Below, piece after piece: positions 1 through 64,000 of a stretch of DNA of 64,000 nt. The stretch is from Tistrella mobilis (GTDB lineage: Bacteria; Pseudomonadota; Alphaproteobacteria; Tistrellales; Tistrellaceae), in contig NZ_CP121017.1 of assembly GCF_041468085.1 (NCBI RefSeq), positions 847,501 to 911,500 on the forward strand. Direction: 5' to 3'. Each line of letters begins with the position of its first letter. Positions within the stretch are counted from its first letter, which is position 1. The notes under the pieces were generated by a model. The model searched no databases. It was given only the letters and a program-made list of their open reading frames with translations, and was not told where the DNA came from. The translations under genes and the position numbers were made by a program.

Positions 1-841
1 GATCGAGCTCAAGCGTACCGAGAACGGCGGTCATATGGAGCTGCAGGCCATACGCTACGCAGCGATGGTCTCCACCATGACTTTCGAGCGGGCCACCGAT
101 GTGTTCGCTCGCTATCTCACCCAAATCGGCAGGGCCGGCACGGATGCACGCGCCCAGCTCCTCGACTTCCTCGGGTGGGATGAGCCTGACGAGGATCGTT
201 TTGCGCAGGATGTCCGCATCGTTCTGGCCTCTGCCGAGTTCAGCCGTGAGTTAACGACGTCGGTTCTCTGGCTGATCGAGCGGGACATCGACATCCGATG
301 TGTGCGCCTCCAACCTTACGACCTCAATGGCCAAGTCCTCGTGGATGTCCAGCAGATCATCCCGCTTCCGGAGGTCGCGGAATACCAGGTCCGTGTCATC
401 GAGAAGAAGCGCAAGGAGCGCGAGGCTCACACGAGCACTCGAGACCGGACCACTTATGATCTTGTCCTCGGTGGACGCCGGCTAACGAGATTGCCAAAAC
501 GGCACGCGATATATCAAGTGTTCCGTCACCTTGTGGAAAACGGCATCGCACCGAAGGATGTCGCCCGACACTGCGGCGCATTGGCCAATCGTGCCCTCGT
601 CTGGGTCGAGGGCGAGGTCGCGGGTGACGAATTCCGTCGCTTGGCGACGGATGCCCGAGCGCAGGAAAGGCGGACCTTCGATTCGGGGCGGTACTTCTGT
701 GGTGATGATGAACTCATTCGATTTAATGGATGCACTTATGCCTTTCTGAATCAATGGGGCGGCGGGGATTTTGAGGACGTTATGGCGAGATTGCGTGATA
801 CGTTTCCTGACAAAGAGATTGCCTTCACGCCCTCTGAATAG
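1..841 (+). CDS. PD-(D/E)XK nuclease-like protein, 5' end outside window
   Basis: The frame is open from the first base (codons begin at base 2), so the true start lies upstream; the ATG at 35 is internal. The first residues read IELKRTENGGHMELQAIRYA. An acidic-x-Lys strand followed by a Gln-x-x-x-Tyr helix is the classic core of PD-(D/E)XK nucleases, so this looks like the second half of that fold. The middle part has acidic and hydrophobic helices; the last ~120 residues are not recognised. Codon use is less GC-rich than in most neighbours. It could be a restriction or DNA-repair-type nuclease or a defence protein, but the catalytic N-terminal half cannot be seen. Family assignment is moderate; biological role unknown. 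Confidence 0.6.
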   Translation, partial: IELKRTENGGHMELQAIRYAAMVSTMTFERATDVFARYLTQIGRAGTDARAQLLDFLGWDEPDEDRFAQDVRIVLASAEFSRELTTSVLWLIERDIDIRCVRLQPYDLNGQVLVDVQQIIPLPEVAEYQVRVIEKKRKEREAHTSTRDRTTYDLVLGGRRLTRLPKRHAIYQVFRHLVENGIAPKDVARHCGALANRALVWVEGEVAGDEFRRLATDARAQERRTFDSGRYFCGDDELIRFNGCTYAFLNQWGGGDFEDVMARLRDTFPDKEIAFTPSE

Positions 842-1026
842 CTGCCATTCGTACTTCCTATCAAGGCCGACAAGAGCCTGAAGGATCAGAAGGCTTTGTG
901 GCAGTCCATCATGCCCGAGACCAATGATGCCATTGTCCCCGTGTTCATCGCTCGCAAGGCTGAGATCGATACGGGGTTCAGCGCTGCCACCGCGGATGCC
1001 GTCGCGTGGGGTGGAGCAGCCCGGTA
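842..1026 (+). other. In-frame open stretch after the stop of the nuclease-like gene
   Basis: After the TAG at 839-841 the same reading frame stays open for about 61 codons to a TAG at 1024-1026. The translation (LPFVLPIKADKSLKDQKALW and onward) looks protein-like, but no start codon with a ribosome site is visible. It may be a C-terminal extension cut off by a new stop, a remnant of another gene, or chance in GC-rich DNA. Its end runs into the tRNA-like sequence at 1005. Confidence 0.3.
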
Positions 1027-1081
1027 GTTCATCAGGTTCATAACCTCAGGGCCGCAGATTCAAATCCTGCCAGCGCAACGA
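1005..1081 (+). pseudogene. Degenerate initiator tRNA (fMet, CAU) copy
   Basis: This 77-nt stretch aligns end to end with a bacterial initiator tRNA: D-arm GGAGCAGCCCGGTAG, anticodon loop TTCATAA (CAU anticodon), T-loop TTCAAAT and a terminal CGA where CCA is expected. Pairing is damaged: two mismatches in the acceptor stem (beyond the C1-A72 mismatch typical of initiators), one in the anticodon stem (28-42) and one in the T-stem (53-61). The three G-C pairs below the anticodon loop of a true initiator are not kept. I read it as a decayed duplicate, possibly left by integration at a tRNA gene, and not a working tRNA. Confidence 0.6.
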
Positions 1082-1107
1082 AGCTTTGAGCAAACGCCGC
1101 CCCTCCT

Positions 1108-1158
1108 AAAAAAAACGGGGGCCAGCGGGGGCCGGATCTCATCGGGCAGGGGCCCCCG
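1108..1158 (-). terminator. Hairpin plus T8 tract, minus strand
   Basis: Eight A residues (1108-1115) are followed by CGGGGGCC (1116-1123), with the inverted partner GGCCCCCG at 1151-1158. Read on the minus strand this is a strong G/C stem followed by TTTTTTTT, the form of an intrinsic terminator. No minus-strand gene ends here, so it may be orphaned or shield the upstream region. Confidence 0.45.
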
Positions 1159-1247
1159 CGATCTTCCTTCCTTCTGTTTTCCCTCTCCAACGCCCCCTAT
1201 TGTCGTTCTCCGTACCAGGCGCGCAGCCCTCACGCAAAGGTCGGACA

Positions 1248-2480
1248 ATGACACGTCAGCTTCTCGCAATCCTTACAGCGATGACCTGTCTCTTCGCAGC
1301 GCATGCCATGGATGCGCGGGCCGGGGAGACTGTGCTGACATGCCGGATCGAGGGCCGCGATCGGGAGGCCTCGGTGGCCATTGCCGGCGACAGCGCCGTC
1401 TATCGCTATGGCCCGCCCGGCGGACAACCCGAACTGACCCTGACGACGCCGCTGGCCGATCTCGACTACCGCCGCAAGAGCGGTGCCGGCGATACGATCG
1501 ACGAAGTGGTGACCTTCAACAACGGTGATACCGCTTACCGTGTCGCTGCCGGGTTCCGGGACGGGCTGGCGCCGGATCCGTCTGCCCTTGTCCCTTTCGG
1601 CAGGCTGACCGTCCTCCGCAACGGCAAGAGCCTTGCCCGGCTGACATGTCGCCCCGACAGCATCAGGCGGATGAACGACCTGCTGCTCGCCCGCATGCGC
1701 GCCATCGGGCGGGAGCGGACCTCGGATGGCGAGCCCTTTCCGAACTATCCGATCGATTATCCGGCGCCTGCCGACCAGTCGCCCCCCTGCGAGGCTCAGT
1801 CCAATGTCGACAGCTGCTGGAGCAGGGGAGTGGCGGCCGCGCGCGGCGGGGATCTGCGCGCGGCGCTCAGCCATTATGAGATGTCGTGCGATGCCGGTTT
1901 CAACGATCTCGGCTGCTACGAGGCCGGCAAGATCTATCTTCACAGCCGGGCGCTGCGCGATTACGACCGGGCCACGGCGCGACTGACGCGGGTCTGCGAG
2001 GGGGATGATCCGGGACAGGGGCCCTATGCCTGCAAATATCTGGGCTGGATGTCCCTGACGGGCACCGGCACGGCGCGCGATCTGGATCGCGCCTGGGACA
2101 GGCTGGCGAAAGCGTGCTTCCTGCACAACGGCGTGATCACCATCGACCCCGAAGGCTGCCATTTCCTGGCCGAGACCATCCGTGCCGTGCAGAAGACCCC
2201 CGTGCCGGGATTGCCCGACAGCGATTTCCTGGCCTATGTCGCCCTTGCGCAAGGCTGCACCGACGATGCCGAGACCGTCTGCGACGAGGCCCGGACGCTC
2301 TATGCCACCGCAGCCGCGCGTGGTGCGACATGGATTACCGGCTGCGACGAAATCGTGCGCGCCCGCAATCTCTTCGACTCCTGCGCGCAGCTGGCGGCGG
2401 CACCGGCGGATTACGAGGAGATGATGGCTTTGCGCCGCAAGCTTGTGTCGGTCTTCCGCGAGGAACTCGACGTGGAGTGA
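1248..2480 (+). CDS. Secreted cysteine-rich Sel1-like repeat protein
   Basis: A 410-residue protein. The ATG at 1248 gives a clear signal peptide (MTRQLLAILTAMTCLFAAHA, with an A-x-A type cleavage region near DARAG), so export to the periplasm is likely. Residues ~25-150 form a lipocalin-like or unknown beta-rich part. From ~180 on come helical repeats with paired cysteines (AALSHYEMSCDAGFNDLGCY, then further C-containing units around residues 250-380), as in Sel1-like or HcpA-type cysteine-rich repeat proteins. Such proteins act as scaffolds; no enzyme motif is seen. It stands alone, with G/C hairpins on both sides. An open frame of 516 codons on the other strand is a shadow of this GC-rich gene. 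Confidence 0.65.
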   Translation: MTRQLLAILTAMTCLFAAHAMDARAGETVLTCRIEGRDREASVAIAGDSAVYRYGPPGGQPELTLTTPLADLDYRRKSGAGDTIDEVVTFNNGDTAYRVAAGFRDGLAPDPSALVPFGRLTVLRNGKSLARLTCRPDSIRRMNDLLLARMRAIGRERTSDGEPFPNYPIDYPAPADQSPPCEAQSNVDSCWSRGVAAARGGDLRAALSHYEMSCDAGFNDLGCYEAGKIYLHSRALRDYDRATARLTRVCEGDDPGQGPYACKYLGWMSLTGTGTARDLDRAWDRLAKACFLHNGVITIDPEGCHFLAETIRAVQKTPVPGLPDSDFLAYVALAQGCTDDAETVCDEARTLYATAAARGATWITGCDEIVRARNLFDSCAQLAAAPADYEEMMALRRKLVSVFREELDVE

Positions 2481-2481
2481 T

Positions 2482-2500
2482 GGGGGCACCTCCGGCCCCC
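2482..2500 (+). terminator. G/C hairpin after the Sel1-like gene
   Basis: GGGGGC (2482-2487) pairs with GCCCCC (2495-2500) around a 7-nt loop, 2 nt past the stop codon. There is no T tract, so termination is uncertain. Confidence 0.35.
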
Positions 2501-2510
2501 GCGATCTTCC
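2494..2510 (+). repeat. 17-bp direct repeat flanking the Sel1-like gene (copy 2)
   Basis: GGCCCCCGCGATCTTCC occurs here and, identically, at 1151-1167 upstream of the gene, in both cases followed by a pyrimidine-rich run. Both copies form the right arm of a G/C hairpin. Confidence 0.6.
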
Positions 2511-2999
2511 GTCTTGTCCCGTCCCGTCCTCGTCCCGAAACGGGAAAGGCGAAACGGGAAAGGCGGCACCACCGCGGTTGCGAATGCGTCTCAGCTGTGG
2601 AAGACTGTGCCCCAGCCGTCGAAGGCCTGGTTCGGGCCTCCGGCAGATCTGATGATCGAAGAAGGCCGTCCGCATGTTCGAGCCGCTGTGCTCCATGATG
2701 ACCGGATCTCCGGCCATTACCGTCATGACCGCTGCACCGCTTGTGCCGACCCTTGATGGGCGCTCGGTGCCGAACGGCATGGCCGAAGCACCGTAAGATT
2801 ACCGACGGCTCCGCCGGGCCGCTCGCGGCCCTGGCCGGTGCGCCGGCGCCGATTTTCCATCCGATCCCATCCGTTTCCTGTCCGGATCCGGTGTCGGCTG
2901 CTCTCTTTGCTGAGCGGCCGGCCGGTCGTCCTGTGCCTTCGCCCTGCCCGACCGGGCAAGGGCACGGGGCCGGGCAGGGGACGCAGAGAAGGCAATTCC
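2511..2999. other. Intergenic region before the efe operon, nothing recognised
   Basis: About 490 bases of GC-rich DNA. Short open frames occur on both strands but none has a convincing start site or family motif. No AT-rich operator resembling a Fur box is visible ahead of efeU. Confidence 0.5.
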
Positions 3000-3845
3000 A
3001 TGCTCGCCCCCTTTCTGATCATGCTGCGCGAGGGGCTGGAGGCGGCCCTGATCGTGGGCATCATCGCCGGCTATCTGCGCCAGACCGGTCGGCGCGACCA
3101 GCTGCCTGCGGTCTGGGTGGGGATCTTCCTTGCCGCCGCCGTGGCGCTGTTCACGGGCGCCGCCCTGCAGATGGTCAGCGCCGGCTTTCCGCAAAAGGCG
3201 CAGGAGCTGTTCGAGGCCGTGGTCGGCATCGCCGCCGTGGCCGTGCTGGTGGCGATGGTGTTCTGGATGCGCCGGGCGGCGAAATCGATCCGCCGCGAGC
3301 TGCATGCCGGCATCGATCAGGCGCTGGCGGCAGAAGGCGGCCGCGCGGCCGGTTGGGCGCTGATCGGCATGGTGTTCTTCGCGGTGGCGCGGGAGGGGCT
3401 GGAATCGGTGTTCTTCCTGCTGGCGATCTTTCAGCAGAGCCGGGATGCCGCGGCACCTCTGGGCGCGCTTGCCGGGATTGCGGTGTCGGCGGGGATCGGC
3501 TGGGCGATCTATCGCGGCGGGCTGCGGCTGAACCTGGCGCGTTTCTTCCGCTGGACCGGGGTCGTCATCCTGTTCGTGGCGGCGGGGCTGCTGGCCGGCG
3601 CGCTGAAGGCCCTGCACGAGGCGGGGCTTTGGAACGGGCTGCAGGGCGTGGTTTACGATCTGGGCCGGGTGCTGCCGGAATCGGGGGCCGTGGGCACGGT
3701 GCTGTCGGGGCTGCTCGGCTATCGCGAGGCACCGACTTTGGGGGAGGTGCTGGTCTATGCGGCCTTCCTGGCGGTGACGCTGATCCTGTTCCTCAGGCCG
3801 GCCGCCCCCGTGGCTGCGGCACGCCCGGTCGCGCGGGAGGGGTGA
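3000..3845 (+). CDS. efeU: Ferrous/ferric iron permease EfeU (FTR1 family)
   Basis: A 281-residue inner-membrane protein with seven predicted membrane segments. The two iron-binding REGLE motifs of the FTR1/EfeU family are intact: residues 10-14 (MLREGLEAALIVG) and 131-135 (AREGLESVFFL). The start at 3000 places the first motif in TM1, as in known EfeU; a longer frame upstream lacks a hydrophobic start. The ribosome site is GGCAATTCC preceded by AGAGAAGG. EfeU carries iron through the inner membrane with EfeO and EfeB. It is followed after one base by efeO, so the genes are cotranscribed. The C-terminus is a short Ala/Pro/Arg tail. Confidence 0.93.
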   Translation: MLAPFLIMLREGLEAALIVGIIAGYLRQTGRRDQLPAVWVGIFLAAAVALFTGAALQMVSAGFPQKAQELFEAVVGIAAVAVLVAMVFWMRRAAKSIRRELHAGIDQALAAEGGRAAGWALIGMVFFAVAREGLESVFFLLAIFQQSRDAAAPLGALAGIAVSAGIGWAIYRGGLRLNLARFFRWTGVVILFVAAGLLAGALKALHEAGLWNGLQGVVYDLGRVLPESGAVGTVLSGLLGYREAPTLGEVLVYAAFLAVTLILFLRPAAPVAAARPVAREG

Positions 3846-3846
3846 G

Positions 3847-5025
3847 ATGAGCGGATCCGAGACCTCTCGTGCCATGCAGCTGGCGGTGGCGGGTGCCGCC
3901 GTGCTCGCCCTCGCCGGTGGTGCTGCCTTCTGGTATGCGACCGAGCAGAGCCGGCAGGCGGGCCCTGATCGGGCCGCCGATCAGGTGGTCACCGTCACCG
4001 GCGGGCGCTGCGATCCGCAGACCATCACCCTGCCCGGTGGCCGGCGCAGTTTCGAGATCGTGAATGCCTCGGACCGCCCGATCGAATGGGAGATCCTGGA
4101 CGGGGTGATGGTGGTGGCGGAGCGCGAGAACATCGTGCCGGGCTTCCACCAGATGCTGACCGTGCAGCTGTCCCCCGGCGATTACGAGATCACCTGCGGG
4201 CTGCTGTCCAGCCCGCGCGGGGTGCTGCATGTGACGGCCTCGGACGAGGCGGCGGCCGCGGCGTCGGAGGTGACGCTGCGGCAGTTCCTGGGGCCGCTCG
4301 CCGAATACCGGGTCTATCTGGTGATGCAGGGCCGGGCGGCGGTGAAGGCGGCGACGGTGCTGCGCGATGCCATCGCGGCCGGCGACCTGGAGGCGGCGCG
4401 CCGGGCCTGGACGGCCGCGCGGCTGCCCTGGCGCCGGATCGAGCCGCTCGCCTGGCGCATTGCCGATCTGCAGGCGGTGATCGACCCGCAGGCGGCCTAT
4501 CTGGCCGGGCGCGAGGCCGACCCCGGCTTCATCGGCTATCACCGTATCGAATACGGGCTCTTCACCCGGGGCAGTACCGCGGGGCTGCTGCCGGTCGCCG
4601 ATCGACTGGTCGCGGATCTTGAAACCCTGAACCAGCGGCTGAAGACCACCGAGGTGACGCCGGCCCTGCTGCTGAGCCTGCCGGCCGATATGACCGATCG
4701 GATCGCCGAGACCCTGCCAGGCGCGGCTGGGGCGTCCTTTGCCGACCAGGATCTGGACGAGCGTCATCTGGACGAGCTTGAGGCCAGCCTCGACGGCATC
4801 GCCAAGCTGACCGGCCTGCTGGGGCAGATCGTCTCGGGCGCCGATCCGGCGCTGGAGGCGGAGCTGACCGCAGCACTGGAGCGGGTGGTCGGTGACCTCG
4901 CGATCCTGCGTCAGGTCGATGCCGCGCCTGCCGCAGCAGAGGAGGGGCGCGCCACCCTGACGCGGGATCTGGCCGGGCTGAAGACGGCACTGGGCAAGCT
5001 GCCCCCCGTGATCGGGATGAGTTGA
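3847..5025 (+). CDS. efeO: Iron uptake protein EfeO (cupredoxin + M75 domain)
   Basis: A 392-residue periplasmic protein. Residues ~8-30 are a membrane/signal segment. Residues ~40-130 form the cupredoxin-like domain (VVTVTGGRCDPQTITLPGG onward, ending near ITCGLL). Residues ~140-390 form the M75 (imelysin-like) domain with the HxxE iron motif HRIE at 232-235. Full-length EfeO has exactly this two-domain order. It delivers iron to EfeU after capture or oxidation. The gene starts one base after efeU stops and is followed by efeB after one base. Confidence 0.92.
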   Translation: MSGSETSRAMQLAVAGAAVLALAGGAAFWYATEQSRQAGPDRAADQVVTVTGGRCDPQTITLPGGRRSFEIVNASDRPIEWEILDGVMVVAERENIVPGFHQMLTVQLSPGDYEITCGLLSSPRGVLHVTASDEAAAAASEVTLRQFLGPLAEYRVYLVMQGRAAVKAATVLRDAIAAGDLEAARRAWTAARLPWRRIEPLAWRIADLQAVIDPQAAYLAGREADPGFIGYHRIEYGLFTRGSTAGLLPVADRLVADLETLNQRLKTTEVTPALLLSLPADMTDRIAETLPGAAGASFADQDLDERHLDELEASLDGIAKLTGLLGQIVSGADPALEAELTAALERVVGDLAILRQVDAAPAAAEEGRATLTRDLAGLKTALGKLPPVIGMS

Positions 5026-5026
5026 G

Positions 5027-6349
5027 ATGACTGCAGATGCGAAAACCTGTCCCGGCCGACGCCATCCTCTGACCACCAGCCGGCGCAGCCTGTTGATGGG
5101 GCTTGGGGCGGGCGCTGCCGCGGGCGCGCTGATCCGCCAGGCACGGCCTGCCGCCGCGGCGGTCTCCGCGCCCCGGGTGGATGACGCCCCCCGCGCCCAT
5201 CCGGGCAGCATGCAGGGGCGGGTGCCGTTCTACGGCGCCCATCAGGCGGGGGTCACAACCCCTCGTCCGGCGAACGGCATCATCGCCGCCTTCGACGTGG
5301 TCGCCATGTCGCTGGACGATCTGGAGCGGATGCTGAAAGCATTGAGCGCGCGCGCCGCTTTCCTTACCACGGGCGGCCCGGTGGCGGCGCGCGATCCGAA
5401 ATTGCCGCCGGCGGATTCCGGCATTCTGGGGCCGGTGGTCACGCCGGATGATCTGACCATCACCATCGGGCTTGGCGCCTCGCTGTTCGCGCGGCCCTGG
5501 CTGGCGGGCCTGGCGCCCGCGAAGCTGACGCGGATGGTGGAATTCCCCAATGACGCGCTGGACCCGGACCTCTGCCACGGCGATCTGTCGATCCAGTTCT
5601 GCGCCAACACCCAGGACACCAATATCCACGCGCTGCGCGACATCGTGAAAAACCTGTCCGCCTTCCTGGTGCTGCGCTGGATGGTCGAAGGCTCGGTGCC
5701 GCCGGTCGCCGCCGATGACGACGGATCGACGCCCAGCGCCCGCAACTTCCTGGGCTTCCGGGACGGCTCGGCCAATCCGGCCTCGGGCGATGCCGCGCTG
5801 ATGGACCGGGTGGTCTGGACCAGTGCCGCCAGCGAGCCCGGCTGGGCGCAGGGCGGCAGCTATCAGGCGGTGCGGATCATCCGCAACATGGTCGAGCGCT
5901 GGGACCGCACGCCGCTTGCCGAACAGGAACGGATCTTCGGCCGCAACAAGGTGACGGGCGCGCCGCTGGATGGCGGGCCGGGGGCGACGGAGCATGACGT
6001 GCCAGATTATGCCGCCGATCCGGACGGGGCGAAGACCCGGCTCGATTCGCATATCCGCCTTGCCAATCCGCGCACGCCCGCAAGCGCCGCCAATCTGATC
6101 CTGCGGCGGCCGTTCAACTATTCGCGTGGCGTGATGAAGAACGGCCAGCTCGATCAGGGGCTGATCTTCATCTGCTATCAGGCGGATCTGGAACAGGGCT
6201 TCATCACCGTCCAGACGCGGCTGAACGGCGAGCCGCTGGAGGAATACATCAAGCCGATCGGCGGCGGGTATTTCTTCGTGCCGCCCGGCGCCACGGATGC
6301 GGACGACTATGTCGGATCATCGCTGATCCAGGCCGCCCGGCGGGCCTGA
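5027..6349 (+). CDS. efeB: Deferrochelatase/DyP-type peroxidase EfeB
   Basis: A 440-residue haem peroxidase of the DyP family. The N-terminus has a twin-arginine signal (TSRRSLLMGLGAGAAAGAL, R19-R20), so it is folded in the cytoplasm and exported by Tat. The DyP signature GFRDGSANP is present with the catalytic Asp at D246; the proximal haem ligand is most likely H342 in DSHIRLANPR. EfeB works in the periplasm with EfeU and EfeO, and its homologues can also release iron from haem. The gene is tightly joined to efeO; a 45-base gap separates it from the next M75 gene. Confidence 0.93.
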   Translation: MTADAKTCPGRRHPLTTSRRSLLMGLGAGAAAGALIRQARPAAAAVSAPRVDDAPRAHPGSMQGRVPFYGAHQAGVTTPRPANGIIAAFDVVAMSLDDLERMLKALSARAAFLTTGGPVAARDPKLPPADSGILGPVVTPDDLTITIGLGASLFARPWLAGLAPAKLTRMVEFPNDALDPDLCHGDLSIQFCANTQDTNIHALRDIVKNLSAFLVLRWMVEGSVPPVAADDDGSTPSARNFLGFRDGSANPASGDAALMDRVVWTSAASEPGWAQGGSYQAVRIIRNMVERWDRTPLAEQERIFGRNKVTGAPLDGGPGATEHDVPDYAADPDGAKTRLDSHIRLANPRTPASAANLILRRPFNYSRGVMKNGQLDQGLIFICYQADLEQGFITVQTRLNGEPLEEYIKPIGGGYFFVPPGATDADDYVGSSLIQAARRA

Positions 6350-6394
6350 TCGCCTCGCCGCTTCAGACCCTTTACGAAAGATGCAGGAGGCAGC

Positions 6395-7219
6395 ATGGCT
6401 GCAAAGCTCTTCACCACCGGTGCCCTGATCGTTGGTCTTGCCGCGGCGGGGGCGCCGGCCGCGCTGGCGGCGGATCCGTCGCTCGATCTGGTCGGGCCGC
6501 TGTCGGCCTATAAGATCTATGTCGCCGAGAACACCGATCAGCTGGTGAGCGATACCGAGGCACTGACGGCGGCGATCAAGGCCGGCGATCTCGACAGGGC
6601 CAAGGCGCTGTTCGCGCCCACCCGCACCAGCTATGAGAAGATCGAGCCGATCGCCGAGCTGTTCGCCGATCTCGACGGGTCGATCGACGCCCGTGCCGAC
6701 GATTACGAGAAGGGCGAGAAGGACGAGACCTTCACCGGCTTCCACCGGATCGAATATGGGCTTTGGGAAACCGGCAGCACCCGGGGGCTGGAGGGTTATG
6801 CCGACCGGCTGCTGGCCGATGTGAAAGACCTGAACAGCCGGATCAACGCGCTGACCTTCCCGCCGGAAGCGGTGGTCGGCGGGGCCGCGGCGCTGATGGA
6901 AGAGGTGGCCGCGACCAAGATTTCGGGCGAGGAAGACCGCTACAGCCATACCGATCTCTGGGATTTCGACGCCAATTTCGCCGGCTCGAAAGAGATCTAC
7001 GACCTGCTGCGGCCGCTGATCACCGACAGGGATTTCGTGGCGCGTGTCGACGGAAATTTCGCCGAGGCGGGCGAGGTTCTGGAGAAGTACCGCAGTGCCG
7101 GCGGCGGCTTCGTCTCGTATGAGAAGCTGACCGATGCCGACCGGCGGATCCTGGCCGCGAAGGTGAACACGCTGGCCGAGGACCTGTCGACGCTGCGTGG
7201 CAAGCTGGGCCTCGCCTGA
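6395..7219 (+). CDS. EfeM-type M75 iron-binding protein (EfeO without cupredoxin domain)
   Basis: A 274-residue protein with an Sec signal peptide (MAAKLFTTGALIVGLAAAGA, cleavage near ALAAD). The mature part is a single M75/imelysin domain with HRIE in GFHRIEYGLWETG, paralogous to the C-terminal half of the EfeO just upstream. It matches the short EfeO class called EfeM. A GCAGGAGGCAGC ribosome site precedes the ATG. Having both a full EfeO and a short EfeM in one operon suggests two periplasmic iron carriers feeding one EfeU. Repeats and a hairpin follow the stop codon. Confidence 0.88.
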   Translation: MAAKLFTTGALIVGLAAAGAPAALAADPSLDLVGPLSAYKIYVAENTDQLVSDTEALTAAIKAGDLDRAKALFAPTRTSYEKIEPIAELFADLDGSIDARADDYEKGEKDETFTGFHRIEYGLWETGSTRGLEGYADRLLADVKDLNSRINALTFPPEAVVGGAAALMEEVAATKISGEEDRYSHTDLWDFDANFAGSKEIYDLLRPLITDRDFVARVDGNFAEAGEVLEKYRSAGGGFVSYEKLTDADRRILAAKVNTLAEDLSTLRGKLGLA

Positions 7220-7227
7220 CCGGCAGT

Positions 7228-7273
7228 CAGGTATCTCTGGCAGACAGGTATCTCTGGGGGACGGCATCTCTGG
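7228..7273 (+). repeat. Short direct repeats after efeM
   Basis: CAGGTATCTCTGG occurs at 7228-7240 and 7245-7257, and a third, imperfect copy (CGGCATCTCTGG) at 7262-7273, with a 17-base period. No function is evident. Confidence 0.55.
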
Positions 7274-7276
7274 CAG

Positions 7277-7309
7277 CCCGGCGCGCCCTGGTCTACACTC
7301 CGCGCCGGG
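7277..7309 (+). terminator. Candidate terminator of the efe operon
   Basis: CCCGGCGCG (7277-7285) pairs perfectly with CGCGCCGGG (7301-7309) across a 15-base loop. There is no T tract, so it may be only a processing or stability hairpin. The rest of the 7310-7521 gap shows no gene or clear operator. Confidence 0.4.
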
Positions 7310-7521
7310 CCTGCGGGCCCCCATAAAGAACCAGCCGCCGCGCCTGTGGCCGATCCGTTCCGCCCCCAGCCCGTCGCCCGGGGATTCTGGTCCGGACCTT
7401 TGTCACTGCCGGCTTATCCTGTGTGCGGGGGCGTGTCGCCTCCATTGACGTTGCATCGACCCGGCCGCCTGAGGCGGAGCAGGCGTGGATGCGCGTCCGC
7501 GACACGAAGGCATCGGAGCCC

Positions 7522-8022
7522 ATGGATCTACCGGCCCTGTTCCGCCGGCATGCGACGGATATCGGATCATCCCTCCGCGCGCGCGGCGTCTCGGCGGATG
7601 TCGCCGCCGACATCACCCAGGACGTGTTCGTGAAGCTGCTTGCGGGCGGCGGCAGCACGGCGGTGCTGCACAATCCGCGCGCCTATCTGAAACGTATCGC
7701 GCTCAACCTGCTGGTCGACCGGCACCGGCGCGAGCCGGGGGCGGCCCTGGTCGAGCTGTCGCCCGATCTGCTGGACGAGATCGCCGACGAGGCGCCGGAT
7801 GCCGAACGTGCCGCCGCAGCCCGCCAGCGGCTGGCGGTGGTCGAGGCGGCCCTTGCCGAACTGCCGCCGCGCACCCGGCAGGCCTTCGAACAGCACCGGC
7901 TGGGCGAGCGCAGCCTGGCCGAAATCGCGGCCGAGCTTGAGGTGTCGACGGCGCGGGTCTGGGCGATGGTGCGTGATGCCTATGCCCATGTGAAACGTCG
8001 GCTGGACGAGCGTGCGGCATGA
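7522..8022 (+). CDS. ECF sigma factor, FecI type
   Basis: A 166-residue group IV sigma factor. Region 2 spans LFRRHATDIGSSLRARGV to LNLLVDRHRR, and region 4 is a helix-turn-helix (RSLAEIAAELEVSTARVWAM). I chose the ATG at 7522 (CGGAG just upstream), which fits the usual FecI length; an in-frame ATG at 7489 and one at 7423 are alternatives. The stop overlaps the start of the FecR gene by 4 bases, and a TonB receptor with an STN domain follows, which is the standard surface-signalling trio. It would direct transcription of the receptor gene in response to an imported ligand, probably an iron chelate. Confidence 0.9.
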   Translation: MDLPALFRRHATDIGSSLRARGVSADVAADITQDVFVKLLAGGGSTAVLHNPRAYLKRIALNLLVDRHRREPGAALVELSPDLLDEIADEAPDAERAAAARQRLAVVEAALAELPPRTRQAFEQHRLGERSLAEIAAELEVSTARVWAMVRDAYAHVKRRLDERAA

Positions 8023-8942
8023 CGGCAGCCCCGCCGGATCGCGATGCCCTGTGGCAGGAGGCTTTCGACCTTCTGATCCGCCACCAGAACGACCCGGAGA
8101 ACCCGGTGACCCGGCGGCTGATCGCAGAATGGCGGGGGCGCAGCCCGGTCCATGACGGCATCTGGCACGAGGCGCTGGAACTGCACGCACTGACCGGCCG
8201 CGCAGTCGGTGCCACCCGCCGCGCCCCGCGGCGGTCCGCCCGCCGGGTGGGGCGACGCGCCGTTCTGGCGGGCGGTGTGGCGCTTGCCGCCGGGGTTGCG
8301 GGGCTTGCCCTGCTGCCGCGGCCGGCACCCGATGCGCAAAGCGGCGTCGCCGAAATCGCTGGGGTAGACCTGCCCGATGGCGGCCGCGCCACGATCGGGC
8401 CGCTGACCATGATCCGGCTGACGGGGGCAGGGGCCGGGCTGTCCGAGGGGCTGGCCTGTTTCGATCTGGCCGGTACCGCCCCGTTCGATGTGACCACGGG
8501 CAGTCTGACCCTGCGGAGCACGGCCGGGCCGGCGCTCTTTGATCTTGCCGTCGAGGGCGGGCTGCGGGTGGTGAGTGTCGCGCGCGGTCAGGTGCAGATC
8601 GGGGGCGTCGGCGCGCCGACCCTCTGTGCCGCCGGAGAACGGCTGACGATCGATGGCAGCCGCGGCATCGTGACCCGGGGGCGGCTTGCCCCCGGCCAGT
8701 TCGCAGCCTGGCGCCAGGGACGGCTGGTGGTGGACGGGGAGCCGGTGGCGGCGGTGCTTGCCCGCATTGCACGCTGGTATGACGGCCGGATCGTGCTGCT
8801 TGACGACGACCTGGGGGCCATGCCGATCAGCGGCGTTTATACCGCGACCGATCCCGAAGCCGCGGCCCGGGCGGTGATCCGCCCCTATGGCGGCCGGCTG
8901 CGCCGGATCGGCCCCTGGGCGATGGTGATCGACCGGGCGTGA
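8019..8942 (+). CDS. FecR-family transmembrane anti-sigma/sigma regulator
   Basis: A 307-residue inner-membrane regulator. Residues ~8-55 are the cytoplasmic sigma-binding domain (DUF4880: LWQEAFDLLIRHQNDPENP). A twin-Arg/hydrophobic segment near 78-100 (AVLAGGVALAAGVAGLALL) is the membrane crossing. The periplasmic FecR domain runs from ~105 to 210 and ends in an STN-like C-terminal part (ARIARWYDGRIVLLDDDLG). It relays the receptor's signal to the sigma factor encoded just upstream (4-base ATGA overlap). Its final codons lie inside an 18-bp tandem repeat. Confidence 0.9.
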   Translation: MTAAPPDRDALWQEAFDLLIRHQNDPENPVTRRLIAEWRGRSPVHDGIWHEALELHALTGRAVGATRRAPRRSARRVGRRAVLAGGVALAAGVAGLALLPRPAPDAQSGVAEIAGVDLPDGGRATIGPLTMIRLTGAGAGLSEGLACFDLAGTAPFDVTTGSLTLRSTAGPALFDLAVEGGLRVVSVARGQVQIGGVGAPTLCAAGERLTIDGSRGIVTRGRLAPGQFAAWRQGRLVVDGEPVAAVLARIARWYDGRIVLLDDDLGAMPISGVYTATDPEAAARAVIRPYGGRLRRIGPWAMVIDRA

Positions 8943-8996
8943 GCGGATGCCCGGGCGTGAGCGGATGCCTGGGCGTGAGCGGGTGCCCGGGCGTGA
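8935..8996 (+). repeat. 18-bp tandem repeat, three and a half copies
   Basis: The unit GGGCGTGAGCGGATGCCC repeats at 8935-8952, 8953-8970 and 8971-8988 with one or two changes per copy, then a partial copy. The fecR-like stop codon TGA is in the first copy and recurs in each copy, so slippage here would not alter the protein. Confidence 0.8.
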
Positions 8997-9016
8997 TGGC
9001 GCGCTCTAATTGCGAT

Positions 9017-9031
9017 TGAAAATAATTCGCA
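9017..9031 (+). promoter_or_regulatory. Candidate Fur box upstream of the TonB receptor
   Basis: TGAAAATAATTCGCA matches the 7-1-7 Fur consensus TGATAATNATTATCA at 11 of 14 positions. It lies in an AT-rich island of an otherwise GC-rich region, 122 bases before the receptor start, inside a wider dyad (TTGCGA 9010-9015, TTCGCAA 9026-9032). A closely similar box precedes sodB at 28128. Confidence 0.6.
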
Positions 9032-9152
9032 AATACGGGGTTCAAATCCAGCCCCGGACTCCGTCTGGGCAGACAGGAGGGTGCGGTGCAATGGCATGCA
9101 GGCCAGGCTCCGCACCCGATTTGCTGCACGAATGATCGGACGGATGTAGACG

Positions 9153-11621
9153 ATGGCTGATCTTGGAGGACAGGGGCGGCGGCTGCGCCGGATCCTGATG
9201 ATGTCGGTCGCCGTGGCGGCGGTGATGGGCGGCGTGCTCCCCGGGCAGGCGGGGGTTGCGGTCGCCCGCGCGGCGGAACGCGGCTATGCCGTGCCCGCGG
9301 GACCGCTTGCCCAGGCGCTGCAGGTCTTCGGCCAGCAATCGGGGCTTCAGCTGTCGTACATCCCGTCGCTGGCGACCGGCAAGACCAGTCCGGGCGTGAC
9401 GGGAGAGATGGATGCGATCCAGGCGCTGGTGGCGCTGCTGGACGGCACCGGTCTCGATTTCCGCCTGGGGGAGGGCGGCCTGGTGACCCTGGTGCCGGCG
9501 GCGGGTATCCGGGGCCAGGCAGCCGGGGGTGAGGCACAGAAGCTTGACCCGGTGGTGGTGATCAGCACGTTGACCGATATCCGCACCATCGCGACCTCGA
9601 CCGTGGATCGCGAGACCATCGAACGGCTGCAGGCCAGTTCGGTGCCGGAACTGCTCAATGATCTGCCGGGTGTGGATCTGGTGGGCTCGGCCCGGCCCGA
9701 CGGGCATTCTCTCAACATCTGGGGCTTCGGCGATCAGGAGGATGTGGCGATCACCCTGGATGGCGCCGACAAGACCTTCGAGAAATACCGCCAGGGCACG
9801 GTGTTCATCGAACCGGAACTGGTGAAGGAGATCACCGTCGACAAGGGCTCGTTCTCGCCCCGCGGCTATGGCGCCTTCGGCGGCACGGTGGCGCTGACCA
9901 CCAGATCCGCCTCGGACATGCTGCTGCCGGGGGAGAGTGTCGGCGGCTTCCTGAAGCTCGGCTATGGCGTCAACGGCAAGGAATGGAGCAAGACCACCGC
10001 GCTCTTCGGCCGTGACGAGGACAGCGGCGCCGAACTGCTGGTCTCGGCCACCCGGCGCGACAACGACAAGTACCGGACGGCCGACGGGCAGAAGCTCAAC
10101 CTGTCGGACGGCGAATTGCTGAGCGGCCATTTCAAGGGCAGCGTCGAGCGGGAGGATCACTTCCTGGAACTGAGCGGCGCCATGTCGACCAGCGACGTGC
10201 TCGGCCCCTTCGCCGCCAAGACCGGCCAGATCATGCCGTCGGACTATCAGATCGATCGCTACGGCTTCGAACAGGCGCTGGCCCGGCTGACCGTCCGGCG
10301 CGAGACGGATGACCGCTCGCTTGCGGGTAAGTATGTCTACGATCCCGAGGATCCGCTGATCCGCACCACCGTGCAGCTGTCATGGTCCGAAACGAAGCAG
10401 CACGACAAGCGGATCGTCGATGACATCTCGGTCAGCCTGGGCCTTGGCGGCAACGAAAGCTGGCTGTCTTACGAGAATTACAGCGCCGAGATTTTCAATG
10501 AGAGCCGCTTCACGGTCGGCGGCCTTGAAACGACGCTCAATATCGGCGTGCAGGCGAAACATCAGGACCGTGGCAGCTGGGCCTATTCCTGGAGCGACCG
10601 GAACGATCCCGACCGGAACTTCGGCTATCTTCAGCCCTACAACATCCCCGGCGGCACCCAGACCATCTATGCCGGCTGGATGGAGTATGATGTCGATTTC
10701 GGCAACGGCCTGACGGTGACCCCGGGCGTGCGCTACGATCATGTTCGTACCGACGGTGTGCCCAATGCGGCGGCGGATTACAGCGACCCGGCCAAGGGGC
10801 ATGACTACACGGCCGTGGTGCATCAGGGATTTTCCCCGACGCTCAATGCGCTTTATCAGGTGAACAACAACCTGGCGCTGTTCGGCGGGCTCGCCTACAA
10901 GCTGCGCGCACCGCTGGTCGACGAGATCTACGAGGTCGGCACCAACCGGTCGTCCGCGCGTCAGCTGGATGCCGAGCGGGCGTTCGAGAAGCGCATCGGT
11001 GCCGTGCTGACCTTCGCCGATGTTCTGGAGCCGAAGGACAAGGTGCTGACCCGGGTCCAGATCTATCGCAATGACGTCTCGGACAACATCATGCGGGTGT
11101 TCGGCTCGCCCAATGTCGACCGCTATCCCGACCGGGTGCCGAGCCATCACAATCTGCGTGGTTTTTACACCCAGGGCGTGGAGCTGGAGGCCTTCTACGA
11201 CAGCCCGCTCTACATCGCGGGCCTCAGCCTTGCTTATACGGAAGGTGAGCATGAGGGATCGGTGCGCGACATCTATGGCGCCGATCAGCCGGTCTATGAC
11301 ATCGCGCCGTTCAAGCTGGTCGCCCAGTTCGGCCGCAAGATTCCGGAATACGACCTGCTGTTCGGCTGGAAGGGGCTGTTCGTGGCCGGCCAGGACGACA
11401 TCCCGAATGACGCGCTGATCCCCTACAGCCCCTATCCGGCCAGCGCCGGCTATGGTGTCCACGACGTCTATGTCAGCTGGACGCCGGGCGACGGCCTGTT
11501 CGGCGGGGCGACCGCGCGGCTGACGGTGCAGAACCTGTTCGACAAGGACTACAAGGCCTATTTCAACGGCTTCTCGGCCAAGGGGCGCAGCGTGAAGGCG
11601 GCGGTGGCCTACACCTTCTGA
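9153..11621 (+). CDS. TonB-dependent outer-membrane receptor with STN signalling domain
   Basis: An 822-residue outer-membrane receptor. A signal peptide (residues ~10-45) precedes the STN secretin/TonB signalling domain (~45-118: YAVPAGPLAQALQVFGQQSG onward), the part that contacts FecR. The plug domain (~130-245) contains VSTLTDIRTIATSTV and a TITLDGADKTFEKY-type loop; the rest is a 22-strand barrel ending in AVKAAVAYTF with the terminal Phe typical of BAM substrates. Position after sigma and FecR genes and behind a Fur-box candidate argues for ferric-siderophore or haem uptake. The ligand cannot be read from sequence; plug resemblance to haem/haemophore receptors is possible. The 3' end overlaps the convergent MFS gene by 13 bases. 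Confidence 0.9.
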   Translation: MADLGGQGRRLRRILMMSVAVAAVMGGVLPGQAGVAVARAAERGYAVPAGPLAQALQVFGQQSGLQLSYIPSLATGKTSPGVTGEMDAIQALVALLDGTGLDFRLGEGGLVTLVPAAGIRGQAAGGEAQKLDPVVVISTLTDIRTIATSTVDRETIERLQASSVPELLNDLPGVDLVGSARPDGHSLNIWGFGDQEDVAITLDGADKTFEKYRQGTVFIEPELVKEITVDKGSFSPRGYGAFGGTVALTTRSASDMLLPGESVGGFLKLGYGVNGKEWSKTTALFGRDEDSGAELLVSATRRDNDKYRTADGQKLNLSDGELLSGHFKGSVEREDHFLELSGAMSTSDVLGPFAAKTGQIMPSDYQIDRYGFEQALARLTVRRETDDRSLAGKYVYDPEDPLIRTTVQLSWSETKQHDKRIVDDISVSLGLGGNESWLSYENYSAEIFNESRFTVGGLETTLNIGVQAKHQDRGSWAYSWSDRNDPDRNFGYLQPYNIPGGTQTIYAGWMEYDVDFGNGLTVTPGVRYDHVRTDGVPNAAADYSDPAKGHDYTAVVHQGFSPTLNALYQVNNNLALFGGLAYKLRAPLVDEIYEVGTNRSSARQLDAERAFEKRIGAVLTFADVLEPKDKVLTRVQIYRNDVSDNIMRVFGSPNVDRYPDRVPSHHNLRGFYTQGVELEAFYDSPLYIAGLSLAYTEGEHEGSVRDIYGADQPVYDIAPFKLVAQFGRKIPEYDLLFGWKGLFVAGQDDIPNDALIPYSPYPASAGYGVHDVYVSWTPGDGLFGGATARLTVQNLFDKDYKAYFNGFSAKGRSVKAAVAYTF

Positions 11622-12889
11622 TCTGCCAGCCGGGCCGAGACCCGGCGGACGGTCAGCACCAGCACCGGGCAGATCAGGCCGCAATAGCACCCCATGCCGG
11701 CGATCAGCCAGGGCAGGGGAATGCCGGCATCGACCAGCAGGCCGGCGAGGCCCGGGCCGGCGGCGGCGGCCAGCACCATGGCCGCCACCACCACGCCGCG
11801 CACGGCGCCCAGATGGCGGGTGCCGTAGACCTCGGGCCAGAGGCTGCCGAAAAGGGTGAGAGAGATGCCGTCGGTGATGCCGTAGAGCAGCATGAAGGCG
11901 AAGGCCGACCAGGGCGTATCGACGGCGGCGAGGACAAGGCAGGCGGCGCCGAACGGCAGAAGATAGACCGGCAGCAGGCGCCGCGCGCTCGCCCGGTCGA
12001 TCAGATGGCCGGACAGCAGGACATTGCCGATGGCGATCACCGCATAGACGGTGAAGGCCGAGGCGAAGACCTCCGGCGCCCAGCCGCGTGCGGCGGCAAG
12101 GCTGGTCTGGTGGAAGAAGATGGTGTTGCTGATGAAGGCGGGCGGCAGCATGCCGGCCAGCAGCAGGTAGAAACAGGGATCGCGCAGCACCTCTGCCCGC
12201 GACCAGTGGCGGACGGGCGGCCCCGCTGCGGCCGGATCTGCCGCCACCGGTTGCCGGTCGCGGGCGGCAAGCCGGGCCAGCACGGGCCAGAGCAGCAGGA
12301 TGAGGCCGGCTGCGACGATCCAGCCGAGGCGCCAGCCGATGGCGCCCGCCAGCACCACCTGGCCCAGCGGCAGCAGCGCCTGGCCGGTGTTGAGGCCGAG
12401 GGCTGCGATCGATACCGCCCGACCACGCCCGGCCGAGAACCAGCGGCCGATGGTGGTGTAGGCCAGATGCACCATCATCCCCTGTCCGCAGAAGCGGAGC
12501 AGCAGCAGGCCCGCGATCACCTGGAGGGGATGGCCGGCGGTGCCGGTCAGGACGGCGCCGGCGGCAAAGGCGGGCAGGGTGATGGCCAGCACCCGCCCGA
12601 CCGGCAGCCGGTCGACCAGCCCGCCGGTCAGTGCCAGCAGCAGGGCGCCGCCCAGGGTGACGGCGGTGTAGATCAGCCCGAAATCACCCGCGGACAGGCC
12701 GAAATCCGCGCGGATGTCGTTTCCCGACAGCGCCACGAAGAAGGTCTGCCCGAAGGACGAGGCGAACATCGCCAGATAGCCGGCCGCATACCAGCGGGCA
12801 TCGGTGCGGAGCGGGGCGAGGATCGGCGGAAGGGGCACGCGGCTGGGTCCGGGGTGGCGGCAGGGACGGGAACCGGCAGCCTGCACCAT
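11609..12889 (-). CDS. Major facilitator superfamily transporter
   Basis: Up to 426 residues with 12 predicted membrane segments. It has an MFS loop signature between TM2 and TM3 (GGLVDRLPVGRVL) and a long polar central loop (AARDRQPVAADPAAAGPPVR). The first ~28 residues are proline/arginine-rich, so translation may really begin at a later start. It sits 28 bases downstream of an AraC-type regulator on the same strand and is probably controlled by it. Substrate unknown. The 3' end overlaps the TonB receptor gene tail to tail. Confidence 0.82.
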   Translation of the reverse strand: MVQAAGSRPCRHPGPSRVPLPPILAPLRTDARWYAAGYLAMFASSFGQTFFVALSGNDIRADFGLSAGDFGLIYTAVTLGGALLLALTGGLVDRLPVGRVLAITLPAFAAGAVLTGTAGHPLQVIAGLLLLRFCGQGMMVHLAYTTIGRWFSAGRGRAVSIAALGLNTGQALLPLGQVVLAGAIGWRLGWIVAAGLILLLWPVLARLAARDRQPVAADPAAAGPPVRHWSRAEVLRDPCFYLLLAGMLPPAFISNTIFFHQTSLAAARGWAPEVFASAFTVYAVIAIGNVLLSGHLIDRASARRLLPVYLLPFGAACLVLAAVDTPWSAFAFMLLYGITDGISLTLFGSLWPEVYGTRHLGAVRGVVVAAMVLAAAAGPGLAGLLVDAGIPLPWLIAGMGCYCGLICPVLVLTVRRVSARLADQKV

Positions 12890-12917
12890 TCATGCCGCAA
12901 AGGCGATGGGTGATCCG

Positions 12918-13847
12918 TCAGCTGTCAGCCGCAGGTTGGGTGCGGTTCTCCTGCGCCCAGCCGCGCGGCGACCGGCCGTGGACACGCTTGAAGGCGTTGC
13001 CGAAGGCGCTTTCAGACGCATAGCCCAGCCGCTCGGCCAGGGCGCCGATCGTGGTGCCGCCCTGGCGCAGCGCGGCTCGGGCAAGGCGCATCCGCCAGTG
13101 GAGAAGATGGTCGATCGGTGTGGCGCCGGTCGTCTCGGTGAAGCGGCGGGCAAAGCCCGAGCGCGACATGGCGGCGATCTCCGCCAGCTCTGCCACCGTC
13201 CAGCCGCGGCCGGGATCGGCATGCATGGCGGCAAGGGCCGCACCGATCTTGGGATCGGCAAGCGCCGCAAGCAGCCAGCCGGCCCCCTGGGGCGTGGCCG
13301 CGGCGTGGGCGCGCAGCATGTCGATCAGCAGCACCTCGGCCAGCCGCCGGGCCACCAGACCCGCCCCAAGATCCCCCGTCAGAAGCTCGGCTTCCAGCCT
13401 GGCCAGCGTGGCCCTGACCCCCGCCGCCCGGGGATCGGCCGTATCGACCCTCAGAAAGGCCGGCAGGATGCCGTGCAGCAGCTCGCCATCCGGGCGGTCG
13501 ATGGTGAAGCTGCCGCCGATCAGCACCACCTCGTCCCCGCCGCAGGTGACCGTGCCGCGTGCGGCGGCGGCGAACAGCGCCGATCCGTCCGCAGGCGGCA
13601 GCTCCGGGTCGCTCGCGACCCTGTAACCGGGGGGAAGGGCGAGCAGGAAGGCATCACCCGCCTGCAGCGGCACCGGCTCGCCGCCATCGAGGGTCAGCCA
13701 GCAGCGGCCGCGCAGCACGGCGTTGAACTTGACCAGCGGGCGGGGCCGGAAGGCCAGCGACCAGTCGCCGCCGGCTTCCAGTCGCACGAAAGCGGCCCCC
13801 CGCACGTCGAGCAGGCCGAGGATGCCGGAGAGCGGGTCGGTGGACAT
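12918..13847 (-). CDS. AraC-family regulator with N-terminal cupin
   Basis: A 309-residue regulator. The N-terminal ~170 residues form the cupin_6 ligand-binding domain common in this AraC class (AFRPRPLVKFNAVLRGRCWL, then PLQAGDAFLLALPPGY). The C-terminal ~100 residues carry two helix-turn-helix motifs (MSRSGFARRFTETTGATP and LGYASESAFGNAFKRVHGRS). I chose the start MSTDPLSG at 13847; a start at 13883 is possible. It is divergent from an SDR gene at 13944, the usual arrangement for a regulator and its target. Confidence 0.88.
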   Translation of the reverse strand: MSTDPLSGILGLLDVRGAAFVRLEAGGDWSLAFRPRPLVKFNAVLRGRCWLTLDGGEPVPLQAGDAFLLALPPGYRVASDPELPPADGSALFAAAARGTVTCGGDEVVLIGGSFTIDRPDGELLHGILPAFLRVDTADPRAAGVRATLARLEAELLTGDLGAGLVARRLAEVLLIDMLRAHAAATPQGAGWLLAALADPKIGAALAAMHADPGRGWTVAELAEIAAMSRSGFARRFTETTGATPIDHLLHWRMRLARAALRQGGTTIGALAERLGYASESAFGNAFKRVHGRSPRGWAQENRTQPAADS

Positions 13848-13943
13848 TGGACGATCTCGCCGAAACTCTGGATCCCGTCTCATAGCAACACCGAAGACCG
13901 TCCGCTAGCCTCTGGCAACCTGATCGATGATGGAGGCGATGCG

Positions 13944-14684
13944 ATGACGGGCAGGATCGACGGCAAGGTGGTTGTGGTGACCGGTGCCGGCAGCGGTATC
14001 GGCGCGGCGACGGCACGGCGGCTTGCGGCAGAGGGCGCCAGGCTGGTGCTGGCTGGGCGAGGGGCTGCGCGGCTGGAACAGGTGGCCGCGGCGATCGCCG
14101 CCGATGGCGGCACGGTTGCCTGGCAGGCGGCGGATGTCGCCACACGCGACGGGCCGGCGGCCCTGGTCGATCTGGCGCTCAAGCGGTTCGGGCGGCTGGA
14201 TGTGCTGGTCTCCAATGCCGGTGTCGCGCCGATCGGCCCCTTCGACGATCTGGCGCTCGACGACTGGGACCGGATGATCGACATCAATCTGCGCGGGGTG
14301 CTGCATGGCATCGCGGCGGCGCTGCCGGTGTTCCGTCGGCAGAAATCCGGCCATTTCGTCACCGTGATCTCCACCGCCGGGCTGCGCATCGTTCCGGGCA
14401 TGGGCGTCTATGCCGCGACCAAGAACGCGGTCCGCACCGTGATGGAGGGGCTGCGCCAGGAATCGCGGGGCGATTTTCGCGTCACCGGCATCTCGCCCGG
14501 CTTCGTGCGCACCGATCTTGCGGCATCGATGTCCGATCCCGGCGTCATGGCGGGCATGCAGGCCCGGATGGCGGAAATCGGGCTGGATGCCGATGCCGTC
14601 GCCCGCAGCATCGCCTTCGTGATCGGCGAGCCCGACGGGGTCGATATCGGCGATGTGGTGATCCGGCCGGCCGTCCAGGATTGA
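13944..14684 (+). CDS. Short-chain dehydrogenase/reductase (SDR)
   Basis: A 246-residue classical SDR. The NAD(P) motif TGAGSGIG is at ~14-21, NAG in VLVSNAGVAP near 92, and the catalytic Ser and YxxxK in VYAATKNAVRTVM. The ATG at 13944 has a TGGAGGCGATG ribosome site; the longer open frame that starts upstream on this strand is a shadow of the AraC gene. Divergent from the AraC regulator, which is inferred to control it. Substrate not predictable. Confidence 0.9.
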   Translation: MTGRIDGKVVVVTGAGSGIGAATARRLAAEGARLVLAGRGAARLEQVAAAIAADGGTVAWQAADVATRDGPAALVDLALKRFGRLDVLVSNAGVAPIGPFDDLALDDWDRMIDINLRGVLHGIAAALPVFRRQKSGHFVTVISTAGLRIVPGMGVYAATKNAVRTVMEGLRQESRGDFRVTGISPGFVRTDLAASMSDPGVMAGMQARMAEIGLDADAVARSIAFVIGEPDGVDIGDVVIRPAVQD

Positions 14685-14694
14685 GCCCGTGACC

Positions 14695-14714
14695 GGACCC
14701 CGGGGACCGGGTCC
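14695..14714 (+). terminator. Small hairpin after the SDR gene
   Basis: GGACCC (14695-14700) pairs with GGGTCC (14709-14714), loop of 8, just past the stop codon. No T tract. Confidence 0.3.
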
Positions 14715-14797
14715 TATGACCCATCCGGGTCATGGTGGCGGGATCGATGGTTTTCCACACTTGCCCTGATTGCAGGATGTCGGGAAAGGGTGGAGCC

Positions 14798-16135
14798 ATG
14801 CGGGTGATCATCGTGGGCGGCGGCATTGCCGGGCTTGGGGCGGCATACCGGCTCAGGGCCGAGGGGCACGAGGTCGTGCTGCTTGAAAAGGATGCCGAGC
14901 CCGGCGGGCGCTGCCGGTCGGTGTACTGGCAAGGCGTGTGGGTACCGACCGGGGCCTTCGCCTTTCTGGGGGCGGAAACCAATCTGGCCGATCTGTCGCG
15001 TGAGCTGGGGTTGCATGATCCCGAAGCCCTGGCCGACCTGACGGCGGCCCATCGCTGGAACGTGCTGATCCGCCGCCGCGAGGTGGCGGATTTCGGCGCC
15101 TTCGACATGATGAGCGCCGCCCGGCATCCGGCGATCCCCTTTGCCGAGAAGGCACGGCTGCTGACGGCCCTGCCGCAGCTGGCCCGGCGGATGCTGGCGG
15201 CCGATCCGCGCGATCTGACCAGCGTGGTGGCCTTCGACGACGTGAATGCCTGCGAGCATTTCCGGCGCCTGTCACCCACCTTCGTGGACTATTTCCTGGA
15301 GCCCTGCATGGGCATGTTCTGCGGCTATGGCGCGGATGATTTCTCCCTGGCCTGGACGGCCTGGAGTTCGGCCGGCCGGCTGTCCTGGGCCGGCAACCAT
15401 ATGTGGAGCTATCGCGAGCGGGGCGTCGGGCGGCTGACCTGGGCGCTGGGCCGGTTCTTCGCTGCCGATCCGGGCACCGACTATCGTACCGGCTGCACCG
15501 TGCACGAGGTGCGCCATGATGCGGACGGGGTGCAGGTTGCGTGCAGCCGGGCGGATGAGGCGCCGGAGGTCATCCGCGCCGATGCCGTGATCATGGCCGT
15601 ACCCGGCCATCTGGTCGCCGGGCTGATGCCGGATCTGGATGCCGGGCGGCGCGGCTTCTTCGAGGCGATCGACTATGCCGGCCACCACATCGTCTATTAC
15701 CTGCTCGACCGGCCCAAGGGCGATCTGCTCGACACCTATGTCCTGCCGGCGGCCGACGGCTTTCATCGCACCGGCAATCTGCGCTTCACCGACCGCGGCG
15801 ACGGTACCACCTTTGCGCATTCGCAGTGGAAGGATGCCGGTTGCCGGCAGCATGCCGACGCCACCGATGACGAATTGCTCGCCATCGCCTGGAGCGATGT
15901 GGTGGAGGCGGTGCCCCGGCTGGCCGGCACGCGGCTGATCGATGCCTTCGTCTCGCGCCAGCCGGCCGCGATCTGCAAGCGGCCCAAGGGGTTCGTGACC
16001 CGGCTCAAGGCGTTCCGCGATCTGGGGCCGCTGCCGCGGGTCGCCTTCTGCGGCGACTATCTGACCAACAGCACCGTCGGCCAGGCCCATTGGTCGGGAT
16101 TGCAGGCCGCGGCCGAAATCATGGCGCGCGGCTGA
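14798..16135 (+). CDS. FAD-dependent amine-oxidase/protoporphyrinogen-oxidase-like protein
   Basis: A 445-residue flavoprotein of the amine-oxidase superfamily. The N-terminal dinucleotide motif is MRVIIVGGGIAGLGAAYRL, followed by the second FAD-binding stretch LLEKDAEPGGRC. The C-terminus has the FAD-contacting FCGDYLTNSTVGQAHWSGLQ motif. The start at 14798 has a GGTGGAGCC ribosome site and begins directly with the Rossmann strand. Possible substrates include polyprenoid, porphyrin or amine compounds; the sequence does not decide. The 3' end overlaps a convergent LuxR gene by 17 bases. Confidence 0.85.
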   Translation: MRVIIVGGGIAGLGAAYRLRAEGHEVVLLEKDAEPGGRCRSVYWQGVWVPTGAFAFLGAETNLADLSRELGLHDPEALADLTAAHRWNVLIRRREVADFGAFDMMSAARHPAIPFAEKARLLTALPQLARRMLAADPRDLTSVVAFDDVNACEHFRRLSPTFVDYFLEPCMGMFCGYGADDFSLAWTAWSSAGRLSWAGNHMWSYRERGVGRLTWALGRFFAADPGTDYRTGCTVHEVRHDADGVQVACSRADEAPEVIRADAVIMAVPGHLVAGLMPDLDAGRRGFFEAIDYAGHHIVYYLLDRPKGDLLDTYVLPAADGFHRTGNLRFTDRGDGTTFAHSQWKDAGCRQHADATDDELLAIAWSDVVEAVPRLAGTRLIDAFVSRQPAAICKRPKGFVTRLKAFRDLGPLPRVAFCGDYLTNSTVGQAHWSGLQAAAEIMARG

Positions 16136-16847
16136 GCATCCAGGCGCAGAGGGCGGTGCGGTTGGCGACCCCGGCTTTCGCGAACACCGCCCGCAGATGG
16201 TTCTTCACCGTCTCGGGGCTGAGCCCCAGCCGGCGGGCGATCGCCTTGTTGGTAGCGCCGTCGGCGACCAGCCGGGCGATTTCGGCCTCGCGCGCGGTCA
16301 AAGCCTGCTCCGGACCCGGTGCAGCCGGACGCCGATGGGCCAGCGCATAGCTCATCTCCAGCGCCGGTACCAGGGCGGCGGCAAGGCTGCGATCATCGGC
16401 CGAGAAATCGGGGGCATCCTGATTGCGCACCAGGCTGAGGGCGCCGGCAATGCGCCCGCTCTGGCGGATCGCGAGGGTCAGCACATGGCGCGCGCCCGAG
16501 GGACGGAGCATGGTCTCGAAATAGGGCGCGCGCTCCAGCTCGCGCGCCGGCACCAGATCGGACAGGCGGGTGACCGGTGCTGCACCGGGCCGGCAGCCAT
16601 CCAGCCAGTCGCGGATCGGATCCTGGGCATGGATCTGGCGACGATAGGTTTCGGCGCACCAGCCGGGCCAGGCGATGAAGCGGCTCTGCCCGCCAACGCC
16701 GCCGGTCCCGCGCAGCGACAGCACGGCGCGGGGGGCGTCGAACAGGGCCGCGAGCGATCTTGTGCCGGCGGCCGCAAAGCCTTCGGGATCGCCGGCACCG
16801 CCCAGCGCGCTGAGCGCCCGGCCCAGCCGGTCGGCATCGATCTGCAT
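16119..16847 (-). CDS. LuxR-family regulator with GAF-like sensor domain
   Basis: A 242-residue regulator. The N-terminal ~160 residues look like a GAF-type sensor (FDAPRAVLSLRGTGG, HVLTLAIRQSGRIAGALSLV). The C-terminal ~65 residues are a LuxR/GerE helix-turn-helix (LTAREAEIARLVADGATNKA, then LSPETVKNHLRAVFAKAGV). There is no autoinducer-domain WxxPxG signature, so this is not a standard quorum-sensing receptor. Convergent with the flavoprotein gene and divergent from tpm at 16987. Confidence 0.87.
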   Translation of the reverse strand: MQIDADRLGRALSALGGAGDPEGFAAAGTRSLAALFDAPRAVLSLRGTGGVGGQSRFIAWPGWCAETYRRQIHAQDPIRDWLDGCRPGAAPVTRLSDLVPARELERAPYFETMLRPSGARHVLTLAIRQSGRIAGALSLVRNQDAPDFSADDRSLAAALVPALEMSYALAHRRPAAPGPEQALTAREAEIARLVADGATNKAIARRLGLSPETVKNHLRAVFAKAGVANRTALCAWMLSRAP

Positions 16848-16986
16848 CGGCGGCCTCCCCCTTGTTCCGATCCTCTGTCCCGGGCGTCGGCTGCAACATC
16901 ATCCTGCATCCGCCGCACCTTCCGTCTGCGGCCCCTCGTCATTAGATTGGCGCAGATCCCGAGACTTGCGGAAGGTGGTGTGTGGC

Positions 16987-17631
16987 ATGACCCCGGAATT
17001 CTGGCACGGCAAATGGCAGCGCAACGAGATCGGCTTCCATGAGGGCCGGCCCAACCACTTCCTGGTGAAGCATGCCGGGCGGCTGGATGCCGGGGCCGGC
17101 AGCCGCGTGTTTCTGCCGCTCTGCGGCAAGACCCGCGACATCGCCTGGCTGATGGAGCGGGGGGCGCGGGTCGCCGGTGCCGAGCTGAACCGCGGCGCGA
17201 TCGAGCAGCTTTTCGCCGAGCTGGAGCTTGCCCCCGAGGTGACGGCGGCGGGCCCGCTTGAGAGGTTCTCCGCCCCCGGCATCGACGTCTTCGTGGGCGA
17301 TGTCTTTGCGCTCACGCCGGCGCAGCTGGGGCCGGTGGACGCCATCTATGACCGCGCCGCCCTGGTCGCCCTGCCGGCAGAGGTCCGGCGGCGCTATGCC
17401 GGCCATCTGCGTGGCCTGACCGGCACCGCGCGGCAGCTGCTGATCAGCTATGAATATGACCAGTCGCTCGCCAAGGGGCCGCCATTCTCGGTACCGGCCG
17501 ACGAGGTTCATGCGCTTTATGGCGACGGCTATCGGGTTCAGGAAGTCGAGACCGCGCCGGTGGAGCGCGGTTTCAAAGGGCTGAGCGAGGTGGTCGAACG
17601 GATCTGGCAGCTGACGCCGCGCCAGGGATGA
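16987..17631 (+). CDS. tpm: Thiopurine S-methyltransferase
   Basis: A 214-residue AdoMet-dependent methyltransferase, close to the usual bacterial TPMT length of about 218. The family's start FWHGKWQRNEIGFHEGRPN is intact, with motif I FLPLCGKTRDIAWLMERGA, then VAGAELN, and YDRAALVALP. Bacterial members methylate thiols and selenium or tellurium oxyanions. The start was set at 16987 because that is where homology begins; the longer open frame upstream is a shadow of the LuxR gene. It stands alone, convergent with a cyclase-family gene. Confidence 0.93.
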   Translation: MTPEFWHGKWQRNEIGFHEGRPNHFLVKHAGRLDAGAGSRVFLPLCGKTRDIAWLMERGARVAGAELNRGAIEQLFAELELAPEVTAAGPLERFSAPGIDVFVGDVFALTPAQLGPVDAIYDRAALVALPAEVRRRYAGHLRGLTGTARQLLISYEYDQSLAKGPPFSVPADEVHALYGDGYRVQEVETAPVERGFKGLSEVVERIWQLTPRQG

Positions 17632-17655
17632 GGTCGGGTCAGGGATGAGATCGGG

Positions 17656-18594
17656 TCAGGGCTTCGGCCGGAACACCCCGTTTTCGTCGCGCACCAGCGG
17701 GGCGGCCTGGCGCGGCAGCGGCGCGCCCGGCGCCTCGGCGATCGTCACGCCTTCCGGCCAGTCGGCCGGGGCGATGGCGATGTAGCGGGCAAAGCCGCCG
17801 GAGCCGCCCTGGGGCTTCGCGAAGCCGATGGTCACCAGCGCGCCCGCCTCGGGCACCTTGTCGAGATTGGCGACGCCTTCGGCCTGCACGAAATCATTGT
17901 GCAGCAGCCAGTGTTCGCCTTCGAGCGTCGGCGTGGTGTCGGTGTCGAGCGGCTCGTGGCCGTGGAACAGGATCTTCCGGTCCAGATGCAGGAATTTGAG
18001 CGCGTCGAGCCCCACCCCGGGGAAGGGCTTCTGGTTGAAGCGCGCGGTGTCGCGCCATTTCTTGTACCAGTCGGAGCGCACGAACACGACCGAGCCTTCG
18101 GGAATGCGGCCGTGCTTCGCCTCCCAGGCCTCGATATCCGCGACGCCCAGGTGATAGCCCTCGTCGGCAGCCACCTTGCCGCTGATGTCGATCACCACCA
18201 GTGGCCGCACGGCATAGGTCGGCGGCAGGTCGCTGATCGTGGCGCCGAGCGGGTTCCAGTGCGAGGGCGGGTCGAGCTGGGTGCCGTACTGATCGGTGGT
18301 CAGATCATAGGCCGAGGCGACGAAGCCGTGCTTCTCGTAGGTGAATTCCTCGCCCTTTGCGACATAGCCGGGAATATCCTGGCCGGCCACCGCCGGCTTG
18401 AAGCTTGCGGTCGAGAAGCCCGGCCAGACCGGTTGTACCGGCTCGAAAGCATGGGTCAGGTCGATGTATTTCGCCGATTTCAGGCTCTCGTCATAGACCT
18501 TCCACAGCGAACCATCCCCGGCGAGCGCGCTGCCGCCCGCGGCGAGGATGGTTGCGGCGGCCAGCGCCAGCCGTGTCACGAACCGCGTCGTCAT
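17656..18594 (-). CDS. Exported cyclase-family (kynurenine-formamidase-like) hydrolase
   Basis: A 312-residue protein of the PF04199 cyclase family. Residues 1-26 form a signal peptide (TRFVTRLALAAATILAAGG), unusual for the cytosolic formamidases and placing this one in the periplasm. The metal-binding signature is recognisable as QYGTQLDPPSHWNP, where the usual H-x-G-T-H-x-D-x-P-x-H has Gln in place of the first His and Gln for the second; the last Asp and His remain. H in LFHGHEPLDTDTTP may also bind metal. The start at 18594 is the ATG that begins the signal peptide. It follows a flavodoxin-fold quinone reductase gene on the same strand by 83 bases. Confidence 0.8.
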   Translation of the reverse strand: MTTRFVTRLALAAATILAAGGSALAGDGSLWKVYDESLKSAKYIDLTHAFEPVQPVWPGFSTASFKPAVAGQDIPGYVAKGEEFTYEKHGFVASAYDLTTDQYGTQLDPPSHWNPLGATISDLPPTYAVRPLVVIDISGKVAADEGYHLGVADIEAWEAKHGRIPEGSVVFVRSDWYKKWRDTARFNQKPFPGVGLDALKFLHLDRKILFHGHEPLDTDTTPTLEGEHWLLHNDFVQAEGVANLDKVPEAGALVTIGFAKPQGGSGGFARYIAIAPADWPEGVTIAEAPGAPLPRQAAPLVRDENGVFRPKP

Positions 18595-18677
18595 CCTGCT
18601 CTCCTGTGCGCAAGAGGTACCGGGGGATGCGGTTATCCTCGGGCATGTCACGCTCTGGTGTCGAGAGGAAGCCGCGA

Positions 18678-19286
18678 TCAGGCGGCGTCGACGGCCCGGC
18701 CCGTCGCGAACAGCCGGCGGCCCAGGGCATCGGCGGTATCGAGATGGGCTGCGGCAGTGCTGCCGGCATCGGTATCGACCATCAGTTCGGTGGTCGATAC
18801 CGGGGCCCCGCAATAGTCGAAGATGCCGTGGTCGATCTGGGTGCGCATGGCGCCGAAATAGCCGTGGCGGGCATAGGTGCGCAGATCGGCGCCGCCCAGT
18901 GCCACCAGATGCACGGGCAACCGGCCCAGCAGCTTCCGGATCCCGCCGCCTGACCGGTCGTCATAAGCCCAGCCGTTGCTGAACACCCGGTCGATCCAGC
19001 CCTTGAGCAGGCCGGGCATCGACCACCAGTAGACGGGATAGACCAGAACCAGGGCATCGGCCCGGTCGATCCGCTGCTGTTCGGCACGAATATCGGCGGG
19101 GGTCGGCGCCTTGCCGCGATGGGCGGCGATATCGGCGGCCGAGAAGCGCGGGTCGAAGCCTTCGGCCGCGAGGTCGGCGAGGCTGGCGGTATGCCCCGCC
19201 GCAGCCACGCCTGCGGCCAGGCGGGCGGCGACGGCATGGGTCAGGGAGCCGGGATCAGGGTGCGACAGGACGATGAGCGCATGCAT
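18678..19286 (-). CDS. Flavodoxin-fold NAD(P)H oxidoreductase (NQO1/MdaB-like)
   Basis: A 202-residue protein of the flavodoxin_2 family. The FMN/FAD phosphate loop is SHPDPGSLTHAVAARL, and the family signature VYPVYWWSMPGLLKGWIDRV follows in the middle, then ALGG near residue 130. Such enzymes reduce quinones by two electrons. The gene is divergent from a TetR regulator at 19388 with a large palindrome between them, so the regulator probably controls it. Confidence 0.9.
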   Translation of the reverse strand: MHALIVLSHPDPGSLTHAVAARLAAGVAAAGHTASLADLAAEGFDPRFSAADIAAHRGKAPTPADIRAEQQRIDRADALVLVYPVYWWSMPGLLKGWIDRVFSNGWAYDDRSGGGIRKLLGRLPVHLVALGGADLRTYARHGYFGAMRTQIDHGIFDYCGAPVSTTELMVDTDAGSTAAAHLDTADALGRRLFATGRAVDAA

Positions 19287-19350
19287 GGGCGTGCTCTCCG
19301 CAGCAGATGGACGGGGGAGGGGCAGAGGAATTGCAGATCAGGGGCGAGTG

Positions 19351-19385
19351 CTATATACTTTTAGTAAGTTACTTTTGGTATATAG
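19351..19385. promoter_or_regulatory. Large palindromic operator between the oxidoreductase and TetR genes
   Basis: A 35-base symmetric element: outer arms CTATATAC and GTATATAG (perfect inverted repeats) and a core AGTAAGTTACT symmetric about one G. It is the AT-richest spot around and ends two bases before the TetR start, so a bound repressor would block its own gene and could also cover the divergent promoter. Confidence 0.72.
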
Positions 19386-19387
19386 AG

Positions 19388-20011
19388 ATGTCAAGCGCTC
19401 CGACCGATCCATCCGCCACACCCCGTCGCCGTCTCAGCCGCGAGGACCGGCTGCGCCAGCTGCTCGATATCTCGTGGGCGGTCGTCCGCGACGAGGGCAC
19501 GGATGCGCTCACCCTCGGCCGGCTGGCCGAGCGGGCGGGTGTCACCAAGCCGGTGGTCTATGATCATTTCGGGACCCGCGAAGGCCTGCTGACCGCGCTC
19601 TATCGCGATTTCGATGCCCGGCAGACCGCAATGATGGTCGCGGCACTGGATGCCGGCGCGCCGACCGCCGCGGACCGGGCGCGGATCATCGCTGCCTGCT
19701 ATGTCGATTGCGTGGCGGCGCAGGGCCGGGAGATCCCGGGCGTGCTCGCGGCCCTTGCCGGATCCCCCGAACTGGCGGCGCTGAAGCGGGACTATCAGCG
19801 CGCCTTCCTGGAAACCTGCCGGCAGCTGCTCGGCCCCTTCGCACCGGGGGGCGACCTGCCGGCGGCCGGGCTGTGGGCGATGCTGGGCGCGGCCGACGCC
19901 CTTGCCGATGCGGCCGTGGCGGGGGATCTGACGGCAGATCAGGCGCGGGCGGAACTCCGCCGGATCCTGCTGGATCTGATCACCCGCGGGATGGGGGGCG
20001 AGGGCGGCTGA
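19388..20011 (+). CDS. TetR-family regulator
   Basis: A 207-residue repressor. The N-terminal helix-turn-helix is complete (LTLGRLAERAGVTKPVVYDH FGTREGLL, residues ~38-68), and the C-terminal part is the variable ligand-binding helical domain. The start at 19388 sits directly after a palindromic operator, consistent with autorepression. The stop codon abuts the stop of the convergent HxlR gene (20011/20012). Confidence 0.9.
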   Translation: MSSAPTDPSATPRRRLSREDRLRQLLDISWAVVRDEGTDALTLGRLAERAGVTKPVVYDHFGTREGLLTALYRDFDARQTAMMVAALDAGAPTAADRARIIAACYVDCVAAQGREIPGVLAALAGSPELAALKRDYQRAFLETCRQLLGPFAPGGDLPAAGLWAMLGAADALADAAVAGDLTADQARAELRRILLDLITRGMGGEGG

Positions 20012-20410
20012 TCAGTCCTCGTAACGGCTGCGTGCGGCACGGATGGCGGCGTGGTTCTCGTCGGCCCACACCACCAGCGCCCGCATCGGCACCATGAACG
20101 ACCGGCCGAGATCGGTCAGCTCGTATTCCACCCGGGGCGGCACTTCGGCATAGACGGTGCGGCGCACGAAGCCGTCCTGTTCCAGGCGCCGGAGCGTGCG
20201 CGACAGCATCTGCTTCGAGATGTCGCCGATCAGGCGGCCCAGCTCGTTGAAGCGCTTCGTACCCTCCCAGAGGCCTGAGAGCACCAGCATGCTCCACTGA
20301 TCGCCGATCCGGTCGAGCACGTCGCGGATCGGGCAAGGCTCGTCCGCAGGGCGGTCCCAGGGGCCCGGCGGGTCGTTGCGCGGCGTCTTTTCGGTGGTCT
20401 GCATGGCCAT
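20012..20410 (-). CDS. HxlR-family winged-helix regulator
   Basis: A 132-residue regulator of the HxlR (DUF24) class. The signature is intact: CPIRDVLDRIGDQWSMLVLS, then RFNELGRLIGDISKQMLSRT and LEQDGFVRRTVYAEVPPRVE. A Cys near the N-terminus is conserved in redox- or electrophile-sensing members. Start options are 20434, 20410 and 20404; I use 20410. It is divergent from an NmrA-like/DsbA-like gene pair, a common layout for quinone- or electrophile-responsive HxlR regulators. Confidence 0.88.
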   Translation of the reverse strand: MAMQTTEKTPRNDPPGPWDRPADEPCPIRDVLDRIGDQWSMLVLSGLWEGTKRFNELGRLIGDISKQMLSRTLRRLEQDGFVRRTVYAEVPPRVEYELTDLGRSFMVPMRALVVWADENHAAIRAARSRYED

Positions 20411-20578
20411 GTCGCATCTCCCGGAACGGCGCAAAGGTCACGCGGTGCTGACCTGATGACGCGAAGATGACTTCTTGCGCCGGATCAGGGTTTAGCATAC
20501 CTCGGATCCACGGTCCATTTTCCGGACCGGGTCATCAATGAAGACCATCTCCATATCCGAGCGGAAGGACCCCTCATC

Positions 20579-21190
20579 ATGGCGAACATCGCCCTCATCG
20601 GCGCTTCGGGCAATGCCGGTGCGCGCATCCTGAAAGAGCTGTCGGATCGCGGCCATACGGTGACCGGCATCGCGCGGAGCCCTGAGAAGATCGCCGCCCT
20701 GCCGGGCGTGACCGCGGTTGCGGGCGATGTGTTCGATGCCGAGGGGCTGGCGGCGATCCTGAAGGGCCATGACGCCGTCATCAGCTCGGTCCATTTCATG
20801 GCGAGCGACCCCGACAGGCTGATCGCGGCGGTGCGCGCCTCGGGCGTGACGCGGTATCTGGTGGTCGGCGGGGCCGGGAGCCTGGAGGTGGCGCCGGGCA
20901 AGCGCCTGATCGATCAGCCGGACTTCCCCGCCGCCTATCATGCCGAGGCGAGCAAGGGGGCGGCCTTCCTGGATCTGCTGCGCGGTATCGACGACCTCGA
21001 CTGGACCTTCCTGTCGCCGGCCGCGATGTTCGTACCCGGCGAACGCACCGGTACGTTCCGCCTCGGCACCGATCAGCTGCTGGTGGGCGAGGGCGGCAGC
21101 AGCATCTCGTTCGAGGATTACGCCGTGGCGCTGGTCGACGAGATCGAGACGCCGAAGCATATCCGTCAGCGCTTCACCGTGGGGTACTGA
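20579..21190 (+). CDS. NmrA-like NAD(P)-binding oxidoreductase
   Basis: A 203-residue atypical SDR. The N-terminal NAD(P) motif is ALIGASGNAGARIL; after it come VTAVAGDVFD, GHDAVISSVHF and RYLVVGGAGSLEVAPG, as in the NAD(P)H-binding (PF13460) family of HxlR-linked enzymes. Followed at one base by a DsbA-family gene and divergent from HxlR, so likely part of an electrophile-stress operon. Confidence 0.9.
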   Translation: MANIALIGASGNAGARILKELSDRGHTVTGIARSPEKIAALPGVTAVAGDVFDAEGLAAILKGHDAVISSVHFMASDPDRLIAAVRASGVTRYLVVGGAGSLEVAPGKRLIDQPDFPAAYHAEASKGAAFLDLLRGIDDLDWTFLSPAAMFVPGERTGTFRLGTDQLLVGEGGSSISFEDYAVALVDEIETPKHIRQRFTVGY

Positions 21191-21191
21191 C

Positions 21192-21851
21192 ATGACAGGC
21201 GCGGTGCCCGTCACCTGGCTGTTCGACCCGCTCTGCGGCTGGTGCTATGGCGCCGCGCCCGCCATCCGCCACCTTGCCGGCCAGGCGGGTGTGGCACTCG
21301 ACCCGCTGCCCGTCGGGCTGTTCGCGGATGGTGGCGCCTTTTCGATGAATGAGGGCTTTGCGAGCCATGCCTGGGCGGCGGACCAGCGGATCGCCCGGCT
21401 TTCGGGTCAGCCCTTCACCGAAGCCTATCGCCGCAAGGTGCTGGGGGCCCTGACCGGCCGCGTCGATTCGGGGCCTGCAACCCGGGCACTGACGGCCGTG
21501 CGTCTCGCCGCAGTGCCGGAAGAGGCCGTGGCGCAGGAACTGGCGGCGCTGGAGGCGATTCAGCGTGCCCGCTATGTCGATGGTCGGGACAATGCCGATG
21601 CCGTCGTGATCGCGGGCGTGCTGGACGGGCTTGGACTGGCTGCGGCGGCTGCGCGCTTCCGGGCGCCGGATGCCTCGCTGCTGGCGGCAGACCGGGCGCG
21701 GGTCGGGGCCGGCCGCGAGGCCATGCGCCGGATGGGCGTGCGCGGCGTGCCGGCGCTGATCCTGGGCAAGGGGGCCGGCATGCGGCTGGTCGAAGCCGGT
21801 CAGCTCTTCGGCCCCGTCGATGCACTCGTGGCGGCGATCGCCGCTACCTGA
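21192..21851 (+). CDS. DsbA-family thioredoxin-fold protein
   Basis: A 219-residue cytoplasmic protein of the DsbA/FrnE/HCCA class. The active-site motif is CGWC in FDPLCGWCYGAAPAI at residues ~14-17, and the cis-Pro loop is RGVPALIL near the end. No signal peptide. It begins one base past the stop of the NmrA-like gene, so both are translated together. The last 52 bases overlap the convergent LysR gene. Confidence 0.88.
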   Translation: MTGAVPVTWLFDPLCGWCYGAAPAIRHLAGQAGVALDPLPVGLFADGGAFSMNEGFASHAWAADQRIARLSGQPFTEAYRRKVLGALTGRVDSGPATRALTAVRLAAVPEEAVAQELAALEAIQRARYVDGRDNADAVVIAGVLDGLGLAAAAARFRAPDASLLAADRARVGAGREAMRRMGVRGVPALILGKGAGMRLVEAGQLFGPVDALVAAIAAT

Positions 21852-22732
21852 CCCGCCGCCAGCCCGCGCAGGGCCTCCACCGCCGCGCGCAGGCCCCGGG
21901 TCAGGCGCTTGTCGCGGCGGATCACCACCGCCAGCCGGCGGTGCAGCCGGGGGGACAGCGGCCTGACGGTGATGCCGGGCAGGCTGCCGCCCGGCACCGC
22001 CATGCCCGGCAGCACCGAACAGCCCAGCCCGGCCCCCACCATGGCCTTGATCGCCTCCACACTGCCGAGCGACATCACCGGCCGGAGCGGCACGGCGGCG
22101 CCGGCGAACCAGTCATCGACGATCCGCCGGGTGTTGCCGCCGGGTTCGAACAGCAGCAGCGGCAGACCGGCCAGGCTCGATGCGGTGACCCGCGCCGGCA
22201 GCGCCATGTCGGCCGGGGCGATGGCGACGAAGTCGTCCTCCAGCACCGGGGTGATGTCGAGCATCCGCCCGGAGGCCGGCAGGGTGACCAGGCCCAGATC
22301 GATCAGATTGTCTTCGATCGCCTTCACGATGTCGGCGGTGTTGCCGGTGGTGACCGTGATCTCGGTGCCGGGGAAACGCCGGCGCAGCTCCCCCAGCAGC
22401 GGCGGCAGCAGAAAGATGCAGGCGGTGGCGCCCGTGCCCAGCCGCACGCGCCCGGCATCGCCCGCGGCATGGTGCGACACCGCCTCGATCGCGGCGCCGA
22501 TGGCGGCGTCGATCCCCGGTGCATGGGCGAGCAGTTCGGCGCCCGCCGCCGTCGGCCTGGCCTTGCGGCCGACCCGCTCGATCAGCGTGGTGCCGAGCCG
22601 GCGCTCCAGCTGCCGGATCTGCAGGCTGACCGCCGGCTGGCTCAGGCCCAGCCGTTCCGCGGCAGCGGTGAAGCTGCCGCAGTCGATCACGGTCAGGAAG
22701 GTGGTCAGATGGTCGAGGTCGAACCGGGTCAT
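21800..22732 (-). CDS. LysR-family regulator
   Basis: A 310-residue regulator. The N-terminal helix-turn-helix is MTRFDLDHLTTFLTVIDCGS to LSQPAVSLQIRQLERRLGTT; the effector domain follows (LPPLLGELRRRFPGTEITV and onward). I use the start at 22732 (MTRFDLDHL), where homology begins; ATGs at 22750 and 22759 are alternatives. It is divergent from a GNAT gene at 22860, the likely target. The 3' end overlaps the DsbA-like gene by 52 bases tail to tail. Confidence 0.88.
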   Translation of the reverse strand: MTRFDLDHLTTFLTVIDCGSFTAAAERLGLSQPAVSLQIRQLERRLGTTLIERVGRKARPTAAGAELLAHAPGIDAAIGAAIEAVSHHAAGDAGRVRLGTGATACIFLLPPLLGELRRRFPGTEITVTTGNTADIVKAIEDNLIDLGLVTLPASGRMLDITPVLEDDFVAIAPADMALPARVTASSLAGLPLLLFEPGGNTRRIVDDWFAGAAVPLRPVMSLGSVEAIKAMVGAGLGCSVLPGMAVPGGSLPGITVRPLSPRLHRRLAVVIRRDKRLTRGLRAAVEALRGLAAGQVAAIAATSASTGPKS

Positions 22733-22859
22733 ATGATAAGAATTTCTCATGCTCTGCATGATTTCCAGAAGCTTCTTTGATGTTCCGGCGCGCGCCATGA
22801 TGGCGGAACGCAGCGGGCGCACCGACGGCGCCCGACCCGGAACCGGAAAGACCTCCCCT

Positions 22860-23444
22860 ATGGATATCGGCAGAATGTCGACCACGGATACCGCAGCGGC
22901 GGCCCCCGCAAGGCTGGTCGTGCGCGACGCGGCTTCCGAGGACATGGCAGCCATTGCGGCCATCTACGCCCATCACGTCCGCCACGGCCGGGCGAGTTTC
23001 GAAGAGGAACCGCCGTCGGTGGCCGAAATCACCGACCGCTGGCGGGGCGTGTGCGCCCGCGATCTGCCCTATCTGGTCGCGATGCTGGGCGACCGGGTGG
23101 CGGGCTATGCCTATGCCACCGTGTATCGGCCGCGATCGGCCTATCGCTTCACGGTCGAGGATTCGGTCTATGTGGCGCCCGATCTGGGCGGGCGGGGGAT
23201 CGGCACGGCCCTGCTGGCGGCGCTGATCGGCCGTTGCGAGGCCGGGCCCTGGCGGCAGATGCTGGCGGTGATCGGCGATTCTGCCAATGCCGGCTCGATC
23301 GCGCTTCACCGCCGCATGGGCTTCCGCCTGGTCGGCACCTTCGAATCGGTCGGGTTCAAATTCGGCGGCTGGCTGAATTCGGTGCTGATGCAGCGCCCGC
23401 TGGGCGAGGGGGATGCAACCCTGCCCGGTGAGTGCAGCCGGTAA
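22860..23444 (+). CDS. GNAT N-acetyltransferase, phosphinothricin-acetyltransferase family
   Basis: A 194-residue acetyltransferase. It follows the Pat/Bar/YwnH pattern: VRDAASEDMAAIAAIYAHHV, then RSAYRFTVEDSVYVAPDLGG, the acetyl-CoA loop GGRGIGTALL and the C-terminal SIALHRRMGFRLVGTFESVG. Members acetylate phosphinothricin, methionine sulphoximine or similar amino-acid analogues. Starts at 22860 and 22875 are both possible. Divergent from the LysR gene. Confidence 0.88.
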   Translation: MDIGRMSTTDTAAAAPARLVVRDAASEDMAAIAAIYAHHVRHGRASFEEEPPSVAEITDRWRGVCARDLPYLVAMLGDRVAGYAYATVYRPRSAYRFTVEDSVYVAPDLGGRGIGTALLAALIGRCEAGPWRQMLAVIGDSANAGSIALHRRMGFRLVGTFESVGFKFGGWLNSVLMQRPLGEGDATLPGECSR

Positions 23445-23585
23445 GCGAGCGGGTGGCGTCCTGCGTCCGGTCCGTCTGATTGTTAGCTCTGCCCGAATGA
23501 TGATGTCGGATCATGGCGGATTATTCCCGAGCTTGCCCGGGTGCATCTTGTGCGGCGCCCAAGGTCATTCACCGGGAGACGACAG

Positions 23586-24332
23586 ATGAGCAGACAGGAT
23601 CAGACAGGGCGGGTCGCGATCGTGACCGGCGCCTCGCGCGGTATCGGTGCGGCGATCGCCCGGCGGCTTGCCGGCGACGGGTTGGCGGTGGTGGTGAACT
23701 ATGCCGGCAATGCCGCCGCGGCTGAAGCCGTCGTGGCGGAGATCATCGACACAGGCGGCCGGGCGCTGGCCTGCCGCGCCGACATCGCCCGCACCGGGGA
23801 GGTGACCGGCCTGTTCGATGCCGCCATCGCCGCCTTCGGCCGGGTCGACGTCGTGGTCAACAACGCCGGTGTCCTGGCGCTCGGCCCGATCGCCGATATG
23901 ACCGACGAGGTCTTCGACCGGCTGGTCGCGATCAATCTGCGCGGCAGCTTCAACGTGATGCGTGAAGCCGCGCGACGTCTGGAAGAGGGCGGGCGGATCG
24001 TGAACCTTTCTTCCAGCGTCGTCGGCCTCCTGCAGCCGACCTACGGGCCCTATGCCGCGACCAAGGCCGCCGTGGAGGCGATGACCATGGTTCTGGCACG
24101 CGAACTGCGCGGCCGGGGCATCACGGTTAATGCGGTCGCCCCCGGACCCACCGCCACCGACCTGTTCCTGGACGGCAAGTCGCCGGAGCTGGTCGACCGG
24201 CTGGCCAGGCTGTCGCCGCTGGAGCGGCTGGGCACGCCTGCCGACATCGCCGCTGCCGTCGCCTTCCTGGCCGGCCCCGACGGCGCGTGGGTCGACGGTC
24301 AGACCCTCAGGGCCAATGGCGGGGTGATCTGA
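23586..24332 (+). CDS. Short-chain dehydrogenase/reductase (3-oxoacyl-ACP-reductase-like)
   Basis: A 248-residue classical SDR. The cofactor motif is TGASRGIGAAIA near residue 13, followed by NNAG (VVVNNAGVLALG) and catalytic YxxxK (YGPYAATKAAVEAM) with Ser in NLSSSVVG. The start at 23586 has the GGGAGACGACAG ribosome site. It stands alone; the substrate is not predictable. Confidence 0.9.
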   Translation: MSRQDQTGRVAIVTGASRGIGAAIARRLAGDGLAVVVNYAGNAAAAEAVVAEIIDTGGRALACRADIARTGEVTGLFDAAIAAFGRVDVVVNNAGVLALGPIADMTDEVFDRLVAINLRGSFNVMREAARRLEEGGRIVNLSSSVVGLLQPTYGPYAATKAAVEAMTMVLARELRGRGITVNAVAPGPTATDLFLDGKSPELVDRLARLSPLERLGTPADIAAAVAFLAGPDGAWVDGQTLRANGGVI

Positions 24333-24347
24333 GGCCGGGAGGTCAAG

Positions 24348-25406
24348 TCAGATCGATTTGAGATCGGTGACCGTACGCCCGCCACCGGCCGTGCCGGTGT
24401 TGACCGTGGTCGCCGGTTCCAGCAGCACCACCTCGCAGGGCTCGTCCAGTGCAACCGGACAATGCTCCACGCCGTGGGGCACGATGATGAACTGGCCGGC
24501 CGCCACCTCTTCGTCGCGGTCGCGGAATTTCATCAGCAGCCGGCCGCGGGTTACCAGGAACAGCTCGTCCTCGACCTCGTGGCGGTGCCAGACGAAGGCG
24601 CCGGACAGCTTGACCAGCTTCAGGTGCATGTCGTTGATCCGCCCGCCGATGCGCGGGCTCCAGCAGTCGTCGAAGCCGGCGAAGGCGCGGGCGAGATCGA
24701 CGGTGCCGGCGGGCGAGATCCGTCCTTCGGCTTCGGCCAGCGCTTTCAGCGCGGCGGCAAGCTGTGCCGGAAGCCGGGGCGCCGCCCCTTCGAACCTGCC
24801 CTCGATTGCGGCGGTGCCGATGGTGAAGCCGGCGGCACCGGCCGCGACCACGGCCGCAACCGCCGCCGGGCTGTCGATCGATCCGGCCACGATCACCGGC
24901 TTCGGGGCCACGGCGGCCACGACCTTCGCGATCAGGGCCGCGGCATCGCCCGGCCGGCGCCAGGCCAGCAGGTCGATCCCGGAAACGCCCGCCATGGCTG
25001 CAAGCCGGGCGGCATCGGCGACGATCTCGTCGTCGCTGCCGGCAAGCATGCTGGGGTGCCCGGAAACCGCGCCGGCGAAGGGCATATAGCGCAGGCCGCG
25101 GCCTGCGATCACCGGCAGCACCGCGTGCGGGTGCCGGCCGCCGAGCAGCAGGTCGACACCCATATCCACCGCCAGCCGCGCCGCCTCCGCCTCGGCCTCG
25201 GCATCAAGCGAGACCATCTCCAGCACGCTTTCGGCCCCGGCAGCCTTGATGCGGGCATGGAGTGCCGCCAGACCGTCCCGGTCCAGCCCGACATCCTTGA
25301 AGCCGATCCGGCGGATGCCGAGCCCGGCTGCGGTCTCGACCAGGGCTTCGGCCCCGGCCACGGTGGCATCGTTGCGGGTTGCCATGAAGATCAGGCGGTC
25401 GGACAT
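24348..25406 (-). CDS. TIM-barrel protein fused to a cupin domain
   Basis: A 352-residue protein in two parts. Residues 1-~235 have the alternating strands and helices of a phosphate-binding TIM barrel: IGFKDVGLDRDGLAALHARI, VSLDAEAEAEAARLAVDMGV, PVIVAGSIDSPAAVAA and AGAAGFTIGTAAIEG, where the last two resemble the barrel's phosphate-binding GS/GT loops. Residues ~245-345 are a cupin with HRHEVEDELFLV (metal His, His, Glu) and VPHGVEHCP. The start at 25406 lies 4 bases past the pdxA stop, so the two are cotranslated. No named enzyme fits both halves. A role in making, tautomerising or processing a PdxA product is inference from context. Confidence 0.75.
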   Translation of the reverse strand: MSDRLIFMATRNDATVAGAEALVETAAGLGIRRIGFKDVGLDRDGLAALHARIKAAGAESVLEMVSLDAEAEAEAARLAVDMGVDLLLGGRHPHAVLPVIAGRGLRYMPFAGAVSGHPSMLAGSDDEIVADAARLAAMAGVSGIDLLAWRRPGDAAALIAKVVAAVAPKPVIVAGSIDSPAAVAAVVAAGAAGFTIGTAAIEGRFEGAAPRLPAQLAAALKALAEAEGRISPAGTVDLARAFAGFDDCWSPRIGGRINDMHLKLVKLSGAFVWHRHEVEDELFLVTRGRLLMKFRDRDEEVAAGQFIIVPHGVEHCPVALDEPCEVVLLEPATTVNTGTAGGGRTVTDLKSI

Positions 25407-25410
25407 GGGA

Positions 25411-26433
25411 TCAGGCTCCGGTTCGGCTGCCGGCCGGATGGTGGATGGCGGATGGCGGGCACAGGCGGCGGGCGCAGGCGATGGCGGCCAGCAGCGGCGC
25501 CGGATCGGCGATGCCGCGGCCGGCGATGTCGAAGGCCGTGCCATGATCGGGGCTGGTGCGGATCAGGTCCAGCCCCAGCGTGACGTTCACCGCGGCATCC
25601 AGCCCGTCGAGCTTGGCCGGGATCATCGCCTGATCGTGATACTGGGCGACGACCACGTCGAACCGGCCGCGGCGGGCCTGGAGGAAGACGGTATCCGCCG
25701 GCCAGGGGCCCGAGGCATCGATGCCTTCGGCCCGGGCGGCCGCGATGGCCGGTGTCAGGATCCGGGCTTCGGCATCGCCGAACCGTCCGCCATCGCCCGC
25801 ATGGGGGTTGAGGGCGGCGACCGCCACCCGCGGGGCCGGAATGCCGAAGGCGCGTGCCCCCTGATCGGCGGCCCGGATGGCCGCGAGTTCGGTGTCGTGA
25901 TCCAGCACCGCCAACGCCTCGGCCAGGGCCATGTGCAGGGTTGCCGGCACCACCCGCAGATCCGGGCCGGCCAGCATCATCGCCGCAGGCCCCCGGCCGG
26001 CATGGGCCGCCAGCAATTCGGTATGGCCCGGCCAGGACAGCCCGGCCAGGGCCAGCGCCGCCTTGTTGATCGGTGCGGTGACGATCGCGGAACCGCGTCC
26101 CGCCTGTACCAGCCGCACCGCTGTCAGCACCGCATCCACCGCCGCCCGCGCCGCTGCGGCATCGATCCGGCCAAAGCCCGGAAGCGGATCGAGCCGGCCG
26201 CTTTCCACCAGCCTGATCACCCCTGCACCCGCCGTCTCCGCCAGAGGATCGGTGACGATATCGATCCGCATATCGGGCGCCACGAGCCCCATCGCCCGCG
26301 CCATCACCCCGGCATCGCCCACCACCACGACCGGCAGCGGCCGGGCGGCACCCGCCAGTGCCTTCACGATGATCTCGGGGCCGATGCCCGCCGGATCGCC
26401 CATGGTGACCAGGATCGGTGCCGTCTCTGCCAT
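25411..26433 (-). CDS. pdxA: 4-hydroxythreonine-4-phosphate dehydrogenase-family protein (PdxA/PdxA2)
   Basis: A 340-residue NAD-dependent dehydrogenase/decarboxylase. It has the family start VTMGDPAGIGPEIIVKAL, the metal-binding His residues (SWPGHTELLA and QYHDQAMIPAK) and the C-terminal TLGLDLIRTSPDHGTAFDIA. The PdxA family includes the vitamin B6 enzyme and paralogues (PdxA2, TphB-like) that act in catabolic routes; pairing with a TIM-barrel/cupin fusion and a LysR regulator, not with ksgA or surA, favours a catabolic paralogue. The start at 26433 has the family N-terminus (MAETAPILVTMG). Cotranscribed with the gene downstream. Confidence 0.87.
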   Translation of the reverse strand: MAETAPILVTMGDPAGIGPEIIVKALAGAARPLPVVVVGDAGVMARAMGLVAPDMRIDIVTDPLAETAGAGVIRLVESGRLDPLPGFGRIDAAAARAAVDAVLTAVRLVQAGRGSAIVTAPINKAALALAGLSWPGHTELLAAHAGRGPAAMMLAGPDLRVVPATLHMALAEALAVLDHDTELAAIRAADQGARAFGIPAPRVAVAALNPHAGDGGRFGDAEARILTPAIAAARAEGIDASGPWPADTVFLQARRGRFDVVVAQYHDQAMIPAKLDGLDAAVNVTLGLDLIRTSPDHGTAFDIAGRGIADPAPLLAAIACARRLCPPSAIHHPAGSRTGA

Positions 26434-26571
26434 CTCTCTCGCCCCTTCGCGCTGCTGCGGTGTCGGCCTCAGTCTAGCGGCGGGGCGGGCGGGGAAAAGC
26501 GATGGGTTCCGACCATAACTGGTGACAAAAGCTGACGGGTTTTGCTGTGGAAATGCGCTCGTCGGGCCTAA

Positions 26572-26586
26572 GCTTGCATCGCAAGC
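26572..26586. promoter_or_regulatory. Inverted repeat, likely LysR-type binding site
   Basis: GCTTGC-ATC-GCAAGC is a perfect 6-3-6 dyad between the divergent pdxA and LysR genes, 24 bases before the LysR start. It contains a T-N11-A core. Confidence 0.6.
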
Positions 26587-26609
26587 AACGGTGAGAAGCC
26601 CAGGCAAAA

Positions 26610-27521
26610 ATGAAACGATCCGAAATCCCCTCGCTCGACGATCTGCGCGCTTTCGAGGCGGTGGTGCGGCTGGGGGGTGTGCGCGCGGCGGCGGAAGAGC
26701 TGGTTCTCACCCATGGCGCGGTCAGCCGGCGGATCGGCAAGCTTGCCCGGGATCTGGGCGTGCGGCTGGTGGAGCCCCAGGGGCGCGGCATCCGGCCCAC
26801 GCCCGAAGGGGCGCTGCTGGCCGCGGCGGCGCGTGCGGCGCTTGATCAGGTTGCGGAGGCGCTGGGGCGGATCCGGGGCGCGGCGGAGGGGCCGGTGGTG
26901 CTGTCCTGCGAGCGTTCGATCGCCATGCGCTGGCTGATCCCGCGACTCGGCCGGTTCGAGGCGGATCACCCCGGGCTGCGTGTGCATCTGTCGGTCGGCG
27001 GCGGCCGGCCCGATCTTGCAACCGGCGGCGCAGGGCTGGCCTTGCGGCGTCTGGATTTCCCGGTCGAGCCGGGCTGGATCGTCGAGCCGGTGGTCGAAGA
27101 GGCGATGGGGCCGGTGGCGACGGTGGCACAGGCGGCCGCCTTCAGGGGCGGCGACTATGTGGCGCTGGGCTCCACCACCCGGCCGCGGGGCTGGGCCGAC
27201 TGGCTGGGCCTGCATCCGGCGGTGCCGCAGCCGCGCGAGATCCGGCTGTTCGATCATCACGTGCTGGCGGCCGAAAGCGCGCTTGCAGGCCTGGGGGTCG
27301 CGCTCTGCCCGCTGCTGGTGGTGGCGGACGATCTGGCGGCGGGACGGCTGGTGGCACCTGAAGGCTTCGCCGCCGACGGCTCCCGCTACGGATTGATCCG
27401 GCGCGGGGCGGGGGTGCCGTCGGCGGCTGTGGCCCGGCTCGGCCGCTGGCTCGTGGCCGAGCTGGACCGGACCGTCCGCGAGGCTCAGGCGGCGAGCAGC
27501 CCCGCCTCGGCGAACTCGTAA
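26610..27521 (+). CDS. LysR-family regulator, GcvA-like
   Basis: A 303-residue regulator. The helix-turn-helix is at the N-terminus (SLDDLRAFEAVVRLGGVRAA through LTHGAVSRRIGKLARDLGVR), the form seen in the GcvA/AmpR subgroup. The effector domain holds LSCERSIAMRWLIPRLGRFE and a C-terminal LGVALCPLLVV stretch. Divergent from the pdxA/TIM-cupin pair with a dyad in between, so it probably controls that pair. The 3' end overlaps sodB by 37 bases, tail to tail. Confidence 0.88.
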   Translation: MKRSEIPSLDDLRAFEAVVRLGGVRAAAEELVLTHGAVSRRIGKLARDLGVRLVEPQGRGIRPTPEGALLAAAARAALDQVAEALGRIRGAAEGPVVLSCERSIAMRWLIPRLGRFEADHPGLRVHLSVGGGRPDLATGGAGLALRRLDFPVEPGWIVEPVVEEAMGPVATVAQAAAFRGGDYVALGSTTRPRGWADWLGLHPAVPQPREIRLFDHHVLAAESALAGLGVALCPLLVVADDLAAGRLVAPEGFAADGSRYGLIRRGAGVPSAAVARLGRWLVAELDRTVREAQAASSPASANS

Positions 27522-28093
27522 TTCGCAAGATTGTCCAGGAAGTTGGTCACGTAGTCCGGGCGACGGTTACGGAAGTCCAGATAGTAGCTGTGCTCCCAGA
27601 CGTCGAGGCCGAGCAGGGTGCGGCCTTCTTCGGCCGAGAGCGGATTGGCGGCATTGGGGCTCTTCGAGACGCCGAGCTTTCCGTCGGGCTTCAGCACCAG
27701 CCAGGCCCAGCCCGAGCCGAACTGGCTGATGGCTGCGGCGCGGAAGGCTTCCTTGAAGGCGTCGAGGCTGCCGAAATCCTCGGCGATCTTCGCCCCCAGC
27801 CTGTCGGGCATGCGGCCACCGGCCGGGGCCAGGCTCTGCCAGAAGATGATGTGGTTCCAGTGCTGGCCGGCATTGTTGAACACGGGCGCCATGTCTGCGC
27901 GACCTGCCGAGAGGTGGATGATCTCTTCCAGCGACTTGCCCTGCAGACCTTCATCCTTGGCGACGAAGCCGTTGAGCGCGGTGATATAGGCCTGATGATG
28001 CTTGCCGTGATGGAGTTCCAGCGTCTCCTGGCTCATGCCACGGGCGGCGAGTGCCGTGGTGCTGTAGGGCAGGGAGGGAAGCTCGAAGGCCAT
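27485..28093 (-). CDS. sodB: Superoxide dismutase, Fe/Mn family
   Basis: A 202-residue cytosolic enzyme that converts superoxide to peroxide and oxygen. Metal ligands are visible: His28 in LELHHGKHHQAYI, a second His in AGQHWNHIIFW, and Asp/His in DVWEHSYYLDFRNRRPDYV. The start at 28093 gives the family N-terminus MAFELPSLPY. FGSGWAWLV and the spacing of these motifs resemble the iron-type enzymes, but metal use cannot be fixed by eye. A Fur-like operator and a perfect dyad precede it. The protein tail overlaps the LysR gene. Confidence 0.94.
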   Translation of the reverse strand: MAFELPSLPYSTTALAARGMSQETLELHHGKHHQAYITALNGFVAKDEGLQGKSLEEIIHLSAGRADMAPVFNNAGQHWNHIIFWQSLAPAGGRMPDRLGAKIAEDFGSLDAFKEAFRAAAISQFGSGWAWLVLKPDGKLGVSKSPNAANPLSAEEGRTLLGLDVWEHSYYLDFRNRRPDYVTNFLDNLANYEFAEAGLLAA

Positions 28094-28113
28094 GGGATCC
28101 GGTCCTTTTCCGT

Positions 28114-28142
28114 GTCGCAATTAAGATTGCGACTCATTATCA
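28114..28142 (-). promoter_or_regulatory. Fur-like box and dyad upstream of sodB
   Basis: A perfect dyad GTCGCAAT-TAAG-ATTGCGAC (28114-28133) overlaps TGCGACTCATTATCA (28128-28142), which matches the 7-1-7 Fur consensus at 11 of 14. The stretch TTGCGACTCATTATCAA is nearly the same as the reverse strand of the box ahead of the TonB receptor (TTGCGAATTATTTTCAA), so one regulator may read both. Confidence 0.62.
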
Positions 28143-28207
28143 ATATCAGGACGGATTGTCCGCGGCTCTCGGGAATATGTCAAGCGAGTGCTTGTGATAT
28201 CAGCGGG

Positions 28208-28804
28208 TCAGTCGGCCGTGCCCGGCGTGCCCTGGGGGCGGGTGTCGATCCGGCTGCGCAGCAGCTCCAGCATCTCGGTCTGGTGGCGGGCGATGTTTTC
28301 CAGATGTTCGATGCGCAGCTGATCGATCTTCTCGTGCAGCCGCATGATCTCAAGCTCGGCCTTGAGGTTGACTTCATAGTCATGGGTGGCGGCGATGCGG
28401 TCCTTCGTCGCCTGGCGGTTCTGGCTCATCATGATGATCGGCGCCTGGATCGCGGCAAGCATCGAGAGCATCAGGTTCAGGAAGATGAACGGGTAGGGAT
28501 CGAACGCCAGATGCCAGAGCTGAAGCAGGCCGGCATTGAGCACCATCCACGCAATCAGCACGCCGGTGAAGCCCAGGATGAAGCCCCAGGAGCCGCCGAT
28601 CGCGGCCACCCGGTCGGCCAGCCGCTCCCAGCGGCCGGATTGTTCATCGGCAAGATCAGAGACGTCGCGCGAAAGATGGGTGTGGCGCGCGATCCCGGCC
28701 AGCACCCGGCGCTCTTCGGGCTCCAGCGCATCCGGCGTGCTGCCGAAATGACGGTCGGCCAGTTCCGCGATATCGATCGACTTCAGGGGGTGAGGGGTCG
28801 TCAT
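28208..28804 (-). CDS. DUF1003 membrane protein
   Basis: A 198-residue protein of the DUF1003 family. The family core is intact: two membrane segments (WGFILGFTGVLIAWMVLNAG and YPFIFLNLMLSMLAAIQAPI) joined by a short loop with FDPYPFIFLN, then IMMSQNRQ. The cytoplasmic tail from ~135 is a coiled coil (LKAELEIMRLHEKIDQLRIE). Function of the family is unknown. It lies alone between sodB and tnaA on the minus strand. Confidence 0.9.
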   Translation of the reverse strand: MTTPHPLKSIDIAELADRHFGSTPDALEPEERRVLAGIARHTHLSRDVSDLADEQSGRWERLADRVAAIGGSWGFILGFTGVLIAWMVLNAGLLQLWHLAFDPYPFIFLNLMLSMLAAIQAPIIMMSQNRQATKDRIAATHDYEVNLKAELEIMRLHEKIDQLRIEHLENIARHQTEMLELLRSRIDTRPQGTPGTAD

Positions 28805-28935
28805 GGGGCAGCGTCTCCGGGGTCATGCACCGGCCGGCCTGTCTGTCGGGTCGGGGGCCGGTGCATGACGAGACTGCCGGGCGCCGCGGGCGCCGCCAAG
28901 CGGCAAAACCATGCCGCCGGCGGCAAGGCCGTGGG

Positions 28936-30387
28936 TCAGGCGCTGCGGCGCAGCGGCTGCGCGTCGTCCGGGGTCAGCCGGGCGGTGAAGTGACGCAGCA
29001 CCCTGGGCTCGTGCACGAAGCTGAGCCCGGTCAGGTCCGACGCCCGGTCCTTGACCCGGATCAGCGCCTCGGCGACATAGTCCATATGGTCGTTGGTATA
29101 GACCCGGCGCGGGATGGTGAGCCGCAGCAGTTCAAGCTTCGACGGCTTCTGCTGACCGGTTTCCGGATCACGACCGAGCAGCAGCGAGCCGATCTCCACC
29201 CCGCGCACACCGCCCTCGACATAAAGCGCATTGGCCAGCGCCTGTGCGGGGAAGCGCGCGGCCGGAATATGCGGCAGCATGCGGGCGGCATCCACGAAGA
29301 CCGCATGGCCGCCGGTCGGCGCCTGGATCGGCACGCCGCCTTCGATCAGCCGCTGGCCCAGATGGGCAACCTGGGCGATGCGATAGTCCAGGAAGGCCTC
29401 GTCCACCGCCTCGTCCAGCCCCACCGCAAGGGCGTCCATATCGCGTCCGGACATGCCGCCATAGGTGATGAAGCCTTCCATGGGCACGCACAATGCCTGG
29501 ACGCCGGCGAAGAGTTCCGCATCTTCGCGAACCGCACACAGCCCGCCCATATTGACCATCGGATCCTTCTTGGCCGACATGGTCAGCACATCGCCTTCGG
29601 CATAGATCGCCGCCACGATGTCGGTCAGGGCCGCATCGCGCCAGGCCGGGTCGCGACGCTTGATGAACCAGGCGTTTTCGGCGAAGCGGGCGCTGTCGAT
29701 CACCACCGGGATGCCATGGGCGCGGGCAAGGGCCGCCGCAGCGCGGATATTGTCCATCGCCACCGGCTGGCCGCCGGCGCTGTTGCAGGTGATGGTGACG
29801 ATCACGCCGGCGACGTTCTCAGGGCCGGCCGCGTCGATCTCCGCCGCCAGACGGTCGAGATCGAAATTGCCCTTCCAGTCGAAAGGCCGGCCGGTGTCAT
29901 AGGCGGCCGGCGTCAGCACATCGACCGCACGTCCGCCCGACAGTTCGACATGGGCGGCGGTGGTGTCGAAATGATGGTTGGACAGGAAGACCGGCCGCGC
30001 GGCGGGGTTGCCCGACCGGGCGCGGGCCCGGGCGATCAGCACCGGGAACAGGATCTGTTCGGCGCCGCGGCCCTGATGGGTCGGCACCACATGGCGATAG
30101 CCGAACAGCCGCTGCACCGCGGCTTCCAGGCGATAGAAACTGCGGCTGCCGGCATAGGCCTCGTCGCCGGTCATCATCGCGGCCCATTGGGCATCGCTCA
30201 TCGCGCCGGTGCCGCTGTCGGTCAGCAGGTCGATATAGACGTCTTCGGCACGCAGCAGGAAGAGGTTGTGGCCGGCTTCTTCCAGCGCGGCGATACGGTC
30301 TTCGCGGGTGGTCTGGCGGATGCGCTCGACCATCTTGATGCGGAAGGGTTCGGGAATGCGGGTCATCTGATCGCGATGTCCTGACAT
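28936..30387 (-). CDS. tnaA: Tryptophanase (tryptophan indole-lyase)
   Basis: A 483-residue PLP enzyme that splits tryptophan into indole, pyruvate and ammonia. The beta-eliminating lyase features are all present: [46 protein letters not shown]-like [25 protein letters not shown] and the PLP lysine in [21 protein letters not shown] (not SGKKD) favours tryptophanase over tyrosine phenol-lyase. A start at 30387 (MSGHRDQ) or 30366 (MTRIPEPF) is possible. A leader ORF with TnaC-like spacing lies 155 bases upstream, so tryptophan-dependent control is likely. Confidence 0.92.
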
Positions 30388-30530
30388 GCCGCCCGCCGCG
30401 GCATCACGCCGGATGCGGCGGGCGGTGGAGCACCCGCACGGCCGTGATACCCGGTTGCGGCTGCATCCGGTTCGGCCAGTGGGGCGTAAAGCTGTCGGAG
30501 AAGGGTGCGGCCCGGCCCGAAAACGGCCGG

Positions 30531-30554
30531 CCGCGGGCGCGATCAGGCCCGCGG
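30531..30554 (-). terminator. Hairpin overlapping the leader stop codon
   Basis: Arms CCGCGGGC (30531-30538) and GCCCGCGG (30547-30554) form a perfect 8-bp stem; its loop holds the leader ORF's TGA (30543-30545). On the minus strand the stem is followed shortly by CCGGCCGTTTTCGGG. It may be an attenuator or a pausing hairpin, but there is only a four-T run. Confidence 0.4.
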
Positions 30555-30698
30555 GAAATCATAGGCGAGGACGATGTCCTGATTGTACCAGGCCTTGGCG
30601 CGGTCCGCCCGGCGGGCCGCGCATGACGGCGCAGCCGCCCGCGAACCGTCACCGGTTCGACGGGAGCACCGTCTCCACGAAACCACCACCATCGGCAT
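30543..30698 (-). CDS. tnaC: TnaC-like regulatory leader peptide
   Basis: A 51-codon ORF upstream of tnaA on the same strand, starting at the ATG at 30698 (GGGAAGG ribosome site 5 bases before; an ATG at 30692 is also in frame). Its end reads [18 protein letters not shown]. coli TnaC ends KWFNIDNKIVDHRP, in which Trp12, Asp16 and Pro24 are needed for ribosome stalling by free tryptophan. Here the single matching Trp, the Asp at +4 and the Pro at +12 keep that spacing exactly, and Asn at +2 is also kept. Differences: two residues (Arg-Ala) follow the Pro before UGA, and the N-terminus is longer. By family knowledge it would let excess tryptophan switch on tnaA. The identification rests on spacing and position. 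Confidence 0.72.
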
Positions 30699-31056
30699 GG
30701 CGACCTTCCCATCTGGGGGCACTGCTGTTGTAAAGGTGGCGACAGGACGCGATCGCTGTCAAGGGGCGGGACAGCGTGTCGGACCTTTGCAGCGCGGCCG
30801 CGATCTACAGCGGCCGCGCCCTCACGACGGCGGTGCTGCTTGCGCTGGTGGTGGCGGACATGGCCGGCGGGTGGCCGTCACCCGCGCCGATGCCGCGCCG
30901 GATCGGGCGGCCGCAACCGCGTGGCGCGGGGCTGACCCGGTGCCGTGTCATCGGTGCATTGCGCTGGTCGGGGCGGCAGTCCACCATACGGGGCAACGAC
31001 CGGACGGCCGGCGCATGGGGTGCCGGCGCGTGCCGGCACCGGAGGGACCGCAAGCC
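30699..31056. other. Region between the tnaC leader and the hydrolase gene
   Basis: GC-rich DNA that should hold the tna promoter (minus strand) and the hydrolase promoter (plus strand), but neither is clear. A plus-strand GTG frame at 30776-31060 (94 codons, one hydrophobic stretch ALTTAVLLALVVADMAGG) lacks a ribosome site and overlaps the next start, so I do not call it a gene. Confidence 0.45.
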
Positions 31057-31932
31057 ATGACCGCCGACGACACCGCCTTCACCTTGACCGCGCCCGACGG
31101 CCACGAGATCCGCGTCCGGGCCTGGCTGCCCGAGGGCACGCCCCGGGGCGTGGTGCAGCTTGCCCATGGCATGGGGGAGCATATCGGCCGCTATGACCGG
31201 CTTGCCCGCCGGCTGACCGCCGCCGGCCATGCGGTCTATGCCGCCAACCACCGCGGCCATGGTCCTGCGGCCGCCGAGGCCGGCACGCTCGGCGATTTCG
31301 GAGCCGGCGGCTTTGCGGCGCTGGTCGACGATCTGGCGGTGATCGCAGCCGAACTCGGCCGGCGCCATCCGGGGCTGAAGCGGGTTCTGGTCGGCCACAG
31401 CATGGGCTCGTTTGCCGCCCAGGCCTTCATGACCCGGCATCCGGGGGCCGTGGACGGTGTGGCCCTGTCGGGCACCACGGCGGTCGACATGCTGGGCCAG
31501 GCCGCCGCCTCGGGCAGCTTCCGGCTGGAAGACCTGAACCAGACCATCCCCGACGCCCGCACCCCCTTCGACTGGCTGAGCCGCGATCCGGCCGAAGTCG
31601 ATGCCTATATCGCCGATCCGCTTTGCGGCTTCACCGTGGCCGAGGCGTCGTTCGGCTCGATCTTCGAGGTCTGCGGCCCGATCTGGCAGCCCGAGGCGAC
31701 CGCGCGGCTGGTGCGCGACATGCCGCTGCTGCTCTTCATCGGCGATCGCGACCCCGTCGGCGGCGACATGGTCTGGTTCGACACCCTGGTCGGCCGCTAC
31801 CGCGCGGCGGGCCTGGCCGATGTCTCGGTCCATGTCTTCGGCGGCGCCCGTCACGAAACCCTGAACGAGACCAATCGTGCCGAGGTGATGACGGTGCTCG
31901 GCGCCTGGATCGACCGGGTCACCGCCGCCTGA
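31057..31932 (+). CDS. Alpha/beta hydrolase, monoacylglycerol-lipase-like
   Basis: A 291-residue serine hydrolase of the Hydrolase_4 family. Landmarks are the oxyanion region QLAHGMGEHIGRYDRLARRL, the nucleophile elbow VGHSMGS, an Asp in FIGDRDPVGGDMVWF and the His in GGARHETLNE. The start at 31057 has a GGAGGGACC ribosome site. Substrates are likely monoacylglycerols or lysophospholipids. It converges on dctD with only 4 bases between stop codons. Confidence 0.88.
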   Translation: MTADDTAFTLTAPDGHEIRVRAWLPEGTPRGVVQLAHGMGEHIGRYDRLARRLTAAGHAVYAANHRGHGPAAAEAGTLGDFGAGGFAALVDDLAVIAAELGRRHPGLKRVLVGHSMGSFAAQAFMTRHPGAVDGVALSGTTAVDMLGQAAASGSFRLEDLNQTIPDARTPFDWLSRDPAEVDAYIADPLCGFTVAEASFGSIFEVCGPIWQPEATARLVRDMPLLLFIGDRDPVGGDMVWFDTLVGRYRAAGLADVSVHVFGGARHETLNETNRAEVMTVLGAWIDRVTAA

Positions 31933-31936
31933 GCCG

Positions 31937-33316
31937 TCAACCCCTGCGGGTGCGACGGTAGTCGTTGGGGTCTATGCCGTGGCGCTGGAGCTTGTCGTAG
32001 AAGGTCTTGCGCGGCAGGCCCAGCGCCTGGATCACTGCCTTGACCTCGCCGTCATGCAGCGCCAGTGCGGCACGGATCGCCCCCGCCTCGAACCGGTCCA
32101 CCCGCCGGGGCAGGGGCAGATCCGGGTCGTCGCCCGGCCCGGCCGCGCCTGCGGCAGCGGGGGCTGTTGCCGCTGCGGTATCGGCGGCAAGTCCCAGGGC
32201 CACCCGTTCGGCGAAATGGGCCAGTTCCCGGACATTGCCCGGCCAGTCATGGGCGGCGAGGTGGTGGCGGACGGCATCGTCCACATCCGGCACCGGCCGG
32301 CCGAACCGTGTCGCGGCCCGGTCCAGGAAATGGGCGAACAGCAGAGGCACGTCGCCCCGTCGCTCCCGCAGCGGCGGGATGCGGATCGTCACCACATTCA
32401 GGCGGTAATAGAGGTCGTCGCGGAACCGCCCCTCCGCCGCTTCCTGCAGCAGGTCGACCTTGGTGGCGCCGATCACCCGAAGGTCGACCGGCCGTATCTC
32501 GTTGGTGCCCAGCGGCTCGACCGTGCGGGTCTCCAGCACCCGCAGCAGCTTGACCTGCAGGCCCTTGGGCATGCTCTCGATCTCGTCGAGGAACAGTGTG
32601 CCGCCATCGGCATGCTCGATCCGCCCCACCCGGCGGCGCTGGGCGCCGGTGAAGGCGCCGGGTTCATGGCCGAACAGCTCGCTCTCGATCACCGTCTCGG
32701 GCAGGGCACCGCAATTCAGTGCCACCAGCCGGGCGGCGCGTCGCCGGCTGCCGGCATGGAGTGCGCGGGCCACGACTTCCTTGCCCGACCCGGTTTCCCC
32801 CAGCACCAGCACGTCGACATCGGCGGCCGCGACCGCCTGTACGATCTCGCGCAGCCGCTCCATCTCGGGCGTGCGGCCGATCAGCCCCAGCGCTGCCTCG
32901 GCGTCCAGGGCGGCCTTCAGCCGGCGGTTCTCCATCACCAGCCGGCGCAGCCGTGTGGCCCGCGTCACCGCCTCCACCAGCGCCTCGGCCGGATAGGGTT
33001 TGGACAGGAAATCGTGGGCGCCGCGGCGCATCGCCTCCACCGCCATCGGAATGTCGCCATGGCCGGTCACGAAGATCACCGGCAGGTCGGGATCCTGCGC
33101 CCGCAGCCGGTCGAACAGGGCGAGCCCGTCGATGCCGGGCATGCGCATGTCGGTGACGATCACCCCCGGAAAATCGCGATCCACCAGCGCCAGGGCGGCG
33201 TCGGCCGAGGCGGCGGTCAGCACCTCGAACCCGGCCAGTTCCAGGGTCTGGGCATTGGCGATCCGGACGTCGTCCTCGTCGTCGACGAAGACGACCTGTG
33301 GCAGTTCGCGGCTCAT
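31937..33316 (-). CDS. dctD: C4-dicarboxylate response regulator DctD (sigma-54 activator)
   Basis: A 459-residue NtrC-type activator. Residues ~8-120 form the receiver with phospho-Asp in [11 protein letters not shown]. Residues ~145-370 are the AAA+ domain: Walker [15 protein letters not shown], the sigma-54 contact loop in [15 protein letters not shown], Walker [13 protein letters not shown] and the arginine-finger region. The C-terminal Fis-type helix-turn-helix is [20 protein letters not shown]. It starts inside the last codons of dctB (ATGA overlap at 33313-33316) and is expected to activate the sigma-54 promoter of dctA. Confidence 0.92.
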
Positions 33317-35202
33317 CCGGCCTCCGGCAGTTCGATGATAAACGTGGCACCCGCGCCATCCGTGTCAGGCGAGCATGCGGAAAGCGTGCCGCCCATCTCG
33401 CGCACCAGATCGGCCGAGATCACCAGACCCAGGCCCAGCCCGTCGGGTTTGGTGGTGCGGAAGGGCAGGAAAAGGGCCTCGCGGATATCGGGCGCAAGCC
33501 CGGGCCCGTTGTCCGAGACCTGAAGCCCGAGCCTCGATGCGCCGTCATCGGCCCTGGATCGCGACAGCCGGATGGTGATCCGCGGGGCCGGACGGCCGTC
33601 GACGGCATCGACGGCATTACCGATCAGATTGACCAGCACCTGTTCCAGTCGCACCCGTTCCGCCACCACCCGGGCCCCGGCGATGTCTGCCGGGATGTCG
33701 CGCACCAGATCGATGCCGCCGGCGCGGATCCGGTGGCCCAGCAGCAGCAGGGCGCCATCGATCGCCTCGGTCACCCGTACAGGCGTCGGCGCGGTGCCGG
33801 CCTTGCGGGCGAAGCCGCGCAGCTGGCCGGTGATCGTGCCGATCCGGGCGGTCAATTCGGCGATGCGGGACAGGTTGGCCAGGGCGGCATCGGCCCGGCC
33901 GCGATCCAGGAAGGCGCGGGCATTGTCGGCGAAGGCGCGGATCGCCGCCACCGGCTGATTGATCTCATGGGCGACGCTGGCGGCGATCCGTCCCAGCACC
34001 GCCAGCCGCCCGGCCTGGATCAGATCGTCCTGCAGGCGCCGCGCCGCGGCCTCGGCCTGGCGGCGTTCTTCCATTTCGGCTTCCAGGGCCGCATAGGCGC
34101 GGGCGAGATCGGCGGTGCGACCGGCGACCGCCGCTTCCAGCCTCTGCCGCTCATGGGCGGCATGGGCGGCCCGGCCTTGCAACTGCTGGCGGCGATAGAG
34201 CCCGGCTGCCGCGAGCGTTGCAAGCAGGGCAATGCCGGCGCCGGCAAGCGCGCGCGCATCCGCCACCGCCCGTCGCACGGCCTGGTCGGCCGGGGTCATC
34301 AGATGCAGGGTCCAGCCGATCTCGGGCATGGTCAGGCTTTGATGCAGCATGCCGGTCCCGTCGACGCTGACCAGCCGGCCATCATCCGTGCCGGGGCTGA
34401 AGGGCAGGGGGGTGAGCGGCGCATCACCATATTGCAGCCCGGCACGGATCGCGGCACGCGTCTCTTCGGGCAGCGGCGCCAGGCTTTGGAAGCGCCAGCC
34501 GGCGATCCCGCTGACCAGCACCACGCCACGGGCATCGGTGGCGAAGATCCGTTCAGGGGCGCCGGCCCAGATCGCCTCCAGCCGGTCGAACTCGATCTTC
34601 ACCACCATCACGCCCAATCCGGATCGGGGTGCGGGGCCCCGGTCGTCGTCGATCCGCCGGGCCAGATACATGCCGGGGCGGTGGCTGACCGTGCCCATGG
34701 CGAAATGCTCTGCGGCACCTTCGGCCATGGCGACCGCGTGATAGGGCCGGAAGCCGTAGTCGTTGCCCACGAAGCTGACCGGGCTCGACCAGTTGCTGGC
34801 CGCCAGCGTCAGCCCGTGATCGTCGATCAGATAGATGACCGCAGCGCGGGTGGCGCGGGCCAGTGCTTCCAGCTTGCGGTTCAGCCGGTCGCGGGCGGCA
34901 CCGTTTTCCGGTGCACGCAACACGGCCAGGGCATCGGGATCACGCGCCAGCACCACCGGCAGGGCGCGCTGCTTGTCGATCTCGGCGCCGAGCGCCTCGG
35001 CATTGAGCGACAGCGCCACGCGCCCGGCCTGGGTGAGATCGGCCAGCACCTCATCCCGGGCAATCCGCCCGGCCTGCCAGACCACAAGGCCGCCGACGGC
35101 AAGCCACAGGCAGACGAAAACCGCCCGGATCACGATCCGTTTCCGGCGGATCGGCCTGGCATCGGCAGGTGCGAAAGTGGCGGTGTCGGCAGGATCGGTC
35201 AT
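33313..35202 (-). CDS. dctB: C4-dicarboxylate sensor kinase DctB
   Basis: A 629-residue inner-membrane kinase. TM1 is at ~25-45 and TM2 at ~310-330, with a periplasmic double-PDC/Cache sensor in between ([15 protein letters not shown]-type [19 protein letters not shown] and [13 protein letters not shown]). A coiled coil (~345-400) leads to the H-box [20 protein letters not shown], and the ATPase has N-box [13 protein letters not shown]1 [12 protein letters not shown] and G2 GLGLGLVIS. The start at 35202 is set by homology. It is divergent from dctA and overlaps dctD, which is the standard rhizobial arrangement. Confidence 0.92.
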
Positions 35203-35238
35203 GGTCTCAGTCTCCGACGAATCGCAGCCGGGCGCAAA

Positions 35239-35255
35239 TCCGCACATCGTGCGGA
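35239..35255. promoter_or_regulatory. Candidate DctD upstream activator site
   Basis: TCCGCAC-ATC-GTGCGGA is a perfect 7-3-7 dyad, about 120 bases upstream of the sigma-54 promoter. A second half copy (ATCCGCACATT) lies at 35289-35299. The spacing suits an enhancer for a DctD dimer. Confidence 0.6.
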
Positions 35256-35372
35256 GTTTCGCCATCACCCCGCCAATTCTGGGCGAATATCCGCACATTC
35301 CCCGGGCAGTCCGGGAGTGCATGCCGGGTATTCCATCAGGGAATTCAAGGATTTGGTTCACACCCCTCCGGC

Positions 35373-35388
35373 TGGCACGGCGATTGCC
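35373..35388 (+). promoter_or_regulatory. Sigma-54 promoter of dctA
   Basis: TGGCACGGCGATTGCC has the -24 GG and -12 GC elements in perfect form (TGGCAC, N5, TTGC) with the correct spacing. It lies 99 bases upstream of dctA. Confidence 0.88.
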
Positions 35389-35486
35389 AACAGGCGCTTC
35401 CAGGCCCGCCCGCAGGGGATGGCGGGCCGGATTCCAAGATCGGCCGGCGCCGCACGCCGGCGAAAACCCGGAGGAGGACGCCGGCG

Positions 35487-36899
35487 ATGGCACAGGGTCT
35501 CGCAGGGCAGGGCGCGCAGGCAGGCGCCGCCCGACCGAAGAAGTTCTACCAGCACCTCTATGTCCAGGTCCTGATCGCGGTTGCGGCGGGCATCATCCTT
35601 GGCCATTTCTACCCTCAGCTGGGCGCGGATCTGAAGCCGCTCGGCGATGCCTTCATCAAACTGGTCAAGATGATCATCGCCCCGGTCATCTTCCTGACCG
35701 TGGTCACCGGCATCGCGGGCATGAGCGATCTTGAGAAGGTCGGTCGGGTCGGCGCCAAGGCCATGATCTATTTCCTGGTCTTCTCGACGCTGGCCCTGAT
35801 CGTGGGGCTGATTGTGGCGAATGTCGTCCAGCCCGGCGCCGGCATGCATATCGATCCGGCGAGCCTGGATGCCGCCGCGGTCAAGGCCTATGCCGACAAG
35901 GCGCATGACCAGACCCTGATCGGCTTCCTGATGGGCATCATTCCGGCCACCGCCTTCAGCGCCTTTGCCTCGGGCGACATTCTGCAGGTGCTGTTCTTCT
36001 CGGTGCTGTTCGGCGTCGGCCTGTCGATGATCGGTGATCGCGGGGCGCCGGTGCTCAACGTCCTGAAGATCACCACCCAGGTGGTCTTCAACATCGTCCA
36101 TATCGTGATGAAGGTCGCGCCCATCGGTGCCTTCGGCGCGATGGCCTTCACCATCGGCAAATACGGCATCGGCTCGATCGCCAATCTGGCGATGCTGGTC
36201 GGCACCTTCTATATCACCGCGCTCTTCTTCGTGCTGGTCATCCTGGGGGCGGTCGCCCGGGCGAACGGCTTCTCGATCCTGCGCCTGATCCGCTTCATCA
36301 AGGCCGAACTGCTGCTGGTGCTGGGGACCAGCTCGTCGGAATCGGCGCTGCCCTCGCTGATGGAAAAGATGGAGAAGGCCGGCTGTTCGAAGCCTGTCGT
36401 CGGGCTCGTCGTACCGACCGGCTATTCCTTCAACCTGGACGGCACCAACATCTACATGACCATGGCGGCGCTGTTCATCGCCCAGGCGACCGACACGCCT
36501 CTGGGGCTGGGCGATCAGATCCTGCTGCTGCTGGTGGCGATGCTGAGTTCCAAGGGCGCTGCCGGCGTCACCGGATCGGGCTTCATCACGCTGGCGGCAA
36601 CCCTGGCCGTGGTGCCGAGCGTGCCGGTTGCCGGCATGGCGCTGATCCTGGGCGTCGACCGGTTCATGTCGGAATGCCGTTCGCTGACCAATTTCATCGG
36701 CAATGCCATGGCCGCGATCGTGGTCGCCCGCTGGGAAGGGGAGCTGGATCGCGACCGCCTGGCGGCGACGCTGGAAGCCGGCCGGGTTCTGGATGATGCG
36801 CCCGCGGCGGTTCCTGCCCATATGCCGGCCCCCGGGCTGGCCCGCCCGCTTGCGGGCCCACCGATCGCGGGGACTCCGATCGCGGGGCCGGCCGAGTAA
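35487..36899 (+). CDS. dctA: C4-dicarboxylate transporter DctA
   Basis: A 470-residue inner-membrane symporter (DAACS family) for succinate, fumarate and malate with cations. The family signatures are present: serine-rich loop [40 protein letters not shown] and the C-terminal [20 protein letters not shown]. The start at 35487 follows a strong GGAGGAGG site. There is an N-terminal extension of ~20 residues and a low-complexity Pro/Ala/Gly tail ([12 protein letters not shown]). Transcribed from a sigma-54 promoter and controlled by the divergent dctB-dctD pair. Confidence 0.95.
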
Positions 36900-37029
36900 G
36901 GCCCGTCCCGCCAGACCTGCCCCGGGGGAAGGGGGCACGCGGCCCCGCCGGGGCGCCATCCGTCGGGGGACGTGGATGGTGCCGGGCGGGGCCGCAGCTT
37001 TATGTGGCGGTGGCCCTTGCCGTGAAAGC

Positions 37030-37641
37030 TCAGGGCAGCTTCTGCGCGGTCTTCGCCGCGTCACGATCGCGGCAGCGCTTCACCCAGTCGGCGACATGGG
37101 GCACGCCCGACAGATCCATGCGGGCGGCCGCCAGCCAGTGGACGATCGACGAGACGTTCAGATCGGCGACGGTGAAGCGGCCGCCGATCAGCCAGCCGTC
37201 GCCCTTCGCCAGCGCCTTGTCCAGCACGGCAAGCGGCCGGGCCAGACTGGTTTCCGCCGCTTCGGCGCGGGCGGCATCGCGGGCTTCGCCCCTCAGCACC
37301 AGGCGGTGCATAAGCACGGTCAGCGACAGCGATTCAAGATCGGTGACGGCCCAGAAGCTCCACTGGGCCATCAGCCCCGCCTCTGCCGCATCCCGGGCCG
37401 CGAGCGGCCCGCCATGCTTTGCGGCCAGATAGAGGTTGATCGCCATGGATTCGCTGATGACCACGCCGTCATCCTCGATCACCGGAATCCGGAGATTGGG
37501 GTTGAGGCGGGCGATGTCGGGGTCGCTCGCCGCGTCGGCGATCTTGACCGGGATGTGCTCGTAGGCGATGCCGAGTTCCTCGGCCATCCAGAGATTGCGC
37601 GAGGTGCGCGACGCGCTCATCCCGTAGATCTTCAACGTCAT
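37030..37641 (-). CDS. Glutathione S-transferase
   Basis: A 203-residue GST. The N-terminal thioredoxin-like domain has the Ser catalytic region YGMSASRTSRNLWMAEEL and the cis-Pro/GSH contact IPVIEDDGVVISESMAINLY. The C-terminal helical domain runs from ~85 and contains FTVADLNVSSIVHWLAAAR. It detoxifies electrophiles by conjugating glutathione; class assignment is uncertain (beta- or nu-like). It stands alone between dctA and the hybrid kinase gene. Confidence 0.88.
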   Translation of the reverse strand: MTLKIYGMSASRTSRNLWMAEELGIAYEHIPVKIADAASDPDIARLNPNLRIPVIEDDGVVISESMAINLYLAAKHGGPLAARDAAEAGLMAQWSFWAVTDLESLSLTVLMHRLVLRGEARDAARAEAAETSLARPLAVLDKALAKGDGWLIGGRFTVADLNVSSIVHWLAAARMDLSGVPHVADWVKRCRDRDAAKTAQKLP

Positions 37642-37764
37642 GACCCGTGTTTCCTCCGTCGGTCGGGTCCCCCGGCCTTGCGCGGGGGTATCGTGGACGG
37701 CAGGACGTTAGCACGAGCCGCGGGGCGCGCGCATCGCTGCAGGTGGCCGCAGGGCGCGCGCCGG

Positions 37765-40014
37765 TCAGTAGGGCTGGTATTCCCTGAGCCGCGCCCGGCG
37801 CAGCAGCAGCTCGACCAGGGTCGCGCGCAGGCGGGTGGTGAAGGCATCCAGATGGGTGCCGCGCAGCGGCTCTCCCTCGTCGTTCTCCACCGCGATCGCC
37901 AGACGCCGGCCGCAGAGGGCCAGCTGATCCAGGCCGAGCAGGGCGGCCTGGCCCGCGATCGTCCGCGCGTCGTCGGCCAGCACCACAGGGTCGGCGTCGT
38001 GGGTCATCCGGCGGATACGATCGGTGGCGGTGGCCATGAAGCCGTCGAGCATCTGGGCTACACGATCCTGTCCCATCTGACGCTGCAAGCGGTCGATCGC
38101 AGCCATTTCGTCGCCCACCGCTTCGACCGGCGCCTCGGGATGCGGCGCGGCGGACTGCGGCGGCGCGGGCGGGGGCATCCGGCGGATGCGGGTATAGCGC
38201 TGCAGCATCTCGGCCAGTTCGGACAGCTGCACGGGCTTGGCCATATAGTCGTTCATGCCGGCCTCGCGGCACTGTTCCATGGCCGAATCGAAGGCATTGG
38301 CTGTCAGCGCCACCATCGGCACCCCGGCCAGTCTCGGATCGGTCAGGCCGCGGATGGCACGCGCCGCCTCCAGCCCGTTCATCACCGGCATGCGCATGTC
38401 CATCAGCACCAGATCTATGCCGCCACGCGCGACGATGGCCAAGGCCTCGGCGCCGTCTTCGGCCTTTTCCACCACGCAGCCCAGGCGCTTGAGCATGGCG
38501 GTGAGGACTTCGCGGTTCATCTCCACATCGTCTGCCACCAGCACCCGCGGGCCGCGCCCTTCGGCGGCGGGCGGCGGGGTTGGTGCGGCTTCCGCGCGGT
38601 CCAGCGCCGTGACCGCCCGGCCGGTCTTGAGGGGGGTTTCCGGCAAGGGCGCCTCGAAGCGGAACAGGGCCCCGCGGGTAACGCTGTGGTCCAGCTCCAG
38701 CCGGCCACCCATGGCAGCGGCAAGCCGCGCCGAGATCGCAAGGCCGAGCCCCGTCCCGGCGGCGCTGCCCGCGCTCTCGTCCAGCTGCGAAAAATCCTTG
38801 AACAGCAGATGCCGGCGCTCGGGTGGGATGCCCGGCCCGTCATCCTGCACCTCGAAGCGCAACCACCCGTCATCCCCCCGGCGCGCCCGCAGGATGACCC
38901 GGCCCTGGGGCGTGAACTTCACCGCGTTCGACAACAGATTAAGCAGCACCTGCTGCAGGCGCATCGCATCGGCGCGGACGGCGTGGGGCAGATCTGCCGC
39001 GGCATCGGTGATCAGGACCAGCCCCTTGGCTGTGGCCTGGGGGGCGACGACATCGCTGACCACGGTCAGCAACCCGCGCAGATCCACCCCGTCGCGCGGC
39101 TGAAGTTCCAGCTTGCCGGCTTCGATCTTCGAGAAATCGAGCACGTCGTTGATGACGCCCAGCAGATGCCGGCCGGCACTTGCGATCATCTGCACCCGCT
39201 GGCGCGGCCCCGGCCCGACCCCCGGATCGCCCAGCAGCAGCTGAGCGGCGCCCAGAACGCCGTTCAGCGGCGTGCGCAGTTCGTGGCTCATGGTCGCAAG
39301 GAAGCGCGATTTCGCGAAACTGGCCCGCTCTGCGGCCTGTCGGGCGTTTTCCAGCTCGGCGGCATGGCGCTCGCCGTCTTCGACCAGCATGCTCCACAGC
39401 ATCGCGAAATTGCTGCCGACATAGAACATGCCGGCAAGTGCCAGGAAGCCGGACTGGACCCAGGTGCTGGCCAGCACGCTGTCGATGTCGGGACCGGCCA
39501 GGGTGGCCAGCCCCCGCACCAGCGTCAGGCTGCCGAAGATCGCGAAGACGATGCCGGCGGCATGCAGGGACGGCCGTGCACGGCCGCGGATATCATTTCG
39601 GATCGCGACCACGGCGCACATCAGCAGCAGCAGGCCGGACCCGGTGGAATAGGAAACGATCCGTGCCTTGAGGTCCGGGCTGGCGACCGTGAAGGCCAGC
39701 ACCAGCCCCATCGTCACCGCGATGACCGCGATCGCCGGCGGCATCAGGCCGCGCCGTCCGGTCAGGCGTTCGAAACTGGTGAGGTAGAGCGCGGACGAGA
39801 CCAGCAGCAGGCCGTTCGCGGCCAGCGTGGTCGGCAGATCGCTGGTTGCCAGGTTGAAGGCCAGCATCAGCGAGGCGATCGCCCGCGCCGCATTGCCGGC
39901 GGTCCACCACAGGACATGGGCGGGGCCGCGCCGCGCCGCACTGACCGCAGCAAATCCGATGGTCAGGGTCACGGTGATCCAGGCGTTGTAGATCGCCAAT
40001 GTGACGATGTCCAT
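37765..40014 (-). CDS. Hybrid histidine kinase with receiver and degenerate Hpt domain
   Basis: A 749-residue membrane sensor. Residues ~1-215 hold six or seven membrane helices. HisKA follows with the H-box FLATMSHELRTPLNGVLGAA, then HATPase (N-box LLNLLSNAVKFTPQG, G1 DDGPGIPP, G2 GTGLGLAI). The receiver is at ~505-630 (LVADDVEMNRE, phospho-Asp in LVLMDMRMPVMNG, LTANAF, AKPVQ). The C-terminal ~110 residues align with an Hpt domain, but the phosphorylated His is Arg: ADDARTIAGQAALLGLDQLA in place of the usual H-x-L-K-G. Phosphotransfer through that domain therefore looks impossible. The ribosome site is GGAGGGGGCGG. It follows a sugar ABC operon on the same strand by 84 bases, with a terminator-like hairpin between. 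Confidence 0.88.
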   Translation of the reverse strand: MDIVTLAIYNAWITVTLTIGFAAVSAARRGPAHVLWWTAGNAARAIASLMLAFNLATSDLPTTLAANGLLLVSSALYLTSFERLTGRRGLMPPAIAVIAVTMGLVLAFTVASPDLKARIVSYSTGSGLLLLMCAVVAIRNDIRGRARPSLHAAGIVFAIFGSLTLVRGLATLAGPDIDSVLASTWVQSGFLALAGMFYVGSNFAMLWSMLVEDGERHAAELENARQAAERASFAKSRFLATMSHELRTPLNGVLGAAQLLLGDPGVGPGPRQRVQMIASAGRHLLGVINDVLDFSKIEAGKLELQPRDGVDLRGLLTVVSDVVAPQATAKGLVLITDAAADLPHAVRADAMRLQQVLLNLLSNAVKFTPQGRVILRARRGDDGWLRFEVQDDGPGIPPERRHLLFKDFSQLDESAGSAAGTGLGLAISARLAAAMGGRLELDHSVTRGALFRFEAPLPETPLKTGRAVTALDRAEAAPTPPPAAEGRGPRVLVADDVEMNREVLTAMLKRLGCVVEKAEDGAEALAIVARGGIDLVLMDMRMPVMNGLEAARAIRGLTDPRLAGVPMVALTANAFDSAMEQCREAGMNDYMAKPVQLSELAEMLQRYTRIRRMPPPAPPQSAAPHPEAPVEAVGDEMAAIDRLQRQMGQDRVAQMLDGFMATATDRIRRMTHDADPVVLADDARTIAGQAALLGLDQLALCGRRLAIAVENDEGEPLRGTHLDAFTTRLRATLVELLLRRARLREYQPY

Positions 40015-40073
40015 CTTCCGCCCCCTCCGGCGTGTACGTCCTCAGAGATCCTATACTGTCCCGAAAAGGGGTA

Positions 40074-40094
40074 AAGAAATCGCGTATATCGCGA
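40074..40094 (-). terminator. Candidate terminator of the sugar ABC operon
   Basis: On the minus strand TCGCG-ATATA-CGCGA (40094-40080) is followed by TTTCTTT. The stem is short (5 bp). It separates the ATPase gene from the kinase gene. Confidence 0.45.
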
Positions 40095-40098
40095 GCCG

Positions 40099-41169
40099 TC
40101 AGACGGAAAATCGACCGGAGTCGAGCCGGCGCTCATCGGCAGCGAACGGATGCAGGCTGCCGCGGCGGGCGGTGACGGCGATCCGGCTGCCCGGGGCCGG
40201 GGCTGTCCGGTGATGGCGGACAACGATGTCGCAGCCGTCGTCGACCCGCAGATGCAGGATCCGGCTGTCGCCCAGTTCTTCGATCATCGCCACCCGGCCG
40301 GCTGCGACCGCATCGGGCGCATCCGGGGCCGCGATCGCCAGATCCTCGGGCCGGATGCCGATCCAGGCGGTGCCGTCGGGCAGATCGTCTGCCCTGGCCA
40401 GGGCCTGGCCGGTGGGGCTTGCCGGCGTCAGGACGTTCATCTGCGGGCTGCCCAGGAAGCGGGCGACGAAGAGTGTGCCGGGGCGGGTGTAGAGATCGTG
40501 CGGGGGCCCCGCCTGCTCGATCCGGCCGCGGTTCAGCACCACCAGCCGGTCGGCCAGCGTCATCGCTTCCACCTGATCATGGGTGACGTGGATGATGGTG
40601 GCGCCAAGCTTCGCATGCATCGCGGCAAGCTCCACCCGTGTGCCGGCGCGCAGCGCGGCATCCAGGTTGGACAATGGCTCGTCGAACAGGAAGACCTTGG
40701 GGTCGCGCACGATCGCGCGGGCGATCGCCACCCGCTGGCGCTGGCCGCCCGACAGCTGGGCCGGCTTGCGGTCCATCAGCTCGCCGATCTTCAGCATGTC
40801 TGCGGCCCTGGCGATCCGCGCGTGAATGTCGGCGTCCGACGCCCCGGCGATCTTCAGCCCGAAGCCGATATTGCGGCGGACGGTCATATGCGGGTAGAGC
40901 GCATACGACTGGAACACCATCGACACACCGCGCTTCGCCGGCGGCAGCCGGTCGACCCTGGTGCCGTCGATCAGGATCTCGCCCGCGCTCGGTGCGTCCA
41001 GCCCGGCGATCAGGCGCAGCAGGGTGGATTTGCCGCAGCCCGAGGGGCCGACCACCACGGTGAAGCTGCCGCGGGGCACGGCGAGGTCCAGCCCGCGCAG
41101 CACCTCGGCCGCGCCATAGCGGCGGCCGAGGCCGCGAAGTTCCAGCATCGGGGGCAGATCGTCGGTCAT
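40099..41169 (-). CDS. Sugar ABC transporter ATP-binding protein (MalK/UgpC/ThuK-type)
   Basis: A 356-residue ATPase. It has Walker A VGPSGCGKSTLLRLIAGLD, the Q-loop FQSYALYPHM, signature LSGGQRQRVAIARAI, Walker B VFLFDEPLSNLDA and switch His THDQVEAM. The C-terminal ~120 residues are the OB-fold/TOBE domain of the CUT1 group (GIRPEDLAIA). It powers the importer encoded upstream on the same strand; the gap to the permease stop is 9 bases. Confidence 0.92.
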   Translation of the reverse strand: MTDDLPPMLELRGLGRRYGAAEVLRGLDLAVPRGSFTVVVGPSGCGKSTLLRLIAGLDAPSAGEILIDGTRVDRLPPAKRGVSMVFQSYALYPHMTVRRNIGFGLKIAGASDADIHARIARAADMLKIGELMDRKPAQLSGGQRQRVAIARAIVRDPKVFLFDEPLSNLDAALRAGTRVELAAMHAKLGATIIHVTHDQVEAMTLADRLVVLNRGRIEQAGPPHDLYTRPGTLFVARFLGSPQMNVLTPASPTGQALARADDLPDGTAWIGIRPEDLAIAAPDAPDAVAAGRVAMIEELGDSRILHLRVDDGCDIVVRHHRTAPAPGSRIAVTARRGSLHPFAADERRLDSGRFSV

Positions 41170-41178
41170 GGGAACGCG

Positions 41179-42008
41179 TCAGCCTTTCACGGCGCCCGCC
41201 GTCAACCCGGCCACCAGACGGCGCTGGAAGACCAGCACCAGCGCCACCAGCGGCAGGGTGACCGTGACCGAGGCGGCCATGATCATCCCCCAGGGCAGCT
41301 CGTGCTGGCTGCCGCCGGTCAGCAGTGCGATGGCGACCGGCACCGTGCGCATGTCGTCGGTGAGGGTGAAGGTGAGGGCGAAGAGGAATTCGTTCCAGGC
41401 GATGATGAAGGCGATCAGCCCGGTGGTGACGATGGCCGGCCACATCAGCGGCAGGAAGATGCGGATCAGGATGGTGAAGGGGCCGGCCCCGTCCATGATC
41501 GCGGCTTCCTCGATCTCGACCGGCAGTTCGCGGATGAAGGTGGTGAGCACCCAGACCGTGAAGGGCAGGGTGAACAGCAGATAGGCGAGGGCAAGGCCCC
41601 AGAGCGAGTTGTAGAGGCCGAGCCCGCGGATCAGCGTGAACATGCCCGAGAGCACCGCTACCTGCGGGAACATCGAAACCGCGAGCACCGCGAGCAGGAT
41701 CAGCCGCCGGCCGGGAAAGCGGATCCGCCCCAGCGCATGGGCGGCGGTCAGGCCCAGTGCCGCCGAGGCGGTCACCACCAGCACCGCCACCAGCACCGAA
41801 TTCAGGATGCTGCGCCCGAAGGCGCCGGTTGCGAACAGGGCCCGGTAGTTGCCCAACTCGATCGCCTCCGGCCACCAGCGGATCCGGAAGATGCCGCTGC
41901 CGCTTTCCATCGAGGTCAGCACCGCATAGTAGAGCGGGAACAGCGACCAGAGCAGCAGCAGGACCACGGCGAGTGCAAGGCCCGCGGCGGCGAGGGGAGA
42001 GCGGCGGG

Positions 42009-42012
<4 letters not shown>
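41179..42012 (-). CDS. Sugar ABC transporter permease (MalG-like)
   Basis: A 277-residue inner-membrane protein with six membrane segments. The EAA loop that contacts the ATPase is EIEEAAIMDGAGPFTILIRI. The start at 42012 overlaps the stop of the other permease gene (ATGA at 42009-42012), which settles the start: the open frame that runs further upstream is a shadow of the MalF-like gene. Confidence 0.9.
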
Positions 42013-42952
<940 letters not shown>

Positions 42953-42956
<4 letters not shown>

Positions 42957-44260
42957 CAGCGCCCGCCGCGCGACAGGCGGCCGAGATCTCGGTCGAGACG
43001 GGCGAGGGCGGCTTCGGGCGTCACCCGCCCGGCCAGCGCATCCTGGGTGCGCTGCCAGACGGCGGCCGAGAGCCGGTTATAGCCGTCGCCCGTGGCGCGG
43101 GAAGGCCGGGCGACCGCGGTTTCGAAGGTCTGGTAGAGCTGGCCGAAGAACGGGTTGGCGGCCAGAACCTCGTCATCCTTGTAAAGCGCGGGGATGGTCG
43201 GGTTGTAGGCGGCTTCGACCGCGCGGCGCTTCTGCTCGGCGGCGCCGGTCAGGAAGCGTACCAGATCCGCCGCCTCGGCCGGGTGCTTCGAATAGCGCGA
43301 GACCGCCAGATGCCAGCCGCCCAGCGTGCCGGTGGTCTTGCCCTCGGGGCCTCCCGGCGGCAGGGCGGTGACGCCGACCTTGCCCTTGACGGGGCTGTCG
43401 GCGCTTTGCGCCAGGGCCCAGGCATAGGGCCAGTTGCGCATGAACACCGCCTTGCCCGACTGGAACACGCCGCGCGCGGCCTCTTCGTCATAGGTGAGCA
43501 CGCCTTCGGGCGAGATCTTCCCCACCCAGGACGCGGCTTCGGTCAGGGCGGCCAGGGCCTTGGGGTTGTTCACCGTCACCCGGCCGTCGGCATCGACGAC
43601 GGTGCCGCCGCCATAGGCGTCGATCCATTCCAGCGCATTGCAGGTGAGGCCCTCATAGGCCCGGCCCTGCCAGACATAGCCCCAGAGATCGCTCTGCCCG
43701 GCCGCGCGTTCCTTCTGCTGGATGTCGGTCGCGATGCGGGTGAGATCGGGCCAGCTTTCGGGCGGCTGGTGGCCGTATTTCTCCAGCAGATCCTTGCGGT
43801 AGTAGAGCACGCCGGCATCGGTCCACCAGGGCATGGCGACCAGCCGGCCGTCGACGGTGTCGTTCTCGATCAGGGCCGGGAAATGCTGCGCGGGGGCATC
43901 GCCCATATGCTCCGAAAGATCGACCAGATGCGGCGCCAGCATGCCCGGCCAGACCACGTCGATCTGCAGCACGTCGATATCGTCGGCGCCGGCGCCCAGG
44001 ATCTGCTGATAGAGCGCGAAGCGTTCATTCGAGGAATTGGGGGTCGAGACGATGTCGACCGTGTTGCCGGTGGTCCTCTCCCAGGCGGCGACCCCGTCGC
44101 GGCAGAGCGACAGCTCGACACCGATTGCCCCGCAGGAAATGGTGAGCGAGACAGGCTCGGCCCGGGCCTCCCCGCCCGCGCCGGCACTCGCGGCGGCAGC
44201 CAGCAGCATGCCCGCCGCAACCGTGATGCGGCGCATGTCCCGCCGCGTCGTCATGACCAT
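42953..44260 (-). CDS. Sugar ABC transporter substrate-binding protein (ThuE/trehalose-maltose type)
   Basis: A 435-residue periplasmic protein. A Tat-like start (MTTRRDMRRITVAAGMLLAA) leads to a cleavable signal ending near GEARAEP. The mature part follows the MalE-like CUT1 pattern: VSLTISCGAIGVELSLCRDG, VDIVSTPNSSNERFALYQQI, DVLQIDVVWPGMLAPHLVDL and GTLGGWHLAVSRYSKHPAEA. The whole pattern resembles ThuE of rhizobia, which binds trehalose and maltose; sugar specificity here is inferred from family memory. It heads a four-gene operon (binding protein, two permeases, ATPase). Confidence 0.88.
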
Positions 44261-44699
44261 CGGTCCAGATCCGCTTCTGAATTCGCCGGTGTGCCCGTGC
44301 CGGCCTCGTCATCCTCCGAAACATCCATCGCGACCACGTGATGTCGCGCTCAACTCTGCGCACGACCAGCGGGGGCCGGGTCTTCACCCCCGTCTGGCGG
44401 ACGGGGGCCGAGACCCGGAAAACTCACGCGGGCGATCCCTTTTGTTCTATCCCGATCGGGCGGAAAGTCCACCCATGATCTTCCTCCGACGCGACGGTTA
44501 TGCTGCCCGAGCGACCCGGAGAGAGGCGGATGATCGCGCTATTCATTCCTGCGGGGATATGTCGATCGCGATGGTTTCTTGACAGGGACAATCGGCCGGC
44601 GTTCGATGAAACGTCGTCAGGTGATCATGTGGTGAAAGCTTTGGCGACGCGCCTGCCGGCGCGACGGTCGCGCCGCACTGCAATTCATCGATCTACGAA
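44261..44699. other. Region between the sugar operon and the CRISPR locus
   Basis: No gene is supported on either strand. It should hold the promoter of the minus-strand sugar operon. A plus-strand TTGACA at 44579-44584 could be a -35 element for cas9 transcription, but the matching -10 is poor. Confidence 0.4.
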
Positions 44700-44840
44700 T
44701 GAGCATCTGAAGGATTCAGCATCTCATCAATGTATTGATGAGGAATTTCCCCCATTGGTTGCCCAATGGGGGATGATCCTTCACAGAGAAACCTTACGGT
44801 AAGTCTGTTACCGTGGCTTCCCTACCGATTTGCCAAGCAC
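44700..44840 (-). ncRNA. tracrRNA of the type II-C system
   Basis: Read on the minus strand, the transcript would begin near 44840, carry the anti-repeat (44834-44810) and then a tail rich in hairpins: CTTA-CCG-TAAG (a small stem at 44792-44802), a perfect 10-bp stem with GCAA tetraloop (CCCCCATTGG and CCAATGGGGG, 44749-44772), an 8-bp stem CTCATCAA-TACA-TTGATGAG (44723-44742) and CTGAA-TCC-TTCAG (44707-44719). Anti-repeat followed by stable stem-loops is the known tracrRNA layout. No T tract marks the 3' end, so its limits are estimates. A TTGACT at 44869-44864 on the minus strand is a possible -35. It is divergent from cas9 and lies in its 5' untranslated region. Confidence 0.85.
44810..44834 (-). 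repeat. Anti-repeat matching the CRISPR repeat
   Basis: Across 25 bases the plus strand here equals the crRNA-sense repeat at 23 positions (shared core CCCTACCGATTTGCC). Both differences (A for G at 44810, C for T at 44817) become G-U pairs in the RNA duplex, so all 25 positions can pair. Confidence 0.92.
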
Positions 44841-44888
44841 AGTTGGCCTCGGGGGCGCGGGGAAGTCAAGCGAGATCTTGGAGGGAGC

Positions 44889-47800
44889 ATGATCAACGAA
44901 CGCCTGACGTTCGGAATCGATCTTGGCATCGGATCATGTGGCTGGGCGGTGCTGCGACATGCGGATGCCGCCGGGGAGCCGGGGGTGATCGAGGGTCTGG
45001 GAAGCTGGTGCTTCGACGTGCCCGAGACGAGCAAGGAGCGTATCCCGACCAATCAGGTCCGGCGCAGCAATCGTCTGCTCCGCCGGGTCATCCGGCGGCG
45101 ACGCAATCGGATGGCAGAGATCAGGCGCCTGTTTCATGCACAGGGCCTGCTGCCGTCAGCGGATGAGGACGCCCTGAAGCGTCCACGCCTCGACCCCTGG
45201 GAATTGCGGGGCCGGGGGCTCGATCAGTGCCTGACCGCCGAAGAATTCGCGGTCGCGCTTGGTCATATTGCCAAGCATCGGGGCTTCCGTTCCTCCGCCA
45301 AACGCAAGGCCGCGAATACCAGTGGAGATGACAGCAAGATGCTGTCGGCTCTTCAGGTGACGAGGGAGCGTCTTGCCCGCTATCGCACCGTCGGAGAGAT
45401 GTTCGCGCGCGATCCGGAGTTCAGTGCAAGGCGCCGGAACCGCGACGGCATTTTTGACCGGACCGTCGCGCGGGACGATCTGATCCATGAAGTCGGCAAG
45501 CTGTTCAAAGAGCAGAGGGCGCGCGGTAGCGCCTTCGCATCGCCTGATCTGGAGGCGGATTTCAACGCGATCGCCTTTCGTCAGGCGGAGATGCAGGACA
45601 GTGAACGTCTCGTCGGGAATTGCCCGTTCGAGCGTGACGAAAAGCGCGCCGCCAGGTGGGCGCCCTCGTTCGAACGTTTCCGCCTGCTGACCCGGTTGAT
45701 CAATTTGCGGATCGCGACGTCGTCCGGGGAGCGCAGGCTCACCCCGGACGACCTGGCCCGCGTCTCGGCCGAACTCGGCGCGACCGCGAAACTCCCGGTC
45801 AGCCGCGTGCGCGCCTTGATCGGTCTTCTGCCGGACGAGCGTTTCACCACCATTCGCGTTGAGGACGAGGACCGCGACATCGTTGCCCGAACCGGCGAAG
45901 CCGCACCCGGCAGCTGGCGGTTGCGCAAGGCCCTGGGCGAGGCGTTGTGGGCAGAGATGCAGGCCCGACCCGATCAGCTGGACGCCATTGCACATGTCCT
46001 GAGCTTCTTCGAAGCCACGGCGAAGATCCGGTCGGAACTCGACGGGCTGGGGTTGCCCACGGCCGTGATCGAGGCCCTGGACCGGGCACTCGACGACGGG
46101 TGGTTTGCGAAGTTCAAGGGCGCCGGACACATCTCCGCCAAGGCCTGTCGCAGGCTGTTACCCCATCTGCAACAGGGGCATCGCTATGATCAGGCCTGCC
46201 GGCTTGCAGGCTATGACCATGCCGCATCGACCCTGTCGCACACGGCCCAGGTGGTCAGCAAGGCCGGGTTCAACGCATTGGTGACGGAGCTGGGCGAGAG
46301 TATTGCCAATCCCATCGCCCGCAAGGCGCTGACCGAGGGGCTGAAGCAGATCCGCGCGATGTGTGCCCGCTGGGGCCTGCCCGGCGCCATCCATATCGAA
46401 CTGGCGCGAGAGGTGGGCAACAGCATCGAAAAGCGCAAAGAACTGGAGAAACAACAGGAGACGACGACAAAGCGCCGCCAGACCGAGCGGGACGAAATCC
46501 GCGAGCTGCTGGATCTGGAGGACGTCGACGATGACACCCTGCTCCGCTACCGTTTGTGGAAAGAACAGGCCGGCAAATGCCTGTATACCGGCAGGGACAT
46601 TCATGTCCGGCAGCTGATCGCCACCGACAACAGCGTGCAGGTGGACCACATCCTGCCCTGGTCCCGGTTCGGCGATGACAGCTTCAACAACAAGACCTTG
46701 TGCCTTGCGAGCGCAAATCAGCGCAAGCGCGGGCAGACACCCTGGGAGTGGTTCAGCCGGACTGAAACGCCTGAAGCCTGGGATATCTTCGCAAGGCGGG
46801 TCGAGACCTCGAAGGATCTGCGTGGCTTCAAGAAGCGCAACCTGCTTTTGAAAAGCGCCGACGAGGTCGCGCAGCGCTTCCGCAGCCGCAATCTGAACGA
46901 TACCCGCTATGCGGCCCGGCTGCTGGCCGAAGCCGCAAAACTGTTCTATCCGGCCGGCGACCGGCAGGAGAAGGACGGGCGCCGCCGGGTTCTGACCCGC
47001 CCCGGGCCGCTGACCGCGGCGCTGCGCCATGCCTGGGGGCTGGAGAAGCTGAAGAAGGCCGACGGCAAGCGGGTGAGCGACGACCGCCACCACGCCCTGG
47101 ATGCACTTGCGGTGGCGGCGATCAGCGAAAGGGAGGTTCAGCGCCTCACCCGGTCTTTCCAGGAGTGGGAGCAGCAGGGGCTTGCCCGCCCGCTGCGCCA
47201 TGTGGCGCCACCCTGGCCCGGCTTCCGCGACGATGTTCTGGCGGCCTATGCACAGGCTTTCGTTGCCCGCCCTGAGCGTCGTCGGGCGCGGGGCAAGGGG
47301 CATGATGCGACCATCCGTCAGGTCGTCGGGCAGGGCCCGGAGGCGCAGGTGTTCGAGCGCCGCGCCCTGGCGGATCTCAAGGAAGCCGATCTCGACCGGG
47401 TCAAGGATCCTGAGCGCAATCAGGCGATCATCGAGGCCGTGCGCGCCTGGATCCGCGCGGGGCGGCCGGCCGATGCACCGCCGCGGTCACCGCGCGGCGA
47501 CGTCATCGTCAAGCTGCGGATGGCGCCGGCCAAAAAGATCAGGCCGGCGGTGCCGGTGCGGGGCGGAACCGCCGACCGCGGCGACATGGTGCGTATCGAC
47601 GTCTTCACCAGGCCGAACCGCAAGGGCCGGGACGAATGGTATCTGGTGCCGATCTATCCCCATCAGGTGATGAATCGGAAGGCCTGGCCGCATCCGCCGA
47701 TGCATTTCGTCGTTCCAGGCAAAGATGAAACTCATTGGGAAAAAATTAGCGATGCACATGTCTTCAAATTCAGTATCTATCCACGAAGTTACGTAAAATT

Positions 47801-48038
47801 AATTAAGACAGATGGTGATGTGTTCGAAGGATATTTTTCCGGGATGGATCGATCGAAAGCGTCGTTTCGTATCTTCTCCCACAGCAGTGCCGCCAATTTT
47901 GTAAAGGGTCTGGGCACAAAGACATTGGCTGAGATTAAGAAATTCAATGTTGATCGCTTTGGGATTCGCACTGAAGTGAAGAGTGAGGTCAGAACATGGC
48001 ATGGAGAGGTGTACACATCTCCCGTCCCGCCCGATTGA
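44889..48038 (+). CDS. cas9: Cas9 endonuclease, type II-C
   Basis: A 1049-residue RNA-guided nuclease of the compact II-C size. RuvC-I is FGIDLGIGSCGWAVL with D11; the Arg-rich bridge helix is at ~58-80 (RRVIRRRRNRM); RuvC-II is IHIELAREVG with E504; HNH is VDHILPWSRFGDDSFNNKTL with catalytic H587 and N610 (SANQRK); RuvC-III is HHALDALAVAA with H735 and D738. These are the counterparts of D16, E504, H588, N611, H723 and D726 in Neisseria Cas9, so all catalytic residues are present. The C-terminal ~300 residues are the WED/PAM-interacting region and end with the family's GLGTKTLAEIKKFNVDRFGI. The start at 44889 has GGAGGGAGC upstream and begins at the RuvC strand; the open frame upstream is an artefact crossing the tracrRNA. 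cas1 starts 43 bases before the stop. Confidence 0.97.
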   Translation: MINERLTFGIDLGIGSCGWAVLRHADAAGEPGVIEGLGSWCFDVPETSKERIPTNQVRRSNRLLRRVIRRRRNRMAEIRRLFHAQGLLPSADEDALKRPRLDPWELRGRGLDQCLTAEEFAVALGHIAKHRGFRSSAKRKAANTSGDDSKMLSALQVTRERLARYRTVGEMFARDPEFSARRRNRDGIFDRTVARDDLIHEVGKLFKEQRARGSAFASPDLEADFNAIAFRQAEMQDSERLVGNCPFERDEKRAARWAPSFERFRLLTRLINLRIATSSGERRLTPDDLARVSAELGATAKLPVSRVRALIGLLPDERFTTIRVEDEDRDIVARTGEAAPGSWRLRKALGEALWAEMQARPDQLDAIAHVLSFFEATAKIRSELDGLGLPTAVIEALDRALDDGWFAKFKGAGHISAKACRRLLPHLQQGHRYDQACRLAGYDHAASTLSHTAQVVSKAGFNALVTELGESIANPIARKALTEGLKQIRAMCARWGLPGAIHIELAREVGNSIEKRKELEKQQETTTKRRQTERDEIRELLDLEDVDDDTLLRYRLWKEQAGKCLYTGRDIHVRQLIATDNSVQVDHILPWSRFGDDSFNNKTLCLASANQRKRGQTPWEWFSRTETPEAWDIFARRVETSKDLRGFKKRNLLLKSADEVAQRFRSRNLNDTRYAARLLAEAAKLFYPAGDRQEKDGRRRVLTRPGPLTAALRHAWGLEKLKKADGKRVSDDRHHALDALAVAAISEREVQRLTRSFQEWEQQGLARPLRHVAPPWPGFRDDVLAAYAQAFVARPERRRARGKGHDATIRQVVGQGPEAQVFERRALADLKEADLDRVKDPERNQAIIEAVRAWIRAGRPADAPPRSPRGDVIVKLRMAPAKKIRPAVPVRGGTADRGDMVRIDVFTRPNRKGRDEWYLVPIYPHQVMNRKAWPHPPMHFVVPGKDETHWEKISDAHVFKFSIYPRSYVKLIKTDGDVFEGYFSGMDRSKASFRIFSHSSAANFVKGLGTKTLAEIKKFNVDRFGIRTEVKSEVRTWHGEVYTSPVPPD

Positions 48039-48889
48039 GCTTTCGGGACGGGCAACTGATCGTTGCCCAGGAGGATGGCGAGGTTTTTCTGGCGATCGAG
48101 GACATTGCCTGGCTGGTTCTCGACACGCCGCAGACCAGTGTCACCGGCGCGCTGCTCTCCGCCCTGGCCGGGCGGGGGGTGGCGATGATCGTACCGGATG
48201 CGAAACATCATCCGGCCGGTGTGCTGCTCCCCTTCCATCAGCATCATGCGCAGGCCCATGTGGCGCATATGCAGGTGGGCATCGGCCTGCCGCTGAAAAA
48301 GCGGCTGTGGCAGGCCCTGGTGGTCGCCAAGATCAGCAATCAGGCGGCGCTGCTGGATCGGCTGGGCCGGCCCCGGGCCAGGGCGCTTTCGGCAATGGCG
48401 GGGCGGGTCGGGTCGGGCGATCCCGACAACATCGAAGCGCAGGCCGCCCGCGTCTACTGGCCGGATCTGTTTCAGGCCTTCACCCGCGGCAACGAGGTCG
48501 ACCGTCGCAATGCCCTGCTGAATTACGGCTATGCCGTCGTCAGGGCGGCACTTGCCCGCGCCTGTACGGCATCGGGGCTGTTGCCGGCTTTCGGTGTTCA
48601 TCATGCCTCGCGCACCAATGCCTTCAATCTGGTCGACGACCTGATAGAGCCGTTCCGGCCCTTCGTCGACCGGGCGGTGCACGATCTGGCGCGGGACGAG
48701 GCCCGAGGGGAGCTGACCGTCGACGACCGCCGCAGCATGGCCGGCATTCTCAATCATCCGGCGGCGATCGGGCCGGAGCGCATGACCCTGCTGGCGGCGA
48801 CGGAAATCGTCGCGGCCTCGATGGTGCGCGCGATGGAGAACAACAGCGCCGCCCTGCTTCAGATGCCCGGCTGGGCCGATGAAGGGTAG
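47996..48889 (+). CDS. cas1: Cas1 integrase
   Basis: A 297-residue spacer-integration nuclease. Active-site residues fit the family: E147 (DPDNIEAQAARVYW), H203 (FGVHHASRTNAFNL) and E218 (LVDDLIEPFRP). The N-terminal beta domain runs to ~85, the helical catalytic domain to the end. The ATG at 47996 is within the last codons of cas9 (43-base overlap in another frame), and cas2 follows after 9 bases, so the three genes are one operon. There is no csn2 or cas4, as expected for subtype II-C. Confidence 0.95.
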   Translation: MAWRGVHISRPARLSFRDGQLIVAQEDGEVFLAIEDIAWLVLDTPQTSVTGALLSALAGRGVAMIVPDAKHHPAGVLLPFHQHHAQAHVAHMQVGIGLPLKKRLWQALVVAKISNQAALLDRLGRPRARALSAMAGRVGSGDPDNIEAQAARVYWPDLFQAFTRGNEVDRRNALLNYGYAVVRAALARACTASGLLPAFGVHHASRTNAFNLVDDLIEPFRPFVDRAVHDLARDEARGELTVDDRRSMAGILNHPAAIGPERMTLLAATEIVAASMVRAMENNSAALLQMPGWADEG

Positions 48890-48898
48890 GGGCGTGCG

Positions 48899-49228
48899 AT
48901 GAAAGCCGAGGATGTCCGTTTCATGTGGTTGATGGTATTCTTCGACCTGCCGGTAAGAACCCGGGAGCAGCGCCGCAGGGCCACCCGCTTCAGGAAAGCG
49001 CTGAAGGATGACGGCTTCCTGATGCTGCAGTTCTCGGTCTATGCGCGTGTCTGCCGCGGGCAGGACGCGGTCGACAAGCATATCAGGCGCGTCCGCGTCA
49101 GCCTGCCGCGGGAAGGCAGCGTGCGAACGCTCCAGATCACGGACAAACAATATGCGCGTATGGAACTCATGCTCGGTCTCGCTTCAAAAACCGAGCGGCT
49201 GGGCTCTGATCAGATGGTCCTGCTGTGA
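48899..49228 (+). CDS. cas2: Cas2
   Basis: A 109-residue ferredoxin-fold protein that pairs with Cas1 to insert spacers. The first strand ends with the conserved Asp (FMWLMVFFDLPVR, D16), followed by RFRKALKDDGFLMLQFSVYA and RTLQITDKQYARME. The stop codon lies within the left arm of a 14-bp inverted repeat, 58 bases before the first CRISPR repeat. Confidence 0.95.
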   Translation: MKAEDVRFMWLMVFFDLPVRTREQRRRATRFRKALKDDGFLMLQFSVYARVCRGQDAVDKHIRRVRVSLPREGSVRTLQITDKQYARMELMLGLASKTERLGSDQMVLL

Positions 49229-49264
49229 TTTCGGCGCGGAGAGTCCGGCGGAAATCACAGCAGG
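49219..49264. terminator. Perfect 14-bp inverted repeat between cas2 and the array
   Basis: CCTGCTGTGATTTC (49219-49232) and GAAATCACAGCAGG (49251-49264) are exact inverted copies around 18 bases. It covers the cas2 stop. As a two-way hairpin it could end both the cas operon and the opposing crRNA transcript; it could also be part of the leader seen by Cas1-Cas2. Confidence 0.65.
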
Positions 49265-49286
49265 ATCAATCTCTTATGAGCGAGGT

Positions 49287-50246
49287 AACCTACCACTGGC
49301 AAATCGGTAGGGAAACCACGGCGATCAGCGGGGCGACGTCGGAGCGCATCTGAACCTACCACTGGCAAATCGGTAGGGAAACCACGGCGGTACCTCGACG
49401 TCGTCGGCGTCCACCGCAAACCTACCACTGGCAAATCGGTAGGGAAACCACGGCTGACACCTTCCGTGCGCCGGCCCGGGCCGAAACCTACCACTGGCAA
49501 ATCGGTAGGGAAACCACGGCCAGGCACATCGGGCACTGTATCTGCCGCGTAACCTACCACTGGCAAATCGGTAGGGAAACCACGGCTGTCGATGCGGCCG
49601 TAGCCGCTGGCGATCGAACCTACCACTGGCAAATCGGTAGGGAAACCACGGCCGAGAATGCAGTGTGGATCAGCCCGACAGCAACCTACCACTGGCAAAT
49701 CGGTAGGGAAACCACGGCGATCAAGGCGCGGGTGCGGCTTTCCGCGGTAACCTACCACTGGCAAATCGGTAGGGAAACCACGGCCGTGACGTGCACGCCG
49801 GAGCGCGACGGCGTAACCTACCACTGGCAAATCGGTAGGGAAACCACGGCCCTCGGTTCATGCCGCCGTGCCGCGCTGCGAACCTACCACTGGCAAATCG
49901 GTAGGGAAACCACGGCCTCTCATGAGGACGGCTGGCTTCGCGGAGAAACCTACCACTGGCGAATCGGTAGGGAAACCACGGCTCCGGCCGGTCATCGCCG
50001 CCCCGTGGCTCCAACCTACCACTGGCAAATCGGTAGGGAAACCACGGCCCGCATTCCCGCCTCGGGACGAGGACGACAAACCTACCACTGGCAAATCGGT
50101 AGGGAAACCACGGCACCCGGGCTCGGGGGACGATACTGGGCCGGAACCTACCACTGGCAAATCGGTAGGGAAACCAAGGCCCAGCGGGCGGGGCGCTGGC
50201 CACGGAATTAAACCTACCACTGGCAAATCGGTAGGGAAACCAAGGC
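49287..50246 (-). CRISPR. CRISPR array, 15 repeats and 14 spacers
   Basis: A 36-base repeat recurs every 66 bases (spacers all 30 bases). In crRNA sense (minus strand) it begins GCCGTGGTTTCCCTACCGAT and ends TTTGCCAGTGGTAGGTT; the two pieces overlap at the T. The ends (TACC near the 5' half and GGTA near the 3' end) allow a partial stem. Thirteen repeats carry CCACGGC at the plus-strand end; the two at 50145 and 50211 have CCAAGGC. The repeat at 49947 has a single A-to-G change. Complementarity to the anti-repeat fixes transcription on the minus strand, towards cas2. The repeat is close to the type II-C repeat I recall from Azospirillum. Spacer targets were not searched. Confidence 0.98.
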
Positions 50247-50256
50247 CCGGTCTGTC

Positions 50257-50294
50257 AGCCGGAGAGGGCGCCGTCCGGCGGGGCCTCTCCGGCT
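50257..50294. terminator. Hairpin between the dehydrogenase gene and the array
   Basis: AGCCGGAGAGG (50257-50267) pairs with CCTCTCCGGCT (50284-50294), an 11-bp perfect stem; the loop holds a second small stem (CGCCG and CGGCG). It could stop minus-strand transcription from the dehydrogenase gene before it reads into the array. No T tract follows. Confidence 0.5.
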
Positions 50295-50302
50295 GTTGCG
50301 CA

Positions 50303-51370
50303 TCAGGCGTAATGCCGCCCATAGCGGTTGGCGAGCAGGGCGTCGGCGTCGATGTGGTCGTGGCGGACCAGGCCCTTGCGGGGCAGGCGGCCTTCGGCCA
50401 GGAGGTCGATGACCGCGGCGACGCCGGCGGCGGTGGTCAGGCGGATGGCGGACATGTGCATGCCGTCGACCTCGCGGGCGCCGACTTCGCGGCTCCACGA
50501 GCGGCGGGTCAGGCGGCCGTCGGCGATGCCGTCGACCGAGACCGAGAGCACCACCACATCCTGGTCCGTGGTCGGCACGGCGGCTTCCAGAACCTGTTCC
50601 AGCAGCTCGCGCCGGTCGCGCAGCTTCAGGTCTTCGAGCAGAAGCTTCATGATTGCGCGATGACCAGGATAGCGCAGGGTCTTGTAATCGAGCGTGCGGA
50701 CCTTGCCTTCGAAAGCATCGGCAAGCATGCCGAGCCCGCCCGAGGTGTTGAAGGCCTCGTAAGTGGTGCCGTGGAGGATGACGGTTTCTTCGCCTTCCAG
50801 CGGCAGGACTTCGCGGCGCTCGCCGTTCCAGATCGCTTCGCAGGGGTTGCAGTATTCATTGACCACGCCGGCGGTCGACCAGGTCATGGCATAGCCCAGC
50901 GGGCCGGTCGGATGGGCGGGCAGCGCGCCCACGCGGATGCGTGCGGCATCGACCGTCTCGAAGCCATGGGCCAGACCATGGGCCATCACGCAGACCACGC
51001 CCGGAGCCAGGCCGCACTGGGGGACGAGCGCGGTTTCCGCATCGGCGGCAAGCGCCGCCACGGCGCGGGTGGAGCGGACATCCTCGGTCAGGTCGAAATA
51101 GTGCAGGCGGTTGCGCACCGCCGCCTCGGCGATCTGCGGGCAGAGATGATAGGGGCCGGCGGCCAGCACCGCGTCATGGCCCTGCATCACGGCATCGAGG
51201 GCGGCCGGATCGGCGGCATCGGCCTCGATACGGCGGATGCGCGACGAGAGCTGACGGGCTTCGACGCCGAAGCTGCGGTCGGCGAGGGTGATCTCATGGG
51301 CGCCGCCGGCGGCCATCATATGGGCGACGGCGGTGCCGATGCGGCCGGCGCCGAGGATCAGGATGCGCAT
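50303..51370 (-). CDS. Saccharopine-dehydrogenase-family NAD(P)-binding protein
   Basis: A 355-residue enzyme. The Rossmann motif MRILILGAGRIGTAVAHMMA opens the protein; ADRSFGVEARQLSSRIRRIE and AALDAVMQGHDAVLAAGPYH follow, as in saccharopine dehydrogenase and lysine 6-dehydrogenase relatives. CGLAPGVVCVMAHGL and NTSGGLGMLADAFEGKVRTL are typical of the C-terminal domain. A role in lysine or another amino acid's breakdown is inferred from the divergent Lrp-type regulator. The gene points at the CRISPR array, 56 bases from its last repeat. Confidence 0.87.
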   Translation of the reverse strand: MRILILGAGRIGTAVAHMMAAGGAHEITLADRSFGVEARQLSSRIRRIEADAADPAALDAVMQGHDAVLAAGPYHLCPQIAEAAVRNRLHYFDLTEDVRSTRAVAALAADAETALVPQCGLAPGVVCVMAHGLAHGFETVDAARIRVGALPAHPTGPLGYAMTWSTAGVVNEYCNPCEAIWNGERREVLPLEGEETVILHGTTYEAFNTSGGLGMLADAFEGKVRTLDYKTLRYPGHRAIMKLLLEDLKLRDRRELLEQVLEAAVPTTDQDVVVLSVSVDGIADGRLTRRSWSREVGAREVDGMHMSAIRLTTAAGVAAVIDLLAEGRLPRKGLVRHDHIDADALLANRYGRHYA

Positions 51371-51473
51371 GGATCTGGTCTCCCTTGGGGGCTGTTGACT
51401 GGGTCCCTGGGGCTGATCATTGCGGCTGGGAACAGGCGGGCGCCACTTGACGAAACGGCTAATTTCGGGCCGT

Positions 51474-51494
51474 TAATAGCCGAATCGGCTATTA
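51474..51494. promoter_or_regulatory. Perfect palindrome upstream of the Lrp gene
   Basis: TAATAGCCGA-A-TCGGCTATTA is a 10-1-10 perfect dyad, with a related half-site ACGGCTAAT at 51455-51463. It lies between the divergent dehydrogenase and Lrp genes, 23 bases before the Lrp start, and is a likely Lrp operator. Confidence 0.72.
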
Positions 51495-51517
51495 CGGGTC
51501 AGAAAGGAGCGACGGCG

Positions 51518-51955
51518 ATGGCAGGGCCGGAACTGGATGCGGTGAACCGGGCGCTGATCGCGGCCCTGAAAGTGGACGCACGTATGCCGATCGCGGCGCT
51601 CGCCCGGATCGTCGGCCTGTCGCGCACGGCCCTGCGTCACCGGCTGGCGGTTCTGGAGACGACGGGGGTGATCCGCGGCTATCGGGTGGAGCTGGGCGAG
51701 CGGCTGACCCCGAAGGTCAGGGCGCATGTGATGATCGAACTGCGCCCCAAGCTGGGGCGGCAGGTCATCCAGCAGCTGAAGGCCTGCCCGGAGGTGAATT
51801 CGCTGCACGCGGTCTCGGGCCCCTTCGACCTGCTGGCCGAAGTGGGCTGCGAGGATCTGGACCGGCTGAACGCCCTGATCGACCGGATCGCCGCGTTCCA
51901 CGGGGTGGAACGCACGCGGTCGGCGATCGTGCTGGAAGACTGTTTCGAAAGATGA
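51518..51955 (+). CDS. Lrp/AsnC-family regulator
   Basis: A 145-residue regulator. The N-terminal helix-turn-helix is LDAVNRALIAALKVDARMPI through LSRTALRHRLAVLETTGVIR. The C-terminal RAM (ACT-like) domain runs from ~65 (KVRAHVMIELRPKLGRQVIQ and VNSLHAVSGPFDLLAEVGCE). The start at 51518 has AGAAAGGAG upstream; the long open frame running in from the CRISPR array is an artefact. It probably controls the divergent dehydrogenase gene in response to an amino acid. Confidence 0.92.
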   Translation: MAGPELDAVNRALIAALKVDARMPIAALARIVGLSRTALRHRLAVLETTGVIRGYRVELGERLTPKVRAHVMIELRPKLGRQVIQQLKACPEVNSLHAVSGPFDLLAEVGCEDLDRLNALIDRIAAFHGVERTRSAIVLEDCFER

Positions 51956-51970
51956 GACGTCGGTGCGGCC

Positions 51971-52516
51971 TCAGGCCGCACCGAAGGCCGGCGGATAGGT
52001 GAGGGCGCCCCGGCCGTCGCCCAGGATGTCGGGGGTGAGTTCCAGCGCCATCAGATGGGGGCCGGACCAGGGGCAGCGGAACAGGGCGGCGCGGTCGACT
52101 GAGAAGCCGAAGCGGGTGTAGAAGGCGGGGTCGCCCAGAACGAAGACCGCTTCGGCCCCGCCCGCGCGCAGCCGCGACAGGCCGAAGCGGATCAGCATGG
52201 AGGCGATGCCGAGCCGGCGGTGATCGGGCAGGACCGAGACCGGCGCCAGGAAGCGGCCGCGGATCGGATCATCCCGGTCGTCGCGGCCATCAAGGCGGAT
52301 GTCGAGCGGGCCGAACAGAATCTGGCCGAGCAGCTGCCCGGCCCCGTCTTCGGCGATCAGCGACAGGGAGACGTCGCCGGCGGCGGTGAGATTGCGGACC
52401 AGATCGGCCTCGTCGGCGCCGCCGAAGGCGGTGGTGATCGCCCGAGCCAGGGGATCGGCATCGGCCGGTTCCGCGCGGCGCATCCGGAAACCGTCCGGCA
52501 GCCCTGCGGCGGTCAT
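51971..52516 (-). CDS. GNAT N-acetyltransferase
   Basis: A 181-residue acetyltransferase. The family strand MRRAEPADADPLARAITTAF opens it, with the acetyl-CoA loop LPDHRRLGIASMLIRFGLSR near residue 100 and the YhbS-type end AVFVLGDPAFYTRFGFSV. Substrate unknown. Its start overlaps the stop of the double-cupin gene by 4 bases, so the two are coupled. It converges on the Lrp gene with 15 bases between stops. Confidence 0.88.
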   Translation of the reverse strand: MTAAGLPDGFRMRRAEPADADPLARAITTAFGGADEADLVRNLTAAGDVSLSLIAEDGAGQLLGQILFGPLDIRLDGRDDRDDPIRGRFLAPVSVLPDHRRLGIASMLIRFGLSRLRAGGAEAVFVLGDPAFYTRFGFSVDRAALFRCPWSGPHLMALELTPDILGDGRGALTYPPAFGAA

Positions 52517-53196
52517 GCCGCGAAAGCCTGAAGATCGGGCGGCAGATGGCCGGTCTTGACGTAAAGGCGGCAGCCGCCGTCGGTGCGGCGGGTGGCGACC
52601 CGCCCCGGCGGCCGGCGCAGCCAGCTGCCGGCAGGCAGAACCCCGTGGGCACCGTCGATCAGCGTGCCGGACACCACCAGGATCTCTTCGCCCCCCGGCC
52701 GCTTGCCGCCGGGCAGTTCGGCGCCGGGGGCGAGGTCGAGCATGGTGACCTGTTCAGGTCCGAAGTCGTGCAGCAGGCGCCGGGTCACCCCGACGGCGCC
52801 GGCGAGGGCGGTGCCGGCCACCGTGTCGACCGGCAGGGTCAGCTGCAACCGGTCGCCGGGCAGGAACTGGCGGAGCTTTACGAACAGAATGCACCCCTCG
52901 GGCGCCCGCGGCGCATGCGACGTGCCGGGCGGATTGCGCAGATAGGTGCCGGCCGGATAGTCGCCATGCTCGTCGCCGAACACGCCGCTCAACACCAGGA
53001 TCTCTTCGCCGCCGCCATGGACATGGGGCGAGAAACCGGCACCCGGATCATAGCGCACCAGGCTGGTCGCCCGGGCGACCTCGTTCCCCACCCTGTCGAG
53101 CATCAGGCGGTGCACGCCGGCCGCGGGAGAGGCGATCCAGTCCTGTGGGTCCGGACGGACCAGGGCAGGGGCCGCAAAGTCGGCGCGGATCAGCAT
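52513..53196 (-). CDS. Double cupin, ChrR-type, without anti-sigma N-domain
   Basis: A 227-residue protein with two cupin repeats. The first (~35-110) has HVHGGGEEILVLSGVFGDEH and HAPRAPEGC; the second (~130-220) has GEEILVVSGTLIDGAHGVLP. The pattern matches the ChrR cupin class. Unlike ChrR, it has no N-terminal zinc anti-sigma domain, so it is likely a free metal- or peroxide-binding cupin. The second repeat lacks the first metal His pair. Coupled to the GNAT gene downstream (ATGA overlap). Confidence 0.85.
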   Translation of the reverse strand: MLIRADFAAPALVRPDPQDWIASPAAGVHRLMLDRVGNEVARATSLVRYDPGAGFSPHVHGGGEEILVLSGVFGDEHGDYPAGTYLRNPPGTSHAPRAPEGCILFVKLRQFLPGDRLQLTLPVDTVAGTALAGAVGVTRRLLHDFGPEQVTMLDLAPGAELPGGKRPGGEEILVVSGTLIDGAHGVLPAGSWLRRPPGRVATRRTDGGCRLYVKTGHLPPDLQAFAA

Positions 53197-53413
53197 CGTT
53201 CGGATTTCCTCCCGTTGTCGTTGGACCGGTAGAAACAGGTCTTCGTGAAATGGGGATGAAGACTTCGCGAATCAAACGGCTGCGACCGGTTTTCGATGCG
53301 AGGTTATCGATTCGTTAATCAACCTGATTGTTCCATGCGGGGCGATGCCGGCCGGGGCGCTCTGCCGCCTCAGGCCCCGTATTTGCAACCGCCCCCGGGA
53401 GACAGCAGCAATT

Positions 53414-55099
53414 ATGTTCAGGCTTACCCAATCGATAGGCGCGAGGTTGATCCTCGCCTTCGCCACGCTCACCGCCGTGGTGATCGTGACCGGTATCGTC
53501 GGCCTTTTCCAGCTTGGCGCGCTCAACACGGCCGCGATGGATCTGAGCGACAACCGGGTTCCCAGCCTTCAGGTCATCTCGCGGCTGTCCGCCAGCTTTC
53601 AGGAGCACCGGGTCGCCGTGGCCGGCGCCGTGCTGGAAGGCACCGAGCAGAACCGCCGGCCGTTGCTGGCGCGCGTTGCCGCGGCGTCGCGCGCCGTGGA
53701 GGAGAGCTTCGCAGCCTATGGCGGGCTGATCTCCGACGAAGAGGACCGGCGCCTGTTCGAGCGTGCGCAGGCAGCCTGGATGCCCTACAGGCAGGGGAGC
53801 GACCGCCTGCTGGCCAGGCTGGCGGAAAACGATCTGCTGGGCGCCCAGCAGATCTATCGCGGCGAGACCCGCGATGCCCGGGTGACCCTGGGCCAGGCCC
53901 TGGACGCGCTGACCCGCCACAACACCGAGGGGGCGGATGCTTCCGGCCTGCGCGCCGACGGCGCCTATGCGACCGCCCATACCGTGCTGATCGTGGCCAT
54001 GGTGGCCGGTGTGCTGATCGCCATCGCGGCGACGCTGCTGATGATCCGCAGCGTATCGACGCCGGTGAAGCGAATGACGGTCGCGATGCGCCGCCTGGCG
54101 GATCGCGACACCGGGGTGGTGATCCCCGGCGCCGATCGCGGCGACGAGATCGGCGAGATGGCCAAGGCGGTTGAAACCTTCCGCGACGGCATGATCCGCG
54201 CCGACCGGCTGGCGGCGGAACAGGAAGAAGCCCGGGCCGCCCAGGAGGCGCAGCGGCACCGGCGCGAGGCGCTGACCCAGGGCTTCGTCGACCAGGTGGC
54301 CGGCATCGTGACCACGCTGTCGAGCGCCACCGAACAGGTCCGGGGCAGCGCCGACGAGCTGTCGCGCACGGCCGAGGACCAGAGCGGCCGCAGCACCACG
54401 GTGGCGGCCGCGGCCGAACAGGCGACCGCCAATGTTCAGACGGTTGCCACCGCGGCCGAGGAACTCGCCGCCTCGATCCGCGAGGTGGGTGCGCGCACGG
54501 CCGAGACCGCCGATGTCACCCGCCGCGCGGTGACCGAGGCGGAAGCGACCGATGCGACGGTGCAGGAATTGTCGGGCAGCGCCCAGAAGATCGGTGACGT
54601 GATCGAACTGATCCAGCAGATCGCGGCCCAGACCAATCTGCTGGCGCTGAATGCGACCATCGAGGCGGCCCGCGCCGGCGAGGCCGGCAAGGGCTTTGCG
54701 GTGGTGGCATCGGAGGTGAAGAACCTGGCGACCCAGACCGCCCGGGCGACCGAAGAGATCCAGGTGCAGATCAACGCCATGACCGGGGCCACGGGGCGCA
54801 CGGTGGAGGCGATCCGGTCGATTTCGGGCACGATCGGCAAGGTGGGGGCGCTGACCACCGCGGTCGCCTCGGCCGTGGAAGAACAGGTGGCGGCAACCGC
54901 CGAGATTGCGCGCAACACGCAGCAGGCATCTTCGGGGACATCCGAGGTGCTGCAGTCGATCACCGGCATCGCCGATGCCGCCGGCCATACCGGCCAGGCG
55001 GCGGAAGAGATGAATGCCGCCTCCGGCGCCCTGGCCGACCGGACCCGCGAGTTGAAGCGGGTGGTCGACAGCTATGTGGCCGAGATCGCCGCGATCTGA
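53414..55099 (+). CDS. Methyl-accepting chemotaxis protein 1 (4HB-HAMP-MCP)
   Basis: A 561-residue chemoreceptor. TM1 lies at ~10-30, the periplasmic four-helix-bundle sensor at ~32-188, TM2 at ~190-212 and HAMP at ~212-265 ([20 protein letters not shown]). The cytoplasmic signalling tip is [32 protein letters not shown], with methylation helices on both sides. No C-terminal CheR pentapeptide. It is the first of four tandem paralogues; bases 54086-54214 and 54677-54945 are identical to the matching parts of the second gene. The start at 53414 puts TM1 directly after the N-terminus. A hairpin terminator follows. Confidence 0.93.
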
Positions 55100-55121
55100 A
55101 CCACGCCATAGCCGGATAAAA

Positions 55122-55156
55122 AGCGCCGTCGCGAAGTCACTCGCGGCGGCGCTTTC
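55122..55156 (+). terminator. Terminator after chemoreceptor 1
   Basis: AGCGCCGTCGCGA (55122-55134) pairs with TCGCGGCGGCGCT (55141-55153), 13 bp with one G-T, loop AGTCAC, then TT. An A run precedes it, so it may work in both directions. The next 200 bases are AT-rich. Confidence 0.7.
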
Positions 55157-55356
55157 CATTCTGGCGAAGGTCGTGAGCAGATGGAGATTTTTAGCGGGGA
55201 TATTCTTTTACCAGAAACATCATCGGATCCCATAAGACGAGCATGTCAACACACTGTTCATGCAAATTGCAGCATGTTTTAGCGAATTATTAATTTCCTC
55301 AAACGCTTATTGGCATTTCCATGTTGGATCAACAATCCGCGTCAGGAAGACAGTCA

Positions 55357-57042
55357 ATGTCAGCTTCACAATTATCAATCGGAGCCAGACTGATCGTGGC
55401 CTTCACCCTGTTGACGATGGTGGTGATCGTCAGCGGCGTGTTCGGCCTGCTGCAGCTTTCGGCGATGAACGACCGGACGGCAGAGCTTCGCCAGGAACAT
55501 GTGCCGAGCCTGATGGTGCTGGGCGAGATCAATGACGAGGTGCTGCAGCACCGGATCATGGCGGCCAACCTGATCCTGGCGAACGACCCGGCGAAGACCA
55601 CCGGCTATCGCGAGCAGCTGGACCGGCTGACGGCAGCCGTCGGGACGGCCATCGGAAACTATGAGCCGCTGGTGTCGGGAGAGGCGGATCGGCGTAGCTT
55701 CGAGGGGCTGAAGGTTGCCTGGACGGGCTATCAGGGCGTCACGGCCCGGCTGATCGCCGCGGTCTCCGCCGGCGACCGGCTGACCGCATGGCGGCTGTTC
55801 GAGGAGGATGCCCGAGGCGCGCGCGAAGTGCTGACCCGGAGGATGGGGGAGCTGCGACAGACAACCATCGACGACGCCGAGGCGGCCGGGCGGGCGAGTA
55901 TCGCCACCTATGCCACCGCCAGAACGCTGGTGATCGCGGCCATCATCATCGGTGCGCTGATCGCCATCGCGGCGACGCTGCTGATGATCCGCAGCGTGTC
56001 GACGCCGGTGAAGCAGATGACTGCGGCCATGCGCCGCCTGGCGGATCGCGACACCGGGGTGGTGATCCCCGGCGCCGATCGCGGCGACGAGATCGGCGAG
56101 ATGGCCAAGGCGGTTGAAACCTTCCGCGACGGCATGATCCGCGCCGACCGGCTGGCGACGGAACAGGAAGAAGCCCGGGCCGCCCAGGACGCCCAGCGGC
56201 GCCGGCGCGAGGAACTGACCCGGGGCTTCGTCGACCAGGTGGCCGGCATCGTGACCACGCTGTCGAGCGCTACCGAACAGGTCCGGGGCAGCGCCGACGA
56301 GCTGTCGCGCACGGCCGAGGACCAGAGCGGCCGCAGCACCACGGTGGCGGCCGCGGCCGAACAGGCGACCGCCAATGTTCAGACGGTTGCGACCGCATCG
56401 GAAGAGCTGGCGGCGTCGATCCGCGAGGTGGGCGCGCGTACGGCCGAGACCGCCGATGTCACCCGCAGCGCGGTGACCGAAGCGGAAGCGACCGATGCGA
56501 CGGTGCAGGAGCTGTCGACCAATGCCCAGAAGATCGGCGATGTGGTGCTGCTGATCCAGCAGATCGCGGCCCAGACCAATCTGCTGGCGCTGAACGCGAC
56601 CATCGAGGCCGCGCGTGCAGGCGAGGCCGGCAAGGGCTTTGCGGTGGTGGCATCGGAGGTGAAGAACCTGGCGACCCAGACCGCCCGGGCGACCGAAGAG
56701 ATCCAGGTGCAGATCAACGCCATGACCGGGGCCACGGGGCGCACGGTGGAGGCGATCCGGTCGATTTCGGGCACGATCGGCAAGGTGGGGGCGCTGACCA
56801 CCGCGGTCGCCTCGGCCGTGGAAGAACAGGTGGCGGCAACCGCCGAGATTGCGCGCAACACGCAGCAGGCATCTTCGGGGACATCCGAAGTGCTGCACTC
56901 GATCACCGGCATCGCCGATGCCGCCGGCCGGACCGGCCAGGCGGCGGAAGAGATGAATGCTGCCTCGGGCGCGTTGGCGGAGCGCACCCGCGAGTTGAAG
57001 CGGGTGGTGGACCAGTATGTGGCAGAGATTGCCCAGGTATGA
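55357..57042 (+). CDS. Methyl-accepting chemotaxis protein 2 (4HB-HAMP-MCP)
   Basis: A 561-residue paralogue of the receptor upstream. I start at 55357 ([22 protein letters not shown] site) and not the ATG at 55321, which would add a 12-residue polar leader. The sensor domain (~30-185) differs strongly from receptor 1, while HAMP ([20 protein letters not shown]) and the signalling domain are almost the same at the DNA level. The tip is [20 protein letters not shown]. No CheR pentapeptide. It is preceded by an AT-rich gap where its own promoter probably lies. Confidence 0.93.
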
Positions 57043-57077
57043 TCTGTCGGCGATAAATCCTTCAGAAATCAATGGAG

Positions 57078-57107
57078 ATGCCGCTGTGATGTCTGTCGCA
57101 GCGGCAT
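57078..57107 (+). terminator. Hairpin after chemoreceptor 2
   Basis: ATGCCGCTG (57078-57086) pairs with CAGCGGCAT (57099-57107). No T tract follows at once. The rest of the gap to 57307 is very AT-rich (TTGTATTTTGGAATAAAC and similar), in contrast with the genes around it. Confidence 0.5.
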
Positions 57108-57307
57108 TGAGTCTGATATGTTCATGAATATTGATGCAATACGCATTCGTTTGAATTGCCGTTCGGCAAAATCGTCTGATGAATTTTGTATTTTGGAATA
57201 AACTTTCCCATATTTATTATCACTTCATTAACATGGATGCTGCATAAATATTTCACGACCCCGCTTCGTTGCCGCAAGTTGCAACTCGTTTTCCGAGATC
57301 GTTCGCG

Positions 57308-58993
57308 ATGTCAATGTCGTCTGTTTCGATCGGCAAAAAGCTGATCATCGCCTTTGCCACCCTGACCACCGTTATTCTGCTGACCGGCGTGTTCGGCTTC
57401 TCGCAGCTGGCGACGCTGGAAGATGCGTCCTATGAACTGCGCGACAACCGCATCCCCAGCCTTAAGATCATTGCCGAGGCGAGCAATGTGATACAGAACC
57501 ACCGGATTGCGGTGAGCCGGCTGGTGGTTGATGATGACCCGGCAAATCGTCCGGCCCATCTGGAGCAGATACGGCATCAGGTCGATGCTTTTGCGGCCGC
57601 GGCCAAAGCCTATGACCCGCTGATCGCCGATGATGCCGAGGCCCGGATGGTGAAGCAGGTCGGCGCGGCCCGGGTGCGCTATCTGGACGCAACAGAGAGG
57701 CTGATCGCCGCCGTACAGGCGGGCAATGCGGCGCAGGTGAAAGCGCTGTATCTGGGCGAGAGCGGGGCTGCGCGCGAGGTGGTGGTGGCGGAGCTGGACA
57801 AGCTGCGCCAGATGAATATCGACAGTGCGGCCACGGCCGGTACCCGCTCGCGGGCAGCCTATGAGAGCGCGATCACCGTGCTGGGGATTGCGATGGTGGT
57901 CGGGCTGGTGATCGCGGTTGCGGCGACCCTTGTGATGACCCGCAGCGTGTCGACGCCGGTGCGGAAGATGACCGAGGCGATGCGGCGGCTGGCCGAGCGG
58001 GACACCGGCGTCGAGATTCCGGGTGCCGATCGTGGTGACGAGATCGGGGCCATGGCCAAGGCGGTTGAAACCTTCCGCGACGGCATGATCCGCGCCGACC
58101 GGATGGCGGCTGAGCAGGAGCGGGCCCGCGCCGATGGAGAGGCGCGGCGCCGGCGACGCGAGGAACTGACCGAGGGCTTCGTGTCGCGGATCGCCACCAT
58201 CGTCACCACGCTGTCGGGGGCATCGGAACAGGTACGCAGCAATGCCGACGGGCTGGCGCGCACGGCCGACGATCAGTCGGCGCGCAGCACCACCGTCGCC
58301 GCCGCTGCGGAAGAGGCGAGCGCCAATGTCCAGACCGTGGCCACGGCATCCGAGGAACTGGCCGCCTCGATCCGCGAGGTGGGGGCGCGCACCGCAGAGA
58401 CCGCCGATGTGACCCGAGCGGCCGTGCGCCAGGCCGAGGCGACCGACGGCACGGTGCATGAACTGGCAGGCAATGCCCGCAAGATCGGCGACGTGATCGA
58501 GTTGATCCAGCAGATCGCGGCCCAGACCAATCTGCTGGCACTGAATGCGACCATCGAGGCCGCGCGTGCAGGCGAGGCCGGCAAGGGCTTTGCGGTGGTG
58601 GCATCGGAGGTGAAGAACCTGGCGACCCAGACCGCCCGGGCGACTGAGGAAATCCAGGCCCAGATCAACGCCATGACCGGAGCGACCGGCCGTACGGTCG
58701 ACGCCATCCGCGAGATTTCGGGCACCATCACCCGGGTGGGCGCGCTGACCACGGCGGTGGCATCCGCCGTTGAACAGCAGGTGGCGGCGACCGCCGAAAT
58801 CGCCCGCAACACCCAGCAGGCGTCGTCCGGCACGTCGGAGGTGCTGGAATCGATCGCCGGCATCGCCTCTGCCGCAGGGCTGACCGGCCGGTCGGCCGAG
58901 GAGATGAGCGCGGCATCACGCGCGCTGGCGGGCAAGACCCGGGAGCTGAAAGAGGTGGTTGACCGTTATGTCGACGAGGTGGCCAAGGTCTGA
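57308..58993 (+). CDS. Methyl-accepting chemotaxis protein 3 (4HB-HAMP-MCP)
   Basis: A 561-residue paralogue. TM1 is [20 protein letters not shown], the four-helix sensor occupies ~30-190 and TM2 is at ~190-212 ([20 protein letters not shown]). HAMP ([20 protein letters not shown]) and signalling tip ([20 protein letters not shown]) follow. It shares shorter identical DNA blocks with receptor 2 around the tip. Start ATG at 57308, with another in-frame ATG two codons on. No CheR pentapeptide. Confidence 0.92.
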
Positions 58994-59059
58994 GGCGCAC
59001 CCTGCCGACACCTCGTTTCGCCTGTAAGACGTAGAATACAATACTAATGATTGTGTGTT

Positions 59060-59094
59060 CGGCGGGTCCTGGCGCAAGGCCCGCCGTTCCCGTT
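59060..59094 (+). terminator. Candidate terminator after chemoreceptor 3
   Basis: CGGCGGG (59060-59066) pairs with CCCGCCG (59080-59086), followed by TTCCCGTTT. Confidence 0.5.
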
Positions 59095-59235
59095 TGGCCT
59101 TCTCCCTCATGAGCTTACCGGATCCGGTCATTTATGCGGATTTGACCTGTTGAATCATGCCGGAGGATGCGTCATTTTTTTGGAGTGCCTGCCCGCACAC
59201 GCATCGCAGATATTTTCCCAATCAGGCGGGTCTTT

Positions 59236-60912
59236 ATGAACACATCGAGATGGACGATCGGCGCCAGGCTGATCGTCGCATTCGCGGCATTGACGCTGGT
59301 CATTGCCGCAACGAGCGTGTCGGGCATCTCTCAGCTTTCGATCCTGCACGAGGCCACCGATGACCTCAGGGATAATCGTGTGCCAAGCATCAAGCTGCTG
59401 GCCGGGATCGAGACTGCCGTATCCGAGCACCGGATCCATGTCTCGGGGGCGGTCATCGCCACCGATGATGCGACGCGGCAGGCAAGACTGCGCGCGGTGG
59501 CACAGGCGACATCGCGGGTCGGCGAATTGCTGGCCGCCTATGAGCCGCTGATCTCTGATGCCGGGGAGCGCCGCCATGTTGAGGCGACCCGAACGGCCTG
59601 GTCGGCATATCTGTCGCGCAACGAACCGTTGCTGGCGGCGCTGGCCGCCGGGCGCGAAGACGATGCGCGGCGGCTGTTTACGGCTGCCAGCCGACAGGCC
59701 CTGATCGCCGAACTGGACGGCCTGATGGCGTACAATACGGCCGCAGCCGTGGCATCCGGCGAACGCACGCAGCGGGCCCACGAGACCGGGATGACGGTGA
59801 TGAGCGCTGCGATGGCCGTGGGCCTGACCGTCGCGCTGGCGGCGACGCTGCTGATGATGCGCAGCGTGTCCCGGCCCATCCGGCGGATGACCGAGGCCAT
59901 GACCCGGCTGGCGGCGCGCGAGACCGGCGTGGTGATCCCCGGCGCCGATCGCGGCGACGAGATCGGTGCCATGGCGAAATCGGTGGAGACCTTCCGCGCC
60001 GGGCTGATCGAGGCCGACCGGCTGGCGGCCGAGCAGGCGCGGAGCCGTGCCGGGGAAGAGGCCCGGCGGCAGCAGCGCGAGGATCTGACCCAGAGATTCG
60101 TCAACCAGGTCGCCGGCATCGTGTCGACGCTGTCGGGGGCGGCCGAACAGGTGCGCGGCAGCGCCGATGCCCTGTCGCGCACGGCAGAGGCCCAGAGCGG
60201 GCGCAGCACGGCGGTGGCGGCCGCGGCCGAACAGGCGACCGCCAATGTCCAGACGGTGGCGACGGCGGCGGAAGAACTGTCGGCATCGGTGCGCGAGGTG
60301 GGCGCACGCACGGCCGAGACCGCGGATGTGAGCCGCGCCGCCGTGGACGAGGCCGGCACCACCGACGGCACGGTTCAGGACCTGGCGGCGAACGCCCAGA
60401 AGATCGGCGACGTGATCGAGCTGATCCAGCAGATCGCCGCCCAGACCAATCTTCTGGCGCTGAACGCCACCATCGAGGCCGCACGTGCGGGGGAGGCCGG
60501 CAAGGGCTTCGCCGTGGTGGCGGCCGAGGTGAAGAACCTGGCCAACCAGACCGCGCGGGCGACCGGGGAGATCCAGGTCCAGATCGATGCGGCGACCGGG
60601 GCCACCGGGCGGACGGTCGATGCCATCCGGTCGATTTCCGGCACGATCGGCAAGGTGGGGGCGCTGACCACCGCCGTGGCCTCGGCTGTGGAGGAACAGG
60701 TATCGGCGACCGCGGAAATCGCCCGCAACACCCAGCAGGCATCGGCCGGCACGTCGGAGGTGCTGCGCGCCATCGCCGGCATCGCCGATGCCGCCGGCCA
60801 GACCGGCCATGCGGCGGCGGAGATGAACACCGCCGCCGGTGAGCTGGCCATCCAGACCCGTGCCCTGAAACAGGTGGTGGACGATTATGTGGAGGCCGTC
60901 ACCCGGGTGTGA
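59236..60912 (+). CDS. Methyl-accepting chemotaxis protein 4 (4HB-HAMP-MCP)
   Basis: A 558-residue paralogue, the most divergent at DNA level of the four. TM1 is [20 protein letters not shown], the sensor is at ~30-185 and TM2 at ~185-208 ([20 protein letters not shown]). HAMP is [20 protein letters not shown], and the tip is [20 protein letters not shown]. In the methylation region it has [20 protein letters not shown] where the others have [18 protein letters not shown]. Start at 59236; the open frame upstream lacks a ribosome site. No CheR pentapeptide. Confidence 0.92.
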
Positions 60913-60941
60913 CGCTTTCCGTGCACGGACGGCCGGGCTGG

Positions 60942-61589
60942 TCAGTCCGCCATGTCGCCACGATCCCAGCGCTGAAAGTTGTAGCCGTCGGTGATCAGGA
61001 TATGGGCGAAGCGGCGGCAGACCAGGGTGAAATCCTGGTCGAGCGGCCTGGTTTCATAGGTGTAGTCGGGCGGGGGTGGTGGCAGGTCGCTGCTGTCGGC
61101 CCCGGGGAAGGAGGCGACCAGGGCGTAGCGATCGCCCTGCTCGCCGACCAGTTCGGTGAGGATGTTGCCGGCCAGCAGCGTGGTTTCGGTATGGCGCTCG
61201 ATCAGCCCTGCCGACCAGGCACTGGCCGTGCCGTCCGGGTTCAGAAGCGGCTGTATGAACAGGATGCGGGCGATGAGCATGAAGTCGATCGCAGCCCGCC
61301 CCGCCATCAGGGTGAAGGCCCAGGGCGTGCCTGCCGACGGGGTGCCCGGATAGGGGTAGAGCACCGCCGTCTGCGGCACGCCATTGGTGCCGGGTTCATC
61401 CTTCACCAGGGCCGCGGGCGCATCGGGATTGCCGAAGGCGACCCGATCGGGCAGCAGCGGATAGACCGCGTTCATCCAGGCGTCGTAATTGTCGCCGGCA
61501 TGGCTGTAGATGTAGCCGCCCGGGAATTTGGGATGCTGGCGATATTCCTGATTATAGCCGCCTTCCGGCACCTTCATCGGATCGAGCAT
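60942..61589 (-). CDS. Conserved-looking protein of unknown function
   Basis: A 215-residue protein that I do not recognise. The start at 61589 has an excellent GGGGGAAGG ribosome site. It is soluble, rich in Pro, Tyr and Asp, with LDPMKVPEGGYNQEYRQHPK at the start, GTPSAGTPWAFTLMAGRAAI in the middle and DGYNFQRWDRGDMAD at the end. A Pro-rich run PPPPPDYTYE precedes the last strand block. No signal peptide or membrane segment if the 61589 start is right. It lies downstream of the dehydrogenase-like gene on the same strand (79 bases), so the two may be linked in function. Confidence 0.6.
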   Translation of the reverse strand: MLDPMKVPEGGYNQEYRQHPKFPGGYIYSHAGDNYDAWMNAVYPLLPDRVAFGNPDAPAALVKDEPGTNGVPQTAVLYPYPGTPSAGTPWAFTLMAGRAAIDFMLIARILFIQPLLNPDGTASAWSAGLIERHTETTLLAGNILTELVGEQGDRYALVASFPGADSSDLPPPPPDYTYETRPLDQDFTLVCRRFAHILITDGYNFQRWDRGDMAD

Positions 61590-61668
61590 GGACCTTCCCC
61601 CCATCTGAACCAAGGTGACCAGGATGGCACTGGCCAGGAAATCCATCAATAGTGGATGATGATGGGTT

Positions 61669-62748
61669 TCACATGATTTTATGGTTGTGGGTGGTGGTGG
61701 CGATCGCACCGGCCGGACGGAGCAGCCGCGGCGCCTGACCCAGCCGTGCGATCACCGCATCGGCGAAGTCGCGGGTGCCGGCGCGCAGGCGGGAGGTGCC
61801 GGGGGTGAGGATATCGGCCGTGTGAATGCCGGCTTCGATGGTTGCGCGCCAGGCATCATGAACGCGATCGGCGACCTCGTGCTGGCCGATATGGTGCAGC
61901 ATCATCACGCCCGCGAGCAGCATGGCCGACGGGTTGGCCAGGTTGCGCCCGGCAAGGTGCGGGGCCGTGCCGTGGACGGTATCGAACATCGCGCAGTCGG
62001 GGCCGAGTGAAGCCGAGGGGGCAAACCCCACCCCACCGGCGAGATGTGCGGCCAGGGTGGCGACCAGATCCCCGTGCCGCGCCGGCACGACCACCACCCC
62101 GAAGGCATTGGGGCGATCCGCCAGCCGGGCCAGACCGGTTTCGAAGCGCTGGCGGCCGGCGGGGATGTCGGGATAGCCGGCGGCAACGGCATCGAACAGC
62201 TCTGCCGTCAGCCCCCCCTGATGGTCCAGAAAGGCATCGAGCCGGCGAAGCCCCTGAACGCGGGCAACGGCGAAGGCATGGTGCAGAAGGCGTTCGGCAC
62301 GTCTGTGCCGGGCATCGCCCTGCGCCATGCCGGGCAGATCATGGATGATCATCAGATCCAGCGCCGGATGGCGGCTGGCGATGGCGGGGGCCATGGCGCG
62401 GCAGGGGCGGGTGGTGGCGAAGAGGTCGAAACCGCGCCGAAGCGCCTGCACCGGGCAGGCCATGCCGGCCGGCGGCGCGGCGACCGGCGCGCGGTAGAGC
62501 ACGCCGGTGCGGCGCAGGCTATGTTGTGCGGCCGCGGCGAGGACCGCATCTTCATCGTCGCAATGCCGGGCGTGGCTGCCCGCATCGATCGGCTCGACCG
62601 CGATACGGGCGCCGGCGGCCAGCAGGATGCGGAGGCTCGCCTGCATGATCTCGGGACCGATGCCGTCGCCGAAGACGATGCTGATCGGCCGGCTCGCCCG
62701 GCCCTGCCGGGGGTCGGCCTGGGGTCGATGGGGGATCTGCTCGGTCAT
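61669..62748 (-). CDS. Isocitrate/isopropylmalate-dehydrogenase-like protein lacking key residues
   Basis: A 359-residue protein of the IDH/IMDH fold. The N-terminal ISIVFGDGIGPEIMQASLRI and the C-terminal FDTVHGTAPHLAGRNLANPS match the family's substrate and NAD-binding parts well. Yet the middle is eroded. The catalytic lysine stretch (HKAN-type) reads LDAFLDHQGGLTAELF with no Lys. The metal-binding GDILSD-type motif reads GDLVATL and has lost the second Asp. The NTEG motif reads HDLPGM. It is either an enzyme with a new chemistry or a non-catalytic relative. Divergent from a LysR regulator at 62878. Confidence 0.78.
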   Translation of the reverse strand: MTEQIPHRPQADPRQGRASRPISIVFGDGIGPEIMQASLRILLAAGARIAVEPIDAGSHARHCDDEDAVLAAAAQHSLRRTGVLYRAPVAAPPAGMACPVQALRRGFDLFATTRPCRAMAPAIASRHPALDLMIIHDLPGMAQGDARHRRAERLLHHAFAVARVQGLRRLDAFLDHQGGLTAELFDAVAAGYPDIPAGRQRFETGLARLADRPNAFGVVVVPARHGDLVATLAAHLAGGVGFAPSASLGPDCAMFDTVHGTAPHLAGRNLANPSAMLLAGVMMLHHIGQHEVADRVHDAWRATIEAGIHTADILTPGTSRLRAGTRDFADAVIARLGQAPRLLRPAGAIATTTHNHKIM

Positions 62749-62877
62749 GGGGCGCCTCCGCTCCGCTCAGGCGTCGCCGGCCGTGATGATGCCGGCTTGA
62801 ACCCATGCTGTCCTGCACCATGTCTTTTGTGAAATTGATAGTCTGCTGCCTCTCTATTGAGATGGTAAATATTGGGA

Positions 62878-63768
62878 ATGGCAATGCCCGCACCCGTGAA
62901 CCTGGATGTCGACCTGTTGCGCACGCTGGTCACCGTGGCCGATGCGGGCGGGTTTTCCCGCGCCGCCGACCGGCTTCTGCGCAACCAGTCCACGATCTCG
63001 CTGCAGATCAAGCGGCTGGAGGAGAGGGTTGGGGCGGTGCTGCTGGAGCGCGGCCCCCGCCATGTGCGCCTGACCGGCGAAGGCCAGGTGATCGTGGATT
63101 ATGCCCGCCGGATCCTGGCGCTGAACGACGAGCTGATGGACCGGGTGCGCCAGCCCGAGATTGCGGGCCTGGTACGGCTGGGGGCGCCCGAGGATTTCGC
63201 CACCAGCCATCTGCCCGGGGTGCTGGCGCGCTTCGCCCAGGAACATCCGGCGGTGGGGCTGGAGGTCACCTGCGACCTGACGCTGAACCTGTTCGACCGC
63301 TTCGCCGCCGGCGATCTGGACCTGGCGCTGGTGAAGCGCGAGCCGAGCGCGCCGCTTCTCGGCACCCGGGTCTGGCGTGAGCCGCTGGTCTGGGTGGCGG
63401 CGGAGCGCGGGGTGGCGATGCGCCAGGGCCCCCTGCCGCTGGCGGTATCGCCGGCGCCCTGCGTCTATCGCAAGCGCGCGACCGATGCGCTGGATGCGGC
63501 GGGCCGGCCCTGGCGGATCGCCTATACCTGCGGGGCGCTGACCGGCACCCATGCCGCGGTGCGTGCCGGGCTGGGGGTGACGGTGCTGCCCAAGGACATG
63601 GTGCCGGCGGATCTGGTGATGCTGGACGAAGAGGCCGGGCTGCCGGGCCTGGCCGATACCGAGATGGCGCTGCTGGTGGCGGCCGATATCGGCCCCCCGG
63701 CCCAGCGGCTGCGCGAATATGTGATCCGCGAGCTGGAGCGGGGCCGGGGGGAAGGGACGACGGGGTGA
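62878..63768 (+). CDS. LysR-family regulator
   Basis: A 296-residue regulator. The helix-turn-helix region is LDVDLLRTLVTVADAGGFSR through LLRNQSTISLQIKRLEERVG, followed by the effector domain (EIAGLVRLGAPEDFATSHLP onward). I use the ATG at 62878; a TTG at 62872 extends it by two codons. Divergent from the IDH-like gene, with an AT-rich 129-base gap, so it likely controls that gene and the unknown gene after it. Confidence 0.88.
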   Translation: MAMPAPVNLDVDLLRTLVTVADAGGFSRAADRLLRNQSTISLQIKRLEERVGAVLLERGPRHVRLTGEGQVIVDYARRILALNDELMDRVRQPEIAGLVRLGAPEDFATSHLPGVLARFAQEHPAVGLEVTCDLTLNLFDRFAAGDLDLALVKREPSAPLLGTRVWREPLVWVAAERGVAMRQGPLPLAVSPAPCVYRKRATDALDAAGRPWRIAYTCGALTGTHAAVRAGLGVTVLPKDMVPADLVMLDEEAGLPGLADTEMALLVAADIGPPAQRLREYVIRELERGRGEGTTG

Positions 63769-63790
63769 TCCCGACCGCCGTGCGGCCCGG

Positions 63791-64000
63791 TCAGCCGGCG
63801 AGCACGGTGCGGACCAGCTGCACCCACCAGCTGGCGCCGATGGGCGCCGCGTCGTCGTTGAAGTCGTAGGCCGGGTTGTGAAGCAGGCAGCCGCCTTCGG
63901 TCGGGCCGTTGCCGAGCCAGACATAGCAGCCGGGCTTTTCGCCCAGCATGAAGGCGAAATCTTCCGACGCCATCGACGGCGTCGGGGCGTGGTCGATGGC
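63791..64000 (-). CDS. M20-family amidohydrolase, C-terminal end only
   Basis: The frame is open to the window edge, so the start lies beyond 64000. The visible 69 residues read PSMASEDFAFMLGEKPGCYV and CLLHNPAYDFNDDAAPIGAS, the C-terminal metal-binding block of hippurate hydrolase or N-acyl-amino-acid amidohydrolase (M20D). Here the E in ASEDF and the H in LLHNP are metal ligands. It converges on the LysR gene. Confidence 0.88.
   Translation of the reverse strand, partial: AIDHAPTPSMASEDFAFMLGEKPGCYVWLGNGPTEGGCLLHNPAYDFNDDAAPIGASWWVQLVRTVLAG

Follow-up and report, generated by a model that had tools for sequence, protein, structure and literature searches.

The window analysed here, by which we mean the whole stretch of 64,000 nucleotides from a Tistrella genome, carries at 44.7-50.25 kb a complete type II-C CRISPR-Cas9 locus made up of tracrRNA, cas9, cas1, cas2 and the array. 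With a probability of about 0.9, we regard it as an ordinary locus of its type, in which the crRNAs are read from the minus strand toward cas2, new spacers are inserted beside cas2 and each repeat carries a probable promoter. The initial annotation of this DNA had described the array polarity as reversed, in the sense of abnormal. This view does not hold, since crRNA reading toward the cas genes together with acquisition at that same end is the known layout, and indeed the rule, in type II-C, of which reversed orientation and 3′-end acquisition are published properties (PMC8092290, PMC12638026, PMC6737040, PMC6008519). The annotation was thus correct on a geometry that was already known and mistaken on its unusualness, and the cost that it derived from it is unsupported.

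The genes cas9 (44889-48038, plus strand, approximately 1049 aa; NCBIfam TIGR01865 Cas9, E 4e-175), type II cas1 (47996-48889, plus strand; NCBIfam TIGR03639 cas1_NMENI, 280 bits with a cut-off of 120 bits) and cas2 (48899-49228, plus strand; NCBIfam TIGR01573) follow each other in a row, with neither csn2 nor cas4 among the genes of the operon, and both cas1 and cas2 are intact within the window. The ATG at 44889 was chosen as the likely start of cas9 from its position after the tracrRNA. The type II-C assignment rests on this gene set, on the type II (NMENI) Cas1, on an anti-repeat matching the array repeat and on the array itself, with its repeats of 36 nt and spacers of 30 nt.

The anatomy of the array (49287-50246, crRNA on the minus strand) was re-read directly, base by base, and comprises 15 repeats of the sequence AACCTACCACTGGCAAATCGGTAGGGAAACCACGGC and 14 spacers, all different, at an exact spacing of 66 nt; every repeat ends in TGGTAGGTT, an extended -10-like sequence, and the genome holds no second array with the AACCTACCACTGGCAAATCGGTAGGGAAACCACGGC repeat. 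The repeats near cas2 are identical to one another. Repeat comparison identified three variants, namely repeat 11 (49947-49982), carrying A15G, and repeats 14 (starting at 50145) and 15 (starting at 50211), which together span 50145-50246, flank what is probably the oldest spacer and both carry C33A, corresponding to G4U in the crRNA repeat. The two variant repeats that the initial annotation had placed farthest from cas2 are therefore there as described, at 50145 and 50211, but the A15G change in repeat 11 had been overlooked. The predicted energy of pairing with the tracrRNA drops from -58.6 kcal/mol for the usual repeat to -54.4 for the A15G repeat and to -52.8 for the C33A repeats. Because the repeat stands 3′ of its own spacer in a mature type II crRNA, the variant C33A handle would be expected in the crRNA of spacer 14, the putative oldest one, only.

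In order to assign the crRNA strand, we relied on the tracrRNA, whose predicted gene lies at 44732-44850 on the minus strand (ends approximate), divergent from cas9, with the anti-repeat at 44811-44835 followed by tail hairpins. Pairing between anti-repeat and repeat was dropped as a proof of strand on its own, since both orientations pair (minus/minus, -58.6 kcal/mol; plus/plus, -47.9 kcal/mol). The sequence beyond the anti-repeat is more informative: on the minus strand it reads GTAACAGA...GAAGGATCATCCC(hairpin)GGGGGAAATTCC, whereas the plus-strand reading enters cas9. Most of the close relatives that we compared have the same tail layout ahead of cas9, and 9 of the 17 predicted pairs of the tail consensus, built from 15 sequences, show compensatory changes. 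Since these covarying hairpins are on the minus strand, we infer that the crRNAs are minus-strand transcripts, opposite to the cas operon and read toward cas2, and hence that the variant repeats form the 5′ end of the pre-crRNA; on both points the earlier reading was right. Its argument that anti-repeat pairing requires minus-strand crRNA was only partly so: the strand is supported by the tracrRNA tail, and the word "requires" is too strong for a repeat whose plus/plus pairing is also stable.

A conserved leader of 58 nt (49229-49286) links cas2 to the array, and spacers are probably inserted where leader and array meet, at 49286/49287. Fifty-one of its 58 positions are identical to those of T. 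mobilis KA081020-065, and its layout is shared by Brucella endophytica, a Rhodospirillum MAG, Gluconacetobacter, Sphingomonas and Bombella, whereas the cas2-distal flank could be aligned within Tistrella only, and there more poorly than the leader. The two flanks differ also in GC content (0.55 for the leader vs 0.77 for the far flank), and the interval from the array end at 50246 to the next gene (50303-51370) is just 56 bases long, GC-rich and with a hairpin in it; this gene is on the minus strand and pointed at the array.

An inverted repeat at 49215-49268, which runs over the cas2 stop into the leader, is predicted to form a strong, conserved hairpin. Its consensus contains 21 pairs in 11 sequences, 9 of them with compensatory changes; the structure occurs in alphaproteobacterial genera and at the same place in the related loci L014-L023. 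The 90 nt preceding repeat 1 have a folding z of -7.5, and folds with z below -2 were found in 65% of the cas2-side flanks (52 loci) vs 13% of the 39 far flanks. The plain explanation of this hairpin would be a terminator of the cas operon, though without a clear T-run; perhaps it could also terminate the converging pre-crRNA. A palindrome in the Riemerella leader has been noted earlier (PMC5006608).

The decay of terminal repeats in relatives points to the same end of the array. Among 39 complete cas2-adjacent arrays, our own included, the terminal repeats were more degenerate on the cas2-distal side in 17 and on the proximal side in one, with 21 ties, which gives a one-sided P of 7e-5 when kinship is ignored, the 39 arrays not being independent of each other. 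Three related arrays had been candidates for a degenerate repeat beside cas2; L036 was discarded as a run of N and L067 as a boundary artefact, leaving L089. Published experiments on other II-C systems likewise put insertion beside cas2 (PMC6008519). Taken together, leader conservation, repeat decay in relatives and these experiments make acquisition next to cas2, where the precursor has its 3′ end, the most probable arrangement, as the initial annotation had proposed; for our own strain this insertion end is an extrapolation from them. The support that the annotation had drawn from the two terminal variant repeats, as marks of the oldest end, is weak by itself: adjacent repeats sharing a derived base are compatible with growth at either end, and the C33A repeats are thus insufficient on their own to identify the old end. 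As outgroups carry C at this position and A is derived, C33A was dropped as an age marker on its own.

Comparison of spacers among strains was less informative. Across the three Tistrella genomes, the third of which lacks a II-C cas1, no spacers were common to the arrays, and none were shared among Bombella species. Outside Tistrella, the AACCTACCACTGGCAAATCGGTAGGGAAACCACGGC repeat was not found in a class-wide sample of 385 genomes, and it was absent from viral contigs. Three P. multocida plasmid loci were also compared: the spacer unique to the three-spacer locus lies on its cas2 side, and of the two further spacers of that locus each of the other loci retains one; these differences could fit insertion beside cas2, with deletions as an alternative cause. 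We also looked for protospacers that would reveal the side of the PAM, expected 3′ of the protospacer on the crRNA-like strand, and obtained only chance-level matches in phage searches with our own array and those of L014 and L027, and no match clearly above chance in genomes of the genus Tistrella. Spacers or blocks of spacers duplicated within single arrays were observed in the II-C relatives L055, L066 and L073.

At the 3′ end of the repeats, on the minus strand, the motif TGnTAnnnT is present in 15/15 cases and nowhere else in 49229-50302. In 39 distinct 36-nt repeats, TAnnnT stands at the 3′ end of 36 (shuffle mean, 0.7) and the longer TGnTAnnnT at that of 19 (shuffle mean, 0.07); TAnnnT is near-invariant in 36-nt II-C repeats across many phyla. 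Bacteroidota repeats of 46-48 nt have no TAnnnT end, so the motif is unlikely to be a general need of the integrase, and the difference suggests two promoter habits in II-C. The C. jejuni repeats carry an extended -10 (GGTAAAAT) at the matching place (PMC4283603), and a consensus promoter scan returned nothing at threshold. On the strength of the motif, we propose that this extended -10-like sequence supplies one putative promoter per repeat. Repeat-internal promoters are known in Neisseria and Campylobacter, not in all II-C systems.

The initial annotation had concluded that the benefit of expressing the newest spacer first would be lost. This does not follow: the promoter-like TGnTAnnnT is kept in each of the 15 repeats, and the newest spacer would thus be served by a putative promoter of its own, with all the other putative ones upstream of it. 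It may thus suffer no disadvantage, and perhaps gains read-through from every other repeat. The stronger proposal, that accumulated read-through makes the newest spacer the most transcribed one and that the hairpin ends this transcription before it can enter the cas operon in antisense, is a tentative one, to which we would give clearly less than an even chance of being right.

These observations bear on three other explanations. The least probable, to our mind very improbable, is that the polarity is the conventional one, with growth and promoter at 50246, an old cas2 end and C33A as a recent variant copied forward. Position 33 is C in all 7 repeats of T. mobilis KA081020-065 and in nearly all related repeats, and a single change to the derived A33, once copied forward, would give just the two adjacent A33 repeats observed; however, it is the cas2 side that has the conserved leader, 17 of the 18 informative arrays have their degenerate repeats cas2-distally, the II-C experiments found insertion beside cas2, and the 56 bases before 50303 leave little space for a leader and a promoter. 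Slightly less improbable is the version implied by the initial annotation, namely insertion beside cas2 with a single promoter at 50246, which would put the newest spacer last in the transcript and give it the weakest expression. It agrees with the geometry found, and read-through from the minus-strand gene at 50303-51370 could give such a precursor, but it leaves unexplained a motif that ends every one of the repeats where C. jejuni has its extended -10 and that is conserved in 36-nt II-C repeats.

That the array has stopped acquiring spacers, so that neither end is new, we consider unlikely as well, if a little less so than either of these. It finds some support in the closest known system, the II-C locus of plasmid pTM3 (NC_017958) of T. 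mobilis KA081020-065, with an identical repeat, an approximately 91% identical locus and near-identical tracrRNA and leader. As deposited, the cas1 of this plasmid locus (9001-9892 of our extract L025) is broken by a frameshift; either adaptation may have been lost on pTM3 or the frameshift may be a sequencing error. In the window, in contrast, cas1 and cas2 are intact, and the mutual identity of the repeats near cas2 also argues against an array at rest. The pTM3 array has 7 repeats, none of them variant, and no spacers in common with ours. Window positions 43001-52500, which take in the locus and its flanks, run collinear with NC_017958 at approximately 90% identity, in a contig of 4.9 Mb on one side and a plasmid of 1.13 Mb on the other.

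According to the preferred reading of an ordinary type II-C locus, the tracrRNA would be a minus-strand transcript of the region immediately before cas9, and the array would likewise be read on its minus strand, in the direction of cas2, to give the crRNAs. Cas1-Cas2 would integrate each new spacer at the repeat nearest cas2, adjoining the conserved leader, and old spacers and decayed repeats would shift to the 50246 end, the 5′ end of the precursor. The extended -10-like sequence with which each repeat ends would most likely start a short crRNA in every spacer, and expression would then be independent of the distance to one leader promoter, with the newest spacer perhaps favoured; promoter activity and expression order are here deduced from the motif and its position.

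The II-C systems of Neisseria meningitidis and Campylobacter jejuni are alike in having cas9-cas1-cas2, an array opposite to the cas genes and an extended -10 in each repeat (PMC3936727; PMC4283603), but the Tistrella repeat is GC-rich and its putative promoter has a weaker -10-like TAGGTT. Similar to our locus are also Riemerella anatipestifer CRISPR1, where new spacers are found at the cas2/leader end (PMC6008519), and the II-C array of Flavobacterium columnare, transcribed toward its variable end (PMC8092290); both differ in having the longer Bacteroidota repeats described above.

Recognising this layout keeps a normal II-C arrangement from being taken as an anomaly. Standard orientation programs cope poorly with II-C arrays (PMC12638026), and the locus offers a worked example of orienting one from the strand on which the tracrRNA tail lies, the conservation of the leader and repeat decay in relatives. 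II-C possibly holds subgroups differing in the acquisition end (PMC12638026), which makes a strain-level check in Tistrella still worthwhile, and the ranking of expression along an array whose putative promoters all point to the newest spacer is a directly testable question. Elsewhere in the window, at 53345-58993, the open reading frame list shows a tandem of three similar chemoreceptor-like (methyl-accepting chemotaxis protein) genes.
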